DNA from: Thermococcus sp.
Lineage (GTDB): Archaea > Methanobacteriota_B > Thermococci > Thermococcales > Thermococcaceae
Reading direction: 5' to 3'
NCBI RefSeq assembly: GCF_027052235.1
Contig: NZ_JALUFF010000013.1
Span: forward strand, 1-59,366
Length of the DNA: 59,366 bases
Position numbers and translations under genes: made by a program. Numbering within the stretch: the stretch's first letter is position 1; every line of letters begins with the position of its first letter. The notes under the pieces are model-generated. The model searched no databases. It was not told where the DNA came from and saw only the letters and a program-made list of their open reading frames with translations. Below are positions 1-59,366 of this stretch, in pieces.

Positions 1-426
1 GCACTTCGAAACTTTATTTCCCCACTTAAGGAGGTCTGAATCCCACGTTAAGAGCGCGTCTAATCCAGTTTCCATACAATTAGCCAGTATTATAGCATCT
101 ATTATAGCATCACCGGGAAGTAGGCCGTAGCGTTGGATTAGTCTTTCGGCTTCCCATAATGTGTGCTCGGTTGTGGGAGAGTAGTTCAGAACTTTGAACA
201 GCCTGAGAGCTGGTGTCAAAGCTCCAGAGGATCTCCTAACGAGCTCCGGTCTTCTCTTGAGTGTAAAAGGCCTTTCACCGGTTTCGTTCCTGATAAGCAA
301 GTAGAGAACTTCGGAATAAACAATATCGTTATAGTAGGGTTCGGTAAGGGCGAGGAGCCTTGAGATGCTGTGTTCGCCGAAGAGATGCTTTAGTATAACG
401 TTCGAATCGAGCATCACACGGTCCAT
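1..426 (-). CDS. PIN-domain toxin (VapC-type ribonuclease), 3' end cut by window edge
   Basis: The minus-strand frame opens with an ATG at 426 and stays open to base 1 (142 codons, no stop), so the C-terminus lies outside the window. The product begins MDRVMLDSNVILKHLFGE, where LDSNV supplies the first PIN-domain acidic residue. Further acidic positions follow in LPGDAIIDAIILAN and in LLTWDSDLLKW near the end, the usual PIN order. PIN proteins are Mg2+-dependent ribonucleases that act as VapC toxins. The start overlaps the stop of the upstream small gene at 414-587 by 13 bases, the usual antitoxin-toxin arrangement. The fold is clear; the RNA target cannot be read from sequence. Confidence 0.82.
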   Translation of the reverse strand, partial: MDRVMLDSNVILKHLFGEHSISRLLALTEPYYNDIVYSEVLYLLIRNETGERPFTLKRRPELVRRSSGALTPALRLFKVLNYSPTTEHTLWEAERLIQRYGLLPGDAIIDAIILANCMETGLDALLTWDSDLLKWGNKVSKC

Positions 427-587
427 ACGTCATCGGCCTCGGAAACAAGCTTACTGGACTTTTTCCTCGGCTTGACAGCCCCGAAGGTTTCGTTGGCGAC
501 TTTCAATCGCCGAAGTAACCTCTCTATAGCGACTCGGGCGAGCGTTTCATCAACTCCCTCCGGAACCTTAACGACTATCTCGCTCAT
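414..587 (-). CDS. small antitoxin (VapB-like) for the adjacent PIN toxin
   Basis: A 57-residue protein beginning MSEIVVKVPEGVDETLARVA and ending SEADDVWTV. A beta strand (IVVKVPEG) is followed by a basic helix (IERLLRRLKV) and a charged tail, a common layout for archaeal antitoxins that bind DNA through the N-terminus and the toxin through the C-terminus. It overlaps the PIN gene by 13 bases and precedes it in the same direction. No named antitoxin family is recognised with certainty; the role is inferred from size, position and overlap. Confidence 0.65.
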   Translation of the reverse strand: MSEIVVKVPEGVDETLARVAIERLLRRLKVANETFGAVKPRKKSSKLVSEADDVWTV

Positions 588-680
588 GTGCGAAAATACG
601 CTCCAACGGGTAATAAACCTTCCGGAGGAAGCCGAAGGGTGCAGAAAGGAATAAATAGAGTGGGATTTAACCCAAGTATC

Positions 681-998
681 ATGAGCCTTAAGGTTATCAA
701 AGCAACTATTGAAAAAGTTTCCAAGAAGCTCGGACTTAAGGTGGATGAGATAATCCTCTTTGGCTCGAGGGCGCGGGGTGACTTCAGGAAAGACAGCGAT
801 TGGGACGTTTTAGTTGTTCTCTCGGAGCCCGTGTCAAGGAAAACCGAGCTTGAAGCGTACAAACTCATCCACAGGGAGCTTCTCTTCAAAGGGGTAAAGG
901 CGGATATCCTCTTCATCTCGAAGGGTGAACTTGAGAAGGTGAAGGAAGACAGGGGATTCGTCTACTACTACGCGCTGAGGGATGGCCTCAGGGTTTGA
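681..998 (+). CDS. MNT-type nucleotidyltransferase (antitoxin of MNT/HEPN pair)
   Basis: A 105-residue minimal nucleotidyltransferase. The signature GSRARGD is followed by SDWDVLVVL, giving the GSxRxD...SDxD catalytic arrangement with two metal-binding aspartates; a third acidic position lies in VKADILFI. MNT antitoxins of this class inactivate the partner HEPN ribonuclease by adding AMP to it (known for the family). I chose ATG 681 rather than the upstream GTG at 588 because the extra 31 residues are not family-like and A/T-rich promoter-like sequence (around 650-675) lies inside them. The HEPN gene follows directly and overlaps this gene's stop codon. Confidence 0.82.
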   Translation: MSLKVIKATIEKVSKKLGLKVDEIILFGSRARGDFRKDSDWDVLVVLSEPVSRKTELEAYKLIHRELLFKGVKADILFISKGELEKVKEDRGFVYYYALRDGLRV

Positions 999-1369
999 GC
1001 TTCAGAGAGTGGTTAAACAAAGCCAAGAAAGACTTAGTGCTGGCAAAACACAGTTTGGAACTTGGGTACTATGACTTTGCTTCATTCCACGCCCAGCAGT
1101 GTGCAGAGAAAGCGTTGAAGGCGTTTTTGGTCGCCAGAGGGAGGCCTATTAAGCGAACCCATGACATTGGTGAACTTATAATCCTGTGTTCTGATGTTGA
1201 TCCTGACTTCACGAAACTGTTCAACGAAGACGTTGATATCCTAACCGCCTACGCTGTGGAGGCCAGATACCCAACACTTCACGAGCCAAACCGAGAAGAG
1301 GCGGAGAACGCAATAAAACTCGCGGAGTTTGCCTTAGAGTTTGTAAAAAGAAAGCTCACCTCACCCTGA
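995..1369 (+). CDS. HEPN-domain protein (toxin of MNT/HEPN pair)
   Basis: A 124-residue helical protein, SFREWLNKAKKDLVLAKHSL..., with the HEPN hallmark FHAQQCAEKALKAFLVARG and a downstream R-x5-H motif (RPIKRTH) that matches the ribonuclease active site of HEPN toxins. Translation appears to begin at TTG 995, overlapping the upstream MNT gene's TGA at 996-998, so the two are translationally coupled. The 3' end overlaps the convergent pelota gene by 14 bases. The TTG start is inferred: no ATG or GTG lies close enough. Confidence 0.8.
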   Translation: MSFREWLNKAKKDLVLAKHSLELGYYDFASFHAQQCAEKALKAFLVARGRPIKRTHDIGELIILCSDVDPDFTKLFNEDVDILTAYAVEARYPTLHEPNREEAENAIKLAEFALEFVKRKLTSP

Positions 1370-2429
1370 ACCTCAGCAGGGCCGCCAAACCGCCTAAGGC
1401 CTTGAGCTTTTCACCGCCCTCATGTTCAGAGCTGACAACCACCACTTCACCGCGCGAATACCTCACCGCGTCCATCAGCTCCTCGATCTTCTCCCTGTGC
1501 TCTCCTTTGAGGAGCTCATCGAGCACCAAAAGCGTCTCGACGGCCCCGTAGTTAACCGCTTCCTCCACCTCCCGAAGACCATAGGCAACCAAGCCGTTGT
1601 TTTTAGCTATGTTCTCAAGCACCTTCTCGACCAGCTGAATTTCCTTGGCAACCCTGTTCTCGTGGTAGACCCTCTCCACCGTTCCGCGCTTTATGACCTC
1701 GTAGATTCCCGTTCTTCCCGTCACGCTCGTGTCCTCTATGACGACCCTTTTGGCAAGCTCCGGATAATTCTCCTTCAGGAACTTGTAGAAGTCCTCCTTT
1801 ACGAAGCCGGGGCCGGCAACGATGGCCTTCTCGACCTTCTCGCGCCTCATGACCTCCTCCATGGTCTTTGCAACGTCGTGGAAGAACCGCTTTTCTTCAC
1901 TCTCGCGGTCGGTATTGTAGCGCTTCCCGCCGAGGTTGTAGCGTATGCTGTTGAGAATCTCAACGCCGTACTCCCTCACGAGGGCCATATCAGCCTCGCC
2001 CTCATCGATGACGACTATCATCACCCTCGCGCGCTTCGAGGCCTCGACGGCTTCCTTCAGCCTTTCAATGTGGTGCTCCTTCCAGCGGGGCTTTTGAATG
2101 GTAACGACAGTTCCCTCCTCGATGGTTATCGTGTGGTATTTTCCGAGGGGAACGTCCTCCCTGCTCGCGTAAACGATTGGTCCTGTAACGCGCACCTGAT
2201 TCGCGAACTTGTGGAAGTTTATCTTTTCCGCTTTAACGCCGAGGAAAACCGGAATTACCTCAACCTTCTCGGCCCTCAGAGAATCGCTCCTCTGGGCCTG
2301 CTTGCGGAGGGTTTTGGCGTAAACTACATCGCCGGGGTCGATTATGTGGTAGAGGTGCCAGAGGTCATCGAGCGTCTCGGCTTTTACCTTTACCTTGCCC
2401 TCCTTGGGCTTCTCCTCGATTATCTGCAT
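1356..2429 (-). CDS. pelA: archaeal pelota (aPelota), stalled-ribosome rescue factor
   Basis: A 357-residue homologue of Dom34/Pelota. It has the Sm-like N-terminal domain (about residues 1-125, with DDLWHLYHIIDPGD), an eRF1-like central domain (about 130-255, RVMIVVIDEGEAD and KAIVAGPGFVKEDF) and an L7Ae-like C-terminal domain (about 260-357, VNYGAVETLLVLDELL). The GGQ tripeptide of true release factors is absent, as expected. In archaea aPelota works with aEF1alpha and ABCE1 to split ribosomes stalled on broken mRNAs. The start has a strong GAGGTGAT site, which overlaps the stop codon of a RelE-type toxin gene 9 bases upstream, implying co-transcription with relBE. Confidence 0.96.
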   Translation of the reverse strand: MQIIEEKPKEGKVKVKAETLDDLWHLYHIIDPGDVVYAKTLRKQAQRSDSLRAEKVEVIPVFLGVKAEKINFHKFANQVRVTGPIVYASREDVPLGKYHTITIEEGTVVTIQKPRWKEHHIERLKEAVEASKRARVMIVVIDEGEADMALVREYGVEILNSIRYNLGGKRYNTDRESEEKRFFHDVAKTMEEVMRREKVEKAIVAGPGFVKEDFYKFLKENYPELAKRVVIEDTSVTGRTGIYEVIKRGTVERVYHENRVAKEIQLVEKVLENIAKNNGLVAYGLREVEEAVNYGAVETLLVLDELLKGEHREKIEELMDAVRYSRGEVVVVSSEHEGGEKLKALGGLAALLRFRVR

Positions 2430-2438
2430 GATATCACC

Positions 2439-2699
2439 TCAGAGGTCTTTGTAAACGTTTCCTCTACGGCCTATTCTGATCACATAGACTGTCTTGGAAG
2501 TTTCATCAACACTGTAGATAACTCTGTAATCCCCAACTCGAATTCGATAGAAAGGATACCCTTTCAATTTTTTGTATTGCATTGACCACGGGTTCTCCCT
2601 AAGTTTGAGCAGGGATTCCTTTATCCTCGCCCTGTCTTTAGGAGATAGGTTTCTCAAAAATTTCAGGCTTTTCCGGGATAGCACTACCTCATAGCTCAT
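2439..2699 (-). CDS. relE: RelE-family toxin (mRNA interferase)
   Basis: An 86-residue RelE/ParE-fold protein. The pattern FLRNLSPKDRARI, LRENPWS, LKGYPFYRIRVGDYRVIYSV and KTVYVIRIGRRGNVYK is classic for archaeal RelE: a basic core followed by the conserved RIRVGDYRVIY strand pair. RelE toxins enter the ribosomal A site and cut mRNA. The start overlaps the upstream antitoxin gene by 11 bases, and the TGA stop sits inside the ribosome binding site of pelota. Toxin activity is inferred from the family and not shown by the sequence. Confidence 0.88.
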   Translation of the reverse strand: MSYEVVLSRKSLKFLRNLSPKDRARIKESLLKLRENPWSMQYKKLKGYPFYRIRVGDYRVIYSVDETSKTVYVIRIGRRGNVYKDL

Positions 2700-2883
2700 C
2701 GAGGATCTCCTCTAGGCGAACCCCATTCCTCTTGGTCTCTTCCAGCTCCTCTAGAAGCTCCTGCAGTTCCTTCTTGTCCACATCAAAGTATCCAGCGAAA
2801 TTGTCAATCTTGGAGTTCAGTACCCTGAGTTCTTCCTTGATTTCCCTCAGTTCCTGAAGAATGACCTGTTCGACGTTCTCCAT
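2689..2883 (-). CDS. relB: RelB-like antitoxin
   Basis: A 64-residue acidic protein, MENVEQVILQELREIKEELR..., with a predicted coiled coil (about residues 5-28) and a highly acidic helix (KKELQELLEELEETKRNG) before a C-terminal VRLEEILDEL. This long-helix acidic design is typical of archaeal antitoxins that wrap RelE. It has a GGGGAG ribosome binding site, begins the apparent relB-relE-pelA operon and overlaps relE by 11 bases. The call rests mainly on its pairing with relE. Confidence 0.75.
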   Translation of the reverse strand: MENVEQVILQELREIKEELRVLNSKIDNFAGYFDVDKKELQELLEELEETKRNGVRLEEILDEL

Positions 2884-2968
2884 GACACTCCCCGCTGTTT
2901 TTTATTCAAACCACCTCATAAAATTTTTGGAGCCCTTCATTCTCACTCTCTAAAGTGAAAAACAGTAG

Positions 2969-4015
2969 TCAGATGAGCTCCCTCTCGGTCTTGGTGAGCC
3001 TTCTGGCACCTTTCTCGGTGATGACGATGGTGTCCTCTATGCGAACTCCACCGAACTTGGGGATGTAGATGCCCGGCTCGACCGTTATCACCATGCCGGG
3101 CTTTAGAACGGTCTCGTCCTGCTGGCTCACCCTTGGCCACTCGTGTATCTCAAGGCCGACTCCGTGACCGGTTGAGTGGATGAAGTAGTCGCCGTAGCCG
3201 TACTCCGCTATGACGTCTCTCACGAGGGTGTCGAGCTCTTTGGCGGTAATGCCTGGCCTTGCTTCCTCAACGCCCTTCCTCTGGGCCTCTAAAACAATCT
3301 CGTAGATTTCCTTCTGCTTCTCGTTTGGCGAACCGACAACGATGGTTCTCGTCATGTCCGAGTTGTAGTGTCCGTAGAGAGCGCCCTCGTCGATAACAAC
3401 CAAATCCCCCCGCTCTATCCTCTTGTCGCTCGCTATCCCATGGGGCAAAGCCGAGCGCCAGCCGCTAGCTATTATCGTGTCGAAGGCTGGCTTTTCAGCG
3501 CCGTTCATCTTCATTGCGTACTCCATCTTTGCCGCTATCTCCCTCTCGCGCCTGCCTTCGCTTATCTCCTCTAAAGCGACCATCATCGCCTGGTCGGCTA
3601 TCCTGCAGGCCCTCTCAATAACCTCAAGCTCTTCGGGAGTTTTGATGATGCGGAGCTCCTTGATGACGTCATCAACCGCCGTGAAGTCCTCAACGCTGGC
3701 CTTCTCCTTCAGCGTCTTTATTGTAGAAAAGCTCGTTCTTCCCTCGATGCCGAGTTTCCTGAGTTTGAAGGACGAAAGTCTCTCGTAGAGTTCCTTTCCG
3801 GTTTTGAACTTCTCAACGGGCACCTTTGATGTCTCTCTTGCCTCTTCGTATTCCAGCTCCGGAACTAGGAAAACTGCCTCATCCGGCGTTACAACGAGGT
3901 AGCCACCGAGAACCGGGGAAGAGCCCGTGAAGTAATAGAGGTTTGGCCTGTGGGTTATCAAAATTCCGTCGAGTTCCTTCCCGGCTATGAACTCTCTGAG
4001 TTTTTCGATTCTCAT
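2969..4015 (-). CDS. pepQ: Xaa-Pro dipeptidase (prolidase)
   Basis: A 348-residue M24 metallopeptidase that splits X-Pro dipeptides in the cytoplasm, supporting growth on peptides. The five metal ligands of Pyrococcus prolidase are all present in order: Asp in VVIDEGALYG, Asp in HYNSDMTRT, His in STGHGVGLEIHEW, Glu in TVEPGIYIP and Glu in VRIEDTIVI. The start is ATG 4015 (MRIEKLREFIAGKEL), preceded by GGTGATAGAG. The frame stays open further upstream to 4243, but that part is antisense to the HAD gene and not family-like. Length agrees with the 348 residues of the P. furiosus enzyme. It is divergent from the HAD gene with about 90 bases between. Confidence 0.95.
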   Translation of the reverse strand: MRIEKLREFIAGKELDGILITHRPNLYYFTGSSPVLGGYLVVTPDEAVFLVPELEYEEARETSKVPVEKFKTGKELYERLSSFKLRKLGIEGRTSFSTIKTLKEKASVEDFTAVDDVIKELRIIKTPEELEVIERACRIADQAMMVALEEISEGRREREIAAKMEYAMKMNGAEKPAFDTIIASGWRSALPHGIASDKRIERGDLVVIDEGALYGHYNSDMTRTIVVGSPNEKQKEIYEIVLEAQRKGVEEARPGITAKELDTLVRDVIAEYGYGDYFIHSTGHGVGLEIHEWPRVSQQDETVLKPGMVITVEPGIYIPKFGGVRIEDTIVITEKGARRLTKTERELI

Positions 4016-4104
4016 CTCTATCACCGGAGGCAGTATTCCCCTTTGGATAAAACGGTTTCGGAAGGGATATAAAGAGGGGTCACCAAGGAATAACGGTGCC
4101 CGAG

Positions 4105-4767
4105 ATGACGGTCTATCTCTTCGACTTCGACGGAACGCTCGTCGACAGCACCGGGGCCGTTGAGAAGGCTTTGAGGCTCGCCATTGAGAAGACAATTCCA
4201 GCTGTAATAGAGAGCGACCTATACGACGAGTACTACAAAGCATTGTTCCTCTTCATTAAGGGAAAGCTGACCTACCAGCATCTCGGCGTAATCCACGAGC
4301 TCGTGGCACAGGGCACGATACATGAGTACTACAAGCTCATGCCCAAATACATCAAGGACTTTCCCTTCGCTCGGCAGGTCGTCAGGGAACTCAGGAAGCG
4401 AGGAAGGAGGGTAATAAGCTTCTCCGGGGAGCATACCTACCCCGGGGGAAAGGTCATCTTCATGAAAAAGACCAACTGGTACGAGGAGTTTGATGAAGTC
4501 ATAACCTTCAAGGGAACCAAGGACATGCTGGTGAAGTTCCAGACGCTGAGGGAGCTCTATCCTGAAGAGCCCTTTGTGTGGGTTGATGACAGCCCTGCGA
4601 GGTTCACCTACATCCTCGATGAGAATACCCTTCTGGTTCAGAAGGCTTCTCCCTACAAGAGCGATGTTGCCCTGCTCTTCGAGAGGCAGAACTTCATAAA
4701 GATTAGATCAATAAGGGACGTCCTTGAGATAGACGACGGCCTGAGTGAGTTCCTGGATAAAGCTTAA
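4105..4767 (+). CDS. HAD-superfamily hydrolase
   Basis: A 220-residue protein opening [20 protein letters not shown], the HAD motif I DxDGT with nucleophile and acid/base aspartates. Later landmarks are a motif II serine in RVISFSGEH, a lysine in [10 protein letters not shown] and the acidic motif WVDDSPARF. This suggests a phosphatase, but the substrate cannot be told from sequence. I chose ATG 4105; a GTG at 4096 would add three residues. The promoter lies in the short region divergent from pepQ. It is followed closely by the L35Ae gene, which has its own TATA-like element (around 4759). Confidence 0.8.
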
Positions 4768-4802
4768 AAATCGGAGCCGAGACCTTAATCCGGGTGAGGG
4801 CG

Positions 4803-5069
4803 ATGGCCAGAGTAAAGGCGGTCGTCCTCTCCTACGCGGGTTCTCACGAGCACCAGGACAACCACCGGATGATTCTCAAGCCCCTCGGAATCGAGGACAG
4901 GGGAAGTGCCTCAAGCCTCATAGGCAGGAAGGTCATCTGGAAAACCCCAACGGGCAGGAAAATGGTCGGAAAGGTCATCAAGACCCACGGGAACCGGGGA
5001 GAGGTCAAGGCCTACTTCAACCCGGGCCTGCCCGGACAGGCCCTCGGGGACATCGTCGAGATAATCTAA
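4803..5069 (+). CDS. rpl35ae: 50S ribosomal protein L35Ae
   Basis: An 88-residue ribosomal protein ([20 protein letters not shown]...). The family core [19 protein letters not shown] and the closing [14 protein letters not shown] identify L35Ae, a large-subunit protein shared by archaea and eukaryotes. The start at ATG 4803 follows GGGTGAGGGCG; an in-frame GTG nine bases earlier lies inside that ribosome binding site. A TATA-like AAGCTTAAAAATC lies about 40 bases upstream. The trm1 gene follows after about 40 bases in the same direction. Confidence 0.94.
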
Positions 5070-5110
5070 AACCCTTTAAGGCTCCAGCCCTTTCTTTTCT
5101 CGGTGGGAGA

Positions 5111-6241
5111 ATGGAGCTTGTAGAGGTAAGGGAGGGACTTGCGAGGATTTTGGTTCCAAAGGCGGAGAGGATTTACGACGCGCCGGTCTTCTACAACCCC
5201 GTGATGGCCCTTAACAGGGACATAAGCGTCCTCTTGGCGAGGGTAACTTCGCCGAAGAGGGTTCTCGACGCCCTCTCCGCGACCGGGATAAGGGGCATCA
5301 GGTACGCCCTCGAAAGCCCGGCAGAGGAAGTATGGCTCAACGACATAAACGAGAGGGCCTTCGAGCTGATGAAGAGGAACATCGCCCTGAACTTCAGTGG
5401 AAGCCTTGAGGAGAGGGGAAAGCGGGCCTTTCTCCGGGGGGAGAAGGAGGTAATAGCGAACCTCGGGGATGCCAACCTTCTGATGGCCGAGAAGTTCCGC
5501 TACTTTGACCTCCTTGACCTTGACCCCTTTGGCTCACCTATGGAGTTCCTCGACACGGCCTTGAGGAGCGTCAGGCGGAGGGGGATTTTAGCCCTCACCG
5601 CAACCGATACGGGGGTCCTCTGCGGCGCCTACAGGAGGGCCTGCAGGAAAAACTACCTTGCGGAGCCGATAAGGGGTGAGCTGTGCCACGAAGCGGGGCT
5701 GAGGATACTCATAGGGACGGTCGCCAGGTACGCGGCCAAGTACGACCTCGGCGTTGATGTTTTACTCGCCTACTACCGCGACCACTACTTCAGAGCTTTC
5801 CTCCGGCTGAAGAGCGGTGCCAGAAAGGCCGAGGAGAGCCTAGCCAGGCTCGGCTACCTGTGGCAGGACGAAAGGGGAAAGTTCGAGTACTCCCTGGAGT
5901 TCCTACCGGCGAAACCCGGGGCCCACGGCCCGATGTGGCTCGGCCCTCTAAAGGACGTCGAAGTGGTTGAGAAAATCCTAAAGGAAGCGAGAAACCATAC
6001 CCTCGGACACAGAAAGACCATCCCATTCCTTGAACTCCTAGCGGAGGAGCTCGACGTCCCATTCCACTACGACACCCATGCACTGGCGAGGAAGAACGGC
6101 CTTGAGGTAAGGAAGATTGGAGAGGTAATCGAGAAGCTCAGGGGGCTCGGCTACAGGGCAACGAGGACCCACTTTTCCCCGACGGCCATAAAGACGGACG
6201 CTCCCTTTGAGGAAGTCCTGAACGCTATGAGGGGTGGTTAA
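5111..6241 (+). CDS. trm1: tRNA (guanine26-N2,N2)-dimethyltransferase Trm1
   Basis: A 376-residue enzyme that dimethylates G26 of tRNA using S-adenosylmethionine. The N-terminal segment [20 protein letters not shown] and [15 protein letters not shown] are Trm1 landmarks. The SAM site is [18 protein letters not shown], with the catalytic block [17 protein letters not shown]. The C-terminal winged-helix-like domain ends at ALNAMRGG-type sequence. The start is ATG 5111 (MELVEVREG) after GGTGGGAG; the frame is open far upstream, but that part overlaps L35Ae in another frame. Its TAA overlaps the leader of the next gene. Confidence 0.94.
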
Positions 6242-6242
6242 G

Positions 6243-7334
6243 GTGGATGCCCTCAGGCTCGTTGAGAGGTTTTACATTAACGAATGGGCCGACGCGACCC
6301 TCTACGAGGAGCTCGCCAGGGGAGAAAGGGACGAGAGAATAAAAAGAGAACTTGAAAGGCTGGCGGAGCTTGAAAGGAGGCACGCAGAGTTCTGGAGGAG
6401 TGTTCTTGAGAAGAGGGGAAGGAAGCCACCAAAACCAAAGGTCAGCGGGGTAACTCTCCTCGGCGTCAAGCTCCTTCGAAGGGTTCTTGGGGTGGGAGTC
6501 GTTGCTTCCCTCCTTGAGATGGGCGAAAACAGCGCCATAGAGCGATATTTCCAGTTTCTCAGGGAGTTCTCCGGACAGTTAGACGAGGAAGAAGTCCGGA
6601 TACTCAGGCGGGTTATCCTCGACGAGATAGAGCACGAGAAGTTCTTCAGGGAGGAGGAGAAGAGGTTCCACGTCGAGCACATAAGGGACCTCATCCTCGG
6701 GATGAACGACGGCCTTGTTGAGCTACTCGGAGCCGTCACGGGTCTGTCAGCTGTTTATCCAACGAGGCCAACCCTGGTGGGTGTCAGCGGACTCGTCGTC
6801 GGCATCGCAGGGGCGCTGTCAATGGCCATCGGTGCCTTCATTTCCGTGCGCTCCCAGAGGCAGGTCAAAGAATCGGTGCGCTCAAGGATGGAGGCCCTCT
6901 TCGAGGTCTCCCCGGAAAAGGCCCTTGAGGAGCTGACCGACCGGCTTAGGGAAGGAGGCCTGCCCGAGGAGATAGCAAAGGAGATAGCCGAAAAGCTCAG
7001 GGAAAGACCGGAGGCAGTAAAGAGGCTCTTACTCCCCGAAACCGAGGAGAACGAAGTGAGAGCTGCGCTCTACACTGGGCTCTCTTACCTCATCGGGGTC
7101 GCCTTCCCAGTGAGCCCCTACTTCATAGCGTCGAGCTCACTGACGGCTCTGGCGCTCTCGGTGGTTCTTGCCGGCACGGTGCTGGGGGTGGTTGCCTCGA
7201 TCATAGCGCTCCTCTCGGGCATCTCGGTGAAAAAGAAGGCCTTTGAGATGGTGTCAACTGGCCTCGGCGCGGCTTTCCTGAGTTACCTCTTCGGAAGGCT
7301 GATGGAGGCCGTCTTCCACGTCTCGGCACTGTAG
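6243..7334 (+). CDS. VIT1/CCC1-family metal transporter with N-terminal ferritin-like domain
   Basis: About 363 residues. Residues 1-140 form a rubrerythrin/ferritin-like four-helix domain with repeated E/ExxH motifs (LYEELARGERDE, LERRHAEFW, DEIEHEKFFREEEKRF). The rest is a VIT1/CCC1 domain: HIRDLILGMNDGLVELLGAVTGLSA is the VIT helix-1 signature, and about five membrane segments follow, including LVVGIAGALSMAIGAFISV. Ferritin-VIT fusions (MbfA-like) move iron or manganese across membranes in bacteria; that role is inferred here. The start is probably GTG 6243, because GAGGGGTGG just before it serves as the binding site; GTG 6234 is the alternative. Confidence 0.85.
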   Translation: MDALRLVERFYINEWADATLYEELARGERDERIKRELERLAELERRHAEFWRSVLEKRGRKPPKPKVSGVTLLGVKLLRRVLGVGVVASLLEMGENSAIERYFQFLREFSGQLDEEEVRILRRVILDEIEHEKFFREEEKRFHVEHIRDLILGMNDGLVELLGAVTGLSAVYPTRPTLVGVSGLVVGIAGALSMAIGAFISVRSQRQVKESVRSRMEALFEVSPEKALEELTDRLREGGLPEEIAKEIAEKLRERPEAVKRLLLPETEENEVRAALYTGLSYLIGVAFPVSPYFIASSSLTALALSVVLAGTVLGVVASIIALLSGISVKKKAFEMVSTGLGAAFLSYLFGRLMEAVFHVSAL

Positions 7335-7380
7335 GGGCGAAACCAGCTTTTCTGCCGTTTTTCCAGCTTTCGCCACGCCC

Positions 7381-8748
7381 TCAAACTTTCACGTACTTCC
7401 ACTTTCCTTTCCTGAATATCAGCCAGTAGAAGAGGGCGCTGGTAAAGGTCTCAAGGCTCATTGCTATCCATGCCGCGACGACACCCAATCCCCTGAAGTG
7501 AAGCGGACCTATTGAAAAGCCGAAACCGAGAAGGTAGGCGGGCACTATGCGGAAGAGGAGCTTGCTCACCGCTGTGACGTACATCGGGCTCTTGGTGTCT
7601 CCAGCCCCCCTGAGGGCACCGCTGAGGACGAAGACCCATCCGAGGGGAACCTCGCTTATCCCGACTATCAGAAGGTATATAACAGCCAAACTCAGAACCT
7701 CGTTGTAATGGGGGTCGCTTTTTGTAAGGAAAGGCATCACAAGGTAGCGGGGAAAGGCGATGAGGACGAAGGCCATAACCGACATGAAGACCGTCACCAT
7801 CTTCAGGGCCTCTTTAACCGTCCTCTCGGCCTCGTCTGGCCTTCCGGCCCCCAGGTTCTGGCCGACCAGCGCGGATGAAGCAACGTTGAACCCAAAGGCC
7901 GGCATGTAGGCTATGCTCTCTATTCTCAGTCCGATCTGATGGGCCGCCAGAGCAACGTCACCGAAGCGGGTAACGATGCTCATGTAGAGGAAGTTGTAGA
8001 AGCTGAAGAGACCGCGCTCTACAAGCGTTGGGATTCCAATCCTCACTATCCTCTTAACCATAGTCCATTCAAAGCGCCACGCGGGTCTGAAGCGGATGAT
8101 GAGCCTTCCCGAGAAGAGCAACATCATAACCACTGCCGTGGCAACGGTTATTCCGATTCCCGAAGCCCAAGCCGCGCCAACCGCCCCGAGCCTCGGAAAG
8201 CCCAGCTCACCGTAGATTAAGAGGTAGTCAAAGGTCGCGTTGAGGACGTTCATAAGGATGCCCACCTTCATCGGCGTCTTCGTGTCGCCTGCCCCCCTCA
8301 GTGCTGAGTTGGCGGTGAAGAGGATGAAGCGTATCGGGTAGAAGAGGAAGACGACCTTCAAGTAGGCGTAGGCCAGCTTCAAAAGCTCTCCCCTTGCCCC
8401 CATTATCCGGAGAACATCATCACCGAAGAACCAGCCGAAGAGCATGACCGGGATTCCGAGGAGAAACGCCAAATAAAGGCTCTGCTCAAGAACGAGTTCG
8501 GCCCCCGGGAAGTCCTTCGCGCCCACGAACCGGGCAACGAGGGCAAGCGTTCCAACCGAGACCGTCATCATTATCGGGAACATGAACCAGCTTACCTGTC
8601 CCCCCAGCCCGACGGAGGCTATAGCCAGAGCACTAACGTGGCCGACCATCAGGGTGTCCACTAGGTTGAGAAGCGTCTGGGAGATGTTGGCAACTATCGC
8701 CGGCCAGGCCAGAGACCATATCCTGCGCTGGGTCTCGGTGAGCATCAT
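7381..8748 (-). CDS. MATE-family multidrug/Na+ efflux transporter
   Basis: A 455-residue polytopic membrane protein with about 12 hydrophobic segments. The repeated MATE signatures are present in both halves: VDTLMVGHVSALAIASVGLGGQ near the N-terminus, NSALRGAGDTKTPMKVGI in the first half and SGALRGAGDTKSPMYVTA in the second, showing the internal duplication. MATE pumps export cationic compounds in exchange for Na+ or H+. It begins with two adjacent ATGs (8748 or 8745) and is convergent with the VIT1 gene. Substrate is not predictable. Confidence 0.93.
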   Translation of the reverse strand: MMLTETQRRIWSLAWPAIVANISQTLLNLVDTLMVGHVSALAIASVGLGGQVSWFMFPIMMTVSVGTLALVARFVGAKDFPGAELVLEQSLYLAFLLGIPVMLFGWFFGDDVLRIMGARGELLKLAYAYLKVVFLFYPIRFILFTANSALRGAGDTKTPMKVGILMNVLNATFDYLLIYGELGFPRLGAVGAAWASGIGITVATAVVMMLLFSGRLIIRFRPAWRFEWTMVKRIVRIGIPTLVERGLFSFYNFLYMSIVTRFGDVALAAHQIGLRIESIAYMPAFGFNVASSALVGQNLGAGRPDEAERTVKEALKMVTVFMSVMAFVLIAFPRYLVMPFLTKSDPHYNEVLSLAVIYLLIVGISEVPLGWVFVLSGALRGAGDTKSPMYVTAVSKLLFRIVPAYLLGFGFSIGPLHFRGLGVVAAWIAMSLETFTSALFYWLIFRKGKWKYVKV

Positions 8749-8845
8749 TAAGACGTCCCTCTAAACGGGGAGAAGGACATTTTAGTTAATAAGGGTTGCG
8801 GCTCCGGGGAGCTAGAAACGCTAGAAATGATGAAGAGAAAAAAGG

Positions 8846-9037
8846 TCAGTACTTGAGGTTCCTCTTCTTCTTCCACTTGTGGCTCCAGCTGTACTTCCTC
8901 ATTCTCCTGCTCCTGCCGAAGCCACAGGCTGCGCAGTAGCCCTTCTTGACGTTGAAAGCCCTTCTACCGCAGCGCCTGCACCTGATGTGGGTCGGAGTGT
9001 GGTTCCTCCTGCCCTTCGGTGCCGTTCCAGAGCCCAT
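8846..9037 (-). CDS. rpl37e: 50S ribosomal protein L37e
   Basis: A 63-residue zinc-ribbon ribosomal protein. It has the L37e pattern [18 protein letters not shown] followed by the second CxxC in [18 protein letters not shown], with a very basic tail ending WKKKRNLKY. It is preceded by GGAGGTCTGAGCT and lies 14 bases downstream of the lsm gene, forming the common archaeal lsm-rpl37e pair. Confidence 0.96.
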
Positions 9038-9051
9038 AGCTCAGACCTCCT

Positions 9052-9282
9052 TCACTCGATCTCAACGGGGGAAATAGCGAGGACGTTGTCTCCCCTTATG
9101 ACGATTTTACCGTACTTCTTAACCTCCTCGCCGTCCTGCATGAGCGACGCATCGGCGAGGACAACGTTCAGGTGGATGTCATAACCGATGAGCTTACCCC
9201 TGAACTCGCCACCCCTCTTGAGGAGCACGAGGACGTCCTTGTCAAGGGACCTGTGAATAACGTCGAGTGGTCTTTCCGCCAT
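9052..9282 (-). CDS. lsm: Sm-like archaeal protein (LSm), RNA-binding
   Basis: A 76-residue Sm protein: MAERPLDVIHRSLDKDVLVL opens, Sm1 follows with GEFRGKLIGYDIHLNVVLADA, and Sm2 is present as GKIVIRGDNVLAISP. Archaeal LSm forms heptameric rings that bind U-rich RNA. The start is ATG 9282 after GGAGGTGCGTGAAA. A TATA-like sequence on the minus strand (about 9331-9340) lies in the region divergent from the GH13 gene. The L37e gene follows in the same operon. Confidence 0.95.
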   Translation of the reverse strand: MAERPLDVIHRSLDKDVLVLLKRGGEFRGKLIGYDIHLNVVLADASLMQDGEEVKKYGKIVIRGDNVLAISPVEIE

Positions 9283-9426
9283 TTTCACGCACCTCCAAAC
9301 AATCAAAGCTCATAGCCTTAACGAGGGGAACGGTTTATAACTCTTTCCCCCGCTCCTCCACTCACGGAAAGGGCCTTCAAAGTGCCCACCCCTACACTGC
9401 AATCCGGGGAAAACCATATAACACTG

Positions 9427-9443
9427 TATCACCATCAGTGACT
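9427..9443. promoter_or_regulatory. Thermococcales Glycolytic Motif (TGM), Tgr/TrmBL1 operator
   Basis: TATCAC-N5-GTGACT, matching the TGM consensus TATCAC-N5-GTGATA at 10 of 12 positions. It sits just downstream of the TATA box (CCATATAAC, about 9414-9422) and 12 bases before the ATG of the GH13 lipoprotein. In Thermococcales a TGM downstream of the TATA box is where the regulator Tgr (TrmBL1) represses sugar-uptake and sugar-degradation genes until maltooligosaccharides are present. Confidence 0.72.
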
Positions 9444-9454
9444 AAGGTGGTCGA

Positions 9455-11743
9455 ATGAAGGGAAAGGGAACCGCAATCATTCTTCTCCTCCTGCTCGCCG
9501 TAGTTGCCTCGGGTTGCCTCTCCTCCCAGGGGACGCTCACTCACACCACCAGCTTCTCGCAAACGTCAACGCAGAGCACCTTCTCTTCCGTCTCCCAAAG
9601 CTCCACCCAGACTTCCAGGTCTGAAAACCTCAGCTCTGCCCCACCCTCCGGCTACACGCCCCTCTACTCCTCGGGAAAGGGCTGTCCCTCAGGGAGGGTT
9701 CCGGTTACGTTCACATACGACCCCGGGAACAGGACTGTCATCTCAGTCAGCCTGCGCGGGAGCTTCAACAACTGGGGCGAGTGGCCGATGAAGGAGGAGA
9801 AGGGAGTCTGGAAGACGACCGTCTGCCTCGCTCCCGGAAAGTACCAGTACAAGTACTTCATCGACGGCCAGTGGGTCAAGGACATGTCAGACGACGGCAC
9901 CAGACGGCCCTACGATCCGGAAGCGGACGGTTACGTCAACGATGGCTACGGCGGAAAGAACGCGGTGCGTATCGTTGAGGGCAGTGCGACCTTCTACGTG
10001 GACTTCAAGCCGAACGACCCGGCATATCTGAGCGTCGCCAACAACAGGACGGTGATAAGGTTCAAGGCGAAGAGGAAAACTGTAAGCTCCGCTCTCCTCG
10101 TGACGGACAGGGGAAACTACACGATGGAGCTCCAAGTCTGGTGGGACTCCGGAGAGATGTGGCGCGCTGAGGTTCCCCTCCTTGAGCCCCTCAGGTATTA
10201 CATTCTTCTCAACTCGACCGATGGGGAGAGGTTTGCCGTCCTGAACACGAGTGAAAATCCCTTCTTCAGCTTCGACGGCGTTGACCGCTTCCCCCAGCTG
10301 GAGTGGGTGAGCAACGGGATAGCATACCAGATATTCCCGGACAGGTTCAACAACGGGAACAGGAGCAACGACCTCCTCGCCCTAGACCACGACGAGCTAC
10401 TCCTCAATCAGGTTCATCCTGGGAAGCCGATACTCTCCAACTGGAGCGACCCGATAACGCCCCTCCACTGCTGCCACCAGTACTTTGGAGGCGACATAGC
10501 GGGCATAACCGGGAAGCTCGACTACCTTCAGAGCTTCGGCGTCACGATAATCTACCTCAATCCGATTACACTCTCCGGAAGTGCACACGGCTACGACACC
10601 TACGACTACTACAAACTCGACCCAAAGTTCGGAACCGAAAAAGAGCTCAGGGAGTTCCTCGATGAGGCTCACAAGAGGGGAATACGGGTAATCTTCGACT
10701 TCGTGCCCAACCACTGCGGAATAGGAAACCCCTTCTTCCTCGACGTCTGGGAGAAAGGCAACCAGAGCCCCTACTGGGACTGGTTCTTCATCAAAAAGTG
10801 GCCCTTCAAGCTGGGCGACGGAAAAGCTTACATCGGCTGGTGGGGGATTGGGAGTTTGCCCAAGCTCAACACGGCCAACCCGGAGGTTAGGGAGTACCTG
10901 ATTGGCGCTGCCCTGCACTGGATTGAGGTCGGCTTCGACGGAATAAGGGTTGACGTTCCCAACGAGGTTCTGGATCCGGAAACCTTCTTCTCCGAGCTGA
11001 GGGAGCGGGTCAAGGCCGAGAAGCCGGATGCATACCTTATCGGGGAAATATGGACGCTCTCGGCTGAGTGGGTTAAGGGAGACCGCTTCGACTCGCTCAT
11101 GAACTACGCCCTTGGCAGGGATATTCTCCTGAACTACGCGAGGGGCTACCTGAGCGGGAGGGCGACGCTTAAGATGCTAGGGAGATATTACGCGAGCTAC
11201 GGGGAGAACGTCGTTGCGATGGGCTTCAACCTCGTTGACTCCCACGATACATCGAGGGTTCTCACCGACCTCGGGGGCGGTTCCCTTGGGGACACACCAA
11301 GCAACGAGTCCATAAAGAGGCTCAAACTCCTCTCAACCCTCCTCTACACCCTTCCGGGGACGCCCGTGACCTTCCAGGGCGACGAGAGGGGTCTGCTTGG
11401 GGATAAAAACCACTACGACGAGCAGCGCTACCCGATACAGTGGGACGAGGTGAACGAAGACGTGCTGAACCACTACCGGGCCCTTGCGAAGCTCAGGAAG
11501 GATGTTCCTGCCTTAAGGAGCAGTGCGATACGCTTCTACACCGCGAAGGACGGGGCTTTAGCCTTCTTCAGGGGGCACGACGACGAGGTTCTCGTTGTAG
11601 CGAACGCCTGGAGAAAACCAGCTGGGATAGAACTCCCGCCCGGAGAGTGGAGAGTCATCTGGCCCGCGGAGTACAAGCAATCCCCCGTTTCAGGGAAAAT
11701 CGAAGTGCCCCCGATAAGCGTCCTCGTCCTTGAGAGGGGCTGA
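9455..11743 (+). CDS. secreted GH13 amylolytic lipoprotein (pullulan/starch hydrolase)
   Basis: A 762-residue extracellular enzyme. Residues 1-21 form a lipoprotein signal (LLLLLAVVASGC, anchor Cys21), followed by a Ser/Thr linker (about 22-75). A carbohydrate-binding domain of CBM20/48 type follows (about 80-170, FNNWGEWPMKEEKGVWKT, PGKYQYKYFIDG), and then the GH13 barrel from about 285. Catalytic residues: nucleophile Asp500 (GFDGIRVDVPNEV), acid/base Glu531 (LIGEIWTLS) and stabilising Asp598 (NLVDSHDTSR). The NGIAYQIFPDRFNNG opening is typical of the neopullulanase/cyclodextrinase subgroup. It resembles thermococcal type III pullulan hydrolases, but exact specificity is uncertain. Controlled by the TGM just upstream. 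Confidence 0.9.
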   Translation: MKGKGTAIILLLLLAVVASGCLSSQGTLTHTTSFSQTSTQSTFSSVSQSSTQTSRSENLSSAPPSGYTPLYSSGKGCPSGRVPVTFTYDPGNRTVISVSLRGSFNNWGEWPMKEEKGVWKTTVCLAPGKYQYKYFIDGQWVKDMSDDGTRRPYDPEADGYVNDGYGGKNAVRIVEGSATFYVDFKPNDPAYLSVANNRTVIRFKAKRKTVSSALLVTDRGNYTMELQVWWDSGEMWRAEVPLLEPLRYYILLNSTDGERFAVLNTSENPFFSFDGVDRFPQLEWVSNGIAYQIFPDRFNNGNRSNDLLALDHDELLLNQVHPGKPILSNWSDPITPLHCCHQYFGGDIAGITGKLDYLQSFGVTIIYLNPITLSGSAHGYDTYDYYKLDPKFGTEKELREFLDEAHKRGIRVIFDFVPNHCGIGNPFFLDVWEKGNQSPYWDWFFIKKWPFKLGDGKAYIGWWGIGSLPKLNTANPEVREYLIGAALHWIEVGFDGIRVDVPNEVLDPETFFSELRERVKAEKPDAYLIGEIWTLSAEWVKGDRFDSLMNYALGRDILLNYARGYLSGRATLKMLGRYYASYGENVVAMGFNLVDSHDTSRVLTDLGGGSLGDTPSNESIKRLKLLSTLLYTLPGTPVTFQGDERGLLGDKNHYDEQRYPIQWDEVNEDVLNHYRALAKLRKDVPALRSSAIRFYTAKDGALAFFRGHDDEVLVVANAWRKPAGIELPPGEWRVIWPAEYKQSPVSGKIEVPPISVLVLERG

Positions 11744-11820
11744 AGCTCCTTCAATTTTTGCCTCCATGTTCTCCAAAACATTTTTATGAAGTCCCTCTCT
11801 CCAGTTTCAGGTGGTGAGCG

Positions 11821-13527
11821 ATGGGAGAACCAGATAAGTACGAGATTTTACAGGATTTGATGAGGAGGAGGGGCTTTGCCTGGGGGAGCTTTGAAATCTA
11901 CGGTGGCTCACGCGGATTCTATGACTACGGTCCACTCGGGGCGACGATAAAGAGGAAAATCGAGCAGAAAATAAGGGAGGCCTTCCAGAGGGAGGGCTTC
12001 TTCGAGGTTGAAACGCCCGACATAACGCCGGAGAAGGTGTTTATAGCGAGCGGTCACGTTGAGAAGTTCGTTGATCCTTTGGTCGAGTGTAAGAAGTGCG
12101 GTGCGAGGTTTAGGGCAGATCACCTCGTTGAAGAGGCCTTAGGAATAGACGCCGAGGGGCTCTCCGCTGAAGAGCTCACGAGGCTCATAAGGGAGAACGG
12201 CATAAAGTGTCCCGAGTGCGGTGGGGAGCTTTCGGGCGTCTGGTACTTCAACCTCATGTTCGAGACGAGAATCGGCCCCTACGGCGACCAGAAGGGTTAT
12301 TTAAGGCCAGAAACTGCCCAGGGCATGTTCGTCAACTTCAAAAGATTAGCTCACTTCGCGAGGAACAAACTGCCTTTCGGCGTCTTCCAGATTGGAAAGG
12401 CCTACCGCAACGAGATTTCTCCGAGGCAGGGGATGCTCCGCTTGAGGGAGTTCACGCAGGCGGAGGCGGAGATATTCTTCAATCCGAAAGAAACAGGTCA
12501 TCCGCACTTCAAGGAGGTTAAAGACGAAAAGCTTAGGCTCTACCCGATAGAGAACCAGCTCAAGAACCTCGGAGAGATAGAGCTAACTGCTGGAGAAGCC
12601 GTAGAGAAGGGCTACCTGATGAACGAGCTCTTCGCCTACTATCTCGTCATGGTCAAGAGAACCCTCCTCGACATAGGCATTCCAGAGGACAAGATACGCT
12701 TCAGGCAACAGCTGCCGGAGGAGAGGGCCCACTACTCGCGCGACACCTGGGATGCCGAAATTCACAGCGAGCGCTTCGGCTGGGTTGAGTGCGTTGGAAT
12801 AGCCAACAGGGGTGACTATGACCTGAGCAGGCATATGCGCGAGAGCGGGGCTGACTTAACAGTCCTCATCCACTACGACGAGCCAAAAATCGTGAAAAGA
12901 CTGGAAGTTTCCCTCAACATGAAGCGCGTCGGTCCGAAGCTCAGGAAAGACGCAAAGAGAATAAACGAAATGATAAAGGGCTGGAACGAGGAGAAGAAGC
13001 GCGAGTTAGCGGAGCTCCTTGAGAAGGAAGGAAAAGTCACCATCGAGGGCTACGAGCTTGAGAGGGACGACTTCGTAATCAGGGAGGTTGAGGAGAAGGT
13101 AACGGGAGAGAAGATAGTGCCCCATGTTTTAGAGCCGAGTTTCGGTATAGACAGGCCCTTCTACCTGCTCCTTGAAAACTCTCTGGTTATCGAGGAGGAC
13201 AGGACTTACCTCAGGCTCAAGAAGGACATGGCGCCGATTGAAGTTGCGGTCTTACCGCTCGTCGCCAAGGAACCGCTCAAGAGCATAGCCTATGACGTCT
13301 TCAGAACCCTTCAGAAAGCTGGCTTCATAGTGGTTTACGACGAGAAGGACACGATAGGGAGGCGTTACCTGAGATACGACGAGATTGGAACGCCGTACTG
13401 TGTCACAATCGACAACCAGACGCCAGAAGATAATACCGTCACAATCCGCGACCGCGATACGAGGGAACAGGTGAGGGTTAAAATAGAGGAACTTCCCCAA
13501 AAGCTGAGGGAGCTGATTTTCGGTTGA
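11821..13527 (+). CDS. glyS: glycyl-tRNA synthetase
   Basis: A 568-residue class II aminoacyl-tRNA synthetase of the archaeal/eukaryotic alpha2 type. Motif landmarks are RRGFAWGSFEIYGGSRGFYD at the N-terminus, RPETAQGMFVNFKRL, FQIGKAYRNEISPRQGMLRL (motif 2) and PSFGIDRPFYLLLE (motif 3). A zinc-binding insert carries CKKCGARF and CPECGGEL. The C-terminal anticodon-binding domain runs from about 470 (PIEVAVLPLVAKEPL). TATA box ACATTTTTATG lies about 45 bases before the ATG, with GGTGGTGAGCG as binding site. Confidence 0.97.
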   Translation: MGEPDKYEILQDLMRRRGFAWGSFEIYGGSRGFYDYGPLGATIKRKIEQKIREAFQREGFFEVETPDITPEKVFIASGHVEKFVDPLVECKKCGARFRADHLVEEALGIDAEGLSAEELTRLIRENGIKCPECGGELSGVWYFNLMFETRIGPYGDQKGYLRPETAQGMFVNFKRLAHFARNKLPFGVFQIGKAYRNEISPRQGMLRLREFTQAEAEIFFNPKETGHPHFKEVKDEKLRLYPIENQLKNLGEIELTAGEAVEKGYLMNELFAYYLVMVKRTLLDIGIPEDKIRFRQQLPEERAHYSRDTWDAEIHSERFGWVECVGIANRGDYDLSRHMRESGADLTVLIHYDEPKIVKRLEVSLNMKRVGPKLRKDAKRINEMIKGWNEEKKRELAELLEKEGKVTIEGYELERDDFVIREVEEKVTGEKIVPHVLEPSFGIDRPFYLLLENSLVIEEDRTYLRLKKDMAPIEVAVLPLVAKEPLKSIAYDVFRTLQKAGFIVVYDEKDTIGRRYLRYDEIGTPYCVTIDNQTPEDNTVTIRDRDTREQVRVKIEELPQKLRELIFG

Positions 13528-13538
13528 TTTTATCCCTT

Positions 13539-14456
13539 TTAGACGAAGAGCACCGTCCTCACGAAGACGTCCCGGTGGTTCCCGAAGGCTTCGAGCATTT
13601 TTCCGGCGTAGTCTCTCTCCGCGACGTCGAGGAGGGCGTTAAGGTTCTCGTTTATTGGGTCGCTCATGGGCATGTATAGGGGAGCCGGTTCATAGTAGTC
13701 CATTCCCTTGAGGAGGGACGTCGCGAAGTACCAGAGGGTCTTCTTTATCTTCCTGCCCCTGAGCGGGGAAAAACTGGCAGGCCCGGCACCGAAGGCCGCG
13801 TGGAGGGCCACTATCTTCTCGACCTCAACGCCTCTCCTCAGGAGCCTCTCCCTCCTCCCGTCGGCCAAATCAACTATCCTGTAACCGCTCCTCGTCGTCT
13901 CGTCATACTCTATGCTGACACCGTAGATGTCCTCTATCCTCGGGTCATAGACGAGAACCTCAGTTCCACCAACCACGTAGAGCTTTCCATCCCTGACCTC
14001 GACAACGGTGTTCTCCGTGCTGAGGACCGTAAGGCCCTCCGAGTGGGCTATGGCAGAGACCGTGCTCTTTCCCGTGTGGGGATAGCCGACGAAGAGAACC
14101 GCCCTTCCCTCGGGGTTCAGCACGCTCACCGAGTCGGTGACGAAAACCCTCCCCTTTCTCGCCCCGGCCCTAGCCACCGCCTGAAGAAGGAAGAAGACCG
14201 GTGCCTCGTTGGTGTAAGCTGAGGGAACGTCTGATTCGAGCTTGTGCCTGTCAATGCCCCCGACATCGTATATTGACCCAAAGACCCTGAAGGGAGCCCC
14301 CTTAAAGCGCTCCACGATGAGGTCCGGCTTTCCCTCGGCGGGCCGGACGTCGGGAAGGTAGCGCCTCGCGAAGAGCCCTCTAAAGCCATCCACAAAGCCG
14401 TCGTCGAGCTCACCCTCGAACCGGACGAGGACACCGCCCACGCTGAGCATGGCCAT
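13539..14456 (-). CDS. HPr-kinase-like P-loop protein of unknown function
   Basis: About 305 residues. A Walker A motif GYPHTGKST near the middle, embedded in NPEGRAVLFVGYPHTGKST, resembles HPr kinase/PqqD-type P-loops. It is followed by GLTVLSTENTVVEVRDGKLY, where an acidic residue follows a beta strand as in that fold. There is no HPr target in archaea, so the substrate is unknown. The start is ATG 14456: the minus-strand TATA box at about 14479-14488 predicts transcription start close to this ATG, so the mRNA may be leaderless. A longer reading would run into topA. It is divergent from topA. Confidence 0.72.
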   Translation of the reverse strand: MAMLSVGGVLVRFEGELDDGFVDGFRGLFARRYLPDVRPAEGKPDLIVERFKGAPFRVFGSIYDVGGIDRHKLESDVPSAYTNEAPVFFLLQAVARAGARKGRVFVTDSVSVLNPEGRAVLFVGYPHTGKSTVSAIAHSEGLTVLSTENTVVEVRDGKLYVVGGTEVLVYDPRIEDIYGVSIEYDETTRSGYRIVDLADGRRERLLRRGVEVEKIVALHAAFGAGPASFSPLRGRKIKKTLWYFATSLLKGMDYYEPAPLYMPMSDPINENLNALLDVAERDYAGKMLEAFGNHRDVFVRTVLFV

Positions 14457-14478
14457 CGGAGGCCCTTCTCCGGTGACG

Positions 14479-14507
14479 TTATAAATCCTTCGCAGGATTT
14501 TTATAAC
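14479..14507. promoter_or_regulatory. paired divergent TATA boxes between HPrK-like gene and topA
   Basis: A near-symmetrical element: the minus-strand TATA (read as GGATTTATAAC) and plus-strand TATA (TTTTTATAAC, 14498-14507) are separated by only about 10 bases and form an imperfect inverted repeat (GTTATAAATCC / GGATTTTTATAAC). The spacing fits starts at 14456 (minus) and a short leader to topA at 14536 (plus). Confidence 0.6.
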
Positions 14508-14535
14508 CCCTGGCAAAATCAACCAAGGTGTCGTC

Positions 14536-17500
14536 ATGGTAACGCTCATCATCGCCGAGAAGCCCAACGTAGCCAGAAAGATAGCCTACGCCTTAGCTGA
14601 AGGCAAACCCGTGAGGAAGACGATAGGAAAGGTTTCCTATTACGAGTTCACGCGCGATGGAAAGAAGGTCATCGCTGCCCCTGCAGTTGGCCATCTCTTC
14701 TCTCTGGCACCAAAAACTAAAACCTATGGCTATCCCGTCTTCGACATCGAATGGGTACCCGTTTACGTTGCCGAAAAGGGCAAGGGCTACGCGAAGGACT
14801 ACATCAAGGCGCTGGCAACGCTCGCAAAGCGGGCTGATGAATTCGTCGTTGCCTGTGACTACGACACCGAGGGAGAGGTAATAGGCTACACCGCCCTCAA
14901 ATACGCCTGCGGCGTTGACCCCTCAAAGGCGAAGCGCATGAAGTTCTCGGCTTTAACGAAGAAAGACCTCCTGAAGGCATGGTACAACATGGAACCGACG
15001 ATAAACTTTGGCATGGCCGATGCTGGAATAGCGCGCCACGTTTTGGACTGGTACTGGGGTGTAAACCTTTCTCGTGCTCTCACCTCTGCGATAAAGCGCG
15101 CGAGCGGAAAATGGATGGTTCTCTCGACGGGAAGGGTTCAGGGGCCGACTTTGAAGTTCCTAGTCGACAGGGAAAGGGAAATTCAGAACTTCAAGCCGAC
15201 CCCGTACTGGGTCATCAGGATGCTCCTTGAGAAGAACGGGGAAACCTACACGGCAACCTACGAGAAGGAAAGAATCTTTGACGAAAACGAGGCCAAGAGA
15301 ATAGTCGAGGAAGCTAAGAAGGGGCCGGCGTTCGTCGAGAGAGTTGATGTCAAACAGCAGAAGAGGAACCCCCCAGTCCCCTTCGACCTCGGAACCCTGC
15401 AGAGGGAGGCTTATTCTGCCTTCGGATACAGCCCGAAGAAGACTTTAGAGATTGCACAGAAGTTGTACGAGAAGGGATACTGTCTCCATCCGGATTCACT
15501 TATACCAACTCCCGAGGGAGTTAGAAAAATCGGGGAGTTGCCTAAGGAGGGTGAGGTTTTTGCCCTTGACTTTGACCTTAAACTGTCGAGGGCCCGATAC
15601 AGGCTCCTTGAGAGGGATGCGGACGAGCCAATGTACAGGGTTGTCCTAGGCGATAGGACGGAGCTCTACCTCACCGGTGACCACCCGGTTCTGGTCTACA
15701 GGGAAGACAGGCTGATATTCGTACCCGCGGAGGAGTTAAGGGACGACGACCAGGTGGTGCTCTTCCTGAATCGCCGTGAGTTCCAGGGTTCTGATGAAAC
15801 TCCCCGACTGTTCGAGTTCATTCTCGGAAACGCCACGTCAATGAAGGACTACATTCTCTACGAGCCCTCCTTTGGCAGTATCTTGAGGGAAAGAATCAAG
15901 AGGGCCGGGCTGAAGGTAGAAATCCTGCGGAGGTTCGGAATCAAAGAACCAACCTACTACAAATACCTCCGGGGCAAGATGCCGGTTCCGATTTTCAGGT
16001 TCCTCATTGAGAGGGGAGTAATCTCCAAAGAAGAGGTAAAGGAAGTTTTCAGGGGATTCTCATACAGTACCTCTCTCTCCCCGGTGGGATTCGAGTTCGG
16101 TGAGGAGTTCTGGTACCTCTACGGGTTCGTCCTTGGGGATGGCCACTTGGAACGGAAGGGCACCATAACGATTTCCGCGAAGGAAAGGAATGAAGAAACC
16201 ATTAAGGCAATCAAAGGGGTCGCCGACGCACTCGGTATTCCTTTCTCATACGACGAGAAGTACGGGATGATAATCCTTCGCAGTAAGTCATTAACGAGGC
16301 TCTTTGAGCTCCTCGGATGTCCTTATGGTAACAAAACCGAGGTCTTCAGAATTCACGGCATAGTGCTGTCAAAGCCTGAGTGGATGGCTTCTTTCCTCGC
16401 CGGTTACTACGACGCCGATGCTCACATCGGTATGAAACCAACGGGAAGCAAAAGATCCCTCTCCCCCCAGATTGTGCTGACGTCAAAGAACAGGCAGGCT
16501 ATATACACCGTCAAACTCATGTGGCAACTGCTCGGCGTTGGTACTTACCTCTGGGAAAAGAAGGACAGGCAGGGCAATTTCATTGCCTACGAGCTCAAGG
16601 TCTACTCCCGCGATGCCCTTCGGTTCTACAACGTCATGCGGGACTACATCATGGTAAAGAGACAAGACCTCGAAAGGGTTAGAAAGGTCGCCATCCGGAA
16701 GAAAAAATCGTATTCCCATCACTACAGTGTTCTCAGAGTCCAGAACTGGAAGGGGAAATTAAGGACCAGCAACGTGCTTTGGAAGGAGTTTGACATGTCT
16801 AACCAAACGGCCCATAGGAGGGGAATAAGCCTCGACAAGTTAGAGAGAATTAAGGACTACCTAATCGACGAGGACCTCCTCAGGATTGCCACTGGAGACG
16901 TCTACGTTCTCCCGATAAAAGAAATCAAAAAGTTCCACTACCACGGTAAAGTTTACGACTTGGTCGTTGATGAGTACCATAACTTCATAGCAAACGGTGT
17001 CGTTGTCCACAACTGCTCCTACCCCCGCACCTCATCCCAGAAGCTCCCAAAGAACCTCAACTTCCGCTCGATAATCCAGAACCTCGCGAAACTCCCCCAG
17101 TACAAGCCCTTCGCCCATGAGCTTTTGGGCAAAGAAAAGCTCAGGCCCGTTGAGGGAAAAAAGGAAGACCCTGCACATCCGGCAATCTACCCAACGGGAG
17201 AGTTGCCTAAGCCCGGGGAGCTGACGAAGGACGAGCAAAACCTCTACGATTTGATAGTCAGGCGCTTCCTCGCCTTGTTCATGGAGCCCGCGGTGAGGGA
17301 GACGGTGAAGGTCGTGATAAACTCCAACAACCACCGCTTCATCCTCAGCGGAGCCAGAACCCTAAAGGAGGGCTGGCTTAAAGTTTACGGCAAGTACGTC
17401 AAGTTCGACGAGGTAATCCTTCCGCCCTTCAGGGAGGGCGAGCCGGTGAAGGTCATCCAGATAAAGCGCGAGAAGAAGAAGACGAAGCCGCCAGCACGCT

Positions 17501-18195
17501 ACTCACCGGCTTCCGTCATCAAGAAGATGGAGGATTTGGGGATAGGAACGAAAGCAACGCGCGCTCAAATCCTTGAGACGCTCTACCAGAGGGGCTACAT
17601 CGAGGGCAAGAAGAAGATAAAGGTCACCCCACTGGGAATGCGCGTTGTGGAGGCCCTCGAAAAAAACGTGCCCGACATAGTGAGCGTCGAACTGACGAGG
17701 GCCTTCGAGGAGAAGATGGAAGAGATAATGGCCGGGAAAGCGAGAAAGGAAGACGTCATCGAGGAGAGCAGGGAACAGCTGGTAAAAATCCTCAAGGTCT
17801 TCAAGGAGAAAGAACTTGACATTGGCAGGATGCTCCTCGAAACGACGGGAACTGGGGTCACAACCTCAAAGGAGTCCGTGAAGGTTGAAAAGTCCGGGGG
17901 TTCTTCAAAAGCCACCGAAAGCAAAAAGGCCACGGCGAAGGAAAGGCTCGTCCTCGGGAAGTGCCCGAAGTGCGGTGGCGATTTAGTGCTCAAATACAAC
18001 AGAAAAACAGGAAAGAGGTTCGTCGGTTGCTCCAACTGGCCGAAGTGCGATGTAACATATCCGATTCTCCAGCGCGGTGAGGTCATCCCAACCGGAAAGA
18101 CCTGCTGTAACGGTGCACCGGTGGTAAAAATCCGCGAGAAGGGCAGGGAGTACGAGATATGCCTGGATATGAAGTGCAAGGAGTGGAAAACATGA
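14536..18195 (+). CDS. topA: DNA topoisomerase I (type IA) precursor containing an intein
   Basis: A 1219-residue precursor; after splicing out 511 residues the mature enzyme is 708 residues. The N-terminal TOPRIM domain has [19 protein letters not shown] and [15 protein letters not shown]. The active-site segment SYPRTSS directly follows the intein, so the catalytic tyrosine (mature position about 318) is two residues past the splice junction. Domain IV includes [20 protein letters not shown]. The C-terminus carries a topoisomerase zinc ribbon (CPKCGG...GCSNWPKCD) and a further Cys-rich segment ([15 protein letters not shown]). It relaxes negative supercoils. No gyrase or reverse-gyrase gene is in view. 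Confidence 0.96.
15481..17013 (+). other. intein with LAGLIDADG homing endonuclease, inserted in topA
   Basis: A 511-residue protein-splicing element. Block A starts with Cys ([18 protein letters not shown]); block B is [12 protein letters not shown] with the TxxH motif; the two dodecapeptides are [12 protein letters not shown] and [13 protein letters not shown], each with its catalytic aspartate. Block F is [16 protein letters not shown] and block G is GVVVHN, followed by extein Cys. All splicing residues (Cys1, block B Thr/His, penultimate His, terminal Asn, Cys+1) are intact, so both splicing and nuclease are likely active. A topA intein is known from T. kodakarensis; identity of the site would need alignment. 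A roughly 90-residue insert lies between block B and the first dodecapeptide. Confidence 0.96.
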
Positions 18196-18197
18196 AA

Positions 18198-18575
18198 TCA
18201 ATGAACCGCCAGAAGGGAGAGGCCAAAAATCGCACCCAAAATAAGTGCTGTGATAACCACCACAACGATGGTCATTATCCACGCCAGGAAAGCCCTTAGC
18301 CAACTCGTGTTGAAAACTGCCTTTATGACCCAGATGAAGCCTATTATCCCAAGGAGCCACCCTATAACAGGTACAACTGATAGTATGGCCCCCAGTATTC
18401 CGCCTCCAAGGACTGCTATCATGGACTTGCCGATGGTTGCGTTTTCAATGCCCACCAGCTTGGCCCCGAAGTACAGAAAGAGCCCTGCGATAAACAATGC
18501 TATCAGGAACACGAGTACCCCGAGGGCTCCTATGGCACCTACACCTAAGATCCCCAATCCCATCCCAGCGGGCAT
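18198..18575 (-). CDS. small membrane protein of unknown function
   Basis: About 125 residues, almost wholly hydrophobic, with four likely membrane segments (AIGALGVLVFLIALFIAG; MIAVLGGGILGAILSVVPV; WLLGIIGFIWVIKAVF; FLAWIMTIVVVVITALILG). The start is ATG 18575 after GGGGGTGTGGGA; a GTG two codons earlier is part of that site. It is tail-to-tail with topA (two bases apart). I recognise no family; the layout resembles other short archaeal membrane proteins of unknown role. Confidence 0.75.
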   Translation of the reverse strand: MPAGMGLGILGVGAIGALGVLVFLIALFIAGLFLYFGAKLVGIENATIGKSMIAVLGGGILGAILSVVPVIGWLLGIIGFIWVIKAVFNTSWLRAFLAWIMTIVVVVITALILGAIFGLSLLAVH

Positions 18576-18669
18576 TCCCACACCCCCAAAGTTAGATAAT
18601 ACTTCTCTGCTCCAATACTTAATTAAACTTTCTAGGGAACCAGAAGAAAAGAGGGGGATATAATAAACC

Positions 18670-19857
18670 TCAGAGGAGCTGTCTGAGAAGGCTCAGCCTC
18701 CTCCTGCTCATGAGAACCTTCGGGTTCTTCAGGAGGGTCTTTATCACCTCGACGTAGTCTCCGCTGGCTATCTTCTCCGCATCGGCACCGCTGAGGATCT
18801 GGATGAACAGGTCGAGGTCTTCATCCGTTAGCTTTTCCGTAACGCGCCTGACCTTAAGGACTCTTTCAAGCCTCTTCCCGTCGGTCTCCCACCACTCCTT
18901 CGTGTAGTTCTGGAGGAGCGAGATGTTCTCCTCTTCCAGTGCCTTCACAATCCACTTGCTCGCTATGGTTCCAGCCTCCATAGCTTCCGCCATTCCACCG
19001 CCGTGCATCGGGTTGACCTGTCTGGCCGCATCGCCAACGACAACAACGTTGTCCTTTGCCAGCTCCTTCACAAAGCCACCAACGGGAACCACTCCAACGT
19101 TGACCTCAAGGATTTTCCTCATTGGAATCTTGTTCTCCTTCAGCCACTTGTCGAGGTAGTACTTAGCGGTCTCCGGATGGTCTGAGGCGATACCTATTCC
19201 CACATTGGCCCTGTCCTCGTCCTTCGGGAAGACCCAGACGTAGCCCCTTGGCGCTACCTCGTTGCCGAACCAGAGGTGGATTAGGTCCGGATCAAAGCCC
19301 TCTATGAGCATCTCGTACTCGTAGCTTGAATCGAACTCGTGTGGCGGAGCGTAGGTGTTTATGCCCGCTTTTCTAGCTATCGTGCTCTCGACACCGTCGG
19401 CGGCAACGATTATGTCAGCGTAAACCTCGACTGGCTCGTCCTCGTGCTTGGCCTTTATTCCAACAATCTTGCCGTCCTTTTTTATGACGTCGAGGGCCTC
19501 GGTTCTGGCCAGAACGTCGGCACCAGCTTTAGCTGCGTAGTAAGCGAGCATCTTGTCGAAGACCTTTCTCTCAAGGATTACACCGCTGACCTCCTTATAG
19601 CGGAGCTCAAGCTCGTAGCCGCTAGGGGAGTAGAGCTTTGCACCGTAGATTTCGCGGTTGATGAAGCGCTTATCGTAGGGAATGTCGTACTTGTCGAAGA
19701 CCTTTACGCTTATCCCCTCGGCGCACTGCTTAGGCGTTCCTATCGCCCACTTCTTGTCTATGAGAAGGACTGAAAAACCGGCTTTGGCAACGTTTCTCGC
19801 TATTATCGGACCAGCAATTCCAGAACCGACGACGACAACATCGTATTTCCAGCTCAT
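18670..19857 (-). CDS. geranylgeranyl reductase (FAD-dependent, archaeal lipid saturation)
   Basis: A 395-residue FAD protein of the digeranylgeranylglycerophospholipid reductase family, which saturates the isoprenoid chains of archaeal membrane lipids. The FAD site [20 protein letters not shown] is at the N-terminus. PKQCAEGIS is the family's conserved cysteine region, [17 protein letters not shown] follows, and [20 protein letters not shown] is the second FAD motif. It overlaps the ferredoxin gene upstream by 4 bases (ATGA), suggesting the ferredoxin supplies its electrons. It belongs to the surR-ferredoxin-reductase operon. Confidence 0.92.
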
Positions 19858-20057
19858 TCGCTCACCTCCAGGGGCTCAGCACTCAGCGCTCCAACGGGGC
19901 AGGCGTTTATGCATATCCTACAGCTTATGCACTTGTCCTGCAGAAACTCCCAGCCGGTCGAGTGCACCTCTATAGCGAGCGTCGGGCAGACTCCGGCACA
20001 GCCACCGCAGAGATAACAGCGGTCTTCGTTTACAACGACCCTAATCTTCTCCGGCAT
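19854..20057 (-). CDS. 2[4Fe-4S] ferredoxin
   Basis: A 67-residue ferredoxin with two complete cluster motifs: [12 protein letters not shown] and [12 protein letters not shown]. The start is ATG 20057 ([12 protein letters not shown]) with GGTGAAACC as binding site; earlier in-frame codons lie within that site or inside surR. It overlaps the end of surR by 17 bases and the reductase start by 4, so all three genes are tightly coupled. It probably donates electrons to the neighbouring geranylgeranyl reductase (inference from context). Confidence 0.93.
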
Positions 20058-20715
20058 CGGTTTCACCGCCAATCCTTTGTTTTAACCTTTCCCTGTCGAT
20101 TTCAATCTTGTCGTCTTTTATCCTTAACGGTACGAACCTGTCCAGTTCGCGGGCCTTCAGAAGAACCTCCCGCTCCTTGATGTTCAGCCTGTCGGAGAGC
20201 TCGTCAACCGTCGCCGAGCCGTTGAGGAGGAGATAGTGGAGTATCGCCAGCTCGGTCATGTCACCAACTTCCTTGAGGTACTTCTCCTTGATCTTCGCCA
20301 TCAGGGAGTCTCTGGTGGATTCTACCTCGGCCATTCTCTCAAGAAGGGCCTTCAGCTCGTCCGAGAGCTCAAGGAAGTCCTCGATAAGACCGGGGAGCGG
20401 GCCCTCCTCAACCTGTTTCGGGGAGAGGTCGAGGGATTTGTACCAGAATATGTTCGGTGTGAGTGTGACGAGGTAGGTCTTTGAGATGGCTATGTCGTAG
20501 TATTTTCTCGCGGGCCCTATAAAGGGGCCCTCTCTCTCATATGACCTCAGAATGCCCTCGCGCTCCATTATTTTAAGGTGCTTTGCAACGGCCGTGGAAG
20601 AAACGCTCACCTTGCTACTCAGAAAGCTGAAGTAGCACTCGGTGCAGGTGAGGTGACTCAGTAAGTCCCTCCTCACCCTGTTCCCGAGGATATAAAATAT
20701 GTCCGGTTCACCCAT
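20041..20715 (-). CDS. surR: SurR, sulfur-responsive redox transcriptional regulator
   Basis: A 224-residue ArsR-like winged-helix regulator. The redox switch CTEC (Cys24-x2-Cys27) sits just before the DNA-binding helices (SVSSTAVAKHLKIMERE), exactly as in P. furiosus SurR. Oxidation of the CxxC by elemental sulfur releases DNA, switching off hydrogenase genes and relieving repression of sulfur-response genes. The remainder is helical (residues 110-224) with a second winged-helix-like tail. It is divergent from pdo, the same pairing as in Pyrococcus. A GTTn3AAC site lies between them. The minus-strand TATA reads CTATATAAGC. Confidence 0.95.
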   Translation of the reverse strand: MGEPDIFYILGNRVRRDLLSHLTCTECYFSFLSSKVSVSSTAVAKHLKIMEREGILRSYEREGPFIGPARKYYDIAISKTYLVTLTPNIFWYKSLDLSPKQVEEGPLPGLIEDFLELSDELKALLERMAEVESTRDSLMAKIKEKYLKEVGDMTELAILHYLLLNGSATVDELSDRLNIKEREVLLKARELDRFVPLRIKDDKIEIDRERLKQRIGGETDAGED

Positions 20716-20772
20716 GCCCAACACCACCCAAACCTGTAACGCAAAGCTTATATAGTGGACATTCAACCTTAA

Positions 20773-20781
20773 GTTGCAAAC
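20773..20781. promoter_or_regulatory. SurR binding site (GTT-N3-AAC) in the surR/pdo intergenic region
   Basis: GTTGCAAAC at 20773-20781 exactly matches the SurR core GTTn3AAC. The extended consensus adds a GTT five bases later; here that position reads TAT, so the extended half-site is not perfect. It lies between the surR TATA (about 20748-20756, minus strand) and the pdo TATA (about 20818-20825), where SurR could act on both promoters. Confidence 0.72.
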
Positions 20782-20844
20782 CTGGGTATTTAAACCCAGA
20801 AGGAGTGCGCTCTGATGGTTATAAACCTTATGAGGTGATTGGTG

Positions 20845-21525
20845 ATGGGACTGATAAGCGATGCCGACAAGAAGGTAATTAGGGAGGAGTTCTTCTCGAA
20901 AATGACCAGTCCGGTCAAGCTCATTGTCTTCACGGGCAGGGAGCACTGCCAGTACTGCGACCAGCTCAAGCAGCTCGTTCAGGAGCTGAGCGAGCTTACC
21001 GACAAGCTTACCTACGAGGTTGTCGACTTCGACAGCGAAGAGGGTAAGGAGATAGCAGAAAAATACAGGATTGACCGTGCTCCGGCCACTACCATAACCC
21101 AGGACGGAAAGGATATGGGCGTCCGTTACTTCGGTCTTCCGGCGGGACACGAGTTCGGTGCCTTTCTTGAGGATATAGTCGACGTCAGCAACGGCACCAC
21201 CGACCTGATGCCCGACAGCAAGGAGGCCCTTCGCGAAATTGACAGGGACGTTAGAATACTTGTCTTCGTTACTCCAACCTGCCCCTACTGCCCGCTGGCA
21301 GTGAGAATGGCCCACAAGTTCGCCATCGAGAACACCCTTGCCGGAAAGGGCAAGATTCTCGGGGATATGGTTGAGGCAATCGAGTACCCAGAGTGGGCCG
21401 ACCAGTACAGCGTCATGGCCGTTCCGAAGATAGTCATCCAGGTCGATGGCGAAGACAAGGTTCAGTTCGAGGGTGCCTATCCAGAGAAGATGTTCCTTGA
21501 GAAGCTTTTGGCGGCTATTGAGTGA
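20845..21525 (+). CDS. pdo: protein disulfide oxidoreductase (two-domain glutaredoxin-like)
   Basis: A 226-residue protein of two fused thioredoxin folds. The N-terminal unit has REHCQYCDQL (Cys35-x2-Cys38); the C-terminal unit has TPTCPYCPLA, each with its active-site CxxC, matching the 226-residue P. furiosus enzyme. It reduces or forms protein disulfides and takes part in sulfur metabolism with a thioredoxin-reductase-like partner. The start is ATG 20845 after a perfect GAGGTGAT; upstream GTG and TTG codons lie in that site. Its regulator SurR is divergent. Confidence 0.96.
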   Translation: MGLISDADKKVIREEFFSKMTSPVKLIVFTGREHCQYCDQLKQLVQELSELTDKLTYEVVDFDSEEGKEIAEKYRIDRAPATTITQDGKDMGVRYFGLPAGHEFGAFLEDIVDVSNGTTDLMPDSKEALREIDRDVRILVFVTPTCPYCPLAVRMAHKFAIENTLAGKGKILGDMVEAIEYPEWADQYSVMAVPKIVIQVDGEDKVQFEGAYPEKMFLEKLLAAIE

Positions 21526-21648
21526 TTTCTCCTCATCTTTTCTCAGTGAACATAAAAATACATCAACGAACCGAAACGGGCTGAAAAACGGTTCTTAAAG
21601 TTTACGCAACCGATATAAACCCTCTCAAAGGAGATACTACTCGAAAAG

Positions 21649-21698
21649 CTTATATATGAGAACCCGCAGGTGGGTGTAGTGAAATCGTTCTATAAAAA
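21649..21698 (+). promoter_or_regulatory. tandem promoters for the RNA polymerase operon
   Basis: Two good TATA boxes precede rpoH: GCTTATATAT (21649-21658, with an A-rich BRE just before it) and TTCTATAAAAA (21688-21698). The first would give a leader of about 45 bases, the second an almost leaderless start at the GTG of rpoH. A further TATA-like GATATAAAC lies at about 21612. An inverted repeat (GAACCG 21568-21573 / CGGTTC 21589-21594) upstream may be the end of pdo transcription. Confidence 0.5.
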
Positions 21699-21718
21699 TG
21701 TTAAGGGGGCAGTTCTCG

Positions 21719-21967
21719 GTGGCCACGAAAAAGGAGTTTGACATATTCACCCATGAGTTAGTTCCCGAACATAGGGTGCTCAGCGAGGAGGAGAAGGAGG
21801 AGCTTCTCAGGAGATACCGCATAAAAATCTCCCAGCTCCCCCAGATAAAGGCTTCTGACCCGGCTGTTGTGGCGCTCGGCGCGAAGCCCGGGGATGTTAT
21901 TGAGATAAAGCGGAAGAGCCCGACGGCGGGATACTACTACTATTACCGCCTCGTGGTGGAGGACTGA
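21719..21967 (+). CDS. rpoH: DNA-directed RNA polymerase subunit H
   Basis: An 82-residue subunit homologous to the C-terminal part of eukaryotic RPB5. The landmarks are [20 protein letters not shown] and [20 protein letters not shown], then [21 protein letters not shown] 21719 is the best start, giving [10 protein letters not shown], which matches the length of the Pyrococcus subunit; an ATG at 21698 would add seven residues. It is first in the rpoH-rpoB-rpoA1-rpoA2 operon. Confidence 0.95.
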
Positions 21968-21983
21968 TTCTGAGGTGATGCTT

Positions 21984-24900
21984 ATGGCGAGAGGACCGAC
22001 CGTTTCCGAGCCCCTCTTAACCCCTGATGAGCTCTGGCTTGTTATGGAATCCTACTGGAAGGAAAAGGGCCTTGTGAGACAGCACCTTGACTCTTACAAC
22101 GCCTTCATAGACCACGGACTCCAGGAGGTCATCAACGAGTTCGGGGAAGTAGTCCCTGACATACCCAACTTCAAGGTCAAGTTCGGGAGGATAAGGATTG
22201 GAGAGCCCGAGTTTCAGGAGGCACAGGGCCAGAGAAGGCCCCTCTATCCAATGGATGCCCGCATAAGGAACCTGACATACTCGGCCCCGCTCTACCTTGA
22301 GATGATACCCATCGTCAACGGAATCGAGCAGGAAAGCGTTGAAGTTCGCATTGGTGAGCTCCCGATAATGCTGAAATCAAAGGCCTGCAGGCTCTACGGC
22401 CTGAGCGATGAAGAACTCATAAAACTTGGTGAAGACCCGAGAGACCCTGGAGGATACTTCATAATAAACGGCTCCGAGAGGGTTATAGTTTCTATCGAAG
22501 ACCTCGCCCCCAATAAGACCCTCGTTGAAAAGGACGAGAGGCAGAACAAGATAGTTGCCAAGGTCTTCTCATACAGGCACGGCTACCGCGCCCTGATAAC
22601 CGTCGAGAGGAAGAAGGACGGGATACTCTACGTTTCCATCCCCAACGTCCCCAAGCCAGTTAAATTCGTCTACGTAATGCGCGCCCTCGGCCTTCTCAGC
22701 GATAAAGAGATAGTTGAGGCGGTAAGCCACGACCCGAGGATACAGCAGGTGCTCTTTGACAACCTCGAAGATGCCAGCGACATAAGAACCCAGGAGGAGG
22801 CGCTCGACCTCATTGGAAGGCTCTCCCTTCCGGGCCAGCCCAAGGAGTACAGACTCAGGAGAGCCAACAACATAATAGACAACAACCTCCTGCCCCACAT
22901 GGGTGTTGAGGAAAAGGATAGAAAGGCCAAGGCCTACTACCTTGGTATGATGGCCCTCAAGGTTCTGGAGCTTTCGCTCGGTCTTCGCGGTGAGGACGAC
23001 AAGGACCACTACGCCAACAAGAGGCTCAAGCTGGCAGGAGACCTCCTCAAAGACCTCTTCCGCGTTGCCTTCGGCCAGCTCGTCAAAGACATGCAGTACC
23101 AGATGACCAAGACCTACCAGAGGAAGGGCGAGCGCTACACCTTCGAGAACATACAGCGCTTTGTTAGGAACTCCATAAGGCCGGACGTCCTGAGCGAGAG
23201 GATAGAGCATGCACTCGCTACCGGTGCGTGGCCGGGCGGAAGAACAGGTGTAAGCCAGCTTTTGGATAGGACGAACTACATCTCAACGCTCTCCCACCTC
23301 AGGCGCGTTACTTCACCGCTCAGCAGGGACCAGCCCCACTTCGAGGCGAGAGACCTTCACGGAACCCACTGGGGCAGAATCTGTCCGACTGAAACGCCAG
23401 AAGGCCCGAACTGTGGTCTCGTTAAGAACCTTGCTTTGATGTCCCAGATAACCACGGGCATTCCCGAGGAGGAGGTCAGGAACTACCTCTCGCGCCTCGG
23501 CGTCGTTCCGATCGAGGAGAGAAGGCCTGCCCCGGGCCTTTACAGGGTTTACCTCAACGGGGTCCTCATAGGAACCATCGAGGATGGAGAGGCCCTCGTC
23601 AGGAGGATCAGAATCGACAGGAGGAAAGGCAAAATCAGCGACGTCATCAACGTGGCCCTCTATAGCGAGGAGGAAGTCAGGGAGATATACGTCAACAGCG
23701 ACGATGGTAGGGTCAGGAGGCCCCTCATCATAGTTGAGAACGGCTTGCCAAGACTCACGAGGGAGCACATAGAGGGCATAAAGAACGGAACCCTCACCTG
23801 GAGCGACCTCATCAGGATGGGCGTCATAGAGTACCTCGATGCGGAGGAGGAGGAGAACGCCTACGTGGCAACGTGGCCGTGGGAGGTCACAGAGGAGCAC
23901 ACCCACCTGGAGCTGATGCCCGCTGCCATACTCGGTATTCCCGCTTCCCTCGTCCCCTATCCAGAGCACAACGCTGCACCGCGTAACACATACGGTGCAG
24001 GTATGGCAAAGCAGAGCCTAGGTCTCGGCTGGGCCAACTTCAGGATAAGGGTTGACACGAGAGGCCACCTCATGCACTACCCGCAGGTTCCCCTCGTCAA
24101 CTCAAGGATAATGAAGGCGGTTGGCTTTGAGGACAGGCCCGCCGGTCAGAACTTCATCGTTGCCGTTCTCAGCTACCACGGCTACAACATGGAGGATGCC
24201 GTTATAATCAACAAGGCATCAATCGAGCGCGGTCTCGCGAGGTCAACCTTCTTCAGAACCTACGAGGCCGAGGAGAAGCGCTACCTCGGTGGCCAGAAGG
24301 ACAACTTCGAGGTTCCCGATCCAACGATTCAGGGCTACCTCGGGGAGAAATACTACCGCCACCTTGACCAGGACGGCCTGATATTCCCCGAATCAAAGGT
24401 CGAAGGAAAGGACGTCCTCGTCGGAAGAACATCTCCACCGAGGTTCCTTGAGGAGCAGAGCAGTCTCGGAGGAGTTGCCCTTCAGGGAAGGCGCGAGACC
24501 AGCGTGACCGTCAGGCCGAGCGAGAAGGGTGTCGTTGACAAAGTTATAGTCACCGAGACCGGCGACGGAACGAAGCTGGTCAAGGTAACCGTTAGGGACC
24601 TCCGCATTCCTGAACTGGGCGACAAGTTCGCGAGCAGGCACGGTCAGAAGGGTGTTATAGGCCTCATAGTCCCGCAGGAGGACATGCCCTGGACCGAGAG
24701 CGGTATCGTTCCCGATTTGATAGTCAACCCGCACGGTATCCCGAGCCGTATGACCGTCGGACAGCTCATAGAGGCCATCGGCGGAAAGGTCGCCTCTCTC
24801 AAGGGCAGGCGCGTTGATGGAACTGCCTTCATCGGTGAGCCGGAGGAGAAGCTCAGGAAGGAGCTGGAGGAGCTCGGCTTCAAGCACAGCGGCAGGGAGA

Positions 24901-25355
24901 TTATGTACGACGGCATAACGGGAAGAAGGCTTGAGGCTGACATATTCATAGGCGTCATCTACTACCAGCGCTTGCACCACATGGTCGCGGACAAGATGCA
25001 CGCGAGAAGCAGGGGTCCGGTCCAGGTTCTCACCAAGCAGCCAACAGAGGGAAGGGCAAGGGAAGGTGGCCTCCGCTTTGGTGAGATGGAGCGCGACGTG
25101 CTCGTCGGTCACGGCGCGGCAATGCTGCTCATAGAGAGACTCTTGGAGGAGAGCGACAAGACGGAAGTGTGGGTCTGCGAGAACTGTGGGCACTTAGCTT
25201 TGGAGGACAAGCGCAGAGGAAAGGTCTACTGCCCGGTATGCGGTGAAGAGGAGAGAATAAGCAAGGTTGAGATGAGCTACGCGTTTAAGTTGCTCCTCGA
25301 CGAGTTGAAGGCGATGGTAATAAGACCCGCCCTGAGATTGAAGGATAGGGTGTGA
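21984..25355 (+). CDS. rpoB: DNA-directed RNA polymerase subunit B (unsplit)
   Basis: An approximately 1123-residue subunit, undivided as is usual in Thermococcales (methanogens split it in two). Conserved blocks: [56 protein letters not shown] (catalytic region) and a C-terminal zinc motif [10 protein letters not shown]...YCPVCG. The start is ATG 21984, after GAGGTGATG. The stop codon overlaps the leader of rpoA1. Confidence 0.98.
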
Positions 25356-25360
25356 TGGCC

Positions 25361-28078
25361 ATGCAGTCAATGAAAAAGGTCATCGGGAGTATTGAGTTCG
25401 GAATCCTCTCACCCCAAGAAATCAGAAAGATGAGCGCGGCCGAGATAACAGTTCCAGACACCTACGACGATGACGGTTATCCGATAGAAGGGGGGCTAAT
25501 GGACAAGCGTCTCGGCGTGATCGATCCCGGACTCAGGTGTGAAACCTGCGGTGCCAGAGCCGGGGAGTGCCCGGGTCACTTCGGCCACGTAGAGCTCGCC
25601 AAACCGGTCATCCACGTGGGCTTTGCCAAGACCATCTACCGCGTCCTTGAGAGTACTTGCCGTGAGTGTGGCAGGATAAAGCTGACGGATGAAGAGATAG
25701 AGGAGTACATGAAGAAGTTCGAAGTAATAGGGGACAGAAAGAAGGCCAAGGACAAGTTGATTAAGGAGATACACAAGAAAGCCAAGGAGAGGATGGTCTG
25801 CCCGCACTGTGGAGCGCCACAGTTCCCGCTCAAGTTCGAGAGGCCAACGATATACTGGGAGCTCAGGAAGGATGAGGAGGGCAACGAGTACAGGCACAGG
25901 ATGATGCCGAGCGAGGTTCGCGAGAGGCTTGAGAAGGTACCCGATAAAGACCTGCCACTACTCGGACTGCACCCCGAAAAGAGCAGACCTGAGTGGATGG
26001 TTCTCACGGTTCTCCCAGTTCCGCCGGTTACCATGAGACCCTCGATAACCCTTGAGAGTGGCATCAGAGCGGAGGACGACCTAACCCACAAGCTCGTCGA
26101 TATAATCCGTATTAACAACAGGCTCAAGTCCAACATCGAGGCCGGTGCGCCGCAGCTGATTATAGAAGACCTCTGGGACCTCCTGCAGTACCACGTCACC
26201 ACCTACATCAACAACGAGACATCGGGCATCCCGCCGGCCAAGCACAAGAGCGGAAGACCCTTGAAGACCCTTGCTCAGAGGCTTAAGGGCAAGGAGGGCC
26301 GCTTCAGGGGCAACCTCAGCGGTAAGCGCGTCAACTTCTCGGCGAGAACGGTCATAAGTCCCGACCCGATGATAAGCATCAACGAGGTCGGCGTTCCACT
26401 CGCGGTTGCGATGGAGCTAACCGTCCCGGAGAAGGTCACCGAGTTCAACTACGAAAAGCTCAAGCAACGCGTTCTCAACGGGCCTGAGAGGTATCCCGGA
26501 GCCAATTACGTTATAGATCCCGATGGAAGAAGGATACGCCTTATGGAGAGCAACCTTGAGATGATAGCCGAAAAGCTCGACATAGGCTGGACGGTCGAGA
26601 GGCACCTTGAGGATGGAGACATAGTCCTGTTTAACAGACAGCCCTCGCTCCACAGGATGAGCATAATGGCCCACCGCGTTCGCGTTATGCCCTACAGAAC
26701 CTTCCGCCTTAACCTAGCAGTCTGCCCACCCTACAACGCTGACTTCGACGGTGACGAGATGAACCTCCACGTGCCCCAGACGGAGGAGGCGCAGGCAGAG
26801 GCAAAGATACTCATGGAGGTCCAGAACCACATCATATCCCCGCGCTACGGTGGCCCGCTCATCGCAGGAATCCAAGACCACATCTCGGGTGGCTACCTGC
26901 TCACCCGTGAGGGGGCCTACTTCACCCGCTCAGAGGTCGAGCAGATGCTCATGTTCGCGGGCGTGGAGGTGGACGAGCTTCCAGAGCCCGATATAGTGGA
27001 AAACGGCGTCCAGCTCTGGAGCGGGAAGAAGATATTCTCCCTTCTCCTTCCGAGCGACCTGACAATCTGGTACCGCAGCAAGCTCTGCGACGAGCCCGAA
27101 AGATGTGAGGCCCTTGAAAAGCTCATCGAGGAGAAGCTTATCCCCAGCGAGGAGGAGGTCAGAAAGTTAGCCTACGACGGCTTCGTCTACATCCAGAACG
27201 GAAAGCTCCTCAGCGGTGCCATAGACAAAAAGGCCTACGGTAGAGAGGACGGAAAGCTCCTCGACATAATAGTGAGGGAATACGGCCCGGAGAGGGCCAG
27301 GCAGTTCCTCGACCAGGTCACCAAACTGGCCATATGGGTGATAACTCACAAGGGATTCACAACGGCCATAGACGACGAAGACCTCCCGGAGGAGGCCCTC
27401 GACAGGATAAAGGAGATAATCCGCGAGGCCGAGGAGAGAGTTAACAGGCTCATAGAGGCCTACAGGAACGGTGAGCTTGAGCCTCTCCCGGGCAAGAGCC
27501 TTGAGGAGACCCTTGAGAGCAAGATAATGGCGGTTTTGGCTGAAGCCCGTGACAACGCCGGTAAGGTCGCAGAGAGATACCTCGGTATGAACAACCACGC
27601 GGTCATAATGGCCAAGACCGGGGCGAGGGGTAAGATACTCAACATCACCCAGATGGCGGCGATGCTCGGCCAGCAGTCGATACGTGGAAAGCGCCTCTAC
27701 CGCGGCTACCGCGGAAGGGTTCTCACCCACTTCAAGCCCGGAGACCTTGGAGCCAGAGCTAGGGGTTTCGTCATAAACTCCTACAAGAGCGGTTTAACGC
27801 CACAGGAGTACTTCTTCCACGCAATGGGTGGAAGGGAAGGTCTTGTCGACACTGCGGTCAGGACGGCCCAGAGCGGTTACATGCAGAGAAGGCTCATCAA
27901 CGCCCTCCAAGATCTTAAGGTTGACTACGACGGAACCGTGAGGGAACCGACCGGAATCATCGTGCAGTTCAGGTATGGAGAGGACGGGGTTGACCCCATG
28001 AAGAGCTGGGGCGGAAAGACGGTTGACGTGGACAGGGTGATAATAAGGACCCTCCTCAGGACGAGGGGAGGGAGGTGA
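25361..28078 (+). CDS. rpoA1: DNA-directed RNA polymerase subunit A'
   Basis: About 905 residues. The zinc-binding clamp head has [20 protein letters not shown], and a second zinc site is CRECGR...CPHCGAP. The catalytic metal-A loop is [16 protein letters not shown], with the three essential aspartates. ATG 25361 is preferred because GGTGTGATG lies just before it; ATG 25355 and ATG 25370 ([10 protein letters not shown]) are alternatives, and the last matches the start usually annotated in Pyrococcus. It ends with an overlap of the A'' leader. Confidence 0.97.
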
Positions 28079-28083
28079 TGCCC

Positions 28084-29259
28084 ATGGTCGCCGAGAAGAC
28101 CATAAAGAGCCTCGTCGAGAAGACTGACCTGCCAAAGAGCGTCAAGGACGAGCTCTACAGCAAGCTCGTGGAATACAACAAGAAGTACAAACTGAAGAAG
28201 GCAGAGGTGGAGGCCATAATCGAGGAAACTGTGAAGGAGTATCAGAGGGCCCTTGTGGAGCCGGGAGAGGCAATAGGAACTGTCGCTGCCCAGTCAATCG
28301 GCGAGCCCTCAACCCAGATGACCCTTAACACCTTCCACTACGCCGGTGTCGCTGAGATAAACGTCACCCTCGGTCTGCCTAGAATCATCGAGATCGTCGA
28401 TGCCAGAAAGAACCCATCAACCCCAATCATGACCGTTTACCTCGACGAGAAGCACAGGTACGATAGAGAGAAGGCCCTCGAAGTTGCGAGACGCATTGAG
28501 GGGACGAGCCTTGAGAACCTCGCTAGGGAGACCAGCATAGACATCCTCAACTTCGAGTTCATAGTTGAGATTGACCCGGAGAGGCTTGAGAAGGCCGGCC
28601 TCGACATGGAGAAGGTCAAGAGAAAGCTTGAAGGGTCTTTCAAGAGCGCCGAATTCGAGGTCGAGGGATACACGCTCATAGTCAGGCCCAAAAAGGCAAC
28701 GAAGCTCTCAGACCTCCGAAAGCTTGCCGAAAAGGTTAAAAAGCACCGCCTTAAGGGTCTCTCTGGCGTCGGAAAGACCATCATAAGAAAGGAAGGCGAC
28801 GAGTACGTCATCTACACCGAGGGCTCGAACTTCAAGCAGGTGCTCAAGGTTCCTGGCGTTGACCCCACCAGAACGAGGACGAACAACATCCACGAAATAG
28901 CGGAAGTGCTTGGAATTGAAGCGGCGAGGAATGCAATCATCGAGGAAATCGTGAACACGATGCGCGAGCAGGGTCTTGAGGTTGACGTGAGGCACATAAT
29001 GCTCGTCGCCGACATGATGACCCTTGACGGGGTTATACTGCCGATAGGCAGGCACGGTATAGTTGGGGAGAAGGCGAGCGTCCTCGCTAGAGCCGCCTTC
29101 GAGATAACCACCCAGCATCTGTTTGAGGCAGCCGAGAGGGGAGAGGTTGACCCGCTCAACGGTGTCGTTGAGAACGTGCTCATCGGCCAGCCCGTGCCAG
29201 TCGGTACGGGAATAGTCAGACTGGCAATGAGTCTCCCCCTGAGACCGAAAAGGGAGTAG
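28084..29259 (+). CDS. rpoA2: DNA-directed RNA polymerase subunit A''
   Basis: A 391-residue subunit carrying the C-terminal third of the beta'-like chain, including the trigger loop region [20 protein letters not shown] and the jaw and end segments ([20 protein letters not shown]). The start is ATG 28084 preceded by a perfect GGGAGGTGATG, which itself overlaps the rpoA1 stop. No intein is present, unlike the A'' genes of some other archaea. Confidence 0.97.
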
Positions 29260-29272
29260 GGAGGTGTAGAGA

Positions 29273-30018
<746 letters not shown>

Positions 30019-30028
30019 GGTGATTGTC

Positions 30029-30472
30029 ATGCCTGGAAAGAAGGCTCCGTATGGTGAATTCGCAGGAAGGAAGCTCAAGCTCAAGAGGAAGAAGTTCCGC
30101 TGGAGTGACATCCGCTACAAGAGGAGAGTCCTTCGCCTCAAGGAGAAGAGCGACCCGCTTGAAGGTGCTCCGCAGGCCAGGGGAATAGTCCTTGAGAAGA
30201 TCGCTGTTGAGGCAAAGCAGCCGAACTCTGGGATGCGTAAAGCAGTTAGAGTTCAGCTCATAAAGAACGGTAAGGTAGTCACCGCCTTCACCCCGGGTGA
30301 TGGAGCGATAAACCACATAGACGAGCACGACGAGGTCATCATCGAGGGAATCGGCGGTCCCAAGGGCGGTTCGATGGGTGACATCCCGGGAATCAGGTAC
30401 AAGGTCGTCAAGGTCAACAGGGTTTCCCTCAAGGAGCTCGTCAAGGGAAGGAAGGAGAAGCCGAGGAGGTGA
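30029..30472 (+). CDS. rps12: 30S ribosomal protein S12 (S23e)
   Basis: A 147-residue small-subunit protein of the decoding centre. The conserved loop [19 protein letters not shown] is the S12 signature that contacts the A site, followed by [20 protein letters not shown]. The start is ATG 30029 after TGAGGTGATTGTC; a GTG upstream is inside the binding site. It overlaps the leader of rps7. Confidence 0.97.
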
Positions 30473-30477
30473 AGGAC

Positions 30478-31125
30478 ATGGCAAAGCCACTCAGCGAGCG
30501 CTTTTTCATCCCAAAGGAAATCAAGGTCATGGGCAGGTGGAGCGTTGAAGACGTTACAGTCAACGACCCCTCACTGAGGCCCTACATCAACCTTGAGCCG
30601 AGAATCCTCCCCCACAGCCACGGAAGGCACTCAAAGAAGGCCTTCGGCAAGGCCCAGGTTCACATCGTCGAGAGGCTCATCAACAAGGTCATGAGGAGCG
30701 GTGCCAGCCACTACAAGGCCGGCGGTCACTTCATGAGGCGTGAACACCGCTCTATAATGAGCAAGAAGATGAAGGCTTACGAGGTAGTTAAGGAGGCCTT
30801 CATGATCATCGAGAGGAGAACCAAGCAGAACCCGATTCAGGTTCTCATAAGGGCCATAGAGAACTCCGCCCCGAGGGAGGACACCACGACGATTGCCTTC
30901 GGTGGAATCCGCTACCACATGGCCGTTGACGTCTCCCCGCTCAGGAGGCTTGACATCGCTTTGAAAAACATCGCCCTCGGTGCGAGCATAAAGTGCTACC
31001 GCAACAAGACCACCTACGCCCAGGCTTTGGCCGAGGAGATAATCGCAGCTGCCAACGCCGACCCGAAGAGCTTCGCCTACAGCAAGAAGGAAGAAATCGA
31101 GAGGATTGCCCAGTCCTCACGCTGA
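30478..31125 (+). CDS. rps7: 30S ribosomal protein S7
   Basis: A 215-residue protein with the S7 signature [20 protein letters not shown] and the core [20 protein letters not shown]. It has the longer archaeal N-terminus. ATG 30478 is the start, with GGAGGTGAAGGAC upstream. It ends the operon here: the EF-1alpha gene that often follows in archaeal str operons is not present, and a toxin-antitoxin pair comes next after about 100 bases. A new TATA box (AACATTTTTATG) follows. Confidence 0.97.
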
Positions 31126-31228
31126 GGGCTGGAACTTTTCCCCTCATTTCCTCTGTTTATCCAGTTCCAGATTTCTGCCTCAAAACATTTTTATGCTCGT
31201 TGAGTAAGACCATTTTGGTGAATGTAAG

Positions 31229-31465
31229 ATGACTATTGTAAAAGTTTCCTCAAAGGGCCAGATAGTCTTACCCAAGGCAATCCGCGAGAAGTTCGGCATC
31301 AAAGAGGGAGACGAGCTTGAGATCCTCGATTTCGGGGACGAGATTGTGATAGTTCCGGTAAAAAAAGGTCTGAAGCTCAGAGGGCTTGTAAAGTTTGAGA
31401 AACCTGTCAGGGAGATACTCCGAGAAATTCGGAAAGAAGAAGAGGAGCTGGAGGCCAGAGAATGA
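31229..31465 (+). CDS. vapB: AbrB/SpoVT-type antitoxin (VapB)
   Basis: A 78-residue swapped-hairpin AbrB protein: VKVSSKGQIVLPKAIREKFG, then EGDELEILDFGDEIVIVPV. The N-terminal part binds the operator; the acidic C-terminal tail (REILREIRKEEEELEARE) would bind the PIN toxin that follows. It has its own promoter (ACATTTTTATG, about 31186-31196) and overlaps the toxin gene by 4 bases (ATGA). Confidence 0.92.
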   Translation: MTIVKVSSKGQIVLPKAIREKFGIKEGDELEILDFGDEIVIVPVKKGLKLRGLVKFEKPVREILREIRKEEEELEARE

Positions 31466-31857
31466 GGATCGTCTTGGATAGCTATGCAGTTTTGGCTTAT
31501 ATGAACGATGAACCAGCGGCGGAGAAGGTTGAGGAGTATCTCAACCTCGGGAGAAGCGGAAAGGCCGAACTCTACATGAATGTAGTGAACCTAGGCGAGG
31601 TTTATTACATCATCTCAAGAAAGAGGGGAACGAATACAGCAAATCTCGCGGTGGCCCTTATCAGGAGGGAACCTATCCAACCTGTGGTTGCTGATGAGAG
31701 GCTCGCGCTCATAGCCGGAAGGATAAAGGCATTCCACAGGCTCAGCTATGCAGATGCCTTCGCCGCCGCAACGGCAATAGACCTGAACGCCACTCTCCTA
31801 ACCGGAGATGATGAGTTCAAAAGTGTTGAAGACAAGGTCAAAATAGAATGGCTTTGA
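31462..31857 (+). CDS. vapC: PIN-domain toxin VapC
   Basis: A 131-residue PIN ribonuclease with the expected acidic residues: Asp6 in RIVLDSYAVLAYM, Glu in NLGEVYY, Asp in SYADAFAAATA and Asp in LLTGDDEF. Paired with the AbrB antitoxin just upstream by ATGA overlap. It marks the beginning of the TA-rich island that interrupts the housekeeping region. Confidence 0.93.
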   Translation: MRIVLDSYAVLAYMNDEPAAEKVEEYLNLGRSGKAELYMNVVNLGEVYYIISRKRGTNTANLAVALIRREPIQPVVADERLALIAGRIKAFHRLSYADAFAAATAIDLNATLLTGDDEFKSVEDKVKIEWL

Positions 31858-31953
31858 GTTCTCATCGTTTTCTGGTCTTCTAAGCCAAAAGGAGAATGCC
31901 CGAGTTTACTACTCTCTTACCATGCTGTTGTAGATGTGTGCAACTTCCTTCCC

Positions 31954-32010
31954 AGTATTATACCCTCCGGGAGGAGGGAAATCTATAAATACCCGGAGGG
32001 AGGAGGGAAA
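31954..32010 (+). repeat. leader/promoter repeat, copy 1 (57 bp, identical to copy 2)
   Basis: A 57-base element identical to 33211-33267. It begins AGTATTATACCCTCC, contains the palindrome-like CCCTCCGGGAGGAGGG, a clear TATA box (CTATAAATACC) and then a second CGGAGGGAGGAGGGAAA. The 13-mer GGGAGGAGGGAAA occurs twice within it, 28 bases apart. The downstream gene should start at the very end, but here the ATG found in the other copies reads ACG. Confidence 0.9.
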
Positions 32011-32018
32011 CGGGAACA

Positions 32019-32375
32019 TTGGAGATTGTAGGAGGTACTATCTTGCTTCTATCAAGCTTTATGGGGCTTCTTGAACCGGTTAAATGGTTCAAAAATCCAA
32101 AATTTGGTAAATTGGGAGTAGTGGATCAGATAAAAGAATCCACAATCATCGCAATTGGCATTGTGTTGGGCGAAATGATTTCATTCTTTGATCCTGAGGA
32201 AAATATACCGATCTGGATGTTTGCCGTGTCTTCATTAGCATTCGCATTCACATTAACTTCTTTAGTGATAAACTACAGCCGCCTCAAGCGCTTCGAGCAG
32301 GAGGAAATGCTCGAAAAGCTCGCCGAGAAGCTCGGAGAGTCAATGGCAAAGGGACTGAAGGGAGCGAAGGACTAA
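32019..32375 (+). CDS. small membrane protein of the leader-repeat family (degraded start)
   Basis: About 118 residues read from TTG 32019. Three membrane segments are visible (GGTILLLSSFMGLLEPV; TIIAIGIVLGEMISFF; MFAVSSLAFAFTLTSLVI), then a charged, helical tail rich in Lys and Glu (EEMLEKLAEKLGESMAKGLK). The first two-thirds are AT-rich with untypical codons; the tail is GC-rich and host-like. By comparison with 33267 and 35489, translation should start at 32010, but that codon is ACG. TTG three codons later is the nearest usable start. Function unknown; the family travels with TA modules here. Confidence 0.6.
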   Translation: MEIVGGTILLLSSFMGLLEPVKWFKNPKFGKLGVVDQIKESTIIAIGIVLGEMISFFDPEENIPIWMFAVSSLAFAFTLTSLVINYSRLKRFEQEEMLEKLAEKLGESMAKGLKGAKD

Positions 32376-32809
32376 GCCCTAATCACCCAGTATCTTTCCT
32401 TCCGCATTCCCTTCCGCTTCAGCTCCTCGAAGTGTCTCCTGGCGACCTCATAGAAGCCATTGTCATGGAGGACTATCCCCTCCTTTATGGCATCGAGGGC
32501 CGAGGGAGAGAGGTTTTCCAATGCTTTGAGAAACTCCGCTGGAGTATAAGCGAGTATATCCACGGGTAGGAAGTCCTCGTTGAGTTCATAGAGAGGCTTT
32601 GTCCTCGCTAAAAAGTTCCCACTCATCTTTCTGGATATCACTATCAGATCGTAGTCGCTCGCCCTGTTGTAGTCTCCTCTGGCTCTGGAACCAAAAAGGA
32701 TAACCGTAACGTCACCGCTGAAGTAATTGACTATCCTCCTCACAAACCTCTCAAGTTCTGGTGAGATTTTCGACGGCCTTTTTGACGAAGCTGAGGACTT
32801 CTTCGGCAT
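32372..32809 (-). CDS. MNT-type nucleotidyltransferase (antitoxin of second MNT/HEPN pair)
   Basis: A 145-residue nucleotidyltransferase with GSRARGDYNRASDYDLIVIS, matching the GSxRxD/SDxD catalytic motif, and a third acidic residue in FLPVDILAYT. It is longer than the MNT at 681-998, with a basic C-terminal extension (EELKRKGMRKERYWV). Its start overlaps the HEPN gene by 59 bases if ATG 32809 is used; a GTG at 32743, just after the HEPN stop, is an alternative but would remove part of a helix. The stop overlaps the membrane gene at 32375 by 4 bases, tail to tail. Confidence 0.8.
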   Translation of the reverse strand: MPKKSSASSKRPSKISPELERFVRRIVNYFSGDVTVILFGSRARGDYNRASDYDLIVISRKMSGNFLARTKPLYELNEDFLPVDILAYTPAEFLKALENLSPSALDAIKEGIVLHDNGFYEVARRHFEELKRKGMRKERYWVIRA

Positions 32810-33170
32810 AGTCTATCATCTCCAGAGCGATATCCTCAGAATAGTACTCGAAGGGAGAACCCTCCGGGTAGGCGTCTGGATAGCGGGGCGCTATGTAGTT
32901 TCTGTCGAGCTCCATCGCCCTGTGGAACAGCTCCCGTGGAACCTCAAAGCCTTCATCACGCAGGTTTCTGAGAAGTCTCGTTATGGAGTGCCCAATTGGG
33001 GCGAAGCCCAATCCACGAAGGAGCGCCTTAACCGCCAGCTCAGCCGCCTGCTGGGCCTTGAAGCTCGCCCACTCGTAGTCCCCACCTTCCAGATCCCTAA
33101 GGGCAGAGCGAAGGGTCTTTTCGGCCTGCCTCATCCACCTCTCGTACTCGCTCCACTTGAACATGGGCAT
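32751..33170 (-). CDS. HEPN-domain protein (toxin of second MNT/HEPN pair)
   Basis: A 139-residue HEPN protein with the core helix WASFKAQQAAELAVKALLRG. In place of a canonical Rx4-6H it has a spaced R...H in LRGLGFAPIGHSITRLL, as in the GHS-type subgroup of HEPN proteins paired with MNT. The minus-strand TATA box (TTAAATACT, about 33191-33199) lies about 25 bases upstream of the ATG, so the mRNA may be leaderless. The same promoter region carries the copy-2 repeat that drives the divergent membrane-protein gene. Confidence 0.8.
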   Translation of the reverse strand: MPMFKWSEYERWMRQAEKTLRSALRDLEGGDYEWASFKAQQAAELAVKALLRGLGFAPIGHSITRLLRNLRDEGFEVPRELFHRAMELDRNYIAPRYPDAYPEGSPFEYYSEDIALEMIDYAEEVLSFVKKAVENLTRT

Positions 33171-33210
33171 CAGGGGGAATTCGGAGTGGGAGTATTTAAC
33201 GCCTTCGCCA

Positions 33211-33267
33211 AGTATTATACCCTCCGGGAGGAGGGAAATCTATAAATACCCGGAGGGAGGAGGGAAA
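33211..33267 (+). repeat. leader/promoter repeat, copy 2 (57 bp, identical to copy 1)
   Basis: Identical over 57 bases to 31954-32010. It forms the plus-strand half of a divergent promoter: the minus-strand TATA (33191-33199) serves the HEPN/MNT pair, and CTATAAATACC (33239-33249) serves the membrane protein that starts at its last base. The GGAGGGAGGAGGG block serves as an unusually strong, closely spaced ribosome binding site. Confidence 0.92.
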
Positions 33268-33620
33268 TGGATCTGGGAACTTTTCTCGTGTTAGTCTCTT
33301 TGGCCATTGGAGCCGGTTTACTGATGTTGAGTGATGCAATAGAACCATGGAACGAAAATGATATCGAACAGATACAAAAAGCCTACAACAATGCTCTAAC
33401 TGGCATGTTGCTCTCATTTTTCATCGCTCAACCCCTGGCAATATACTCCGTAGTTTTAGGAATTGGACTGGGATGGTTTGCGGAAATATTTGCAATAATG
33501 GCCACAATAGATTTTCTATTCAAGTGGAGAAAATACAAAAGCATATACCAAAGGCTCCTCCTCCAAGAAGCAATCGCCAGGGGCGTCGAAATCGGCATGA
33601 AGAAGGCGAAAGAAGCCTAA
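33267..33620 (+). CDS. small membrane protein of the leader-repeat family (intact)
   Basis: A 117-residue protein with three membrane segments (GTFLVLVSLAIGAGLLMLSDAI; ALTGMLLSFFIAQPLAIY; AEIFAIMATIDFLF) and a basic helical tail (LLLQEAIARGVEIGMKKAKE). The ATG directly follows the repeat element with a GGAGG block two to six bases before it. The AT-rich membrane part contrasts with the GC-rich tail. It shares layout but little sequence with the product at 32019. Divergent from a HEPN/MNT pair. Function unknown; candidates are a membrane effector or a surface-localised partner of the TA module. Confidence 0.72.
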   Translation: MDLGTFLVLVSLAIGAGLLMLSDAIEPWNENDIEQIQKAYNNALTGMLLSFFIAQPLAIYSVVLGIGLGWFAEIFAIMATIDFLFKWRKYKSIYQRLLLQEAIARGVEIGMKKAKEA

Positions 33621-33806
33621 AGTTCACCCGCCTTCCGGAGTTCTTTTTACACCCCATCGAATATTCCAAAGTCATTTCCCAAATCTCCCCACATTGAGGC
33701 TACCATGCCACAAGATTTAAGAACAGCAGAACCACAACGCCAAAGATTGAGAGCCAGAGTGAAAACATATTTAACCCATGAGGACAACCTCTTAATCGGT
33801 GGGATG

Positions 33807-34043
33807 ATGAGCGAAGCCATTAACCCCAACGTGCTCCTCCAAAAGATTGACCGCATTGAGAGGGAGCTGGAAGACCTCAGGCTCATGCTCCTAAAAATGA
33901 TGTCCAATGAGCCTTCAGGAGAAGTGGACGAAGAAACGCTGAGGGAGTTTGAAAAAGACCTGAAAGACATGGTTGAAGGTGAGGTAAAAACTCTCAGTGC
34001 CGATGAGGCCATAAAAATCCTTTCGGAGAAGCTTGAAGGCTAA
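33807..34043 (+). CDS. RelB-like antitoxin candidate
   Basis: About 78 residues: MSEAINPNVLLQKIDRIERE with a coiled-coil helix, an acidic middle (EVDEETLREFEKDLKDMVEG) and a C-terminal segment SADEAIKILSEKLEG that resembles RelB-type toxin-binding helices. The frame is open back to 33705, but a TATA box (ACATATTTAAC, about 33764-33774) lies inside that extension, so ATG 33804 or 33807, after GGTGGG, is the likely start. It runs tail-to-tail into the RelE gene with a 4-base overlap, which is unusual for a TA pair. Confidence 0.65.
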   Translation: MSEAINPNVLLQKIDRIERELEDLRLMLLKMMSNEPSGEVDEETLREFEKDLKDMVEGEVKTLSADEAIKILSEKLEG

Positions 34044-34321
34044 CGCTTTTTATATGCCCTGCTTCTCGGTTCAATTCTGACAACGTACACAATTTTATTC
34101 CTCCAGTCCACAGCGTAGAGAACCCTGTAATCTCCAAGGCGAAGGCGATACCCATTAAGGCCCAAAATCTTCCGATTGGTTAACGGCTTGATGTCGTAGC
34201 CCTCTGGCAGAGGGTTTTCCTTAACGTCTTGGAGAAATTCTATAAACAGTCTAAGATGGGCGGGCTTAAGAAGCTGGGAAGCCGATTTGACGACCTTCGG
34301 ATGAACCCTGACATCGAACAT
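34040..34321 (-). CDS. RelE-family toxin
   Basis: A 93-residue RelE protein: FDVRVHPKVVKSASQLLKP, then LPEGYDIKPLTNRKI and the diagnostic LNGYRLRLGDYRVLYAVDW and VYVVRIEPRSRAYKK. The start is ATG 34321 after GGGGTGGGGAT; the frame is open upstream to 34372, but that part lacks similarity and spans TATA-like sequence. Convergent with the RelB-like gene. The other RelE, at 2439-2699, is a distant paralogue with the same core motif. Confidence 0.83.
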   Translation of the reverse strand: MFDVRVHPKVVKSASQLLKPAHLRLFIEFLQDVKENPLPEGYDIKPLTNRKILGLNGYRLRLGDYRVLYAVDWRNKIVYVVRIEPRSRAYKKR

Positions 34322-34433
34322 ATCCCCACCCCGAGTGCCTTCTAAATACCACCCAACGACATTCACTGCCATCTTCTGGTTTTAAACCCAAGCTTGGCAA
34401 GGAATATAAGCGGGGACGAGTTTATGACAACCC

Positions 34434-34700
34434 TCATGAGAGCTCCTCCAGAACCTTAAGGTCGCTCTCAAGCTCCTCTTCATCGTAGAGTATGCCACTC
34501 CCCTCCTTAGCTAGGAGCTCAACGAACTCCCACTTGCTCAGACCCGCTAACCTTCTCGCCTGGCCAAAGGAGAGTATGCCCTTCTCGTAGAGGCGCAGGG
34601 CCAGTTCCACCTTTATTCTCCCCTCAACCTCCTCGTCCGGTATCTTCACCATTCCGGGGATTTCAACAACTACTTTCCTGCCATCTTCCCACCGGTTCAA
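34434..34700 (-). CDS. UPF0175-family antitoxin without an adjacent PIN partner
   Basis: The UPF0175 signature is clear: KVELALRLYEKGILSFGQARRLAGLSKWEFVELLAKEG, here split as ELALRLYEKGILSFGQARRL and AGLSKWEFVELLAKEG. These small helix-turn-helix proteins usually precede a PIN-type toxin; none follows here, only a RelE gene 112 bases on. The start is doubtful. No ATG or GTG precedes the conserved VVVEIP strand in frame, so TTG 34700 is used; ATG 34652 would delete that strand. An ATG at 34684 with a good GGTGGGAAG site is out of frame, hinting at a small indel at the 5' end. Confidence 0.65.
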   Translation of the reverse strand: MNRWEDGRKVVVEIPGMVKIPDEEVEGRIKVELALRLYEKGILSFGQARRLAGLSKWEFVELLAKEGSGILYDEEELESDLKVLEELS

Positions 34701-34732
34701 GATTGGTGTTGGGATATTTAATCCCTTCGTCC

Positions 34733-34760
34733 CCAAGTATTATTTTCTCTGGAGAGGAAT
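34733..34760 (+). repeat. decayed copy of the leader/promoter repeat
   Basis: CCAAGTATTAT followed by TTTCTCTGGAGAGGAAT aligns with the start of copies 1-3 (CCAAGTATTATACCCTCCGG...), with several substitutions. The shared upstream block (ATATTTAATCCCTTCG here; GTATTTAACNCCTTCG in copies 2 and 3) is preserved and gives the minus-strand TATA of the UPF0175 gene. No membrane-protein gene remains downstream: the first ATG opens only three codons. Confidence 0.55.
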
Positions 34761-34833
34761 AGCGCGGAGCTCATGAAAACTTGAGAAATCATTAGCTTTG
34801 GAATATCTCGGATTTTGCTAGCAATGATCTTGT

Positions 34834-35238
34834 TTAACCTTTCTTGTCAACTTTTTCAAAGGGGTTGTATATCCTAATTCCTTCAACCTTTTCGAAGTCC
34901 TTAACGTTCCTCGTCACCAGCGTGAGGTTGTGTAGGAGTGCCGTAGCCGCTATAACCGCGTGGGGGAGCTTTATGATAACCTTTCTCCTGAGTTCGATGG
35001 CAATATCTGCTATCTCGTCGGTGAGAGGTATGACGTGCGCGAAGCTTATGAACTCCTTTGACTTCTTAAAGCCCTCTGGGGTATGCCCTCTCCAGCCGAG
35101 AAACTCTATTTTCGTGATTATGGAGACGTTGAAGCTTTTCCTCAGGATTTCCTCCACTTTGGGAAGCTCCTCCTCCGGAATTGCGTCCGCGAGGTAATAG
35201 ATGAGAATGTTTGTGTCGATCAGAAATCCCTCTCCCAT
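34834..35238 (-). CDS. vapC: PIN-domain toxin VapC
   Basis: A 134-residue PIN ribonuclease: GFLIDTNILIYYLADAIPEE carries the first Asp, IITKIEFLGW the Glu, KLPHAVIAATALLHNLTLVT the C-terminal active-site segment (His where Asp is commoner: LPHAVIAA) and RNVKDFEKV a final Asp. Overlaps the upstream antitoxin by 19 bases. The LPHA variant in place of LPDA is worth noting, because that Asp helps bind the metal in many VapCs. Confidence 0.87.
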   Translation of the reverse strand: MGEGFLIDTNILIYYLADAIPEEELPKVEEILRKSFNVSIITKIEFLGWRGHTPEGFKKSKEFISFAHVIPLTDEIADIAIELRRKVIIKLPHAVIAATALLHNLTLVTRNVKDFEKVEGIRIYNPFEKVDKKG

Positions 35239-35408
35239 TCCTTCCTCAGCTCCCTGAGGCTTTTCTCAAGGTCTTTTCTGCCCCTGTAAATTCCCCTGTA
35301 CTTTGATGGCTCGAAGAACTCAGCTTTTATCCTCTCCCAGAGTTCTGGAGGAATTATGACACCCTTAACCTTCCCGTGCTCGTCGTAGATGTACTCAATC
35401 CCTTCCAT
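35220..35408 (-). CDS. vapB: VapB-type antitoxin
   Basis: A 62-residue protein: MEGIEYIYDEHGKVKGVIIP is the two-stranded Phd/VapB-like start found in archaeal antitoxins (DexGxxxGVxIP), followed by PELWERIKAEF and a charged C-terminal tail (RKDLEKSLRELRKEWERDF). Start ATG 35408 with GGTGTGAGC; a GTG two codons before lies in that site. Its minus-strand TATA (TTAAATACG, about 35440-35448) is part of the divergent promoter containing repeat copy 3. Confidence 0.8.
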   Translation of the reverse strand: MEGIEYIYDEHGKVKGVIIPPELWERIKAEFFEPSKYRGIYRGRKDLEKSLRELRKEWERDF

Positions 35409-35460
35409 GCTCACACCAGGGGGTGGTTTCGTCCTCCACGTATTTAACCCCTTCGCCTCC

Positions 35461-35490
35461 AGATATTATACCCTCCGGGAGGAGGGAAAT
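35461..35490 (+). repeat. leader/promoter repeat, copy 3 (shortened)
   Basis: Reads AGATATTATACCCTCCGGGA then GGAGGGAAAT. It matches the first half of copies 1 and 2 but lacks the next 29 bases, including the CTATAAATACC box. The missing piece lies exactly between the two GGGAGGAGGGAAA direct repeats of the full-length copies, so it looks like a deletion by recombination between them. The upstream ATTATACCC might still serve as a weak TATA. Confidence 0.85.
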
Positions 35491-36076
35491 GGGAAGCAGT
35501 GTAATTGAACTTGAGAAAAAATTGAATGCAGGTAGTGACATAGGCTTTATGGTCTTGATAATAATCGGGATTTTTGTGCTATTGTTTCTCCAGTTGCTTG
35601 CGTTTGATTTGCGCAACATCTCTCTCATGGGATAGTTGGCAATTTTTACAGGCTGGATTGTACTTCTTGCAGGCCCCATGTCGTTAATATACTCAGCGTA
35701 TAAAGTCCAAGCTGACCCTCAGGAGTTCGTGGATGCCTATAAGAGGGACTACCCACGGGAGAAGGAAATTGAGATTCTTGAACTAGCTTACAAAAAGGCT
35801 CATGAATATCAGAATGAAGCATTTAAAGATGCTCTATCCACGTGGTTGGGCTTCGGCTTTTATCTTGGACTCATTGAGATAGGTCTGTCCTCTGGTGGTT
35901 TGATAATAAAGAACGGGGCATATTTTTGGACAGTTTTCAGCATAAGCTCGATAGTATCTTTCATTGGGTTTATCCTGACAATCATCTCATACCTCCACAA
36001 GCGCTCCATTGAAAAGGCCCTCTTCGCCATCCAGCTCAAGAAGACCGACAAGACCGAGCTCTCAATAAAGCTCTGA
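35489..36076 (+). pseudogene. leader-repeat membrane protein interrupted by an in-frame TAG
   Basis: ATG 35489 follows the repeat and opens MGSSVIELEKKLNAGSDIG, then a membrane segment (FMVLIIIGIFVLLFLQLLAF). TAG at 35633-35635 stops the frame, which then continues open in the same phase to 36076: LAIFTGWIVLLAGPMSLIYS (membrane), an acidic middle (EKEIEILELAYKKAHEYQ), two more membrane segments (LGFGFYLGLIEIGLS; FSISSIVSFIGFILTIIS) and a basic tail (HKRSIEKALFAIQLKKTDK). With one sense codon in place of TAG it would give about 195 residues and four membrane spans. It shares architecture and GC mosaic with 32019 and 33267. A recent nonsense mutation or a sequencing error are the simplest explanations. 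Confidence 0.72.
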
Positions 36077-36078
36077 TT

Positions 36079-37200
36079 TTATCCCTTTATCAAACTCCTC
36101 CCCACCATGTTGGCAGGCTTATCCACGCCAAAGAAATCCAGTATCGTCGGAGCTATGTCCATGAGCGAGGCGTTTTCAAGGTTTGCGTTCTCAAAGCCCC
36201 AGAGGATGAGCGGGACCTTCACAACAGGCTCGTTGTTGGAACCGTGCATGCCCTTAACCCAGTGGCTCACACCTTTAATCCCCCTACACATCCTGTGGGA
36301 GCAGAACCAGTAGCCCGGTTTAGCTGAAACTATAAGCTCTCCGCTGTTGGGGCTGTTCAAATGGGGAAGTTCATCGCGGAAGAAAACGTCTTTAACGCCC
36401 GGCGCTTTCCTCAGAATCTCAAAGGCATCCTCAGCATCGCCGGGATTTCTCAGGTAAACGTGAACACCCCCACCCGAGGAGACCCTCTTAACCCCTATCC
36501 CGCTATCCATGAGGAGCTCCCTGAGGTTCACCCACGTGTGCACTTCCTCCTGTCCATGGTCGGCGAAGATTACGAAGGCGTACTCGTCCTTAAGGCGCTC
36601 CCAGAGGGTTCTAACGGCGGCATCGACGGTTTCCACCGCTTTGAGCGCGCCCTCGCTCAGGGGACCGTGGTCGTGGCTCATGCCGTCTATCGAGGCGAAG
36701 TGGACAAGGAGTAAGTCGGGTTTGCATTCCTCGTAGATGTATAGGGCAGAATTCAAGACCCATACATCTTTCCTCCAGTCCCTCCCGTGTTTTCTATAAA
36801 GCTCGTTGCTCGCAAAGAAGGGCGGGAAAATCCTCACGTCCGTTCCGCTGAAGGGTGGCATGGTGTAGCCGCTGACGGAACCAGTCTTGATACCTCTCCC
36901 CCTGAGAATATCAACGATTGTTGGGGCTTTAATGACCCTGTGGGGATTGAAAGCTATTTCGTAGTCGTAGAAGTTAATCTTCCTGTCGGTCAGTCTGTCA
37001 TAGTAGCCGTTTTCCACAACTCCATGGTCTTTGGGCCATACCCCTGTCATAACGCTCGTGTGAACGAGGTCGGTAAGGGTTGGGAAGATTGAGTCAACTA
37101 CCGTGAAATCGCCGTTTTCTGCCAGCTCGCTCAGGAAGGGCATGTATTTGAGGTTGTAAATTCCGTTCCCGTCGAGGCTTATGAGGGCCAGCTTTTTCAT
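36079..37200 (-). CDS. type I phosphodiesterase/nucleotide pyrophosphatase (alkaline phosphatase superfamily)
   Basis: A 373-residue protein: LALISLDGNGIYNL provides the first metal-binding Asp, FPTLTDLVHTSVMTGVWPKD the threonine nucleophile (TLT) region, HFASIDGMSHDHGP an Asp/His pair, and VIFADHGQEE the last Asp-His pair. Related archaeal proteins hydrolyse phosphodiesters or act on nucleotide-linked compounds; the substrate is not predictable. The start is ATG 37200 after GGTGATCGAA; a GTG upstream is part of that site. It faces the end of the TAG-broken membrane gene. Confidence 0.88.
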   Translation of the reverse strand: MKKLALISLDGNGIYNLKYMPFLSELAENGDFTVVDSIFPTLTDLVHTSVMTGVWPKDHGVVENGYYDRLTDRKINFYDYEIAFNPHRVIKAPTIVDILRGRGIKTGSVSGYTMPPFSGTDVRIFPPFFASNELYRKHGRDWRKDVWVLNSALYIYEECKPDLLLVHFASIDGMSHDHGPLSEGALKAVETVDAAVRTLWERLKDEYAFVIFADHGQEEVHTWVNLRELLMDSGIGVKRVSSGGGVHVYLRNPGDAEDAFEILRKAPGVKDVFFRDELPHLNSPNSGELIVSAKPGYWFCSHRMCRGIKGVSHWVKGMHGSNNEPVVKVPLILWGFENANLENASLMDIAPTILDFFGVDKPANMVGRSLIKG

Positions 37201-37272
37201 TTCGATCACCGGTGTCAGTCTGACGTGCAGTCATCACAATTCAGTGGGATGGAGTGATCGTCATCCACCGCC

Positions 37273-38529
37273 CTACTTTCCCTTCAACCAGTATATATTC
37301 CTTCCGAGCCACTCGTCCAAGGTTTTCTGCCTCGCGAGATAGCCAAGGATGTAGCTCCTTTCAAGGTACTTCTCGAATGGATGCTCAAGGCGTCTCCTAA
37401 TCGCTTCCAGAGCCTCATTAAGGGTTTCAAAGCGACCTATCAAGTTTCCCAGAGCTTTCTTCACCCCGAGCCTTATCTGCCACACGCCAACGGGGGCGTA
37501 GTATTCGGGCGTAACCTCACGGAAGACTACTGTCCTCGCCTGCCTCTTCCTCCCGCGAAGCGCTTCAAGAACGCTTAAGCGGGCCGCGTAGTAGGCTCCA
37601 GCGGTTTCCTTGACGTACTCCCTCCTCCCGCGGAAGTCTTCATAATCGTGGATTACGCTCGGCTCGCTCGAACCGAAGAGCGAACCCTTCAGCCAGACCT
37701 CAAGGAGCTCGAAAGCGTAAGTTTCAGGCATTAAAAGAACCGCGTAGCGGTTTCCAAGGAAGCGGTAGAAGTAAACCTCGTAGTTGTTGATCAGTTGGTA
37801 GTGCAAAATCTCCCTCCTCAGGTTCTTTCCTATCGTGTCCTGTACCGCCGTGATGCTCCACCTCGTCGGGACAAGTTTCTTTTCAACCCCGAGCAATCCT
37901 GCTGAGAGGAGCCTCACGATGTAGTACTCATCAAAACCCCAGTTGTAGAGCCTCATTATCGCTTCCTCTGCCTTCAGCTCGTCGCTCACAACGTAATCCG
38001 TCTTCCTCGGTATCCTCGGGTTCTCCGTAAGCTCGAAGTCGAGCAGTTCAGCTTTTGGGCCGAGGGGCGGTGCAAACTCGCTCGGGATGACCTTGAGGAC
38101 TGGTCTTTTCTTGAGGAGTATTTCGCTGTCAACGGGCCTAACGCTCATAGCGAGCTCCTGAATCTCGCTCAGAACTCTTCCGCTCTTCCTCACGTTCACG
38201 TTCACCTTGCTCTCACCCATAACCAGAAGGGAGCGGTAGTAGAGGATGTCCTTTATCCTTTTATCCTCCCACTTCAGAGGGCTGTCGAGGTAGCTCGTGT
38301 CTCCTTCTATCGGCGGGACGAGCGGGCCTATCCTGACCTTCGGATAGCCGTGCTCCCCAACAAAGAGGCTCGGCGGGGAGGAGCCGAAAAGATGTCTTTT
38401 GTTCAGCTTCTGCTCAACTCTTTGAGCTACCCTGAAGCGTTCGAGTATGGGGCAGGTCGGCCTTCCGCAGAGTAGTTTCCGTCCCTTGCAGATGGCGCAG
38501 AGTTTTGAGTTGAAAAGCTCAGTCATCAT
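37273..38529 (-). CDS. nreA: NreA-type DNA repair protein with PCNA-binding motif
   Basis: A 418-residue archaeal Nre protein. The N-terminal zinc-like motif is CAICKGRKLLCGRPTCPILE. The central domain has VFLGEHGYPKV-type sequence (SLFVGEHGYPKVRIGPLVPP), the hallmark of the family. Near the C-terminus QKTLDEWLGRN fits the PIP box (Q-x2-hydrophobic-x2-aromatic), through which Haloferax NreA binds PCNA and takes part in repair of mitomycin-type damage. The gene starts with two ATGs at 38529/38526. Confidence 0.9.
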   Translation of the reverse strand: MMTELFNSKLCAICKGRKLLCGRPTCPILERFRVAQRVEQKLNKRHLFGSSPPSLFVGEHGYPKVRIGPLVPPIEGDTSYLDSPLKWEDKRIKDILYYRSLLVMGESKVNVNVRKSGRVLSEIQELAMSVRPVDSEILLKKRPVLKVIPSEFAPPLGPKAELLDFELTENPRIPRKTDYVVSDELKAEEAIMRLYNWGFDEYYIVRLLSAGLLGVEKKLVPTRWSITAVQDTIGKNLRREILHYQLINNYEVYFYRFLGNRYAVLLMPETYAFELLEVWLKGSLFGSSEPSVIHDYEDFRGRREYVKETAGAYYAARLSVLEALRGRKRQARTVVFREVTPEYYAPVGVWQIRLGVKKALGNLIGRFETLNEALEAIRRRLEHPFEKYLERSYILGYLARQKTLDEWLGRNIYWLKGK

Positions 38530-38669
38530 GAAGAAGTGCGCCCTTGAGGTTTAAAACATGTTCCTCAGCTGGATAACCATTCCGTTTAACACATCCGGAG
38601 AATGCATATTAGTGTGTTTTCATAAACGCTTATATACTTCAATGTACTGATTTGTCATGAGGTGTCTTT

Positions 38670-40490
38670 ATGTACGGCAACTGGGGAAGGTTTCTGCGCG
38701 TAAACCTCTCCACCGGAGAGATAAAGGTGGAGAAATACGACGAGGAGTTCGCCAAGAAGTGGCTCGGAAGCAGGGGCATGGCAATCTACTTCCTTCTGAG
38801 GGACATGGACCCGAAGGTCGACCCTCTGAGCCCTGAGAACATGCTGATAATTACCCCAGGCCCGCTGAGCGGAACGAGCGCTCCAACCGGTGGAAGGTAC
38901 AACGTCGTCACAAAGAGCCCGCAGACCGGTTTCATAACGATGTCCAACTCCGGTGGCTACTTTGGAGCTGAGCTCAAATTTGCCGGCTGGGACGGGATAA
39001 TCGTTGAAGGGAAGGCCGACAGCCCGGTTTACATCTACATCAAGGACGACAACGTCGAGATTAGAGACGCGAGCCACCTGTGGGGCAAGGTTGTTAGCGA
39101 GACCGAGGAACTAATAAAGAAAGAGATTGGAAGCAAGAAGCTCCACATAGCGAGCATAGGCCCGGCCGGGGAGAACTTGGTCAAGTTCGCCGCTGTTATG
39201 AACGACGGCCACAGGGCAGCTGGAAGGGCAGGCGTTGGAGCCGTCATGGGGAGCAAGAACCTCAAGGCAATAGCCGTTGAGGGAACCAAGCACGTCCCGA
39301 TAGCGGACAGGCAGAAGTTCATGCTCACAGTTAGGGAGAAGATAAACAAGCTGAGGAACGACCCCGTTGCCGGCGGTGGACTGCCGAAGTACGGTACGGC
39401 AGTTCTGGTAAACATCATAAACGAGAACGGTCTCTATCCAACGAGGAACTTCCAGACGGGTGTCTTTGAGTACGCCTACGAGCAGAGCGGTGAGGCGATG
39501 GCTGCCAAGTACCTCATAAGGAACCAGCCGTGCTACGCCTGTCCGATAGGCTGTGGTAGGGTGAACAAGCTTCCCACTGTGGGAGTTACCGAAGGACCGG
39601 AGTACGAGAGCATCTGGGCGCTCGGAGCAAACCTTGGTATAAATGATCTAGCCAGCATAATCGAGGCCAACCACATGTGCGACGAGTTCGGTCTCGACAC
39701 TATCTCAACCGGTGGAACGCTCGCCACAGCCATGGAACTCTGGGAGAAGGGCCTCCTCAAGCCTGAGGACGTTGGTGAGGACGCTCCTCCCTTCAGGTTC
39801 GGCAACACCGAGGTTCTTCACTACTACATCGAAAAGATAGCCTACAGGAAGGGCTTTGGAGATGTCCTCGCTGAGGGAGGCTACCGCCTGGCAGAGAAGT
39901 TCAACGGCGTTGACTACTTCATGGGCGTCAAGAAGCTTGAACTACCTGCATACGACCCGCGCGGAGCGGAGGGACACGGTCTCGGCTACGCAACCAACAA
40001 CCGCGGTGGCTGTCACATCAAGAACTACATGATAAGCCCGGAGATACTCGGCTACCCGTACAAGATGGATCCCCACGACATAAGCGACGACAAGATAAAG
40101 ATGCTGATCCTATTCCAGGACCTCAGCGCGATCATAGATGCAGCAGGCCTCTGTCTATTCACGACCTTCGGTCTTGGAGCAGACGACTTCCGCGACATGC
40201 TCAACGCCGCCCTCGGATGGGACTTCTCAACTGAGGACTACCTCAGGATAGGCGAGCGCATCTGGAACGCCGAGAGGATATTTAACCTGAAGGCAGGACT
40301 CATCCCTGAGAGGGACGACACCTTACCAAAGAGATTCCTTGAGGAGCCGATGCCAGAAGGGCCGAACAAGGGCCACGTTGTCCGCTTAAAGGAGATGCTG
40401 CCGAGGTATTACAAGATGCGCGGCTGGACCGAGGACGGAAGGGTTCCGAAGGAGAAGGCGGAGGAGCTCGGCATAGCCGAGTTCCTGTGA
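38670..40490 (+). CDS. aor: tungsten-containing aldehyde:ferredoxin oxidoreductase
   Basis: A 606-residue enzyme that oxidises aldehydes from amino-acid fermentation to acids with ferredoxin as acceptor, using a tungsten bis-pterin cofactor. The [4Fe-4S] cysteines are at 288, 291 and 295 (CYACPIGC) and in AGLCLFTTFG (about 495), at the positions seen in P. furiosus AOR. N-terminal pterin-contact sequence GNWGRFLRVNLSTGEIK is present. Its own promoter has CGCTTATATACTT; upstream lies an inverted repeat (AACACA 38588 / TGTGTT 38618). A MoaD-like gene and a radical SAM gene follow. Confidence 0.97.
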   Translation: MYGNWGRFLRVNLSTGEIKVEKYDEEFAKKWLGSRGMAIYFLLRDMDPKVDPLSPENMLIITPGPLSGTSAPTGGRYNVVTKSPQTGFITMSNSGGYFGAELKFAGWDGIIVEGKADSPVYIYIKDDNVEIRDASHLWGKVVSETEELIKKEIGSKKLHIASIGPAGENLVKFAAVMNDGHRAAGRAGVGAVMGSKNLKAIAVEGTKHVPIADRQKFMLTVREKINKLRNDPVAGGGLPKYGTAVLVNIINENGLYPTRNFQTGVFEYAYEQSGEAMAAKYLIRNQPCYACPIGCGRVNKLPTVGVTEGPEYESIWALGANLGINDLASIIEANHMCDEFGLDTISTGGTLATAMELWEKGLLKPEDVGEDAPPFRFGNTEVLHYYIEKIAYRKGFGDVLAEGGYRLAEKFNGVDYFMGVKKLELPAYDPRGAEGHGLGYATNNRGGCHIKNYMISPEILGYPYKMDPHDISDDKIKMLILFQDLSAIIDAAGLCLFTTFGLGADDFRDMLNAALGWDFSTEDYLRIGERIWNAERIFNLKAGLIPERDDTLPKRFLEEPMPEGPNKGHVVRLKEMLPRYYKMRGWTEDGRVPKEKAEELGIAEFL

Positions 40491-40561
40491 TTCTTCTTCC
40501 CATTTTTGTCCAGTAATTCTTTTATGCCCCTTTGAGAAGAGCCCGGCTTAAGGTGATACCC

Positions 40562-40810
40562 GTGATTGTCAAGCTCTTTGCGACCCTCATCGAGTTCACG
40601 GGCAAGAGAAGGCTGGAAATCCACGGGCCTAAAACCGTTGGGGAACTTTTAGATGAGCTGGATCGAATGTTCCCGGGCTTCAAGAAACAGCTTGAGAAGG
40701 GATACATAATACTCGTGAACGGAAAGAACATCGAGCACCTTCAGGGCCTTGATACGCCTCTCACCGATGAAGACACGGTCAGCATATTTCCGCCAGCAGG
40801 AGGCGGTTGA
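40562..40810 (+). CDS. MoaD/ThiS ubiquitin-fold protein with C-terminal GG
   Basis: An 82-residue beta-grasp protein ending SIFPPAGGG. The terminal diglycine is the site that is adenylated and thiocarboxylated in MoaD and SAMP proteins. The fold pattern is clear: VKLFATLIEFTGKRRLEI, KTVGELLDELDRMFPGF, ILVNGKNIEHL, LTDEDTVSIFPPAGG. GTG 40562 is the best start (AAGGTGATACCC upstream). Located between aor and the radical SAM gene, it likely provides sulfur for the tungstopterin; a role as protein modifier (SAMP) cannot be excluded. Confidence 0.87.
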   Translation: MIVKLFATLIEFTGKRRLEIHGPKTVGELLDELDRMFPGFKKQLEKGYIILVNGKNIEHLQGLDTPLTDEDTVSIFPPAGGG

Positions 40811-40811
40811 A

Positions 40812-41960
40812 ATGGGCATAAAGCTTAGCCCGAAGGAGTACACATTCTCCCTGTGGGACGGGAAGGTTATAGTGAAGCCAAAGCTCGACATGAAGTACCT
40901 CTACATTGAGGTCACCAGCCGCTGTAATTTAAAGTGCGAGATGTGCTTCAAACAGTACTGGGAAGATGAGGAAGGCGATATGGACTGGGAACTGTTCCTC
41001 AAGATACTCGACGACGCCGAGGAGTTCCCCGAGCTTAGGATGGTCTACCTCGGTGGAATCGGAGAGCCGACAGTTCACCCGCGCTTCATGGACATGGTGA
41101 GGGAAGTCAAAAAGAGGGGCTTTGCCCTTGGAATGAGCAGCAACGGAACCCTGATGACCGATGAGATGCTCCGCGAGTTCGCGAAGCTCGGAGTTGACCT
41201 GATTTACTTCTCCATGGACACCGTTCCGACGGCTCAAAACGCCATAACCCTCGGCCACATAGCGGCCGCCGTGACAGCGGACAAGATAAGGAAGCTCGTC
41301 AAGTACCGCGAGGAGTACGGAACGCACAGGCCGAGCATCGGCGTTGAGGTCGTTGTAACGAAGGAGAACTACCAAGAGCTCCCCGAGCTGGCCAAGTTCC
41401 TCCTTGATCTGGGAGTCGATGCGATGCTCGTCTCGAATCTCCTCCCGCTGACCCCGGAACAGGTTGATGACATAGTCTATGACGGCAGTGTTGACATGAC
41501 GCCGATCCTTGACGAGCTCTACAAGATAGCCCACAACGGCCTTTACATAAAGCTCCCGAAGTTTGAACTTAAGACCGAGAGACAGTGCGACTTCGACGAG
41601 AACAACGTTGCAGTCGTTCGCTGGGACGGTGAGGTTGCTCCCTGCTACCGCTTCCTGCACACCTACAAGGAGTACATCTTCGGCAGGGAGAAGAAGGTGA
41701 ACGCCTACTCCTTCGGCAACGTGAGGGAGAAGAGCCTCGCCGAGATATGGACGAGCGAGAAGTACACCTGGTTCCGCTTCACCATGAAGAACTACATGTA
41801 TCCCTCATGTACAGACTGCGACCTAAGGGATGCGTGCGACTTCGTCAAAACAACGGACATAGACTGCTGGGGCAACGAGCCGAGCTGTGCAGACTGCCTC
41901 TGGTCGAGGAGGATAGTCCAGTGCCCGATTCCGCAGTACATGTTCGGGAAGTTCTTCTGA
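40812..41960 (+). CDS. radical SAM protein associated with tungsten AOR (cofactor maturation candidate)
   Basis: A 382-residue radical SAM/SPASM protein. The SAM cluster is CNLKCEMC in VTSRCNLKCEMCFKQYW, preceded by a beta strand and followed by the GGIGEPTVHP glycine motif. The C-terminal SPASM-like cysteines include CYRFLHTYKE, PSCTDCDLRDACDF and CADCLWS. In Pyrococcus an equivalent gene lies beside aor and is named as a cofactor-modifying protein; the exact reaction is unknown. The start codon is one base after the MoaD stop, so the genes are coupled. Confidence 0.87.
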   Translation: MGIKLSPKEYTFSLWDGKVIVKPKLDMKYLYIEVTSRCNLKCEMCFKQYWEDEEGDMDWELFLKILDDAEEFPELRMVYLGGIGEPTVHPRFMDMVREVKKRGFALGMSSNGTLMTDEMLREFAKLGVDLIYFSMDTVPTAQNAITLGHIAAAVTADKIRKLVKYREEYGTHRPSIGVEVVVTKENYQELPELAKFLLDLGVDAMLVSNLLPLTPEQVDDIVYDGSVDMTPILDELYKIAHNGLYIKLPKFELKTERQCDFDENNVAVVRWDGEVAPCYRFLHTYKEYIFGREKKVNAYSFGNVREKSLAEIWTSEKYTWFRFTMKNYMYPSCTDCDLRDACDFVKTTDIDCWGNEPSCADCLWSRRIVQCPIPQYMFGKFF

Positions 41961-42014
41961 GATTCCAAAAAGCTTAAAAACCCCCTCCGGCTCATATAAC
42001 TCGGGCATCGGAGT

Positions 42015-42100
42015 GCCGCGGTAGCCTAGCCTGGTAGGGCGCCGGCCTGCTAAGCCGGTGGGCGGTGCCCACCGGGGTTCAAATCCCCGCCGCGGCGCCA
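42015..42100 (+). tRNA. tRNA-Ser (anticodon GCT)
   Basis: Acceptor GCCGCGG/CCGCGGC with genomic CCA at 42098-42100. The long variable arm (GTGGGCGGTGCCCAC, part of a class II fold) is typical for Ser; anticodon GCT lies in CCTGCTAAG. TPsiC loop GGTTCAAATCC. Length 86 including CCA. It is followed by tRNA-Cys after 19 bases. No intron seen. Confidence 0.97.
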
Positions 42101-42119
42101 TACTTTCTACGGGTTAAAC

Positions 42120-42194
42120 GCCGGGATAGCCTAGAGGCGAGGCGAGGGACTGCAGATCCCTTCCACCCGGGTTCAAATCCCGGTCCCGGCTCCA
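42120..42194 (+). tRNA. tRNA-Cys (anticodon GCA)
   Basis: Acceptor GCCGGGA/TCCCGGC with encoded CCA at 42192-42194 and discriminator T (U), characteristic of tRNA-Cys. Anticodon GCA lies in ACTGCAGAT; TPsiC loop GGTTCAAATCC. Length 75. Likely co-transcribed with tRNA-Ser from a TATA (AAGCTTAAAAACC, about 41969-41981). Confidence 0.97.
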
Positions 42195-42245
42195 CAACAA
42201 ACTTTTGCAGGGCAAAGCTTGGTCAAAGCTGGATAGTAATACGCT

Positions 42246-42260
42246 GTTTCTTTTTCTTCT
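42246..42260 (+). terminator. oligo-T transcription end after the tRNA pair
   Basis: A T-rich stretch (TGTTTCTTTTTCTTCTG) about 50 bases past tRNA-Cys. Archaeal polymerases stop at runs of T without a hairpin. The rest of the 42195-42389 gap holds only the promoter of the next gene (AATTTATAAAC, about 42350-42360). Confidence 0.4.
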
Positions 42261-42389
42261 GTTTAAAGCACCCTCCGGGCACTATTTTAAAGCAGATACT
42301 TCCTTAAAGCTTATTGGCATCAAGAGTGTACTCTCACACCGATGCCGAGAATTTATAAACTCACGACAAACATGCCTTTGGTGATAGCC

Positions 42390-42593
42390 GTGATAAGGGT
42401 CAAGGTTCTCGGCAGGGGAATAGAGAAGGAGTTAGAGTGGAAGAAGGGCATGACCATCGCAGATATCCTGAGGGAGGTTGGCTTCAACACCGAGAGCGCC
42501 ATAGCGAAGCTCAACGGCAGGGTTGCCCTGGAGGATGAAAGGGTAAAGGACGGGGACTACGTCGAGGTTATCCCCGTTGTCTCGGGAGGATAG
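42390..42593 (+). CDS. ThiS/MoaD-like ubiquitin-fold protein with C-terminal GG
   Basis: A 67-residue beta-grasp protein, IRVKVLGRGIEKELEWKKG, then IADILREVGFNTESAIAKLN, and KDGDYVEVIPVVSGG with C-terminal diglycine. ThiS-like (short) rather than MoaD-like (long). Start GTG 42390 follows GGTGATAGCC; the open frame upstream contains the TATA box and is not coding. Such proteins carry sulfur for thiamine or tRNA thiolation or act as archaeal modifiers (SAMPs). No E1-like gene is adjacent. Confidence 0.82.
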   Translation: MIRVKVLGRGIEKELEWKKGMTIADILREVGFNTESAIAKLNGRVALEDERVKDGDYVEVIPVVSGG

Positions 42594-42594
42594 C

Positions 42595-43794
42595 CTAACT
42601 CCCGAGCCTCTTTCTCATGAAGGCCTCAAAGCCCTCCATTGCCTCCTCAAGTACCTCCACCGGCGGGAGGAAGACTATCCTGAAGTGCCACTCTCCAGCT
42701 CTCCCGAAGCCCGAGCCGTGGACAAAGAGCACGTGCGCCTCGTGGAGAACATCAAGGACGAACTCCTTGTCGTTTTTCCACTTGGAGCGTTCCTCTATCC
42801 TCGGGAAAATGTAGAATGCTCCCTGTGGCTTCTGGGTGCTCACCCCGGGAATCTCGGTGAGGCGTTTGTAGATGTAGTCCCTCCTCTCGCGGAGCTTTTT
42901 CATGTATTCCTTCAGGTAGTCCATTGGACCGGTTAAACCGGCTATTGCCGCGAACTGCGCCGGCGTGTTGGGGCATATCCTTATCCTCATCAGCTTGTCT
43001 ATGGCCTCCCTCACCTCGGAGAGCTTACCCTCTGGGTCAACGTAGTAGAAGTAGCCAAGGCGCCAGCCAGTTGCAAAGTAAACCTTGGAGAGGCCGTTCA
43101 TGACTATTACCGGGACGTCCTTCGTGAGCGAGCCGGGGGAAACGTGCTCCCCCTCGTAGGTCATGAGGTCGTATATCTCGTCGCTTATGACCGGCAAATC
43201 GTACTCTCCGGCGAGGTCGAGAATTGCCTTTACCGTTTTCTTCTCGTAGAGAGCCCCGGTCGGGTTGTTCGGGTTTATAACGGCTATTGCCTTCGTCCTT
43301 TCGTCTATCAGCTTCCTCATGTCGTCAAGGTCGGGTTGCCAGCCGTTCTCCTCGATGGTCATGTACTCCCTTGGCTCTCCCTCGTAGAACTTGACGAGTC
43401 CGATGTAGGGAGGATAGCTCGGACTGGGAACGAGGATGTTGTCTCCCGGATCGAGAAGACCGCCGAATATGAGCTGGAGGGCCTCTGTAACGGCCGTTGT
43501 AACGCGGACATCGTCGGGGGTTATGTCGACGCCGTTCTTCCTCTTCTCGCGCTGAACGACCGCCTCCCTCAACTCCGGAAGGCCCTCGCTCGGCCCGTAG
43601 TAGTTGTGGCCCTCCCTTATTGCCCGACAGTAGGCTTCCTTCATATGCTCCGGTGGTTGAAAGTCGTATTTGCCCGGGTCACCGATGTTGAGGCGGATGA
43701 CTTTTACCCCCTTCTTTTCAAGTTCTCTGGCCGGAAGAACAACGTCCCTTATGGCGTATTCAACGCCCATGGCCCTCTGGGAAGGTCTGATCAT
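42595..43794 (-). CDS. alanine aminotransferase (PLP-dependent)
   Basis: A 399-residue class I aminotransferase very similar in layout to the P. furiosus alanine aminotransferase. Landmarks are VIRLNIGDPGKYDFQPPEHM, HNYYGPSEGLPELREAVV, NPNNPTGALYE, DEIYDLMTYEG and the PLP lysine in NGLSKVYFATGWRLGY. It swaps amino groups between glutamate and pyruvate, and alanine is a major end product when Thermococcales ferment sugars. Start ATG 43794 (MIRPSQRAMGVEYAIRDV) after GGTGGTGCATA; a TATA-like TTTTTATTTG lies upstream. It overlaps no other gene. Confidence 0.93.
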   Translation of the reverse strand: MIRPSQRAMGVEYAIRDVVLPARELEKKGVKVIRLNIGDPGKYDFQPPEHMKEAYCRAIREGHNYYGPSEGLPELREAVVQREKRKNGVDITPDDVRVTTAVTEALQLIFGGLLDPGDNILVPSPSYPPYIGLVKFYEGEPREYMTIEENGWQPDLDDMRKLIDERTKAIAVINPNNPTGALYEKKTVKAILDLAGEYDLPVISDEIYDLMTYEGEHVSPGSLTKDVPVIVMNGLSKVYFATGWRLGYFYYVDPEGKLSEVREAIDKLMRIRICPNTPAQFAAIAGLTGPMDYLKEYMKKLRERRDYIYKRLTEIPGVSTQKPQGAFYIFPRIEERSKWKNDKEFVLDVLHEAHVLFVHGSGFGRAGEWHFRIVFLPPVEVLEEAMEGFEAFMRKRLGS

Positions 43795-43893
43795 TATGCA
43801 CCACCGGTCTAAGATTGTACGTTCCAAATAAAAACTTTGGCAAAGCTGGAATAATACTAGGAAACGTTTAAAACATCTCGGCCAAACCGTTTC

Positions 43894-43951
43894 GGGCGAT
43901 GAAGAATAGCAAGCATGCTGAGCGGTGATGACGTGAACACCCTCAGAGCCC
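43894..43951 (+). ncRNA. candidate C/D-box guide RNA
   Basis: A 58-base element between alaAT and lysO. It has a GGGC/GCCC terminal stem (43894-43897 / 43948-43951), a C-like box GCGATGA (43896-43902), a perfect D' CTGA (43918-43921), a perfect C' GTGATGA (43925-43931) three bases later, a 12-base guide, and a D-like CAGA (43944-43947). The D-box change (U to A) would replace the kink-turn U-U pair with U-A. A TATA-like GTTTAAAAC (about 43866-43874) lies the right distance upstream. Both terminal boxes deviate from consensus, so this is tentative. Confidence 0.42.
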
Positions 43952-43989
43952 CTCGATACTTTTATTAGGCCAGAGATTGACTCGGGCAC

Positions 43990-44229
43990 ATGAACATCTT
44001 CATACCCCTTCTCCTCGGGGTCGTTCTTGGCTACATCCTTAGAAGCAGGGGAAAAAGACCGAACTTAGAAAAACCCACCAGCTTAGCCCTGCTTTTGATG
44101 ATATTCTTTCTCGGGGTGAAGACAGGAGAGGTAAACGTCAACGGACTTTGGTTGCTCGGGACTTCAATCCTCTTCGCCATCTTTACAGCGGGGGGAAGCC
44201 TCCTGCTGGCACTGGGGGTGAGGGGATGA
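43990..44229 (+). CDS. LysO-type lysine exporter, N-terminal part (split gene)
   Basis: A 79-residue membrane protein, MNIFIPLLLGVVLGYILRSRG, with about three membrane segments (LALLLMIFFLGVKTGEV and GLWLLGTSILFAIFTAGGSL). It corresponds to the N-terminal half of LysO/DUF340, a lysine exporter that is normally one chain of about 300 residues. The neighbouring gene supplies the C-terminal half and starts within this gene's stop codon (ATGA). The promoter TATA TACTTTTATTAG lies at about 43958-43969. Confidence 0.75.
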   Translation: MNIFIPLLLGVVLGYILRSRGKRPNLEKPTSLALLLMIFFLGVKTGEVNVNGLWLLGTSILFAIFTAGGSLLLALGVRG

Positions 44230-44807
44230 AGTTCCTCTACATGGTTCTCGCATCCCTAACCGCGGGCTTCCTCGTCGGGCGCTTCTACTCTCCGGATTTC
44301 GGAAACGCCTACGAGGTAATGCTCTACATCATAATCTTCCTCATAGGGGTTGACCTTGGCCTGAACTTCAGGGTTAAGGAACTGAGAAAGATGGGCAGGA
44401 AGGCCCTGACACTGCCGGTTAAGACCCTCCTCGGCTCCATCCTCGGCGGGATAGGAGTCGCGCTCCTCATGGGCATCGAGCCAAAGTGGGGGATGGCCAT
44501 AGGGGCGGGTTGCGGCTGGTACTCCCTGACCGGCCCGCTCATAGCCCAGTACTCGGCCGTTTATGGGGCAGTCGGATTTCTGGGAAACCTGCTTAGGGAA
44601 GTCCTGACAGTTATCCTCTACCCAGTGATAATCCGCTGGATACCACCGGAGGAAGCTGTCTCCATCGGGGGAGCAACAACGATGGACACGACACTGCCGA
44701 TAATAAGCAGGTTCGGGGGAAGGGAAGTTGGTTTAGTTGCATTCGTTCACGGCTTCGTCCTCACCGCCGTCGAGCCCTTCCTCCTGCCCCTGATTCTGGG
44801 TCTTTAG
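44226..44807 (+). CDS. LysO-type lysine exporter, C-terminal part (split gene)
   Basis: A 193-residue membrane protein. The DUF340 signatures are LYIIIFLIGVDLGLNFRVKE, GAGCGWYSLTGPLIAQYS, and GGATTMDTTLPIISRFGGRE, with around five membrane segments. Export of lysine is inferred from the family. It overlaps the previous gene by 4 bases and ends tail-to-tail with the ferritin-like gene (4-base overlap). Confidence 0.85.
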   Translation: MKFLYMVLASLTAGFLVGRFYSPDFGNAYEVMLYIIIFLIGVDLGLNFRVKELRKMGRKALTLPVKTLLGSILGGIGVALLMGIEPKWGMAIGAGCGWYSLTGPLIAQYSAVYGAVGFLGNLLREVLTVILYPVIIRWIPPEEAVSIGGATTMDTTLPIISRFGGREVGLVAFVHGFVLTAVEPFLLPLILGL

Positions 44808-45352
44808 CTGTACTTCTTGAGCAGGCCCTTCAGGAGGGCCTCGTGCTGTTCCTCGTTCCTCATTATCTCCCTGGCAAGCTCCCTGACGACCGGGTGGAAG
44901 GCCCTCTTAGACAACTCTTCGTAGAGGGACTTCATTCTCCCGGCAAGCTCGGCGTACTCCTTTATCGTCTCGGCGACCTTCTTCCCCTCAGGGACAACTA
45001 TCTCTGTGGGCATCTCCTTGAGGAACTCCTCGACCAGCTCCTCCGGGGGAACCCTTGCACCTATCGGGCCGAAGCCGAGTGGCATTACAATCGTCGGGAC
45101 ACCGGGGATTAGAACCATCTCCTCAGGCCCCTCCCTGAAGTGCTCTTCCAGAAGTTCCTCCGCCTCCCTGTGGGCCTTTTCAAGGGCCTCCATGAGGTGC
45201 CTGTGGAATATCGTGTCAACCGCCATCCTGAGGATCAGTCCCCTGAGGTCAGCGTATTCCGGCCTCTCAAGCTTCTTCAGGAGCTTTTTGTACTTCCTTT
45301 CCGCCTTCTCCTCAACTTCCTTGACCTCTTTGACAACGTCCACCATCCTCAT
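44804..45352 (-). CDS. ferritin-like helical protein of unknown function
   Basis: A 182-residue protein with long helices carrying H/E pairs: [20 protein letters not shown] and [20 protein letters not shown], the pattern of four-helix metal-binding proteins. A Pro/Gly-rich middle ([20 protein letters not shown]) separates them. The start is ATG 45352 after GGAGGTGGTGGGAG; ATG 45346 is close. Metal binding is suggested by the motifs but not certain; the middle insertion is not typical of ferritins. Confidence 0.6.
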
Positions 45353-45440
45353 CTCCCACCACCTCCGACTTTTTAATAACTTTTTGTTTTTAAAAATTTT
45401 CCCCGGCAAAAAGCTTTTTAAACGTGCGGTCAACTCGAAA

Positions 45441-45508
45441 CCCAGAGCTGTCACTGGCTCACGGCTCGGGGGTATCCGTGGAAAGGAACCCACCGGGCCC
45501 CTCGGTGG
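45441..45508 (+). promoter_or_regulatory. structured 5' leader of the L44e-S27e operon
   Basis: The TATA (GCTTTTTAAAC, about 45412-45422) predicts transcription start near 45441, leaving a leader of about 78 bases. It can form hairpin 1 (CCC-A-GAGCTGT / ACGGCTC-G-GGG, 45441-45471, 9-base loop) and hairpin 2 (CCACCG / CGGTGG, 45490-45508), whose 3' arm overlaps the GGAGGTGAG ribosome binding site. Hairpin 2 could hide that site, as in leaders through which ribosomal proteins regulate their own synthesis. Confidence 0.45.
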
Positions 45509-45518
45509 AGGTGAGAGC

Positions 45519-45803
45519 ATGAAGTACCCGAAGCAGATAAGGACGTACTGTCCGTTTTGCAAGAGGCACACCATCCACAAGGTCGAGAAGGTCAAGAAGA
45601 GGCCTAGGAGCGAGCTAAGTCAGGGCCAGAGGAGATTCCGCAGAATCATGAAGGGTTACCGCGGTTTCCCGAGACCGAACCCGGCAGGCAGGGAAAAGCC
45701 CGTCAAGAAACTCGACCTTCGCTTCCGCTGTACGGTCTGCGGTAAGGCCCACACGAGGGGGAAGGGCTTCCGCGTTAAGAAGTTCGAGCTGGTGGAGGTG
45801 TGA
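45519..45803 (+). CDS. rpl44e: 50S ribosomal protein L44e
   Basis: A 94-residue protein with two zinc-binding CxxC pairs: [16 protein letters not shown] and [16 protein letters not shown]. The middle is very basic ([17 protein letters not shown]). First gene of the L44e-S27e-aIF2alpha-Nop10-PAC2 run, a conserved archaeal arrangement. Start ATG 45519 after GGAGGTGAGAGC. Confidence 0.96.
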
Positions 45804-45805
45804 GC

Positions 45806-46003
45806 ATGGCCATCCCGAAGAACCTCATACCCATGCCACGCTCAAGGTTTCTCCGCGTTAAGTGCATTGACTGTGGCAACGAGCAGATTGTCTTCAGCCA
45901 CCCGGCTACCAAGGTTCGCTGTCTCGTCTGCGGCGCCACGCTGGTGGAGCCGACCGGCGGAAAGGGCATCATAAAGGCAAAGATACTTGAGGTTCTTGAG
46001 TGA
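45806..46003 (+). CDS. rps27e: 30S ribosomal protein S27e
   Basis: A 65-residue zinc-ribbon protein: [20 protein letters not shown] and [18 protein letters not shown] supply the four cysteines. The start is ATG 45806, following GGAGGTGTGAGC that overlaps the L44e stop. Followed by a T-rich gap with a new TATA (CTTTTAAAAACC) for aIF2alpha. Confidence 0.96.
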
Positions 46004-46083
46004 ACCTTTTCTTTTCTCGCCAAACTTTTAAAAACCTCTTCTCTTAAACTCCTTCCGGTGTAAAAAGTTTTGAGGTGGTTGAA

Positions 46084-46905
46084 ATGCCGAGAAAGGCCAA
46101 AGAGTATCCCGAAGAGGGAGAGTTCGTTATAGCGACGGTCAAGAACATTCACCCTTATGGCGCTTTCCTCAAGCTCGACGAGTACCCGGGTAAAGAGGGC
46201 TTCATGCACATCAGCGAGGTTGCCCCAACGTGGGTCAAGAACATCAGGGACTACCTGAAGGAGGGCCAGAAGGTCGTTGCGAAGGTCATCCGCGTTGACC
46301 CGAGTAAGGGGCACATCGATTTGAGCCTCAAAAGGGTCAACCAGCAGCAGAGGAAGGCCAAGCTCCAGGAGTACAAGAGGGCTCAAAAGGCCGAGAACCT
46401 TCTTAAAATGGCAGCCGAGAAGCTTGGAAAGGACTTTGAGACTGCATGGAGGGAAGTCTGGGTTCCTCTCGAAGAGGAGTACGGAGAGGTTTACGCTGCC
46501 TTTGAAGACGCCGCCCAGAACGGGATAGAGGTTCTCAAGGGACTCATTCCCGATGAATGGCTCGATGCTCTCAAGCCCATAATCGAGGCCTACGTCGAGA
46601 TTCCAACGGTTACAATCGACGCCGAGTTCGAGATAACGGTTCCAAAGCCGAACGGAATCGAGATAATCAAGGAGGCATTGATAAGGGCGCGCGACAGGGC
46701 CAACAAGGAGAAGGACATCGAGGTCAAGTTCACCTACCAGGGGGCGCCGCGCTATAGAATAGACATCACCGCCCCGGACTACTACAAGGCTGAAGAAGTC
46801 CTGGAGGACATAGCCGAGGAGATACTCCGCGTCATCAAAGAGGCCGGTGGAGAGGCGACGCTCATAAGGAAGGAGAAGCGCATCAGAAAGATAAAGAGGA
46901 GGTAA
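46084..46905 (+). CDS. eif2a: translation initiation factor aIF2, alpha subunit
   Basis: A 273-residue subunit. The N-terminal S1 domain (about 10-85) has GEFVIATVKNIHPYGAFLKL and GFMHISEVAPTWVKNIRDYL. The middle is helical and the C-terminal alpha/beta domain ends ATLIRKEKRIRKIKRR. With beta and gamma subunits it brings Met-tRNAi to the ribosome. Start ATG 46084 after GAGGTGGTTGAA. It has its own promoter in addition to the L44e one. Confidence 0.95.
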   Translation: MPRKAKEYPEEGEFVIATVKNIHPYGAFLKLDEYPGKEGFMHISEVAPTWVKNIRDYLKEGQKVVAKVIRVDPSKGHIDLSLKRVNQQQRKAKLQEYKRAQKAENLLKMAAEKLGKDFETAWREVWVPLEEEYGEVYAAFEDAAQNGIEVLKGLIPDEWLDALKPIIEAYVEIPTVTIDAEFEITVPKPNGIEIIKEALIRARDRANKEKDIEVKFTYQGAPRYRIDITAPDYYKAEEVLEDIAEEILRVIKEAGGEATLIRKEKRIRKIKRR

Positions 46906-46907
46906 AG

Positions 46908-47096
46908 ATGAGGTTCAGGATAAGGAAGTGCCCTGTCTGCGGGCGCTACACCCTGAAGGAGACCTGTCCCGTCTGTGGGGCCAAGACCAGGGTGGCCCAT
47001 CCCCCGCGCTTTTCGCCGGAGGATCCCTACGGGGAGTACAGGCGGAGGTTAAAGCGCGAGATGCTCGGAATAGCCAGTAAGGGTGAGCAAAAATGA
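46908..47096 (+). CDS. nop10: Nop10, H/ACA ribonucleoprotein subunit
   Basis: A 62-residue protein: FRIRKCPVCGRYTLKETCPV gives the zinc-ribbon CxxC pairs and KTRVAHPPRFSPEDPYGEYR is the Nop10 signature. It stabilises Cbf5 in RNA-guided pseudouridylation. It lies two bases after aIF2alpha and overlaps the PAC2 gene by 4 bases. Confidence 0.96.
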   Translation: MRFRIRKCPVCGRYTLKETCPVCGAKTRVAHPPRFSPEDPYGEYRRRLKREMLGIASKGEQK

Positions 47097-47893
47097 AGGA
47101 GAGCATAATTTACGTCCTTGAGAGGCCCGAGCTCAGGGACCCCATATTCATCGAGGGACTCCCCGGGATTGGGCTGGTTGGAAAGCTCGCCGCTGAGCAC
47201 CTGATACAGGAGCTCGACGCGGTCAAGTTTGCCGAACTTTACTCACCGCACTTCATGCACCAGGTTCTCATCAAGAGGAACTCAGTAGTTGAGCTCATGA
47301 AGAACGAGTTCTACTACTGGCAGAACCCGGATGAGGAGGGAAGGGACATAATCATAATCACCGGAGACCAGCAGGTGGCGCCAACAGATAGTCCCGGCCA
47401 CTACGAGGTAGTCGGAAAGATGCTCGACTTCGTCCAGGAGCTCGGGGTGAGGGAGATAATCACGATGGGCGGCTACCAGGTTCCGGAGCTCAGGGGCGAG
47501 CCGAGGGTTCTCGCGGCGGTAACCCACGAGGAGCTCATAGACCACTACAAGGCCAAGCTCGAAGGCTGTGAAACAGAGGTAATCTGGAGGGAAGACGAGG
47601 GAGGGGCTATAGTGGGTGCAGCAGGCCTCCTCCTCGGCATAGGGAAGCTCCGCTCGATGTTCGGTATAAGCCTGCTCGGCGAGAGCCTAGGCTATATCGT
47701 TGACGCAAAGGCCGCCAAGGCCGTCCTCTCGGCTGTGACCAAGATACTCGGCATAAAGGTTGATATGACCGCGCTTGAGGAGCGCGCAAAGGAAACCGAG
47801 GAGATACTCCGGAAGGTTCAGGAGATGCAGAGGGCGATGCTTGAGCAGAGCATGCCCCCGGCCCACGAGGAAGAGGACAGGGGCTACCTCTGA
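47093..47893 (+). CDS. PAC2-family protein (proteasome assembly chaperone homologue)
   Basis: A 266-residue protein with the PAC2-fold signature FIEGLPGIGLVGKLAAEHLI and EIITMGGYQVPELRGEPRVL, plus GGAIVGAAGLLLGIGKLR. The C-terminus is a charged helix (ALEERAKETEEILRKVQEMQ). Archaeal homologues are thought to help assemble proteasomes or related complexes. Start ATG 47093 overlaps the nop10 stop. Confidence 0.87.
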   Translation: MKESIIYVLERPELRDPIFIEGLPGIGLVGKLAAEHLIQELDAVKFAELYSPHFMHQVLIKRNSVVELMKNEFYYWQNPDEEGRDIIIITGDQQVAPTDSPGHYEVVGKMLDFVQELGVREIITMGGYQVPELRGEPRVLAAVTHEELIDHYKAKLEGCETEVIWREDEGGAIVGAAGLLLGIGKLRSMFGISLLGESLGYIVDAKAAKAVLSAVTKILGIKVDMTALEERAKETEEILRKVQEMQRAMLEQSMPPAHEEEDRGYL

Positions 47894-47922
47894 ACTTTTC
47901 TCTTTCCTTCTCAACCAAAGGT

Positions 47923-47972
47923 TGATAACACTAATGTACCAAAAGCGTTAAAAGAGTGCTACATTTTTATCA
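47923..47972. promoter_or_regulatory. inverted repeat upstream of cbiM (candidate metal-regulator site)
   Basis: TGATAACACTAATGTA (47923-47938) and TACATTTTTATCA (47960-47972) form an imperfect inverted repeat around the promoter region of the metal transporter genes. Operators of nickel or cobalt regulators have this kind of spaced palindrome. No regulator gene is adjacent, and the match to a known motif is not exact. Confidence 0.38.
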
Positions 47973-48001
47973 ATTAATGACACCCAGCGGAGGTGGCGAA
48001 G

Positions 48002-48667
48002 TTGCACATCCCGGATGGCTACCTAGGCCCCTACACCTTCGCGCTGTTCTACCTGATAATGATACCGCTATGGTACAGAGCCTTTAGGTGGCTCGGAAAC
48101 CTCAGGCCAAGCCAAGTGCCCCTCCTTGGAGTTCTAACGGCTTTTTCGTTCCTCGTGATGATGTACAACCTCCCGGTTCCCGGAGGGACAACGGCCCACA
48201 TAGTCGGAGGAACAATAATCGCCATACTCATAGGCCCCTGGGCGGCAACGGTTTCATTGACCATAGTGCTGTTGATACAGGCCCTCTTCTTCGGCGATGG
48301 GGGGATAACCACCTACGCTGCGAACGTCTTCAACATGGGTGTTGTCCTGCCGTTCGTTGGCTACTACACCTACCGCTTCCTCACCCAGAGGCTAAAGCTC
48401 AACGAGATAGTCTCGGCTGGAATAGGCGCCTACGTTGGCCTCGTAACGGCTGCCGTTGTTGCCGGAATTGAGCTCGGAGTCCAGCCCTACATCCAGCCGG
48501 GCTACTGCCCTTACACGCTCAGCGTTTCAGTGCCGGCCATGGCCATAGCGCACCTCGTCACAGCCGGCCCGGCAGCAGCCATAGTCACTGGAGTTGTGGT
48601 CTGGTATGTTAAGAAGAGCAGACCAGACCTCTTCGAGATGAGGGCCATAACCAAAGTCAGGGGGTGA
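48002..48667 (+). CDS. cbiM: CbiM/NikM, substrate-binding membrane component of Co/Ni ECF transporter
   Basis: A 221-residue membrane protein. The conserved start HIPDGYLGPYT is the metal-binding N-terminus: in CbiM/NikM structures the residue after the initiator Met is a His that binds the ion. TTG 48002 places His at position 2 exactly and has GGAGGTGGCGAAG before it; the upstream GTG 47993 would put the His at position 5. Later signature: GDGGITTYAANVFNMGVVLP. About six membrane segments. First gene of cbiM-PDGLE-cbiQ-cbiO. Confidence 0.93.
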   Translation: MHIPDGYLGPYTFALFYLIMIPLWYRAFRWLGNLRPSQVPLLGVLTAFSFLVMMYNLPVPGGTTAHIVGGTIIAILIGPWAATVSLTIVLLIQALFFGDGGITTYAANVFNMGVVLPFVGYYTYRFLTQRLKLNEIVSAGIGAYVGLVTAAVVAGIELGVQPYIQPGYCPYTLSVSVPAMAIAHLVTAGPAAAIVTGVVVWYVKKSRPDLFEMRAITKVRG

Positions 48668-48671
48668 TGGA

Positions 48672-49007
48672 ATGGACCGGGTCACCAAGACGTTGCTCGC
48701 AATCATCGGAGCTATGATAATACTCTCGCCAATAGGCATCCTCCTCGTATGGAACTACAACGATGCATGGGGCGAGTGGGACGTCAACACCGTTGAGCAG
48801 ATGGTCGGCCACAAACTTCCCGGGATGGAAAAGCTCTCGGATGTCTGGAGCCACGCGGTTCTCCCGGACTACAACCTCCCGGGCTGGGAGGACAAGCTAC
48901 ACGCCTCTCTCGGGTACATAATCTCGGCGGTCGTGGGTACGACCCTTGTTCTTCTCCTTTACTACGCCCTCGTGAAGTTCACAGGCGGAGGGGGCACTTC
49001 CGCCTAA
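48672..49007 (+). CDS. CbiN/NikN-like small membrane component (PDGLE-type domain)
   Basis: A 111-residue protein with an N-terminal membrane segment (TLLAIIGAMIILSPIGILLV) and a C-terminal one (LGYIISAVVGTTLVLLLYYA), with an extracellular loop ending AVLPDYNLPGWEDK-LHASLGYI. This matches the PDGLE/NikN class of accessory subunit found in nickel/cobalt ECF systems (PDYNLPG here, where the canonical form is PDGLE). Start ATG 48672 after GGGGTGATGGA. Confidence 0.82.
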   Translation: MDRVTKTLLAIIGAMIILSPIGILLVWNYNDAWGEWDVNTVEQMVGHKLPGMEKLSDVWSHAVLPDYNLPGWEDKLHASLGYIISAVVGTTLVLLLYYALVKFTGGGGTSA

Positions 49008-49028
49008 CCCTTTATTTTGGTGGTGGCA

Positions 49029-49841
49029 ATGGGCTTTCTTGAGGAAACGACAAGGGAGATCCTGGAGTTCACAACGGAGGCGGTTTTTTCGGAGAGATAC
49101 GCCCGAAAAGAGGGCCTTCTGCAGAAGCTTGACCCGAGGCTTAAAATAGCCTCACTCATCATTCTTGTAACAACGGTGGTATCCCTACGGGACATCGGGG
49201 TTATAGTTGCCTTTTACTTCCTCGCGCTGGCCCTGGCTGTTCTCTCAAGGCTCCCGGTGCTGGAGTTCACCAAAAGGGTTTGGGTCTTCATCCCGATTTT
49301 TACAGGGATAATCGCCGTTCCATCAGTCTTTATGCTCCCGGGAGAGAGCGCCTTCAGGGTTTTCGGCCTTACGGCGACGTGGGAGGGAATCCGCTGGGCT
49401 GTGCTCTTCACGATGAGAGTCGCAGCCGCCGTTTCCTACGCGGTGCTTTTCACGATGACGAGCAGGTGGAACGAGATAATATCAGCTTTGGCCTCATTCA
49501 GGGTTCCGGGGATGGTAATAACGATAGCAACCCTAGCCTATCGCTACGTTTTTCTCTTGGCTAAGCTCCTCCTCGATGCAATGCACGCTAGGCGCGCGAG
49601 GCTCGCCGGAGAGCTCGGAATGATGGAGAGCTGGAGGGAAGCTGGAAAGCACATAGGGGCGACCTTCATCAAGGCCAACGCCCTTGGGGAGGAGCTTTAC
49701 TACGCCATGGTCTCAAGGGGCTACGTCAACGAAGTCCAACCGCTCGGGGAGTTCAGGTTTAAGGGCATCGACTACGCTTTCTCGGCATTGACTGCCCTAA
49801 TAGTTCTCCTAACGCTGGCCTTCACGAGGGGATTGCCATGA
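49029..49841 (+). CDS. cbiQ: CbiQ, transmembrane coupling component (EcfT) of Co/Ni ECF transporter
   Basis: A 270-residue EcfT protein: LDPRLKIASLIILVTTVVSL is the family start, and the coupling-helix ARR motif is present in DAMHARRARLAGELG, followed by LGEELYYAMVSRGY. About five membrane segments. Start ATG 49029 after GGTGGTGGCA. It overlaps cbiO by 4 bases. Confidence 0.93.
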   Translation: MGFLEETTREILEFTTEAVFSERYARKEGLLQKLDPRLKIASLIILVTTVVSLRDIGVIVAFYFLALALAVLSRLPVLEFTKRVWVFIPIFTGIIAVPSVFMLPGESAFRVFGLTATWEGIRWAVLFTMRVAAAVSYAVLFTMTSRWNEIISALASFRVPGMVITIATLAYRYVFLLAKLLLDAMHARRARLAGELGMMESWREAGKHIGATFIKANALGEELYYAMVSRGYVNEVQPLGEFRFKGIDYAFSALTALIVLLTLAFTRGLP

Positions 49842-50650
49842 AGGTTTACGAGCTTAGAAACGTTTCCTATCGCTATCCAACGGGCGAGTGGGCACTCAGG
49901 GGCATCAACATGGAAGTTACGAGGGGAGAAACCCTCGCGATAGTCGGGCCGAACGGAGCGGGCAAGACGACCCTCCTCAAGCTCATGGACGCGCTGATTA
50001 TGCCAACGGAGGGGGAGATACTCTTCGAGGGGAGGCCGATAACCGAGGAGACAACGACCGACCGCGAGTTCCGGCGGAGGGTAGGTTTCCTCTTCCAGAG
50101 CCCTGACGTCATGCTCTTCAGCGCAACGGTGTTGGAGGACGTGGCCTTCGGCCCGGTTCACCTCTGGGGAAGGGAGAAGGGCCTGAGAAGGGCCAGAGAA
50201 GAGCTCAGAAAGCTCGGCATTGAAGGCCTAGCCGACAGGCATCCCTACAGCCTCAGCGGAGGGGAGAAGAAGAAGGCCTCGATAGCCTGCGTGACGAGCA
50301 TGGAACCGGAGGTTCTGCTCCTCGACGAGCCTACGAGAGACCTCGATCTGAAGAACAGGAACTTTGTGTTGGATATGATAAGGCACTGGAAAGATAGAGG
50401 CATGACCGTTGTCGTGGTGACCCATGACCTCAGGCTCATCCGCCTAGCAGATAGGGTTTACGTTGTGAACAGAAAAGTGCTCTTCGAGGGAACACCGAGG
50501 GAGCTTTTCTCAAGGCCCGAGCTGATAGAGAGGGCAAACCTCGACGTCCCGGAGATAGTCAGGCTCTTCCACATGCTCGGACTGAAGGAAATACCGCTCA
50601 GCGTTGAGGAGGCCGTTGACATATTGAGAAGAAAAGGGTTCAGGCCCTGA
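49838..50650 (+). CDS. cbiO: CbiO, ATP-binding component of Co/Ni ECF transporter
   Basis: A 270-residue ABC ATPase. Walker A GPNGAGKTTL, Q-loop GFLFQSPDVMLFS, signature LSGGEKKKASIA and Walker B EVLLLDEPTRDLD are all intact, and the switch His is in VVVTHDLRLI. The D-loop reads TRDLD rather than the usual SALD. Start ATG 49838 in an ATGA overlap with cbiQ. It converges on the phosphomannomutase gene with an 11-base overlap. Confidence 0.95.
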   Translation: MKVYELRNVSYRYPTGEWALRGINMEVTRGETLAIVGPNGAGKTTLLKLMDALIMPTEGEILFEGRPITEETTTDREFRRRVGFLFQSPDVMLFSATVLEDVAFGPVHLWGREKGLRRAREELRKLGIEGLADRHPYSLSGGEKKKASIACVTSMEPEVLLLDEPTRDLDLKNRNFVLDMIRHWKDRGMTVVVVTHDLRLIRLADRVYVVNRKVLFEGTPRELFSRPELIERANLDVPEIVRLFHMLGLKEIPLSVEEAVDILRRKGFRP

Positions 50651-52010
50651 GGGCCTCCTCCAAAAGACCAAGCCCCAGCTCAAGGTATTCCTTAGCCTTC
50701 TCCTCGCTTTTAGCTTCGCTGAAGACCCTGATTATGGGCTCAGTTCCACTGGCCCTGACCAGAACCCAGCCGTCGCTGAAGAGTATCTTTACCCCATCGG
50801 TTGTGTCTATCCTGTAACCTCTCTTCTCAGCAAGCTCGGCAACCTTGGCAACTATCGCCTTCCTGTCGCCTTCCACCTTTCTCTTCGTCTTGAACTGGTA
50901 GTACTTTGGCAGTTCATCGATCAGCTCGCTGAACTTCTTTCCGCTCTTGGCAAAGATTTCGACTATTTTAGCGGTCGTCATCGCCCCGTCCCTTCCCAGA
51001 ACGAAGTCCGGGAAGATAACACCGCCGTTTTCTTCCCCTCCAATGGTGCCGTTGTGCTCAAGGAGAGCGCGGGCAACTATCAAATCACCGACCTTCGTTC
51101 GCATGACTTTGGCGTTGTTTCTTTTCGCTATATCGTCGAGAAGGTTCGAGGTGGCTATGGTAGTAACGAGAAGCCCGCCGCCCTTCTCTCTCAGAACGGC
51201 ATCGGCAACGAGAGCAAAGGTCTTGTCGCCCTGTATGAAGCGACCGTTCTCATCTATGAAGACCGCCCTGTCGGCATCGCCGTCCTGCGCAACGCCGAAG
51301 TCCGCTCCAAGAGCCTTAACTATCTTCATGAAACCCCTGAGGTTCTCCTCGTTTGGCTCTGGATTTCTAGCTGGAAAGTGACCGTCTGGATGGGCGTTTA
51401 CAGAGACAACCTTACAGCCGAGCTCTCTTAGCAGATACGGGAGTGTCAGCGAGCCGGCGCCGTTGGAGGTGTCAACGACGACAAAGGGTCTTCTCCTCCT
51501 TATCGCCTCGACGTCCACCCTTTCCTTTATCGCCTCGATGTAGGGCTTTATGATGTTTTCCTCCCTGACTTCGCCTATCTCGTCCCACTTAGCTCTATCG
51601 AAGTCCCCGTTGAAGAATATCTCCTCAACCACCGCCTCGCGCTCCTTCTTCAGCCCCATACCGTTTGGCTCAAGGAGCTTTATTCCGTTGTACTCCGGTG
51701 GGTTGTGGGAGGCGGTGATAACGGCTCCCCCGTCGGCGTTGAAGTGTGCTGTCGCCCACTGTATTGCCGGCGTTGGCGCTATGCCGACGTCTATGACGTC
51801 ACAGCCAACGCTCAGCAAACCGCTGATTAAAGCGTCCTTGAGCATCTCACCACTTACCCTGGTGTCCCTGCCGACAACAACGAGGGGCTTTTCTCTGCCT
51901 TCCCTCTTGAGCATCGTTCCGAAGGCCATGCCCATCTTGAGGGCAAACTCCGGCGTTATCTTTTCGTTCGCTATTCCCCTAACCCCAAAGGTTCCGAAGA
52001 GCTTCCCCAT
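50640..52010 (-). CDS. phosphomannomutase/phosphoglucomutase
   Basis: A 456-residue alpha-D-phosphohexomutase. The phosphoserine loop is VITASHNPPEYNGIKL, the metal loop AQDGDADRAVFID, and the sugar-binding loop GGEENGGVIFPD; the C-terminal phosphate site is RASGTEPIIRV. It converts mannose-6-phosphate to mannose-1-phosphate (and possibly the glucose forms). Last gene of the mannosylglycerate operon, giving the GDP-mannose precursor. Start ATG 52010 after GAGGTGATTCG. Confidence 0.94.
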   Translation of the reverse strand: MGKLFGTFGVRGIANEKITPEFALKMGMAFGTMLKREGREKPLVVVGRDTRVSGEMLKDALISGLLSVGCDVIDVGIAPTPAIQWATAHFNADGGAVITASHNPPEYNGIKLLEPNGMGLKKEREAVVEEIFFNGDFDRAKWDEIGEVREENIIKPYIEAIKERVDVEAIRRRRPFVVVDTSNGAGSLTLPYLLRELGCKVVSVNAHPDGHFPARNPEPNEENLRGFMKIVKALGADFGVAQDGDADRAVFIDENGRFIQGDKTFALVADAVLREKGGGLLVTTIATSNLLDDIAKRNNAKVMRTKVGDLIVARALLEHNGTIGGEENGGVIFPDFVLGRDGAMTTAKIVEIFAKSGKKFSELIDELPKYYQFKTKRKVEGDRKAIVAKVAELAEKRGYRIDTTDGVKILFSDGWVLVRASGTEPIIRVFSEAKSEEKAKEYLELGLGLLEEALRA

Positions 52011-52024
52011 CGAATCACCTCACA

Positions 52025-52417
52025 TCAGGTCATTGCGCTCGCGAAGTTGAGTATTGCCAGAACGAAGATGTAGAGCCCGTAGACGAATGCACCAGCCTGG
52101 ATGAGAGCCACCAGAACCTTCAGGGGCTTTAGTTTTCCCGAGAGCAGTGGAACTGGAAGACCAACCAGGACCGCCGCGAAGAGGTAGATAACAGCGTTCT
52201 TGAGGGCTATATAGTCAATGGGGACGTCAACCCCAGGGTACTTGAAGGTGACCTCCTGCCCGTTTACGGTGAACGTGAAGTCGGCATTTTGCAGGCCAAC
52301 CACGAGCACGTAGGCCATTATGAGGACGAAAAGCAGTGTCGGGAGAAGGCTGAGGGAGAGGGAAGAGAGGGAGGAACTGAACCTCTCCCACGAGTCCGCA
52401 CACTTTTCCTTCGCCAT
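52025..52417 (-). CDS. small membrane protein inside the mannosylglycerate operon, unknown function
   Basis: A 130-residue protein with about four membrane segments (LLPTLLFVLIMAYVLVVGLQ; AVIYLFAAVLVGLPVPLL; LVALIQAGAFVYGLYIFVLA) and a short extracellular strand segment (FTFTVNGQEVTFKYPGVDVP). Its start has a GAGGTGATATT site. Placed between manC and pmm, it is in the same operon, but no known mannosylglycerate pathway step needs it. It may be a transport, sensing or stabilising component, or unrelated. Confidence 0.72.
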   Translation of the reverse strand: MAKEKCADSWERFSSSLSSLSLSLLPTLLFVLIMAYVLVVGLQNADFTFTVNGQEVTFKYPGVDVPIDYIALKNAVIYLFAAVLVGLPVPLLSGKLKPLKVLVALIQAGAFVYGLYIFVLAILNFASAMT

Positions 52418-52426
52418 AATATCACC

Positions 52427-53821
52427 TCATTTTCTTCCAAAGTCATCCGCAAAGCGGACTATGTCGTCCTCGCCGAGGTATTCACCTATCTGGGTCTCTA
52501 TAACTTCGAGGACGACCTTTCCGGGGTTTTCAAGCCTGTGAACTGTGCCGGCCGGTATGAAGGTGCTCTCCCCCGGCCTGAGGAGAATCTCCCTGTCGCC
52601 AATGCGAACCTTAGCAGTTCCCCTCACCACGACCCAGTGCTCCGAGCGGTGGTAGTGCATCTGGAGGGAAAGCTTCTTGCCAGGCAAAACGGTCAGGCGC
52701 TTTATCTTGTAGCGCTCGCCCTCCTCAAGGACGGTGTAGCTTCCCCAGGGCCGATAGGCGGTTCTGTGGACGATTGCCCTCTCGTCGTTCTTCTCCTTCA
52801 GAACCTTGTAGATTTCCTTGACCTTCTGGCTCTCGCCCTTCTTCGCCACGAGGAGGGCATCGTCGGTGTCGATTATGATGAGGTCTTCAACGCCCACCGT
52901 CGCGGTTAGGCGTTCGGCTATTATGAGGTTGTTCTTAGAGTTTACCCCGATGTGGTAGGCGTTTTTGCTCGTTATCCTTATGGCGTTCCCGTCTTCATCC
53001 TTCTCCAGAACCTCGTATATCGCGTCGAAACTGCCGAGGTCGTTCCAGTAGGTGTTGAGTGGAACAACGGCAGCTTTGTCGGTCTTCTCCATAACCCCGT
53101 AGTCAACGCTTATCTCAGGGGCCAGCTCGTAGGCCTTCTCTATGCTCTCCTCCTCGAAGGCCTTCACAAGCTCTGGCGAGTGTTTCTCCGCCTCCTCAAG
53201 GAAGAGCGAGGTCGAGAAGGCGAACATCCCGCTGTTCCAGTAGTAACCGCTCTCAACGTATTTCTTGGCCGTCTCAAGGTCTGGCTTCTCCTTGAACTCG
53301 GCAACGGTGTAGCCGAGCAAATCATCGCCTTCCTTGATGGCCTTGCCCGGCTTTATGTAGCCGTAGCCGGTGTGGGGCCTCGTCGGCTTTATGCCGAAGG
53401 TCACCAGGTAATCCCTGGCGAGCTTCTCCGCCCTGGCGAAAGCGGTCTCGTAGGCCTTGTTCACCTCAATCAGGTGGTCGCTCGGCAGAACTGCAACGAC
53501 CGAGTCCCCGAAGGCCTCGTCTATCGTCTTAACCCCCCAGTAGATAGCGGGAAGGGTGTTCTTGCCAACAGGTTCAAGGAGGATGTTCTCGGGTGGAAGT
53601 TCAACGCCGAGCTCTCTCAGGTCGTCGAGAACCCTGAATTTGTACTCCCTGTTGGTGACCACGAATATCTCCGCCGGCCTTGAGAACTTGAGAGCTCTCT
53701 CAACGGTCTTCTGGAAGAGGCTCTTCTCGTCGAGGAAGCGGACGAACTGCTTGGGCATGAGTTCCCTGCTCAGGGGCCACAGTCGGGTTCCCTTCCCTCC
53801 AGCCAGAATCAGCGTCTTCAT
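52427..53821 (-). CDS. manC: bifunctional mannose-6-phosphate isomerase / mannose-1-phosphate guanylyltransferase
   Basis: A 464-residue protein. The N-terminal nucleotidyltransferase begins [33 protein letters not shown] and [11 protein letters not shown] are substrate motifs. The C-terminal cupin (from about residue 350) has [20 protein letters not shown], the isomerase metal site. It makes mannose-6-P and GDP-mannose from fructose-6-P, feeding MpgS. The ATG overlaps the mpgP stop (ATGA). Confidence 0.95.
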
Positions 53822-54549
53822 CCCATCACCTCCAGTAGTTCATCGATGGAGCTTATATTTTTAGCCTTGGCATGGCTAAGGTTTCCAACGATGAAGGCCC
53901 TATCGACAATCTCGAAGAGCGGGAAGTCGTTTTCCCCGTCGCCAACGGCATAGCTCTCGACCTTTCCAAGGCGCGAGTAGAGGCTGAGGATGACCAAAGC
54001 AGCCTTTCCCTTATCGGTGTTCCCAATGACATTGACGAACCTGCTCCCCCTGACGGCCCTAAGCCCCTTAGCTTCAAGCTCTTCCTCAAAGCCTTCCCTC
54101 GACCACCTGAAGATCGTCTCGCTGTACTCCCTCTGAAACGCCAAAAGAACGAGTTCCTCTGGGAGACCCGTGAAGGCCATGACCTCCTCCGGAGTCGAGT
54201 TCCCGTAGTATTTGAGGCCGTATTTTTCCGCGATATTGTCGAGGATGGCCTTTATTTTCTCGTACCTCTCGCCGAGCTCGATCACCGTGTAGCTACCTTT
54301 CCTAACCCCTTTCACCTCGAAGGGAAAGTAGCCGTCAGGTATGAAGACCGCGCTACCGTTCTCGACGATGAAAGGTTCCCTGAGCTTCCAAGCTCTTCTG
54401 TAGTACTCCTGCTCGGCCCTCGTCTTGGAGGAGTTGAGAACTATCTCGAAGCCCTTCTCCTTCAGGGAGCCTATGAACTCTCTAGCCGGCTCGGGCGAGT
54501 AATCCTCCCAAAGTAGGGTCTTATCGAGGTCGAGGAAGATAACCCTCAT
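53818..54549 (-). CDS. mpgP: mannosyl-3-phosphoglycerate phosphatase
   Basis: A 243-residue HAD phosphatase: [20 protein letters not shown] has the DxD nucleophile motif, followed by [14 protein letters not shown] (motif II) and the [10 protein letters not shown] motif IV (in [19 protein letters not shown]). It removes phosphate from mannosyl-3-phosphoglycerate to give mannosylglycerate, a compatible solute. Start ATG 54549 (after GAGGTGTGAAA) is two bases past the mpgS stop. Confidence 0.95.
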
Positions 54550-54551
54550 TT

Positions 54552-55733
54552 TCACACCTCGAACTTCAGGAGCGTGTCCGACTCGTTCTCGACCATTTCC
54601 ATCCACTTCTTCACGTCCACCTCTCCGATGGGTGGCATGACCTTTGGCTTTGGTGGCTCCTCGTTCTCCCCCAAAAGGCCGTGTATCCTGAGGTCTTCAA
54701 GTATGGCATTCCTCAGCGATTCTGTGGCGAGCTCGGAGTGGTATATCGTCCCGAGCGAGCTGAGTATCATGTCCTTGACGTGCTCCTGCCCCTTGTCCTC
54801 GTGGAGGTGGGGGTTCAGCGTCTCTATCTGGAAAACCTCGACGCCTTGATCATAGATCTCCTTGAACTTCTCCCTCTCCTTCCACTGCCCGAAGGTCTCG
54901 AAGAGGTAGACCAGCTCGTAGGGCTCTATGGAGTAGCCGGTGGAGAAGGGCATGACATCCGCTAACTTCATGCTCATAGCGTGCTCGCCGGCGTTGCTCG
55001 TTACAATTATGCTCGTCTCGAAGCCCGTGGCAACGCCAAAGAGGGCGTTCATGTAGCGGTTCGTTATCTCGCTCACCCTACCCCACTTCTTGAAATACAA
55101 ACCTCTCGTGCTCACCTTGGGCTTGTGGCGCCAGCTCAGCCTGACCATTGAGTACTCGCTCTCGCTCAGGAGGAAGCCAGCTGCATAGTCCTTCACGTAC
55201 TCGTTTACCGAGCCGGGTATGTAGTTGTCCGCATCAACAAAGCCGACGTATTTTGCTCCAAGGGCCTTAGCAAGGAGCACCCCGATTATCATGCCCTCGC
55301 CTTTCCCGCTCCTCACGCTTTCACCGTCCAGTATTTCGGTGTAGCCGACCTCCCTGAATGCCTCCGCTATTCCCGGATCGCGCTGGTGAACCATGACTAT
55401 CTTCGACTTCGTGAGGCTGTAGAAGTGCTTTACCAAGTCAACCTCCTGCTTGAAGACGTTGGGGCCTTCTCGTTTGCTGTTGGAGACTATTATGATGGGG
55501 CACTGGTGCGGAATGGCCTTGAGGACGCCGTCAACGAGCTGGAGCTTCTCGTTCTTCATCGGAACTACCACCGCGATGTCCTCAAGGGTTCGATAGATGT
55601 CCTCCCTCGGGATATTCTTAACCGTGAGCGAGCCGACCTCTTTGGTCTGGCTGTCGAGCTTGATGACCTTGAGGACCTCGTATATCTCCACCGCGCCGAA
55701 CAGTTCCTTGTAAACAGGGGCCTCAAGCAGCAA
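54552..55733 (-). CDS. mpgS: mannosyl-3-phosphoglycerate synthase
   Basis: A 393-residue GT55 glycosyltransferase closely matching the Pyrococcus enzyme. It begins [20 protein letters not shown] (TTG start at 55733, GGGGGTGGTAGC before it). [11 protein letters not shown] is the DxD GDP-mannose/metal site and [19 protein letters not shown] is a catalytic-loop signature; the C-terminus is [17 protein letters not shown]. It joins GDP-mannose and 3-phosphoglycerate. The operon is mpgS-mpgP-manC-(membrane)-pmm. Confidence 0.96.
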
Positions 55734-55784
55734 GCTACCACCCCCAAAAAGTTTGAATACCAGAGGTAAATAAAAGAAAACTCC

Positions 55785-57194
<1,410 letters not shown>

Positions 57195-57210
57195 CTAATA
57201 AGGGTTTCGC

Positions 57211-57777
57211 TCACTTCCAGCGCGGATTGTCGATGAGCTTAACTTCCCCGTTTTCCTCCACGACGAGCTTGGAGAAGCCCTTCTCCTTTATCGAGCCGTA
57301 ATCGTGGCCTGCATCTGCCGGATAGACCGCGAGGAAGATGAACGGCTCGTCGCCCGTGTTAACCGTCCTGTGGGCCCAGTAGGGTGGAACGTAGACGACC
57401 GTTCCGGGCTCCATCGGAACCCACTCTGCCTTTCCTTCCGGCGTCTGGAGGAGCATTCCACCCCTCCCTTTGATGGCGTAGTATATCTCGGCCCTGTCGG
57501 GCTTGGCATGATAGTGGCCCTTGGTGAAGAAGAACTCCTTCCCGACCTTGCCGGGGTAGAGGACGGTCGTGGCAAAGTTGAGGTCGCCTTCCCTTTCCTC
57601 CTGTTCAATCGCGTAGACCTCGTAAACGACCGGGTCGTCCTTGAGGAGCTCGTTGTAGGCCTCCTCATCGAGGAAGTAGCCCTTGAGGTCGCTGAGCCTC
57701 CTGACGAGCCTCTTGGCCCCGGGAATAACTCCTGTCTCAAAGTCTATCTTAACTCCAAGGGGCATCTTGTACTCCAT
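57211..57777 (-). CDS. pgiA: phosphoglucose isomerase, cupin type
   Basis: A 188-residue cupin PGI, unrelated to the classical isomerase. The metal-binding residues are in FTKGHYHAKPDRAEIYYA and PPYWAHRTVN, with E in the DRAE motif. It interconverts glucose-6-P and fructose-6-P. Start ATG 57777 after GGTGATGGGT. It heads a pgiA-glkA pair and has a TGM upstream of its TATA box (TTAAATAG on the minus strand, about 57809-57816). Confidence 0.96.
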   Translation of the reverse strand: MEYKMPLGVKIDFETGVIPGAKRLVRRLSDLKGYFLDEEAYNELLKDDPVVYEVYAIEQEEREGDLNFATTVLYPGKVGKEFFFTKGHYHAKPDRAEIYYAIKGRGGMLLQTPEGKAEWVPMEPGTVVYVPPYWAHRTVNTGDEPFIFLAVYPADAGHDYGSIKEKGFSKLVVEENGEVKLIDNPRWK

Positions 57778-57828
57778 ACCCATCACCGGAGAAGACTAAC
57801 CGCGGGACTATTTAACCTTTCCCTTTTG

Positions 57829-57845
57829 TATCACCGGGAGGGATA
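57829..57845. promoter_or_regulatory. Thermococcales Glycolytic Motif upstream of pgiA
   Basis: TATCAC-N5-GGGATA matches the TGM consensus with one mismatch. In the pgiA direction it lies upstream of the TATA box, a position that elsewhere in the order is linked with activation by Tgr when sugars are scarce; a site downstream of the TATA represses. It also sits three bases from the end of the KH-domain gene. Confidence 0.6.
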
Positions 57846-57847
57846 AA

Positions 57848-58030
57848 TCACTCAGCAGGCCTGACCTCAATCTTCTTGCCTATGACGAGCTCCGCGGCCC
57901 TGACTGCGGCGCCACCGCTCCCGACGGCTATCCTCACCTTGTCGGCCGGGACGTAAACGATTATTTTGTCGTCGGTCTCCTCTATTGCCACAATCTCAAC
58001 GTTGAGCATCTTCCTCAGCCTGTCCCTCAT
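57848..58030 (-). CDS. small single KH-domain RNA-binding protein
   Basis: A 60-residue protein whose core is DDKIIVYVPADKVRIAVGSGGAAVRAAELVIG, here noted as VPADKVRIAVGSGG with the KH GxxG loop (GSGG), followed by GKKIEVRPAE. It covers the second half of a KH domain only, the rest (MLNVEIVAIEETD) being short. Start ATG 58030 after GGGGGATTGCT; TATA-like CTTTTATATCC upstream. Probably binds RNA; partners unknown. Confidence 0.72.
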   Translation of the reverse strand: MRDRLRKMLNVEIVAIEETDDKIIVYVPADKVRIAVGSGGAAVRAAELVIGKKIEVRPAE

Positions 58031-58095
58031 AGCAATCCCCCACGAAAACTGGTCGAAGAAGGATATAAAAGTAACTACGCCCTCTCCAGCACTGA

Positions 58096-58125
58096 CTAAC
58101 TTAAATGATATTTTTACAAAGTTAG
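58096..58125. promoter_or_regulatory. inverted repeat upstream of the restriction endonuclease gene
   Basis: Perfect 7-base arms CTAACTT (58096-58102) and AAGTTAG (58119-58125) with a 16-base AT-rich centre, about 80 bases before the endonuclease start and upstream of its TATA (AATTTTTATC, about 58166-58175). It could be an operator or a hairpin. No controller gene is visible. Confidence 0.35.
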
Positions 58126-58204
58126 ATGGTTAAGAGAAAAGCAAAGCGCTTCTGGAACAGCAAAATTTTTATCATGAGCATCAGGTAATACGCAGGTGGC
58201 CTAG

Positions 58205-59023
58205 ATGACTAAAACTCTTAAAATCGACACAAGAAAAAAACCAACAGAGAACATCCCCTCAACAAGTAAAATAATTGAAGAAGCAATTACCGAATTAAAG
58301 ATAGATGCACTTCTTGACAAACTCTTTGAGAAAGATGAGAGTGGAGAAGGTATAACCCCATCAAGGATCGCAAAAATGCTTGAAGAGAAAGCATTTGATA
58401 TTTACAAGGAATATGAAAACCAGGTAAGGAAAGCATATCTCTCTGTTGGATATAGCCGAGAAAAACTTGAACAATCTTTTCAACAAGCTCGGTTCTCAAG
58501 AGGTGGAAAGACATTCGAGATAATCTTTACAAAATTGCTCAACAGGTTTAGAATCAAATACGACCGCAATAAAGTGATTAAAATCTATGACCACATCACA
58601 GAGGGAGAAAAACCCGATTTCATCATACCCTCTGCAAGGGCTTTTCTCAATGATCCTTCTTCGTCAATATTAATCACAGTGAAAAGGAAGGTTAGAGAAA
58701 GATGGAGGGAGGCAGTTGGTGAAGCACAAATTCTGAGAAATAAATTTGGAAATGAAATCAACTTTTGGTTCGTTGGGTTTGATGAAGAATTTACAATTTA
58801 CTCAGCAATTGCAATGCTCGACAATGGAATTGACAGGATCTACGTCATAAATGGTAGATACGATAGTCTCATTGAAGAAATTAGGCGGATATCGTATTCT
58901 AATTTTGATAATGACAGGTACTTACTAAAAATCAGAAGGTTTTCAGACATTTTTGATGACATCATACAATTCATGAACGAACATAACGGAAAACAATTAA
59001 CTAAACAATTAACTCTTGTGTAG
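58205..59023 (+). CDS. type II restriction endonuclease, PspGI-like (predicted CCWGG specificity)
   Basis: A 272-residue protein, AT-rich and unlike its neighbours in composition. Active-site candidates are Asp138 (GEKPDFIIPS), Lys160 (ILITVKRKVRERWREA) and Glu173 (VGEAQ). From memory, R.PspGI, a 272-residue enzyme of Pyrococcus that cuts CCWGG, is described with catalytic D138, K160 and E173: the same spacing and numbering. The T-V-K-R-x-x-x-x-R-W-R-E run is the SsoII/EcoRII/PspGI family motif. The methyltransferase gene is convergent with a 15-base overlap. Identity to PspGI needs an alignment. Confidence 0.85.
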   Translation: MTKTLKIDTRKKPTENIPSTSKIIEEAITELKIDALLDKLFEKDESGEGITPSRIAKMLEEKAFDIYKEYENQVRKAYLSVGYSREKLEQSFQQARFSRGGKTFEIIFTKLLNRFRIKYDRNKVIKIYDHITEGEKPDFIIPSARAFLNDPSSSILITVKRKVRERWREAVGEAQILRNKFGNEINFWFVGFDEEFTIYSAIAMLDNGIDRIYVINGRYDSLIEEIRRISYSNFDNDRYLLKIRRFSDIFDDIIQFMNEHNGKQLTKQLTLV

Positions 59024-59366
59024 TACAACAATATTTTCCTCCGCCATTGTTTCGACTGTCTCCCCTTTTTTATTTGAGGGAGAAACCCTATGAGGCATTC
59101 TTTTATTTGGAATAGCCCTCACATATGTTACCTCATGTTCATAACCAAAACTTTCGAATATCTCCACATAAATCTCATCAGTTGGTATCCGTATGCCCTT
59201 TACTGTCCTATTAGCAACCACAAAAACAACATAACCCCCATCATTTAGGACTTCATCGAGGTTTTTACTCGCTTTATAGAAGTCAATGAAATAGGATAAC
59301 ACCTCTCTCGCCCTCTTTTCGTCTTTCTCTGCAATTAAGTGAATTACCTCATCGAGTTTTTCTGAA
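59009..59366 (-). CDS. DNA methyltransferase (C-terminal part, cut by window edge)
   Basis: The minus-strand frame is open from the window end, so the N-terminus with the catalytic motif lies outside. The visible C-terminal part has the segment GGYVVFVVANRTVKGIRIPT, EIFESFGYEHEVTYVRAIPN and KRMPHRVSPSNKKGETVETM, a pattern of N4-cytosine/N6-adenine (amino) methyltransferases. It ends ENIVVLHKS at 59009. Its convergent overlap with the endonuclease indicates the modification half of the same system; M.PspGI is described as a cytosine-N4 methyltransferase. Confidence 0.82.
   Translation of the reverse strand, partial: SEKLDEVIHLIAEKDEKRAREVLSYFIDFYKASKNLDEVLNDGGYVVFVVANRTVKGIRIPTDEIYVEIFESFGYEHEVTYVRAIPNKRMPHRVSPSNKKGETVETMAEENIVVLHKS

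Follow-up and report, generated by a model that had tools for sequence, protein, structure and literature searches.

What does a single in-frame TAG tell us about a Thermococcus membrane-protein gene that is otherwise open from start to end, and about the locus in which the gene lies? The window, that is, the whole stretch of DNA analysed (59,366 nucleotides), is contig C13 of a draft genome of 1,889,140 bases in 86 contigs that is 95.5% complete. When 35489-36076 is translated across the TAG, 195 positions precede the final stop: the ATG at 35489 opens a run of 48 residues, the TAG is codon 49 (35633-35635), and 146 residues follow before the stop. The front of the gene on the forward strand (35489..35635, TAG included) encodes one hydrophobic segment by hydropathy, in a frame that the homologues match, and the remainder (35636..36076, forward strand) encodes 146 codons with more hydrophobic segments and a conserved basic tail, as judged from translation and homology. 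The sequence-only reading had proposed a membrane gene with an in-frame TAG, 146 open codons after it and further membrane segments, and this description is borne out by the translation, by the homology across the TAG and by the hydrophobic segments in the second part. It had also stated that the basic tail matches the family. That is correct for the true homologues elsewhere, as seen in the alignment, but not for the other two genes of the window behind the same leader, which have different tails and belong to different families. The gene under study is a member of sequence family 0, while 32019-32375 belongs to family 3 and 33267-33620 to family 1; the three genes have the leader in common, not the protein.

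The homologues treat the two parts as one protein. The whole frame (positions 1-195, across the TAG) is 57% identical to an intact gene in genome G005 (E 1.4e-65); another intact full-length homologue, in G032, shows 56% identity, and the closest copy, L030, shows 86%. In a profile search the homologue family spans the frame with a single internal stop, the TAG. With the read-through protein as query, 17 of 61 genomes (its own and 60 relatives) gave a match at E 0.001, all of them within the genus. The profile search covered 115 genomes of the class and gave a match in 29 of them at E 1e-5; these 29 fall into 3 of the 12 genera, all within one taxonomic family. The gene resembles a pseudogene in that a disabling lesion lies in a frame with intact homologues.

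No homologue aligned over the TAG codon has a stop there. The nearest copy (L030 in G077, MAG NZ_JALTCZ010000085.1) has a sense codon at this site, and it is off frame near both ends through two one-base indels, which could be assembly errors because the coverage of this MAG is only 4.9x. In G062, read by eye, the divergent PIN-domain pair is kept and is followed by a leader scrap fused to a frameshifted tail. This remnant was absent from the tblastn matches; the last 105 bases of the tail show 78-84% identity to five other tails, and the phosphodiesterase neighbour is 96% identical to that of the window. Three kinds of damage are therefore seen in three related genomes, namely the TAG, the indels of G077 and the scrap of G062. 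A sister strain that shares the TAG and conserves the protein after it would have implied two genes; neither relative is of this kind, since G077 has the sense codon and G062 lacks the region. The earlier proposal that one point mutation would restore 195 residues is too simple, since two of the three bases of the TAG codon differ from those of the nearest copy, and the codon sits in a cluster of four differences in eight bases.

Comparison with the G077 copy also bears on the age of the break. Over the whole gene dS is about 0.14 and dN 0.03, whereas dS of the adjacent phosphodiesterase is about 1.16, which indicates that the two gene copies diverged much later than the species did. The leader and front differ at 17 of 469 sites and the tail-coding part (35933..36076, forward strand) at 19 of 144 (Fisher p = 1.3e-4, with the boundary at 35933 set after inspection of the data). 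Because the low divergence spans the leader and the front and ends at the tail, leader and front were probably exchanged as one block, with the tail-coding part as its likely 3' edge. The differences comprise 16 synonymous and 14 non-synonymous changes over 193 codons (p = 2e-4 against neutrality), and 6 and 7, respectively, in the front part alone, a weak synonymous excess (p = 0.044). Such a synonymous lean is as expected for a recent break. With intact homologues elsewhere, it agrees with the suggestion of recent loss made from the sequence, and the TAG is probably a real, recent and ordinary gene loss.

Phase variation by point mutation, also suggested at first, is unlikely: neither a repeat nor a homopolymer lies at the TAG, no tandem repeat was found at 35633-35635 by inspection or in the tandem-repeat listing, and internal stops in the family are of mixed types. 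Within the best alignments we found 8 TAG, 4 TAA and 4 TGA at different codons over 11 copies. With stops so mixed in type and so scattered along the gene, the TAG is just another of many lesions and not a recoding signal. That programmed readthrough or recoding of the TAG yields the 195-residue protein is scarcely credible, even though three family members are open but for one TAG (the gene of the window and L114 and L025 of G001), because these TAGs are scattered (codons 49, 26 and 97), other copies are broken through TAA, TGA or frameshifts, and PylS has no match in the genome. Pyrrolysine recoding was rejected on this absence, in a genome that is 95.5% complete. As a separate observation, L114 (G001 C1:387016-387606) stands behind a two-unit leader and is interrupted by nothing but the TAG at codon 26; apart from this, it shares 94% identity with a copy in G012 that is open.

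A sequencing or assembly error in an intact gene would need only a very small mistake, the genome is known from a single assembly in 86 contigs, and the sequence after the TAG still leans synonymous. We nevertheless judge such an error improbable: two positions of the TAG codon differ from the nearest copy, within the cluster of four differences in eight bases; the leader is of the single-unit type that is associated with broken genes (see below); of the 18 genes that stand behind a leader at this locus, 9, the present one included, are shorter than 100 aa; and alignments with one TAG recur on a single 2.0-Mb contig of G001, which carries both L114 and L025. It is very unlikely that two real genes encode membrane proteins of 48 and 146 residues. 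A TTG directly follows the TAG and the downstream ORF is open, and for this reason the ORF finder reports 35636-36076 separately. However, the homologues are continuous as one protein, no aligned relative shares the split, and no ribosome-binding sequence was visible before the TTG at 35636 in the printed sequence of the window.

The leader unit TATTATACCCTCCGGGAGGAGGGAAAT(G) lies directly upstream of the ATG of the broken gene. Here it has the single, or collapsed, form H (35464..35490, forward strand), which abuts the start codon, repeats the leaders at 31956 and 33213 exactly and has no 29-bp T unit behind it. The window holds three copies of the unit, and a further copy, with two mismatches, lies elsewhere in the genome. 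Across the genus the unit is present in 39 of 61 genomes; the reversed pattern, used as a control, gave no match. Tandem units of 29 bp, (C)TATAAATACCCGGAGGGAGGAGGGAAAT, often follow 3' of the first unit; within the taxonomic family they occur in 33 of 94 genomes, from 4 of the 6 genera. The fetched stretches contained 106 distinct leaders: 45 H, 56 HT, 3 HTT, 1 HTTTT and 1 TTTT. About four 29-bp copies stand at each of two contig ends of G098 (L152 and L153, on C16 and C21), and the HTTTT and TTTT forms of this genome are probably one longer array that broke the assembly and was split over the two ends. The arms of the first unit covary (63 CCCTCC/GGAGGG, 23 CCCTTC/GAAGGG and 5 mixes of both, n = 105), which fits an RNA hairpin and a DNA operator alike, and the second unit has the arm variant of the first in 52 of 60 cases. 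Upstream of the leaders, the search for a conserved promoter gave nothing strong besides a C-rich stretch adjoining the leader; a TATTTAA-type box is present in the upstream flanks of 24 of 59 HT-type and 21 of 45 H leaders. The Rfam search gave seven matches, all under the gathering scores, and one locus was returned by the scan of genome contigs. A viral origin of the leader was rejected, as the exact unit had no match in viral contigs.

Single-unit leaders usually front broken genes. We scored a gene as open when an ATG-started ORF of at least 100 aa stood behind the leader, and counted 101 of the 106 leaders (L014, L058, L090, one L141 leader and L152 had too little 3' sequence). Such an ORF was present behind 47 of 60 multi-unit and 12 of 41 single-unit leaders (Fisher p = 1.3e-6; this and the following p values are optimistic because related leaders and copies were entered as independent). 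Permutation of unit number against open ORF within protein families gave p = 5e-5. The association was also seen without leaders found solely via the T-unit pattern, a possible bias (42/51 versus 12/41, p = 4.7e-7), among leaders with family-matching downstream DNA only (47/59 versus 12/35, p = 1.9e-5), and on contigs longer than 1 Mb, from genomes hand-picked by size of contigs (21/24 versus 2/14, p = 1.2e-5, with 3 of 24 multi-unit leaders lacking a 100-aa ORF). Seven counted leaders (6 H, 1 HT) had no family match and no 100-aa ORF, and they may include chance hits; one of the seven, L077, is probably a chance match within another gene. A cut-off of 100 aa is a rough measure: L117 and L125 were scored open although each has a frameshift near its end, and six leaders scored not open have a nearby alternative-start ORF of at least 100 aa. 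At one locus, a pair differing by one unit (G013, HT, and G075, H) is 95% identical upstream and 92% identical downstream.

These data may be explained as follows. TATTATA in the first unit of a full leader would be a TATA box, and in a two-unit leader transcription would start at the beginning of the second unit, so that the 29-bp second unit would supply a 5' UTR of about 25 nt with the ribosome-binding site GGAGG. For T. kodakarensis, the accessible text of one report gives a median of 23 bp between TATA box and start site, a median 5' UTR of 16 nt, the ribosome-binding consensus GGDGRD in about half of mRNAs, and about 14% leaderless mRNAs (PMC4247193); the spacing, the UTR median and the consensus fit a start in the second unit. 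Counting against the TATA reading, the first unit has no A-rich BRE before the TATA-like box, which is expected upstream of a TATA box according to the accessible text of another report (PMC5316973). Recombination between repeats would delete 29-bp units, and in the resulting single-unit leader the transcription start would land at or within the start codon. Collapse to one unit would thereby weaken or silence expression, an effect that we infer from the sequence, and the gene would then decay by the first lesion to arrive, here the TAG. We therefore consider it probable that the gene in the window is a recently inactivated, exchangeable Thermococcus membrane-protein gene behind a collapsed shared leader, in which recombination-driven collapse was followed by decay.

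The order of events could also be the reverse, with decay first and the leader relaxed afterwards. Leader copy number would then be a neutral by-product: dead genes lose repeats, and repeats do not set expression. Some single-unit genes are indeed open, and at least one break seems to predate collapse, since L061 (HT) and L089 (H) appear to have an early break in common. The 12 of 41 single-unit leaders that still front an ORF of at least 100 aa mean that collapse is not an immediate knock-out, although at least two of these 12 genes (L117 and L125) are those frameshifted near the end. Likewise, the copies in the window and in G077 are both single-unit, yet their fronts show the weak synonymous excess noted above, which means either function after collapse or two separate collapses. 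We regard a neutral by-product as rather unlikely, however, because the gene behind a multi-unit leader is open in most cases, on contigs longer than 1 Mb as well. The second unit thus seems to be maintained by selection for as long as the gene is in use.

The locus itself has a fixed right-hand neighbour, a core gene for a type I phosphodiesterase/nucleotide pyrophosphatase (36079..37209, reverse strand; PF01663, E 1.1e-51), which was matched in 60 of 61 genus genomes. We retrieved the region beside it from 59 of the 60 genomes (G026 was left out; some regions were short), and a leader was present in 18 of these 59. The genes behind 16 of the 18 leaders match four families: the 4-helix membrane family to which the broken gene belongs, a PH-like family and two short membrane families. 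At this locus an ORF of at least 100 aa stood behind 6 of 6 HT leaders and 3 of 12 H leaders (p = 0.009), where the HT gene of G012 was scored open, yet is frameshifted at its end. Among leader-borne genes, we counted 40 pairs in which the downstream DNA is at least 85% alike and the gene front is not alike at the DNA level; the thresholds of this count were loose, and some pairs have late matches or share a protein family with diverged DNA. Two pairs are the clearest. In G005 and G080 the 150 bases upstream are 97% identical, as are 655 bases that begin near the gene end, and the gene fronts show no DNA similarity. In G020 and G078 identity is 96% over 951 bases from base 268, and the upstream DNA is unlike. 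Gene fronts behind the leader thus look swapped between species, and recombination between species was found at a fixed locus, as in the VARTIG system discussed below.

A wider model can be offered as no more than a tentative possibility. The leader-borne genes may form a pool of interchangeable cassettes with a constant tandem-repeat leader and a constant tail, whose fronts would be swapped among species through recombination between the two constant parts. The copy number of the 29-bp unit would tune expression, each unit being the UTR for the promoter before it and the promoter for the unit after it; a single unit would be an off switch before gene death, and the broken gene would be just past collapse.

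Searches of Pfam, NCBIfam, PADLOC, PHROGs and PDB sequences gave no convincing family for the membrane proteins. No membrane family reached the curated cut-off in Pfam or NCBIfam; the PH-like family, named so here, had only a weak bPH_3 match (E 0.013), and PHROG matches were weak only (best E 1.4e-4). The single-sequence fold of the read-through protein was all-helical and poor (pLDDT 61.7, pTM 0.43). A virus or plasmid gene was rejected, since one family member (L122) had no match among phages and plasmids and the leader had none in viral contigs. The neighbourhood is toxin-antitoxin-like, with PIN, HEPN, nucleotidyltransferase, ParE-like and MazE-like genes. These surroundings, together with the hydrophobic segments and the rapid exchange, suggest, as a lead only, a role in conflict or self/non-self recognition.

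Phase-variable genes may have tandem repeats in their promoters. The leader is like these in that its tandem copy number differs between related genomes, and unlike them in that collapse, since it removes the T unit, can probably not be reversed. Another likeness is to the hypervariable modules VARTIG, for which conflict or self/non-self recognition has been proposed and which, in the accessible text of the report (PMC8416519), is likewise reported only from Thermococcales, with many small membrane proteins, fast turnover, pseudogene fragments and apparent interspecies exchange, also in situ at a fixed neighbour. In contrast, VARTIG is an operon with a large Ig-domain protein at its 5' end, whereas the genes described here are single and have a tandem-repeat leader in common; VARTIG varies at the C-terminus, whereas the cassettes vary in front and keep the tail constant; and the word "promoter" is absent from the main text of that report (PMC8416519). 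With CARDB as a stand-in for the Ig-domain protein (arCOG07710), 10 matches were found in the genome, on contigs C15, C27, C38, C61 and C81, and none on C13. The archaeal "dark matter" islands are similar in holding lineage-specific, fast-evolving small membrane proteins and defence genes, and differ in that the accessible text on them describes no shared promoter or leader unit (PMC4158269). The combination of a repeated leader, swapped fronts and a link between copy number and gene survival was not found in the accessible text of the literature searched, subscription papers being outside the search. The exchangeable cassette system with its tandem-repeat leader is the part worth follow-up, and the lone stop codon is ordinary. 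Thermococcus kodakarensis is genetically tractable, so tuning or silencing of a rapidly exchanged archaeal membrane protein by promoter repeats is directly testable. For the question raised by VARTIG, how Thermococcales loci recombine, a constant leader and a constant tail as homology arms would be a concrete model.

Other features of the window and other leader-borne genes deserve mention. The two-unit HT leader at 31956..32011 (forward strand) has ACG (32010-32012) where ATG is expected; its relative L140/L086 has ATG, which points to start-codon loss. The gene of family 3 behind it, a 118-aa membrane gene (32019..32375, forward strand), starts, as read here, at a TTG that keeps the frame of the lost ATG, and with this loss two of the three leader-borne genes of the window look damaged. 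The other two-unit HT leader (33213..33268, forward strand) fronts the open 117-aa membrane gene of family 1 (33267..33620, forward strand). The divergent toxin-antitoxin-like pair (34834..35414, reverse strand) consists of a PIN-domain protein (PF01850, E 1.5e-10) and a small upstream protein, which had no Pfam match and is a putative antitoxin by position. At 34730-34765 lies a diverged leader-like stretch (CAAGTATTATTTTCTCTGGAGAGGAA) with no recognised gene and with a counterpart, L189, in G062; it may be what is left of an earlier cassette. Leaders also front another family, of proteins of about 209 aa that look soluble, represented by L145 (G020 C16) and L151 (G000 C81:69186); the latter, a copy in the same genome as the window, has no ATG, GTG or TTG at the expected start. 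L149 (G032 C1:650712) is an HT leader whose gene encodes a protein of 195 aa that looks secreted, does not resemble the membrane families and has no Pfam match; the DNA downstream of L149 is shared with L148 (G027). In L105 (G023 C39:50559), as seen by eye, the leader is fused to the tail-like end of a membrane gene whose front is deleted.
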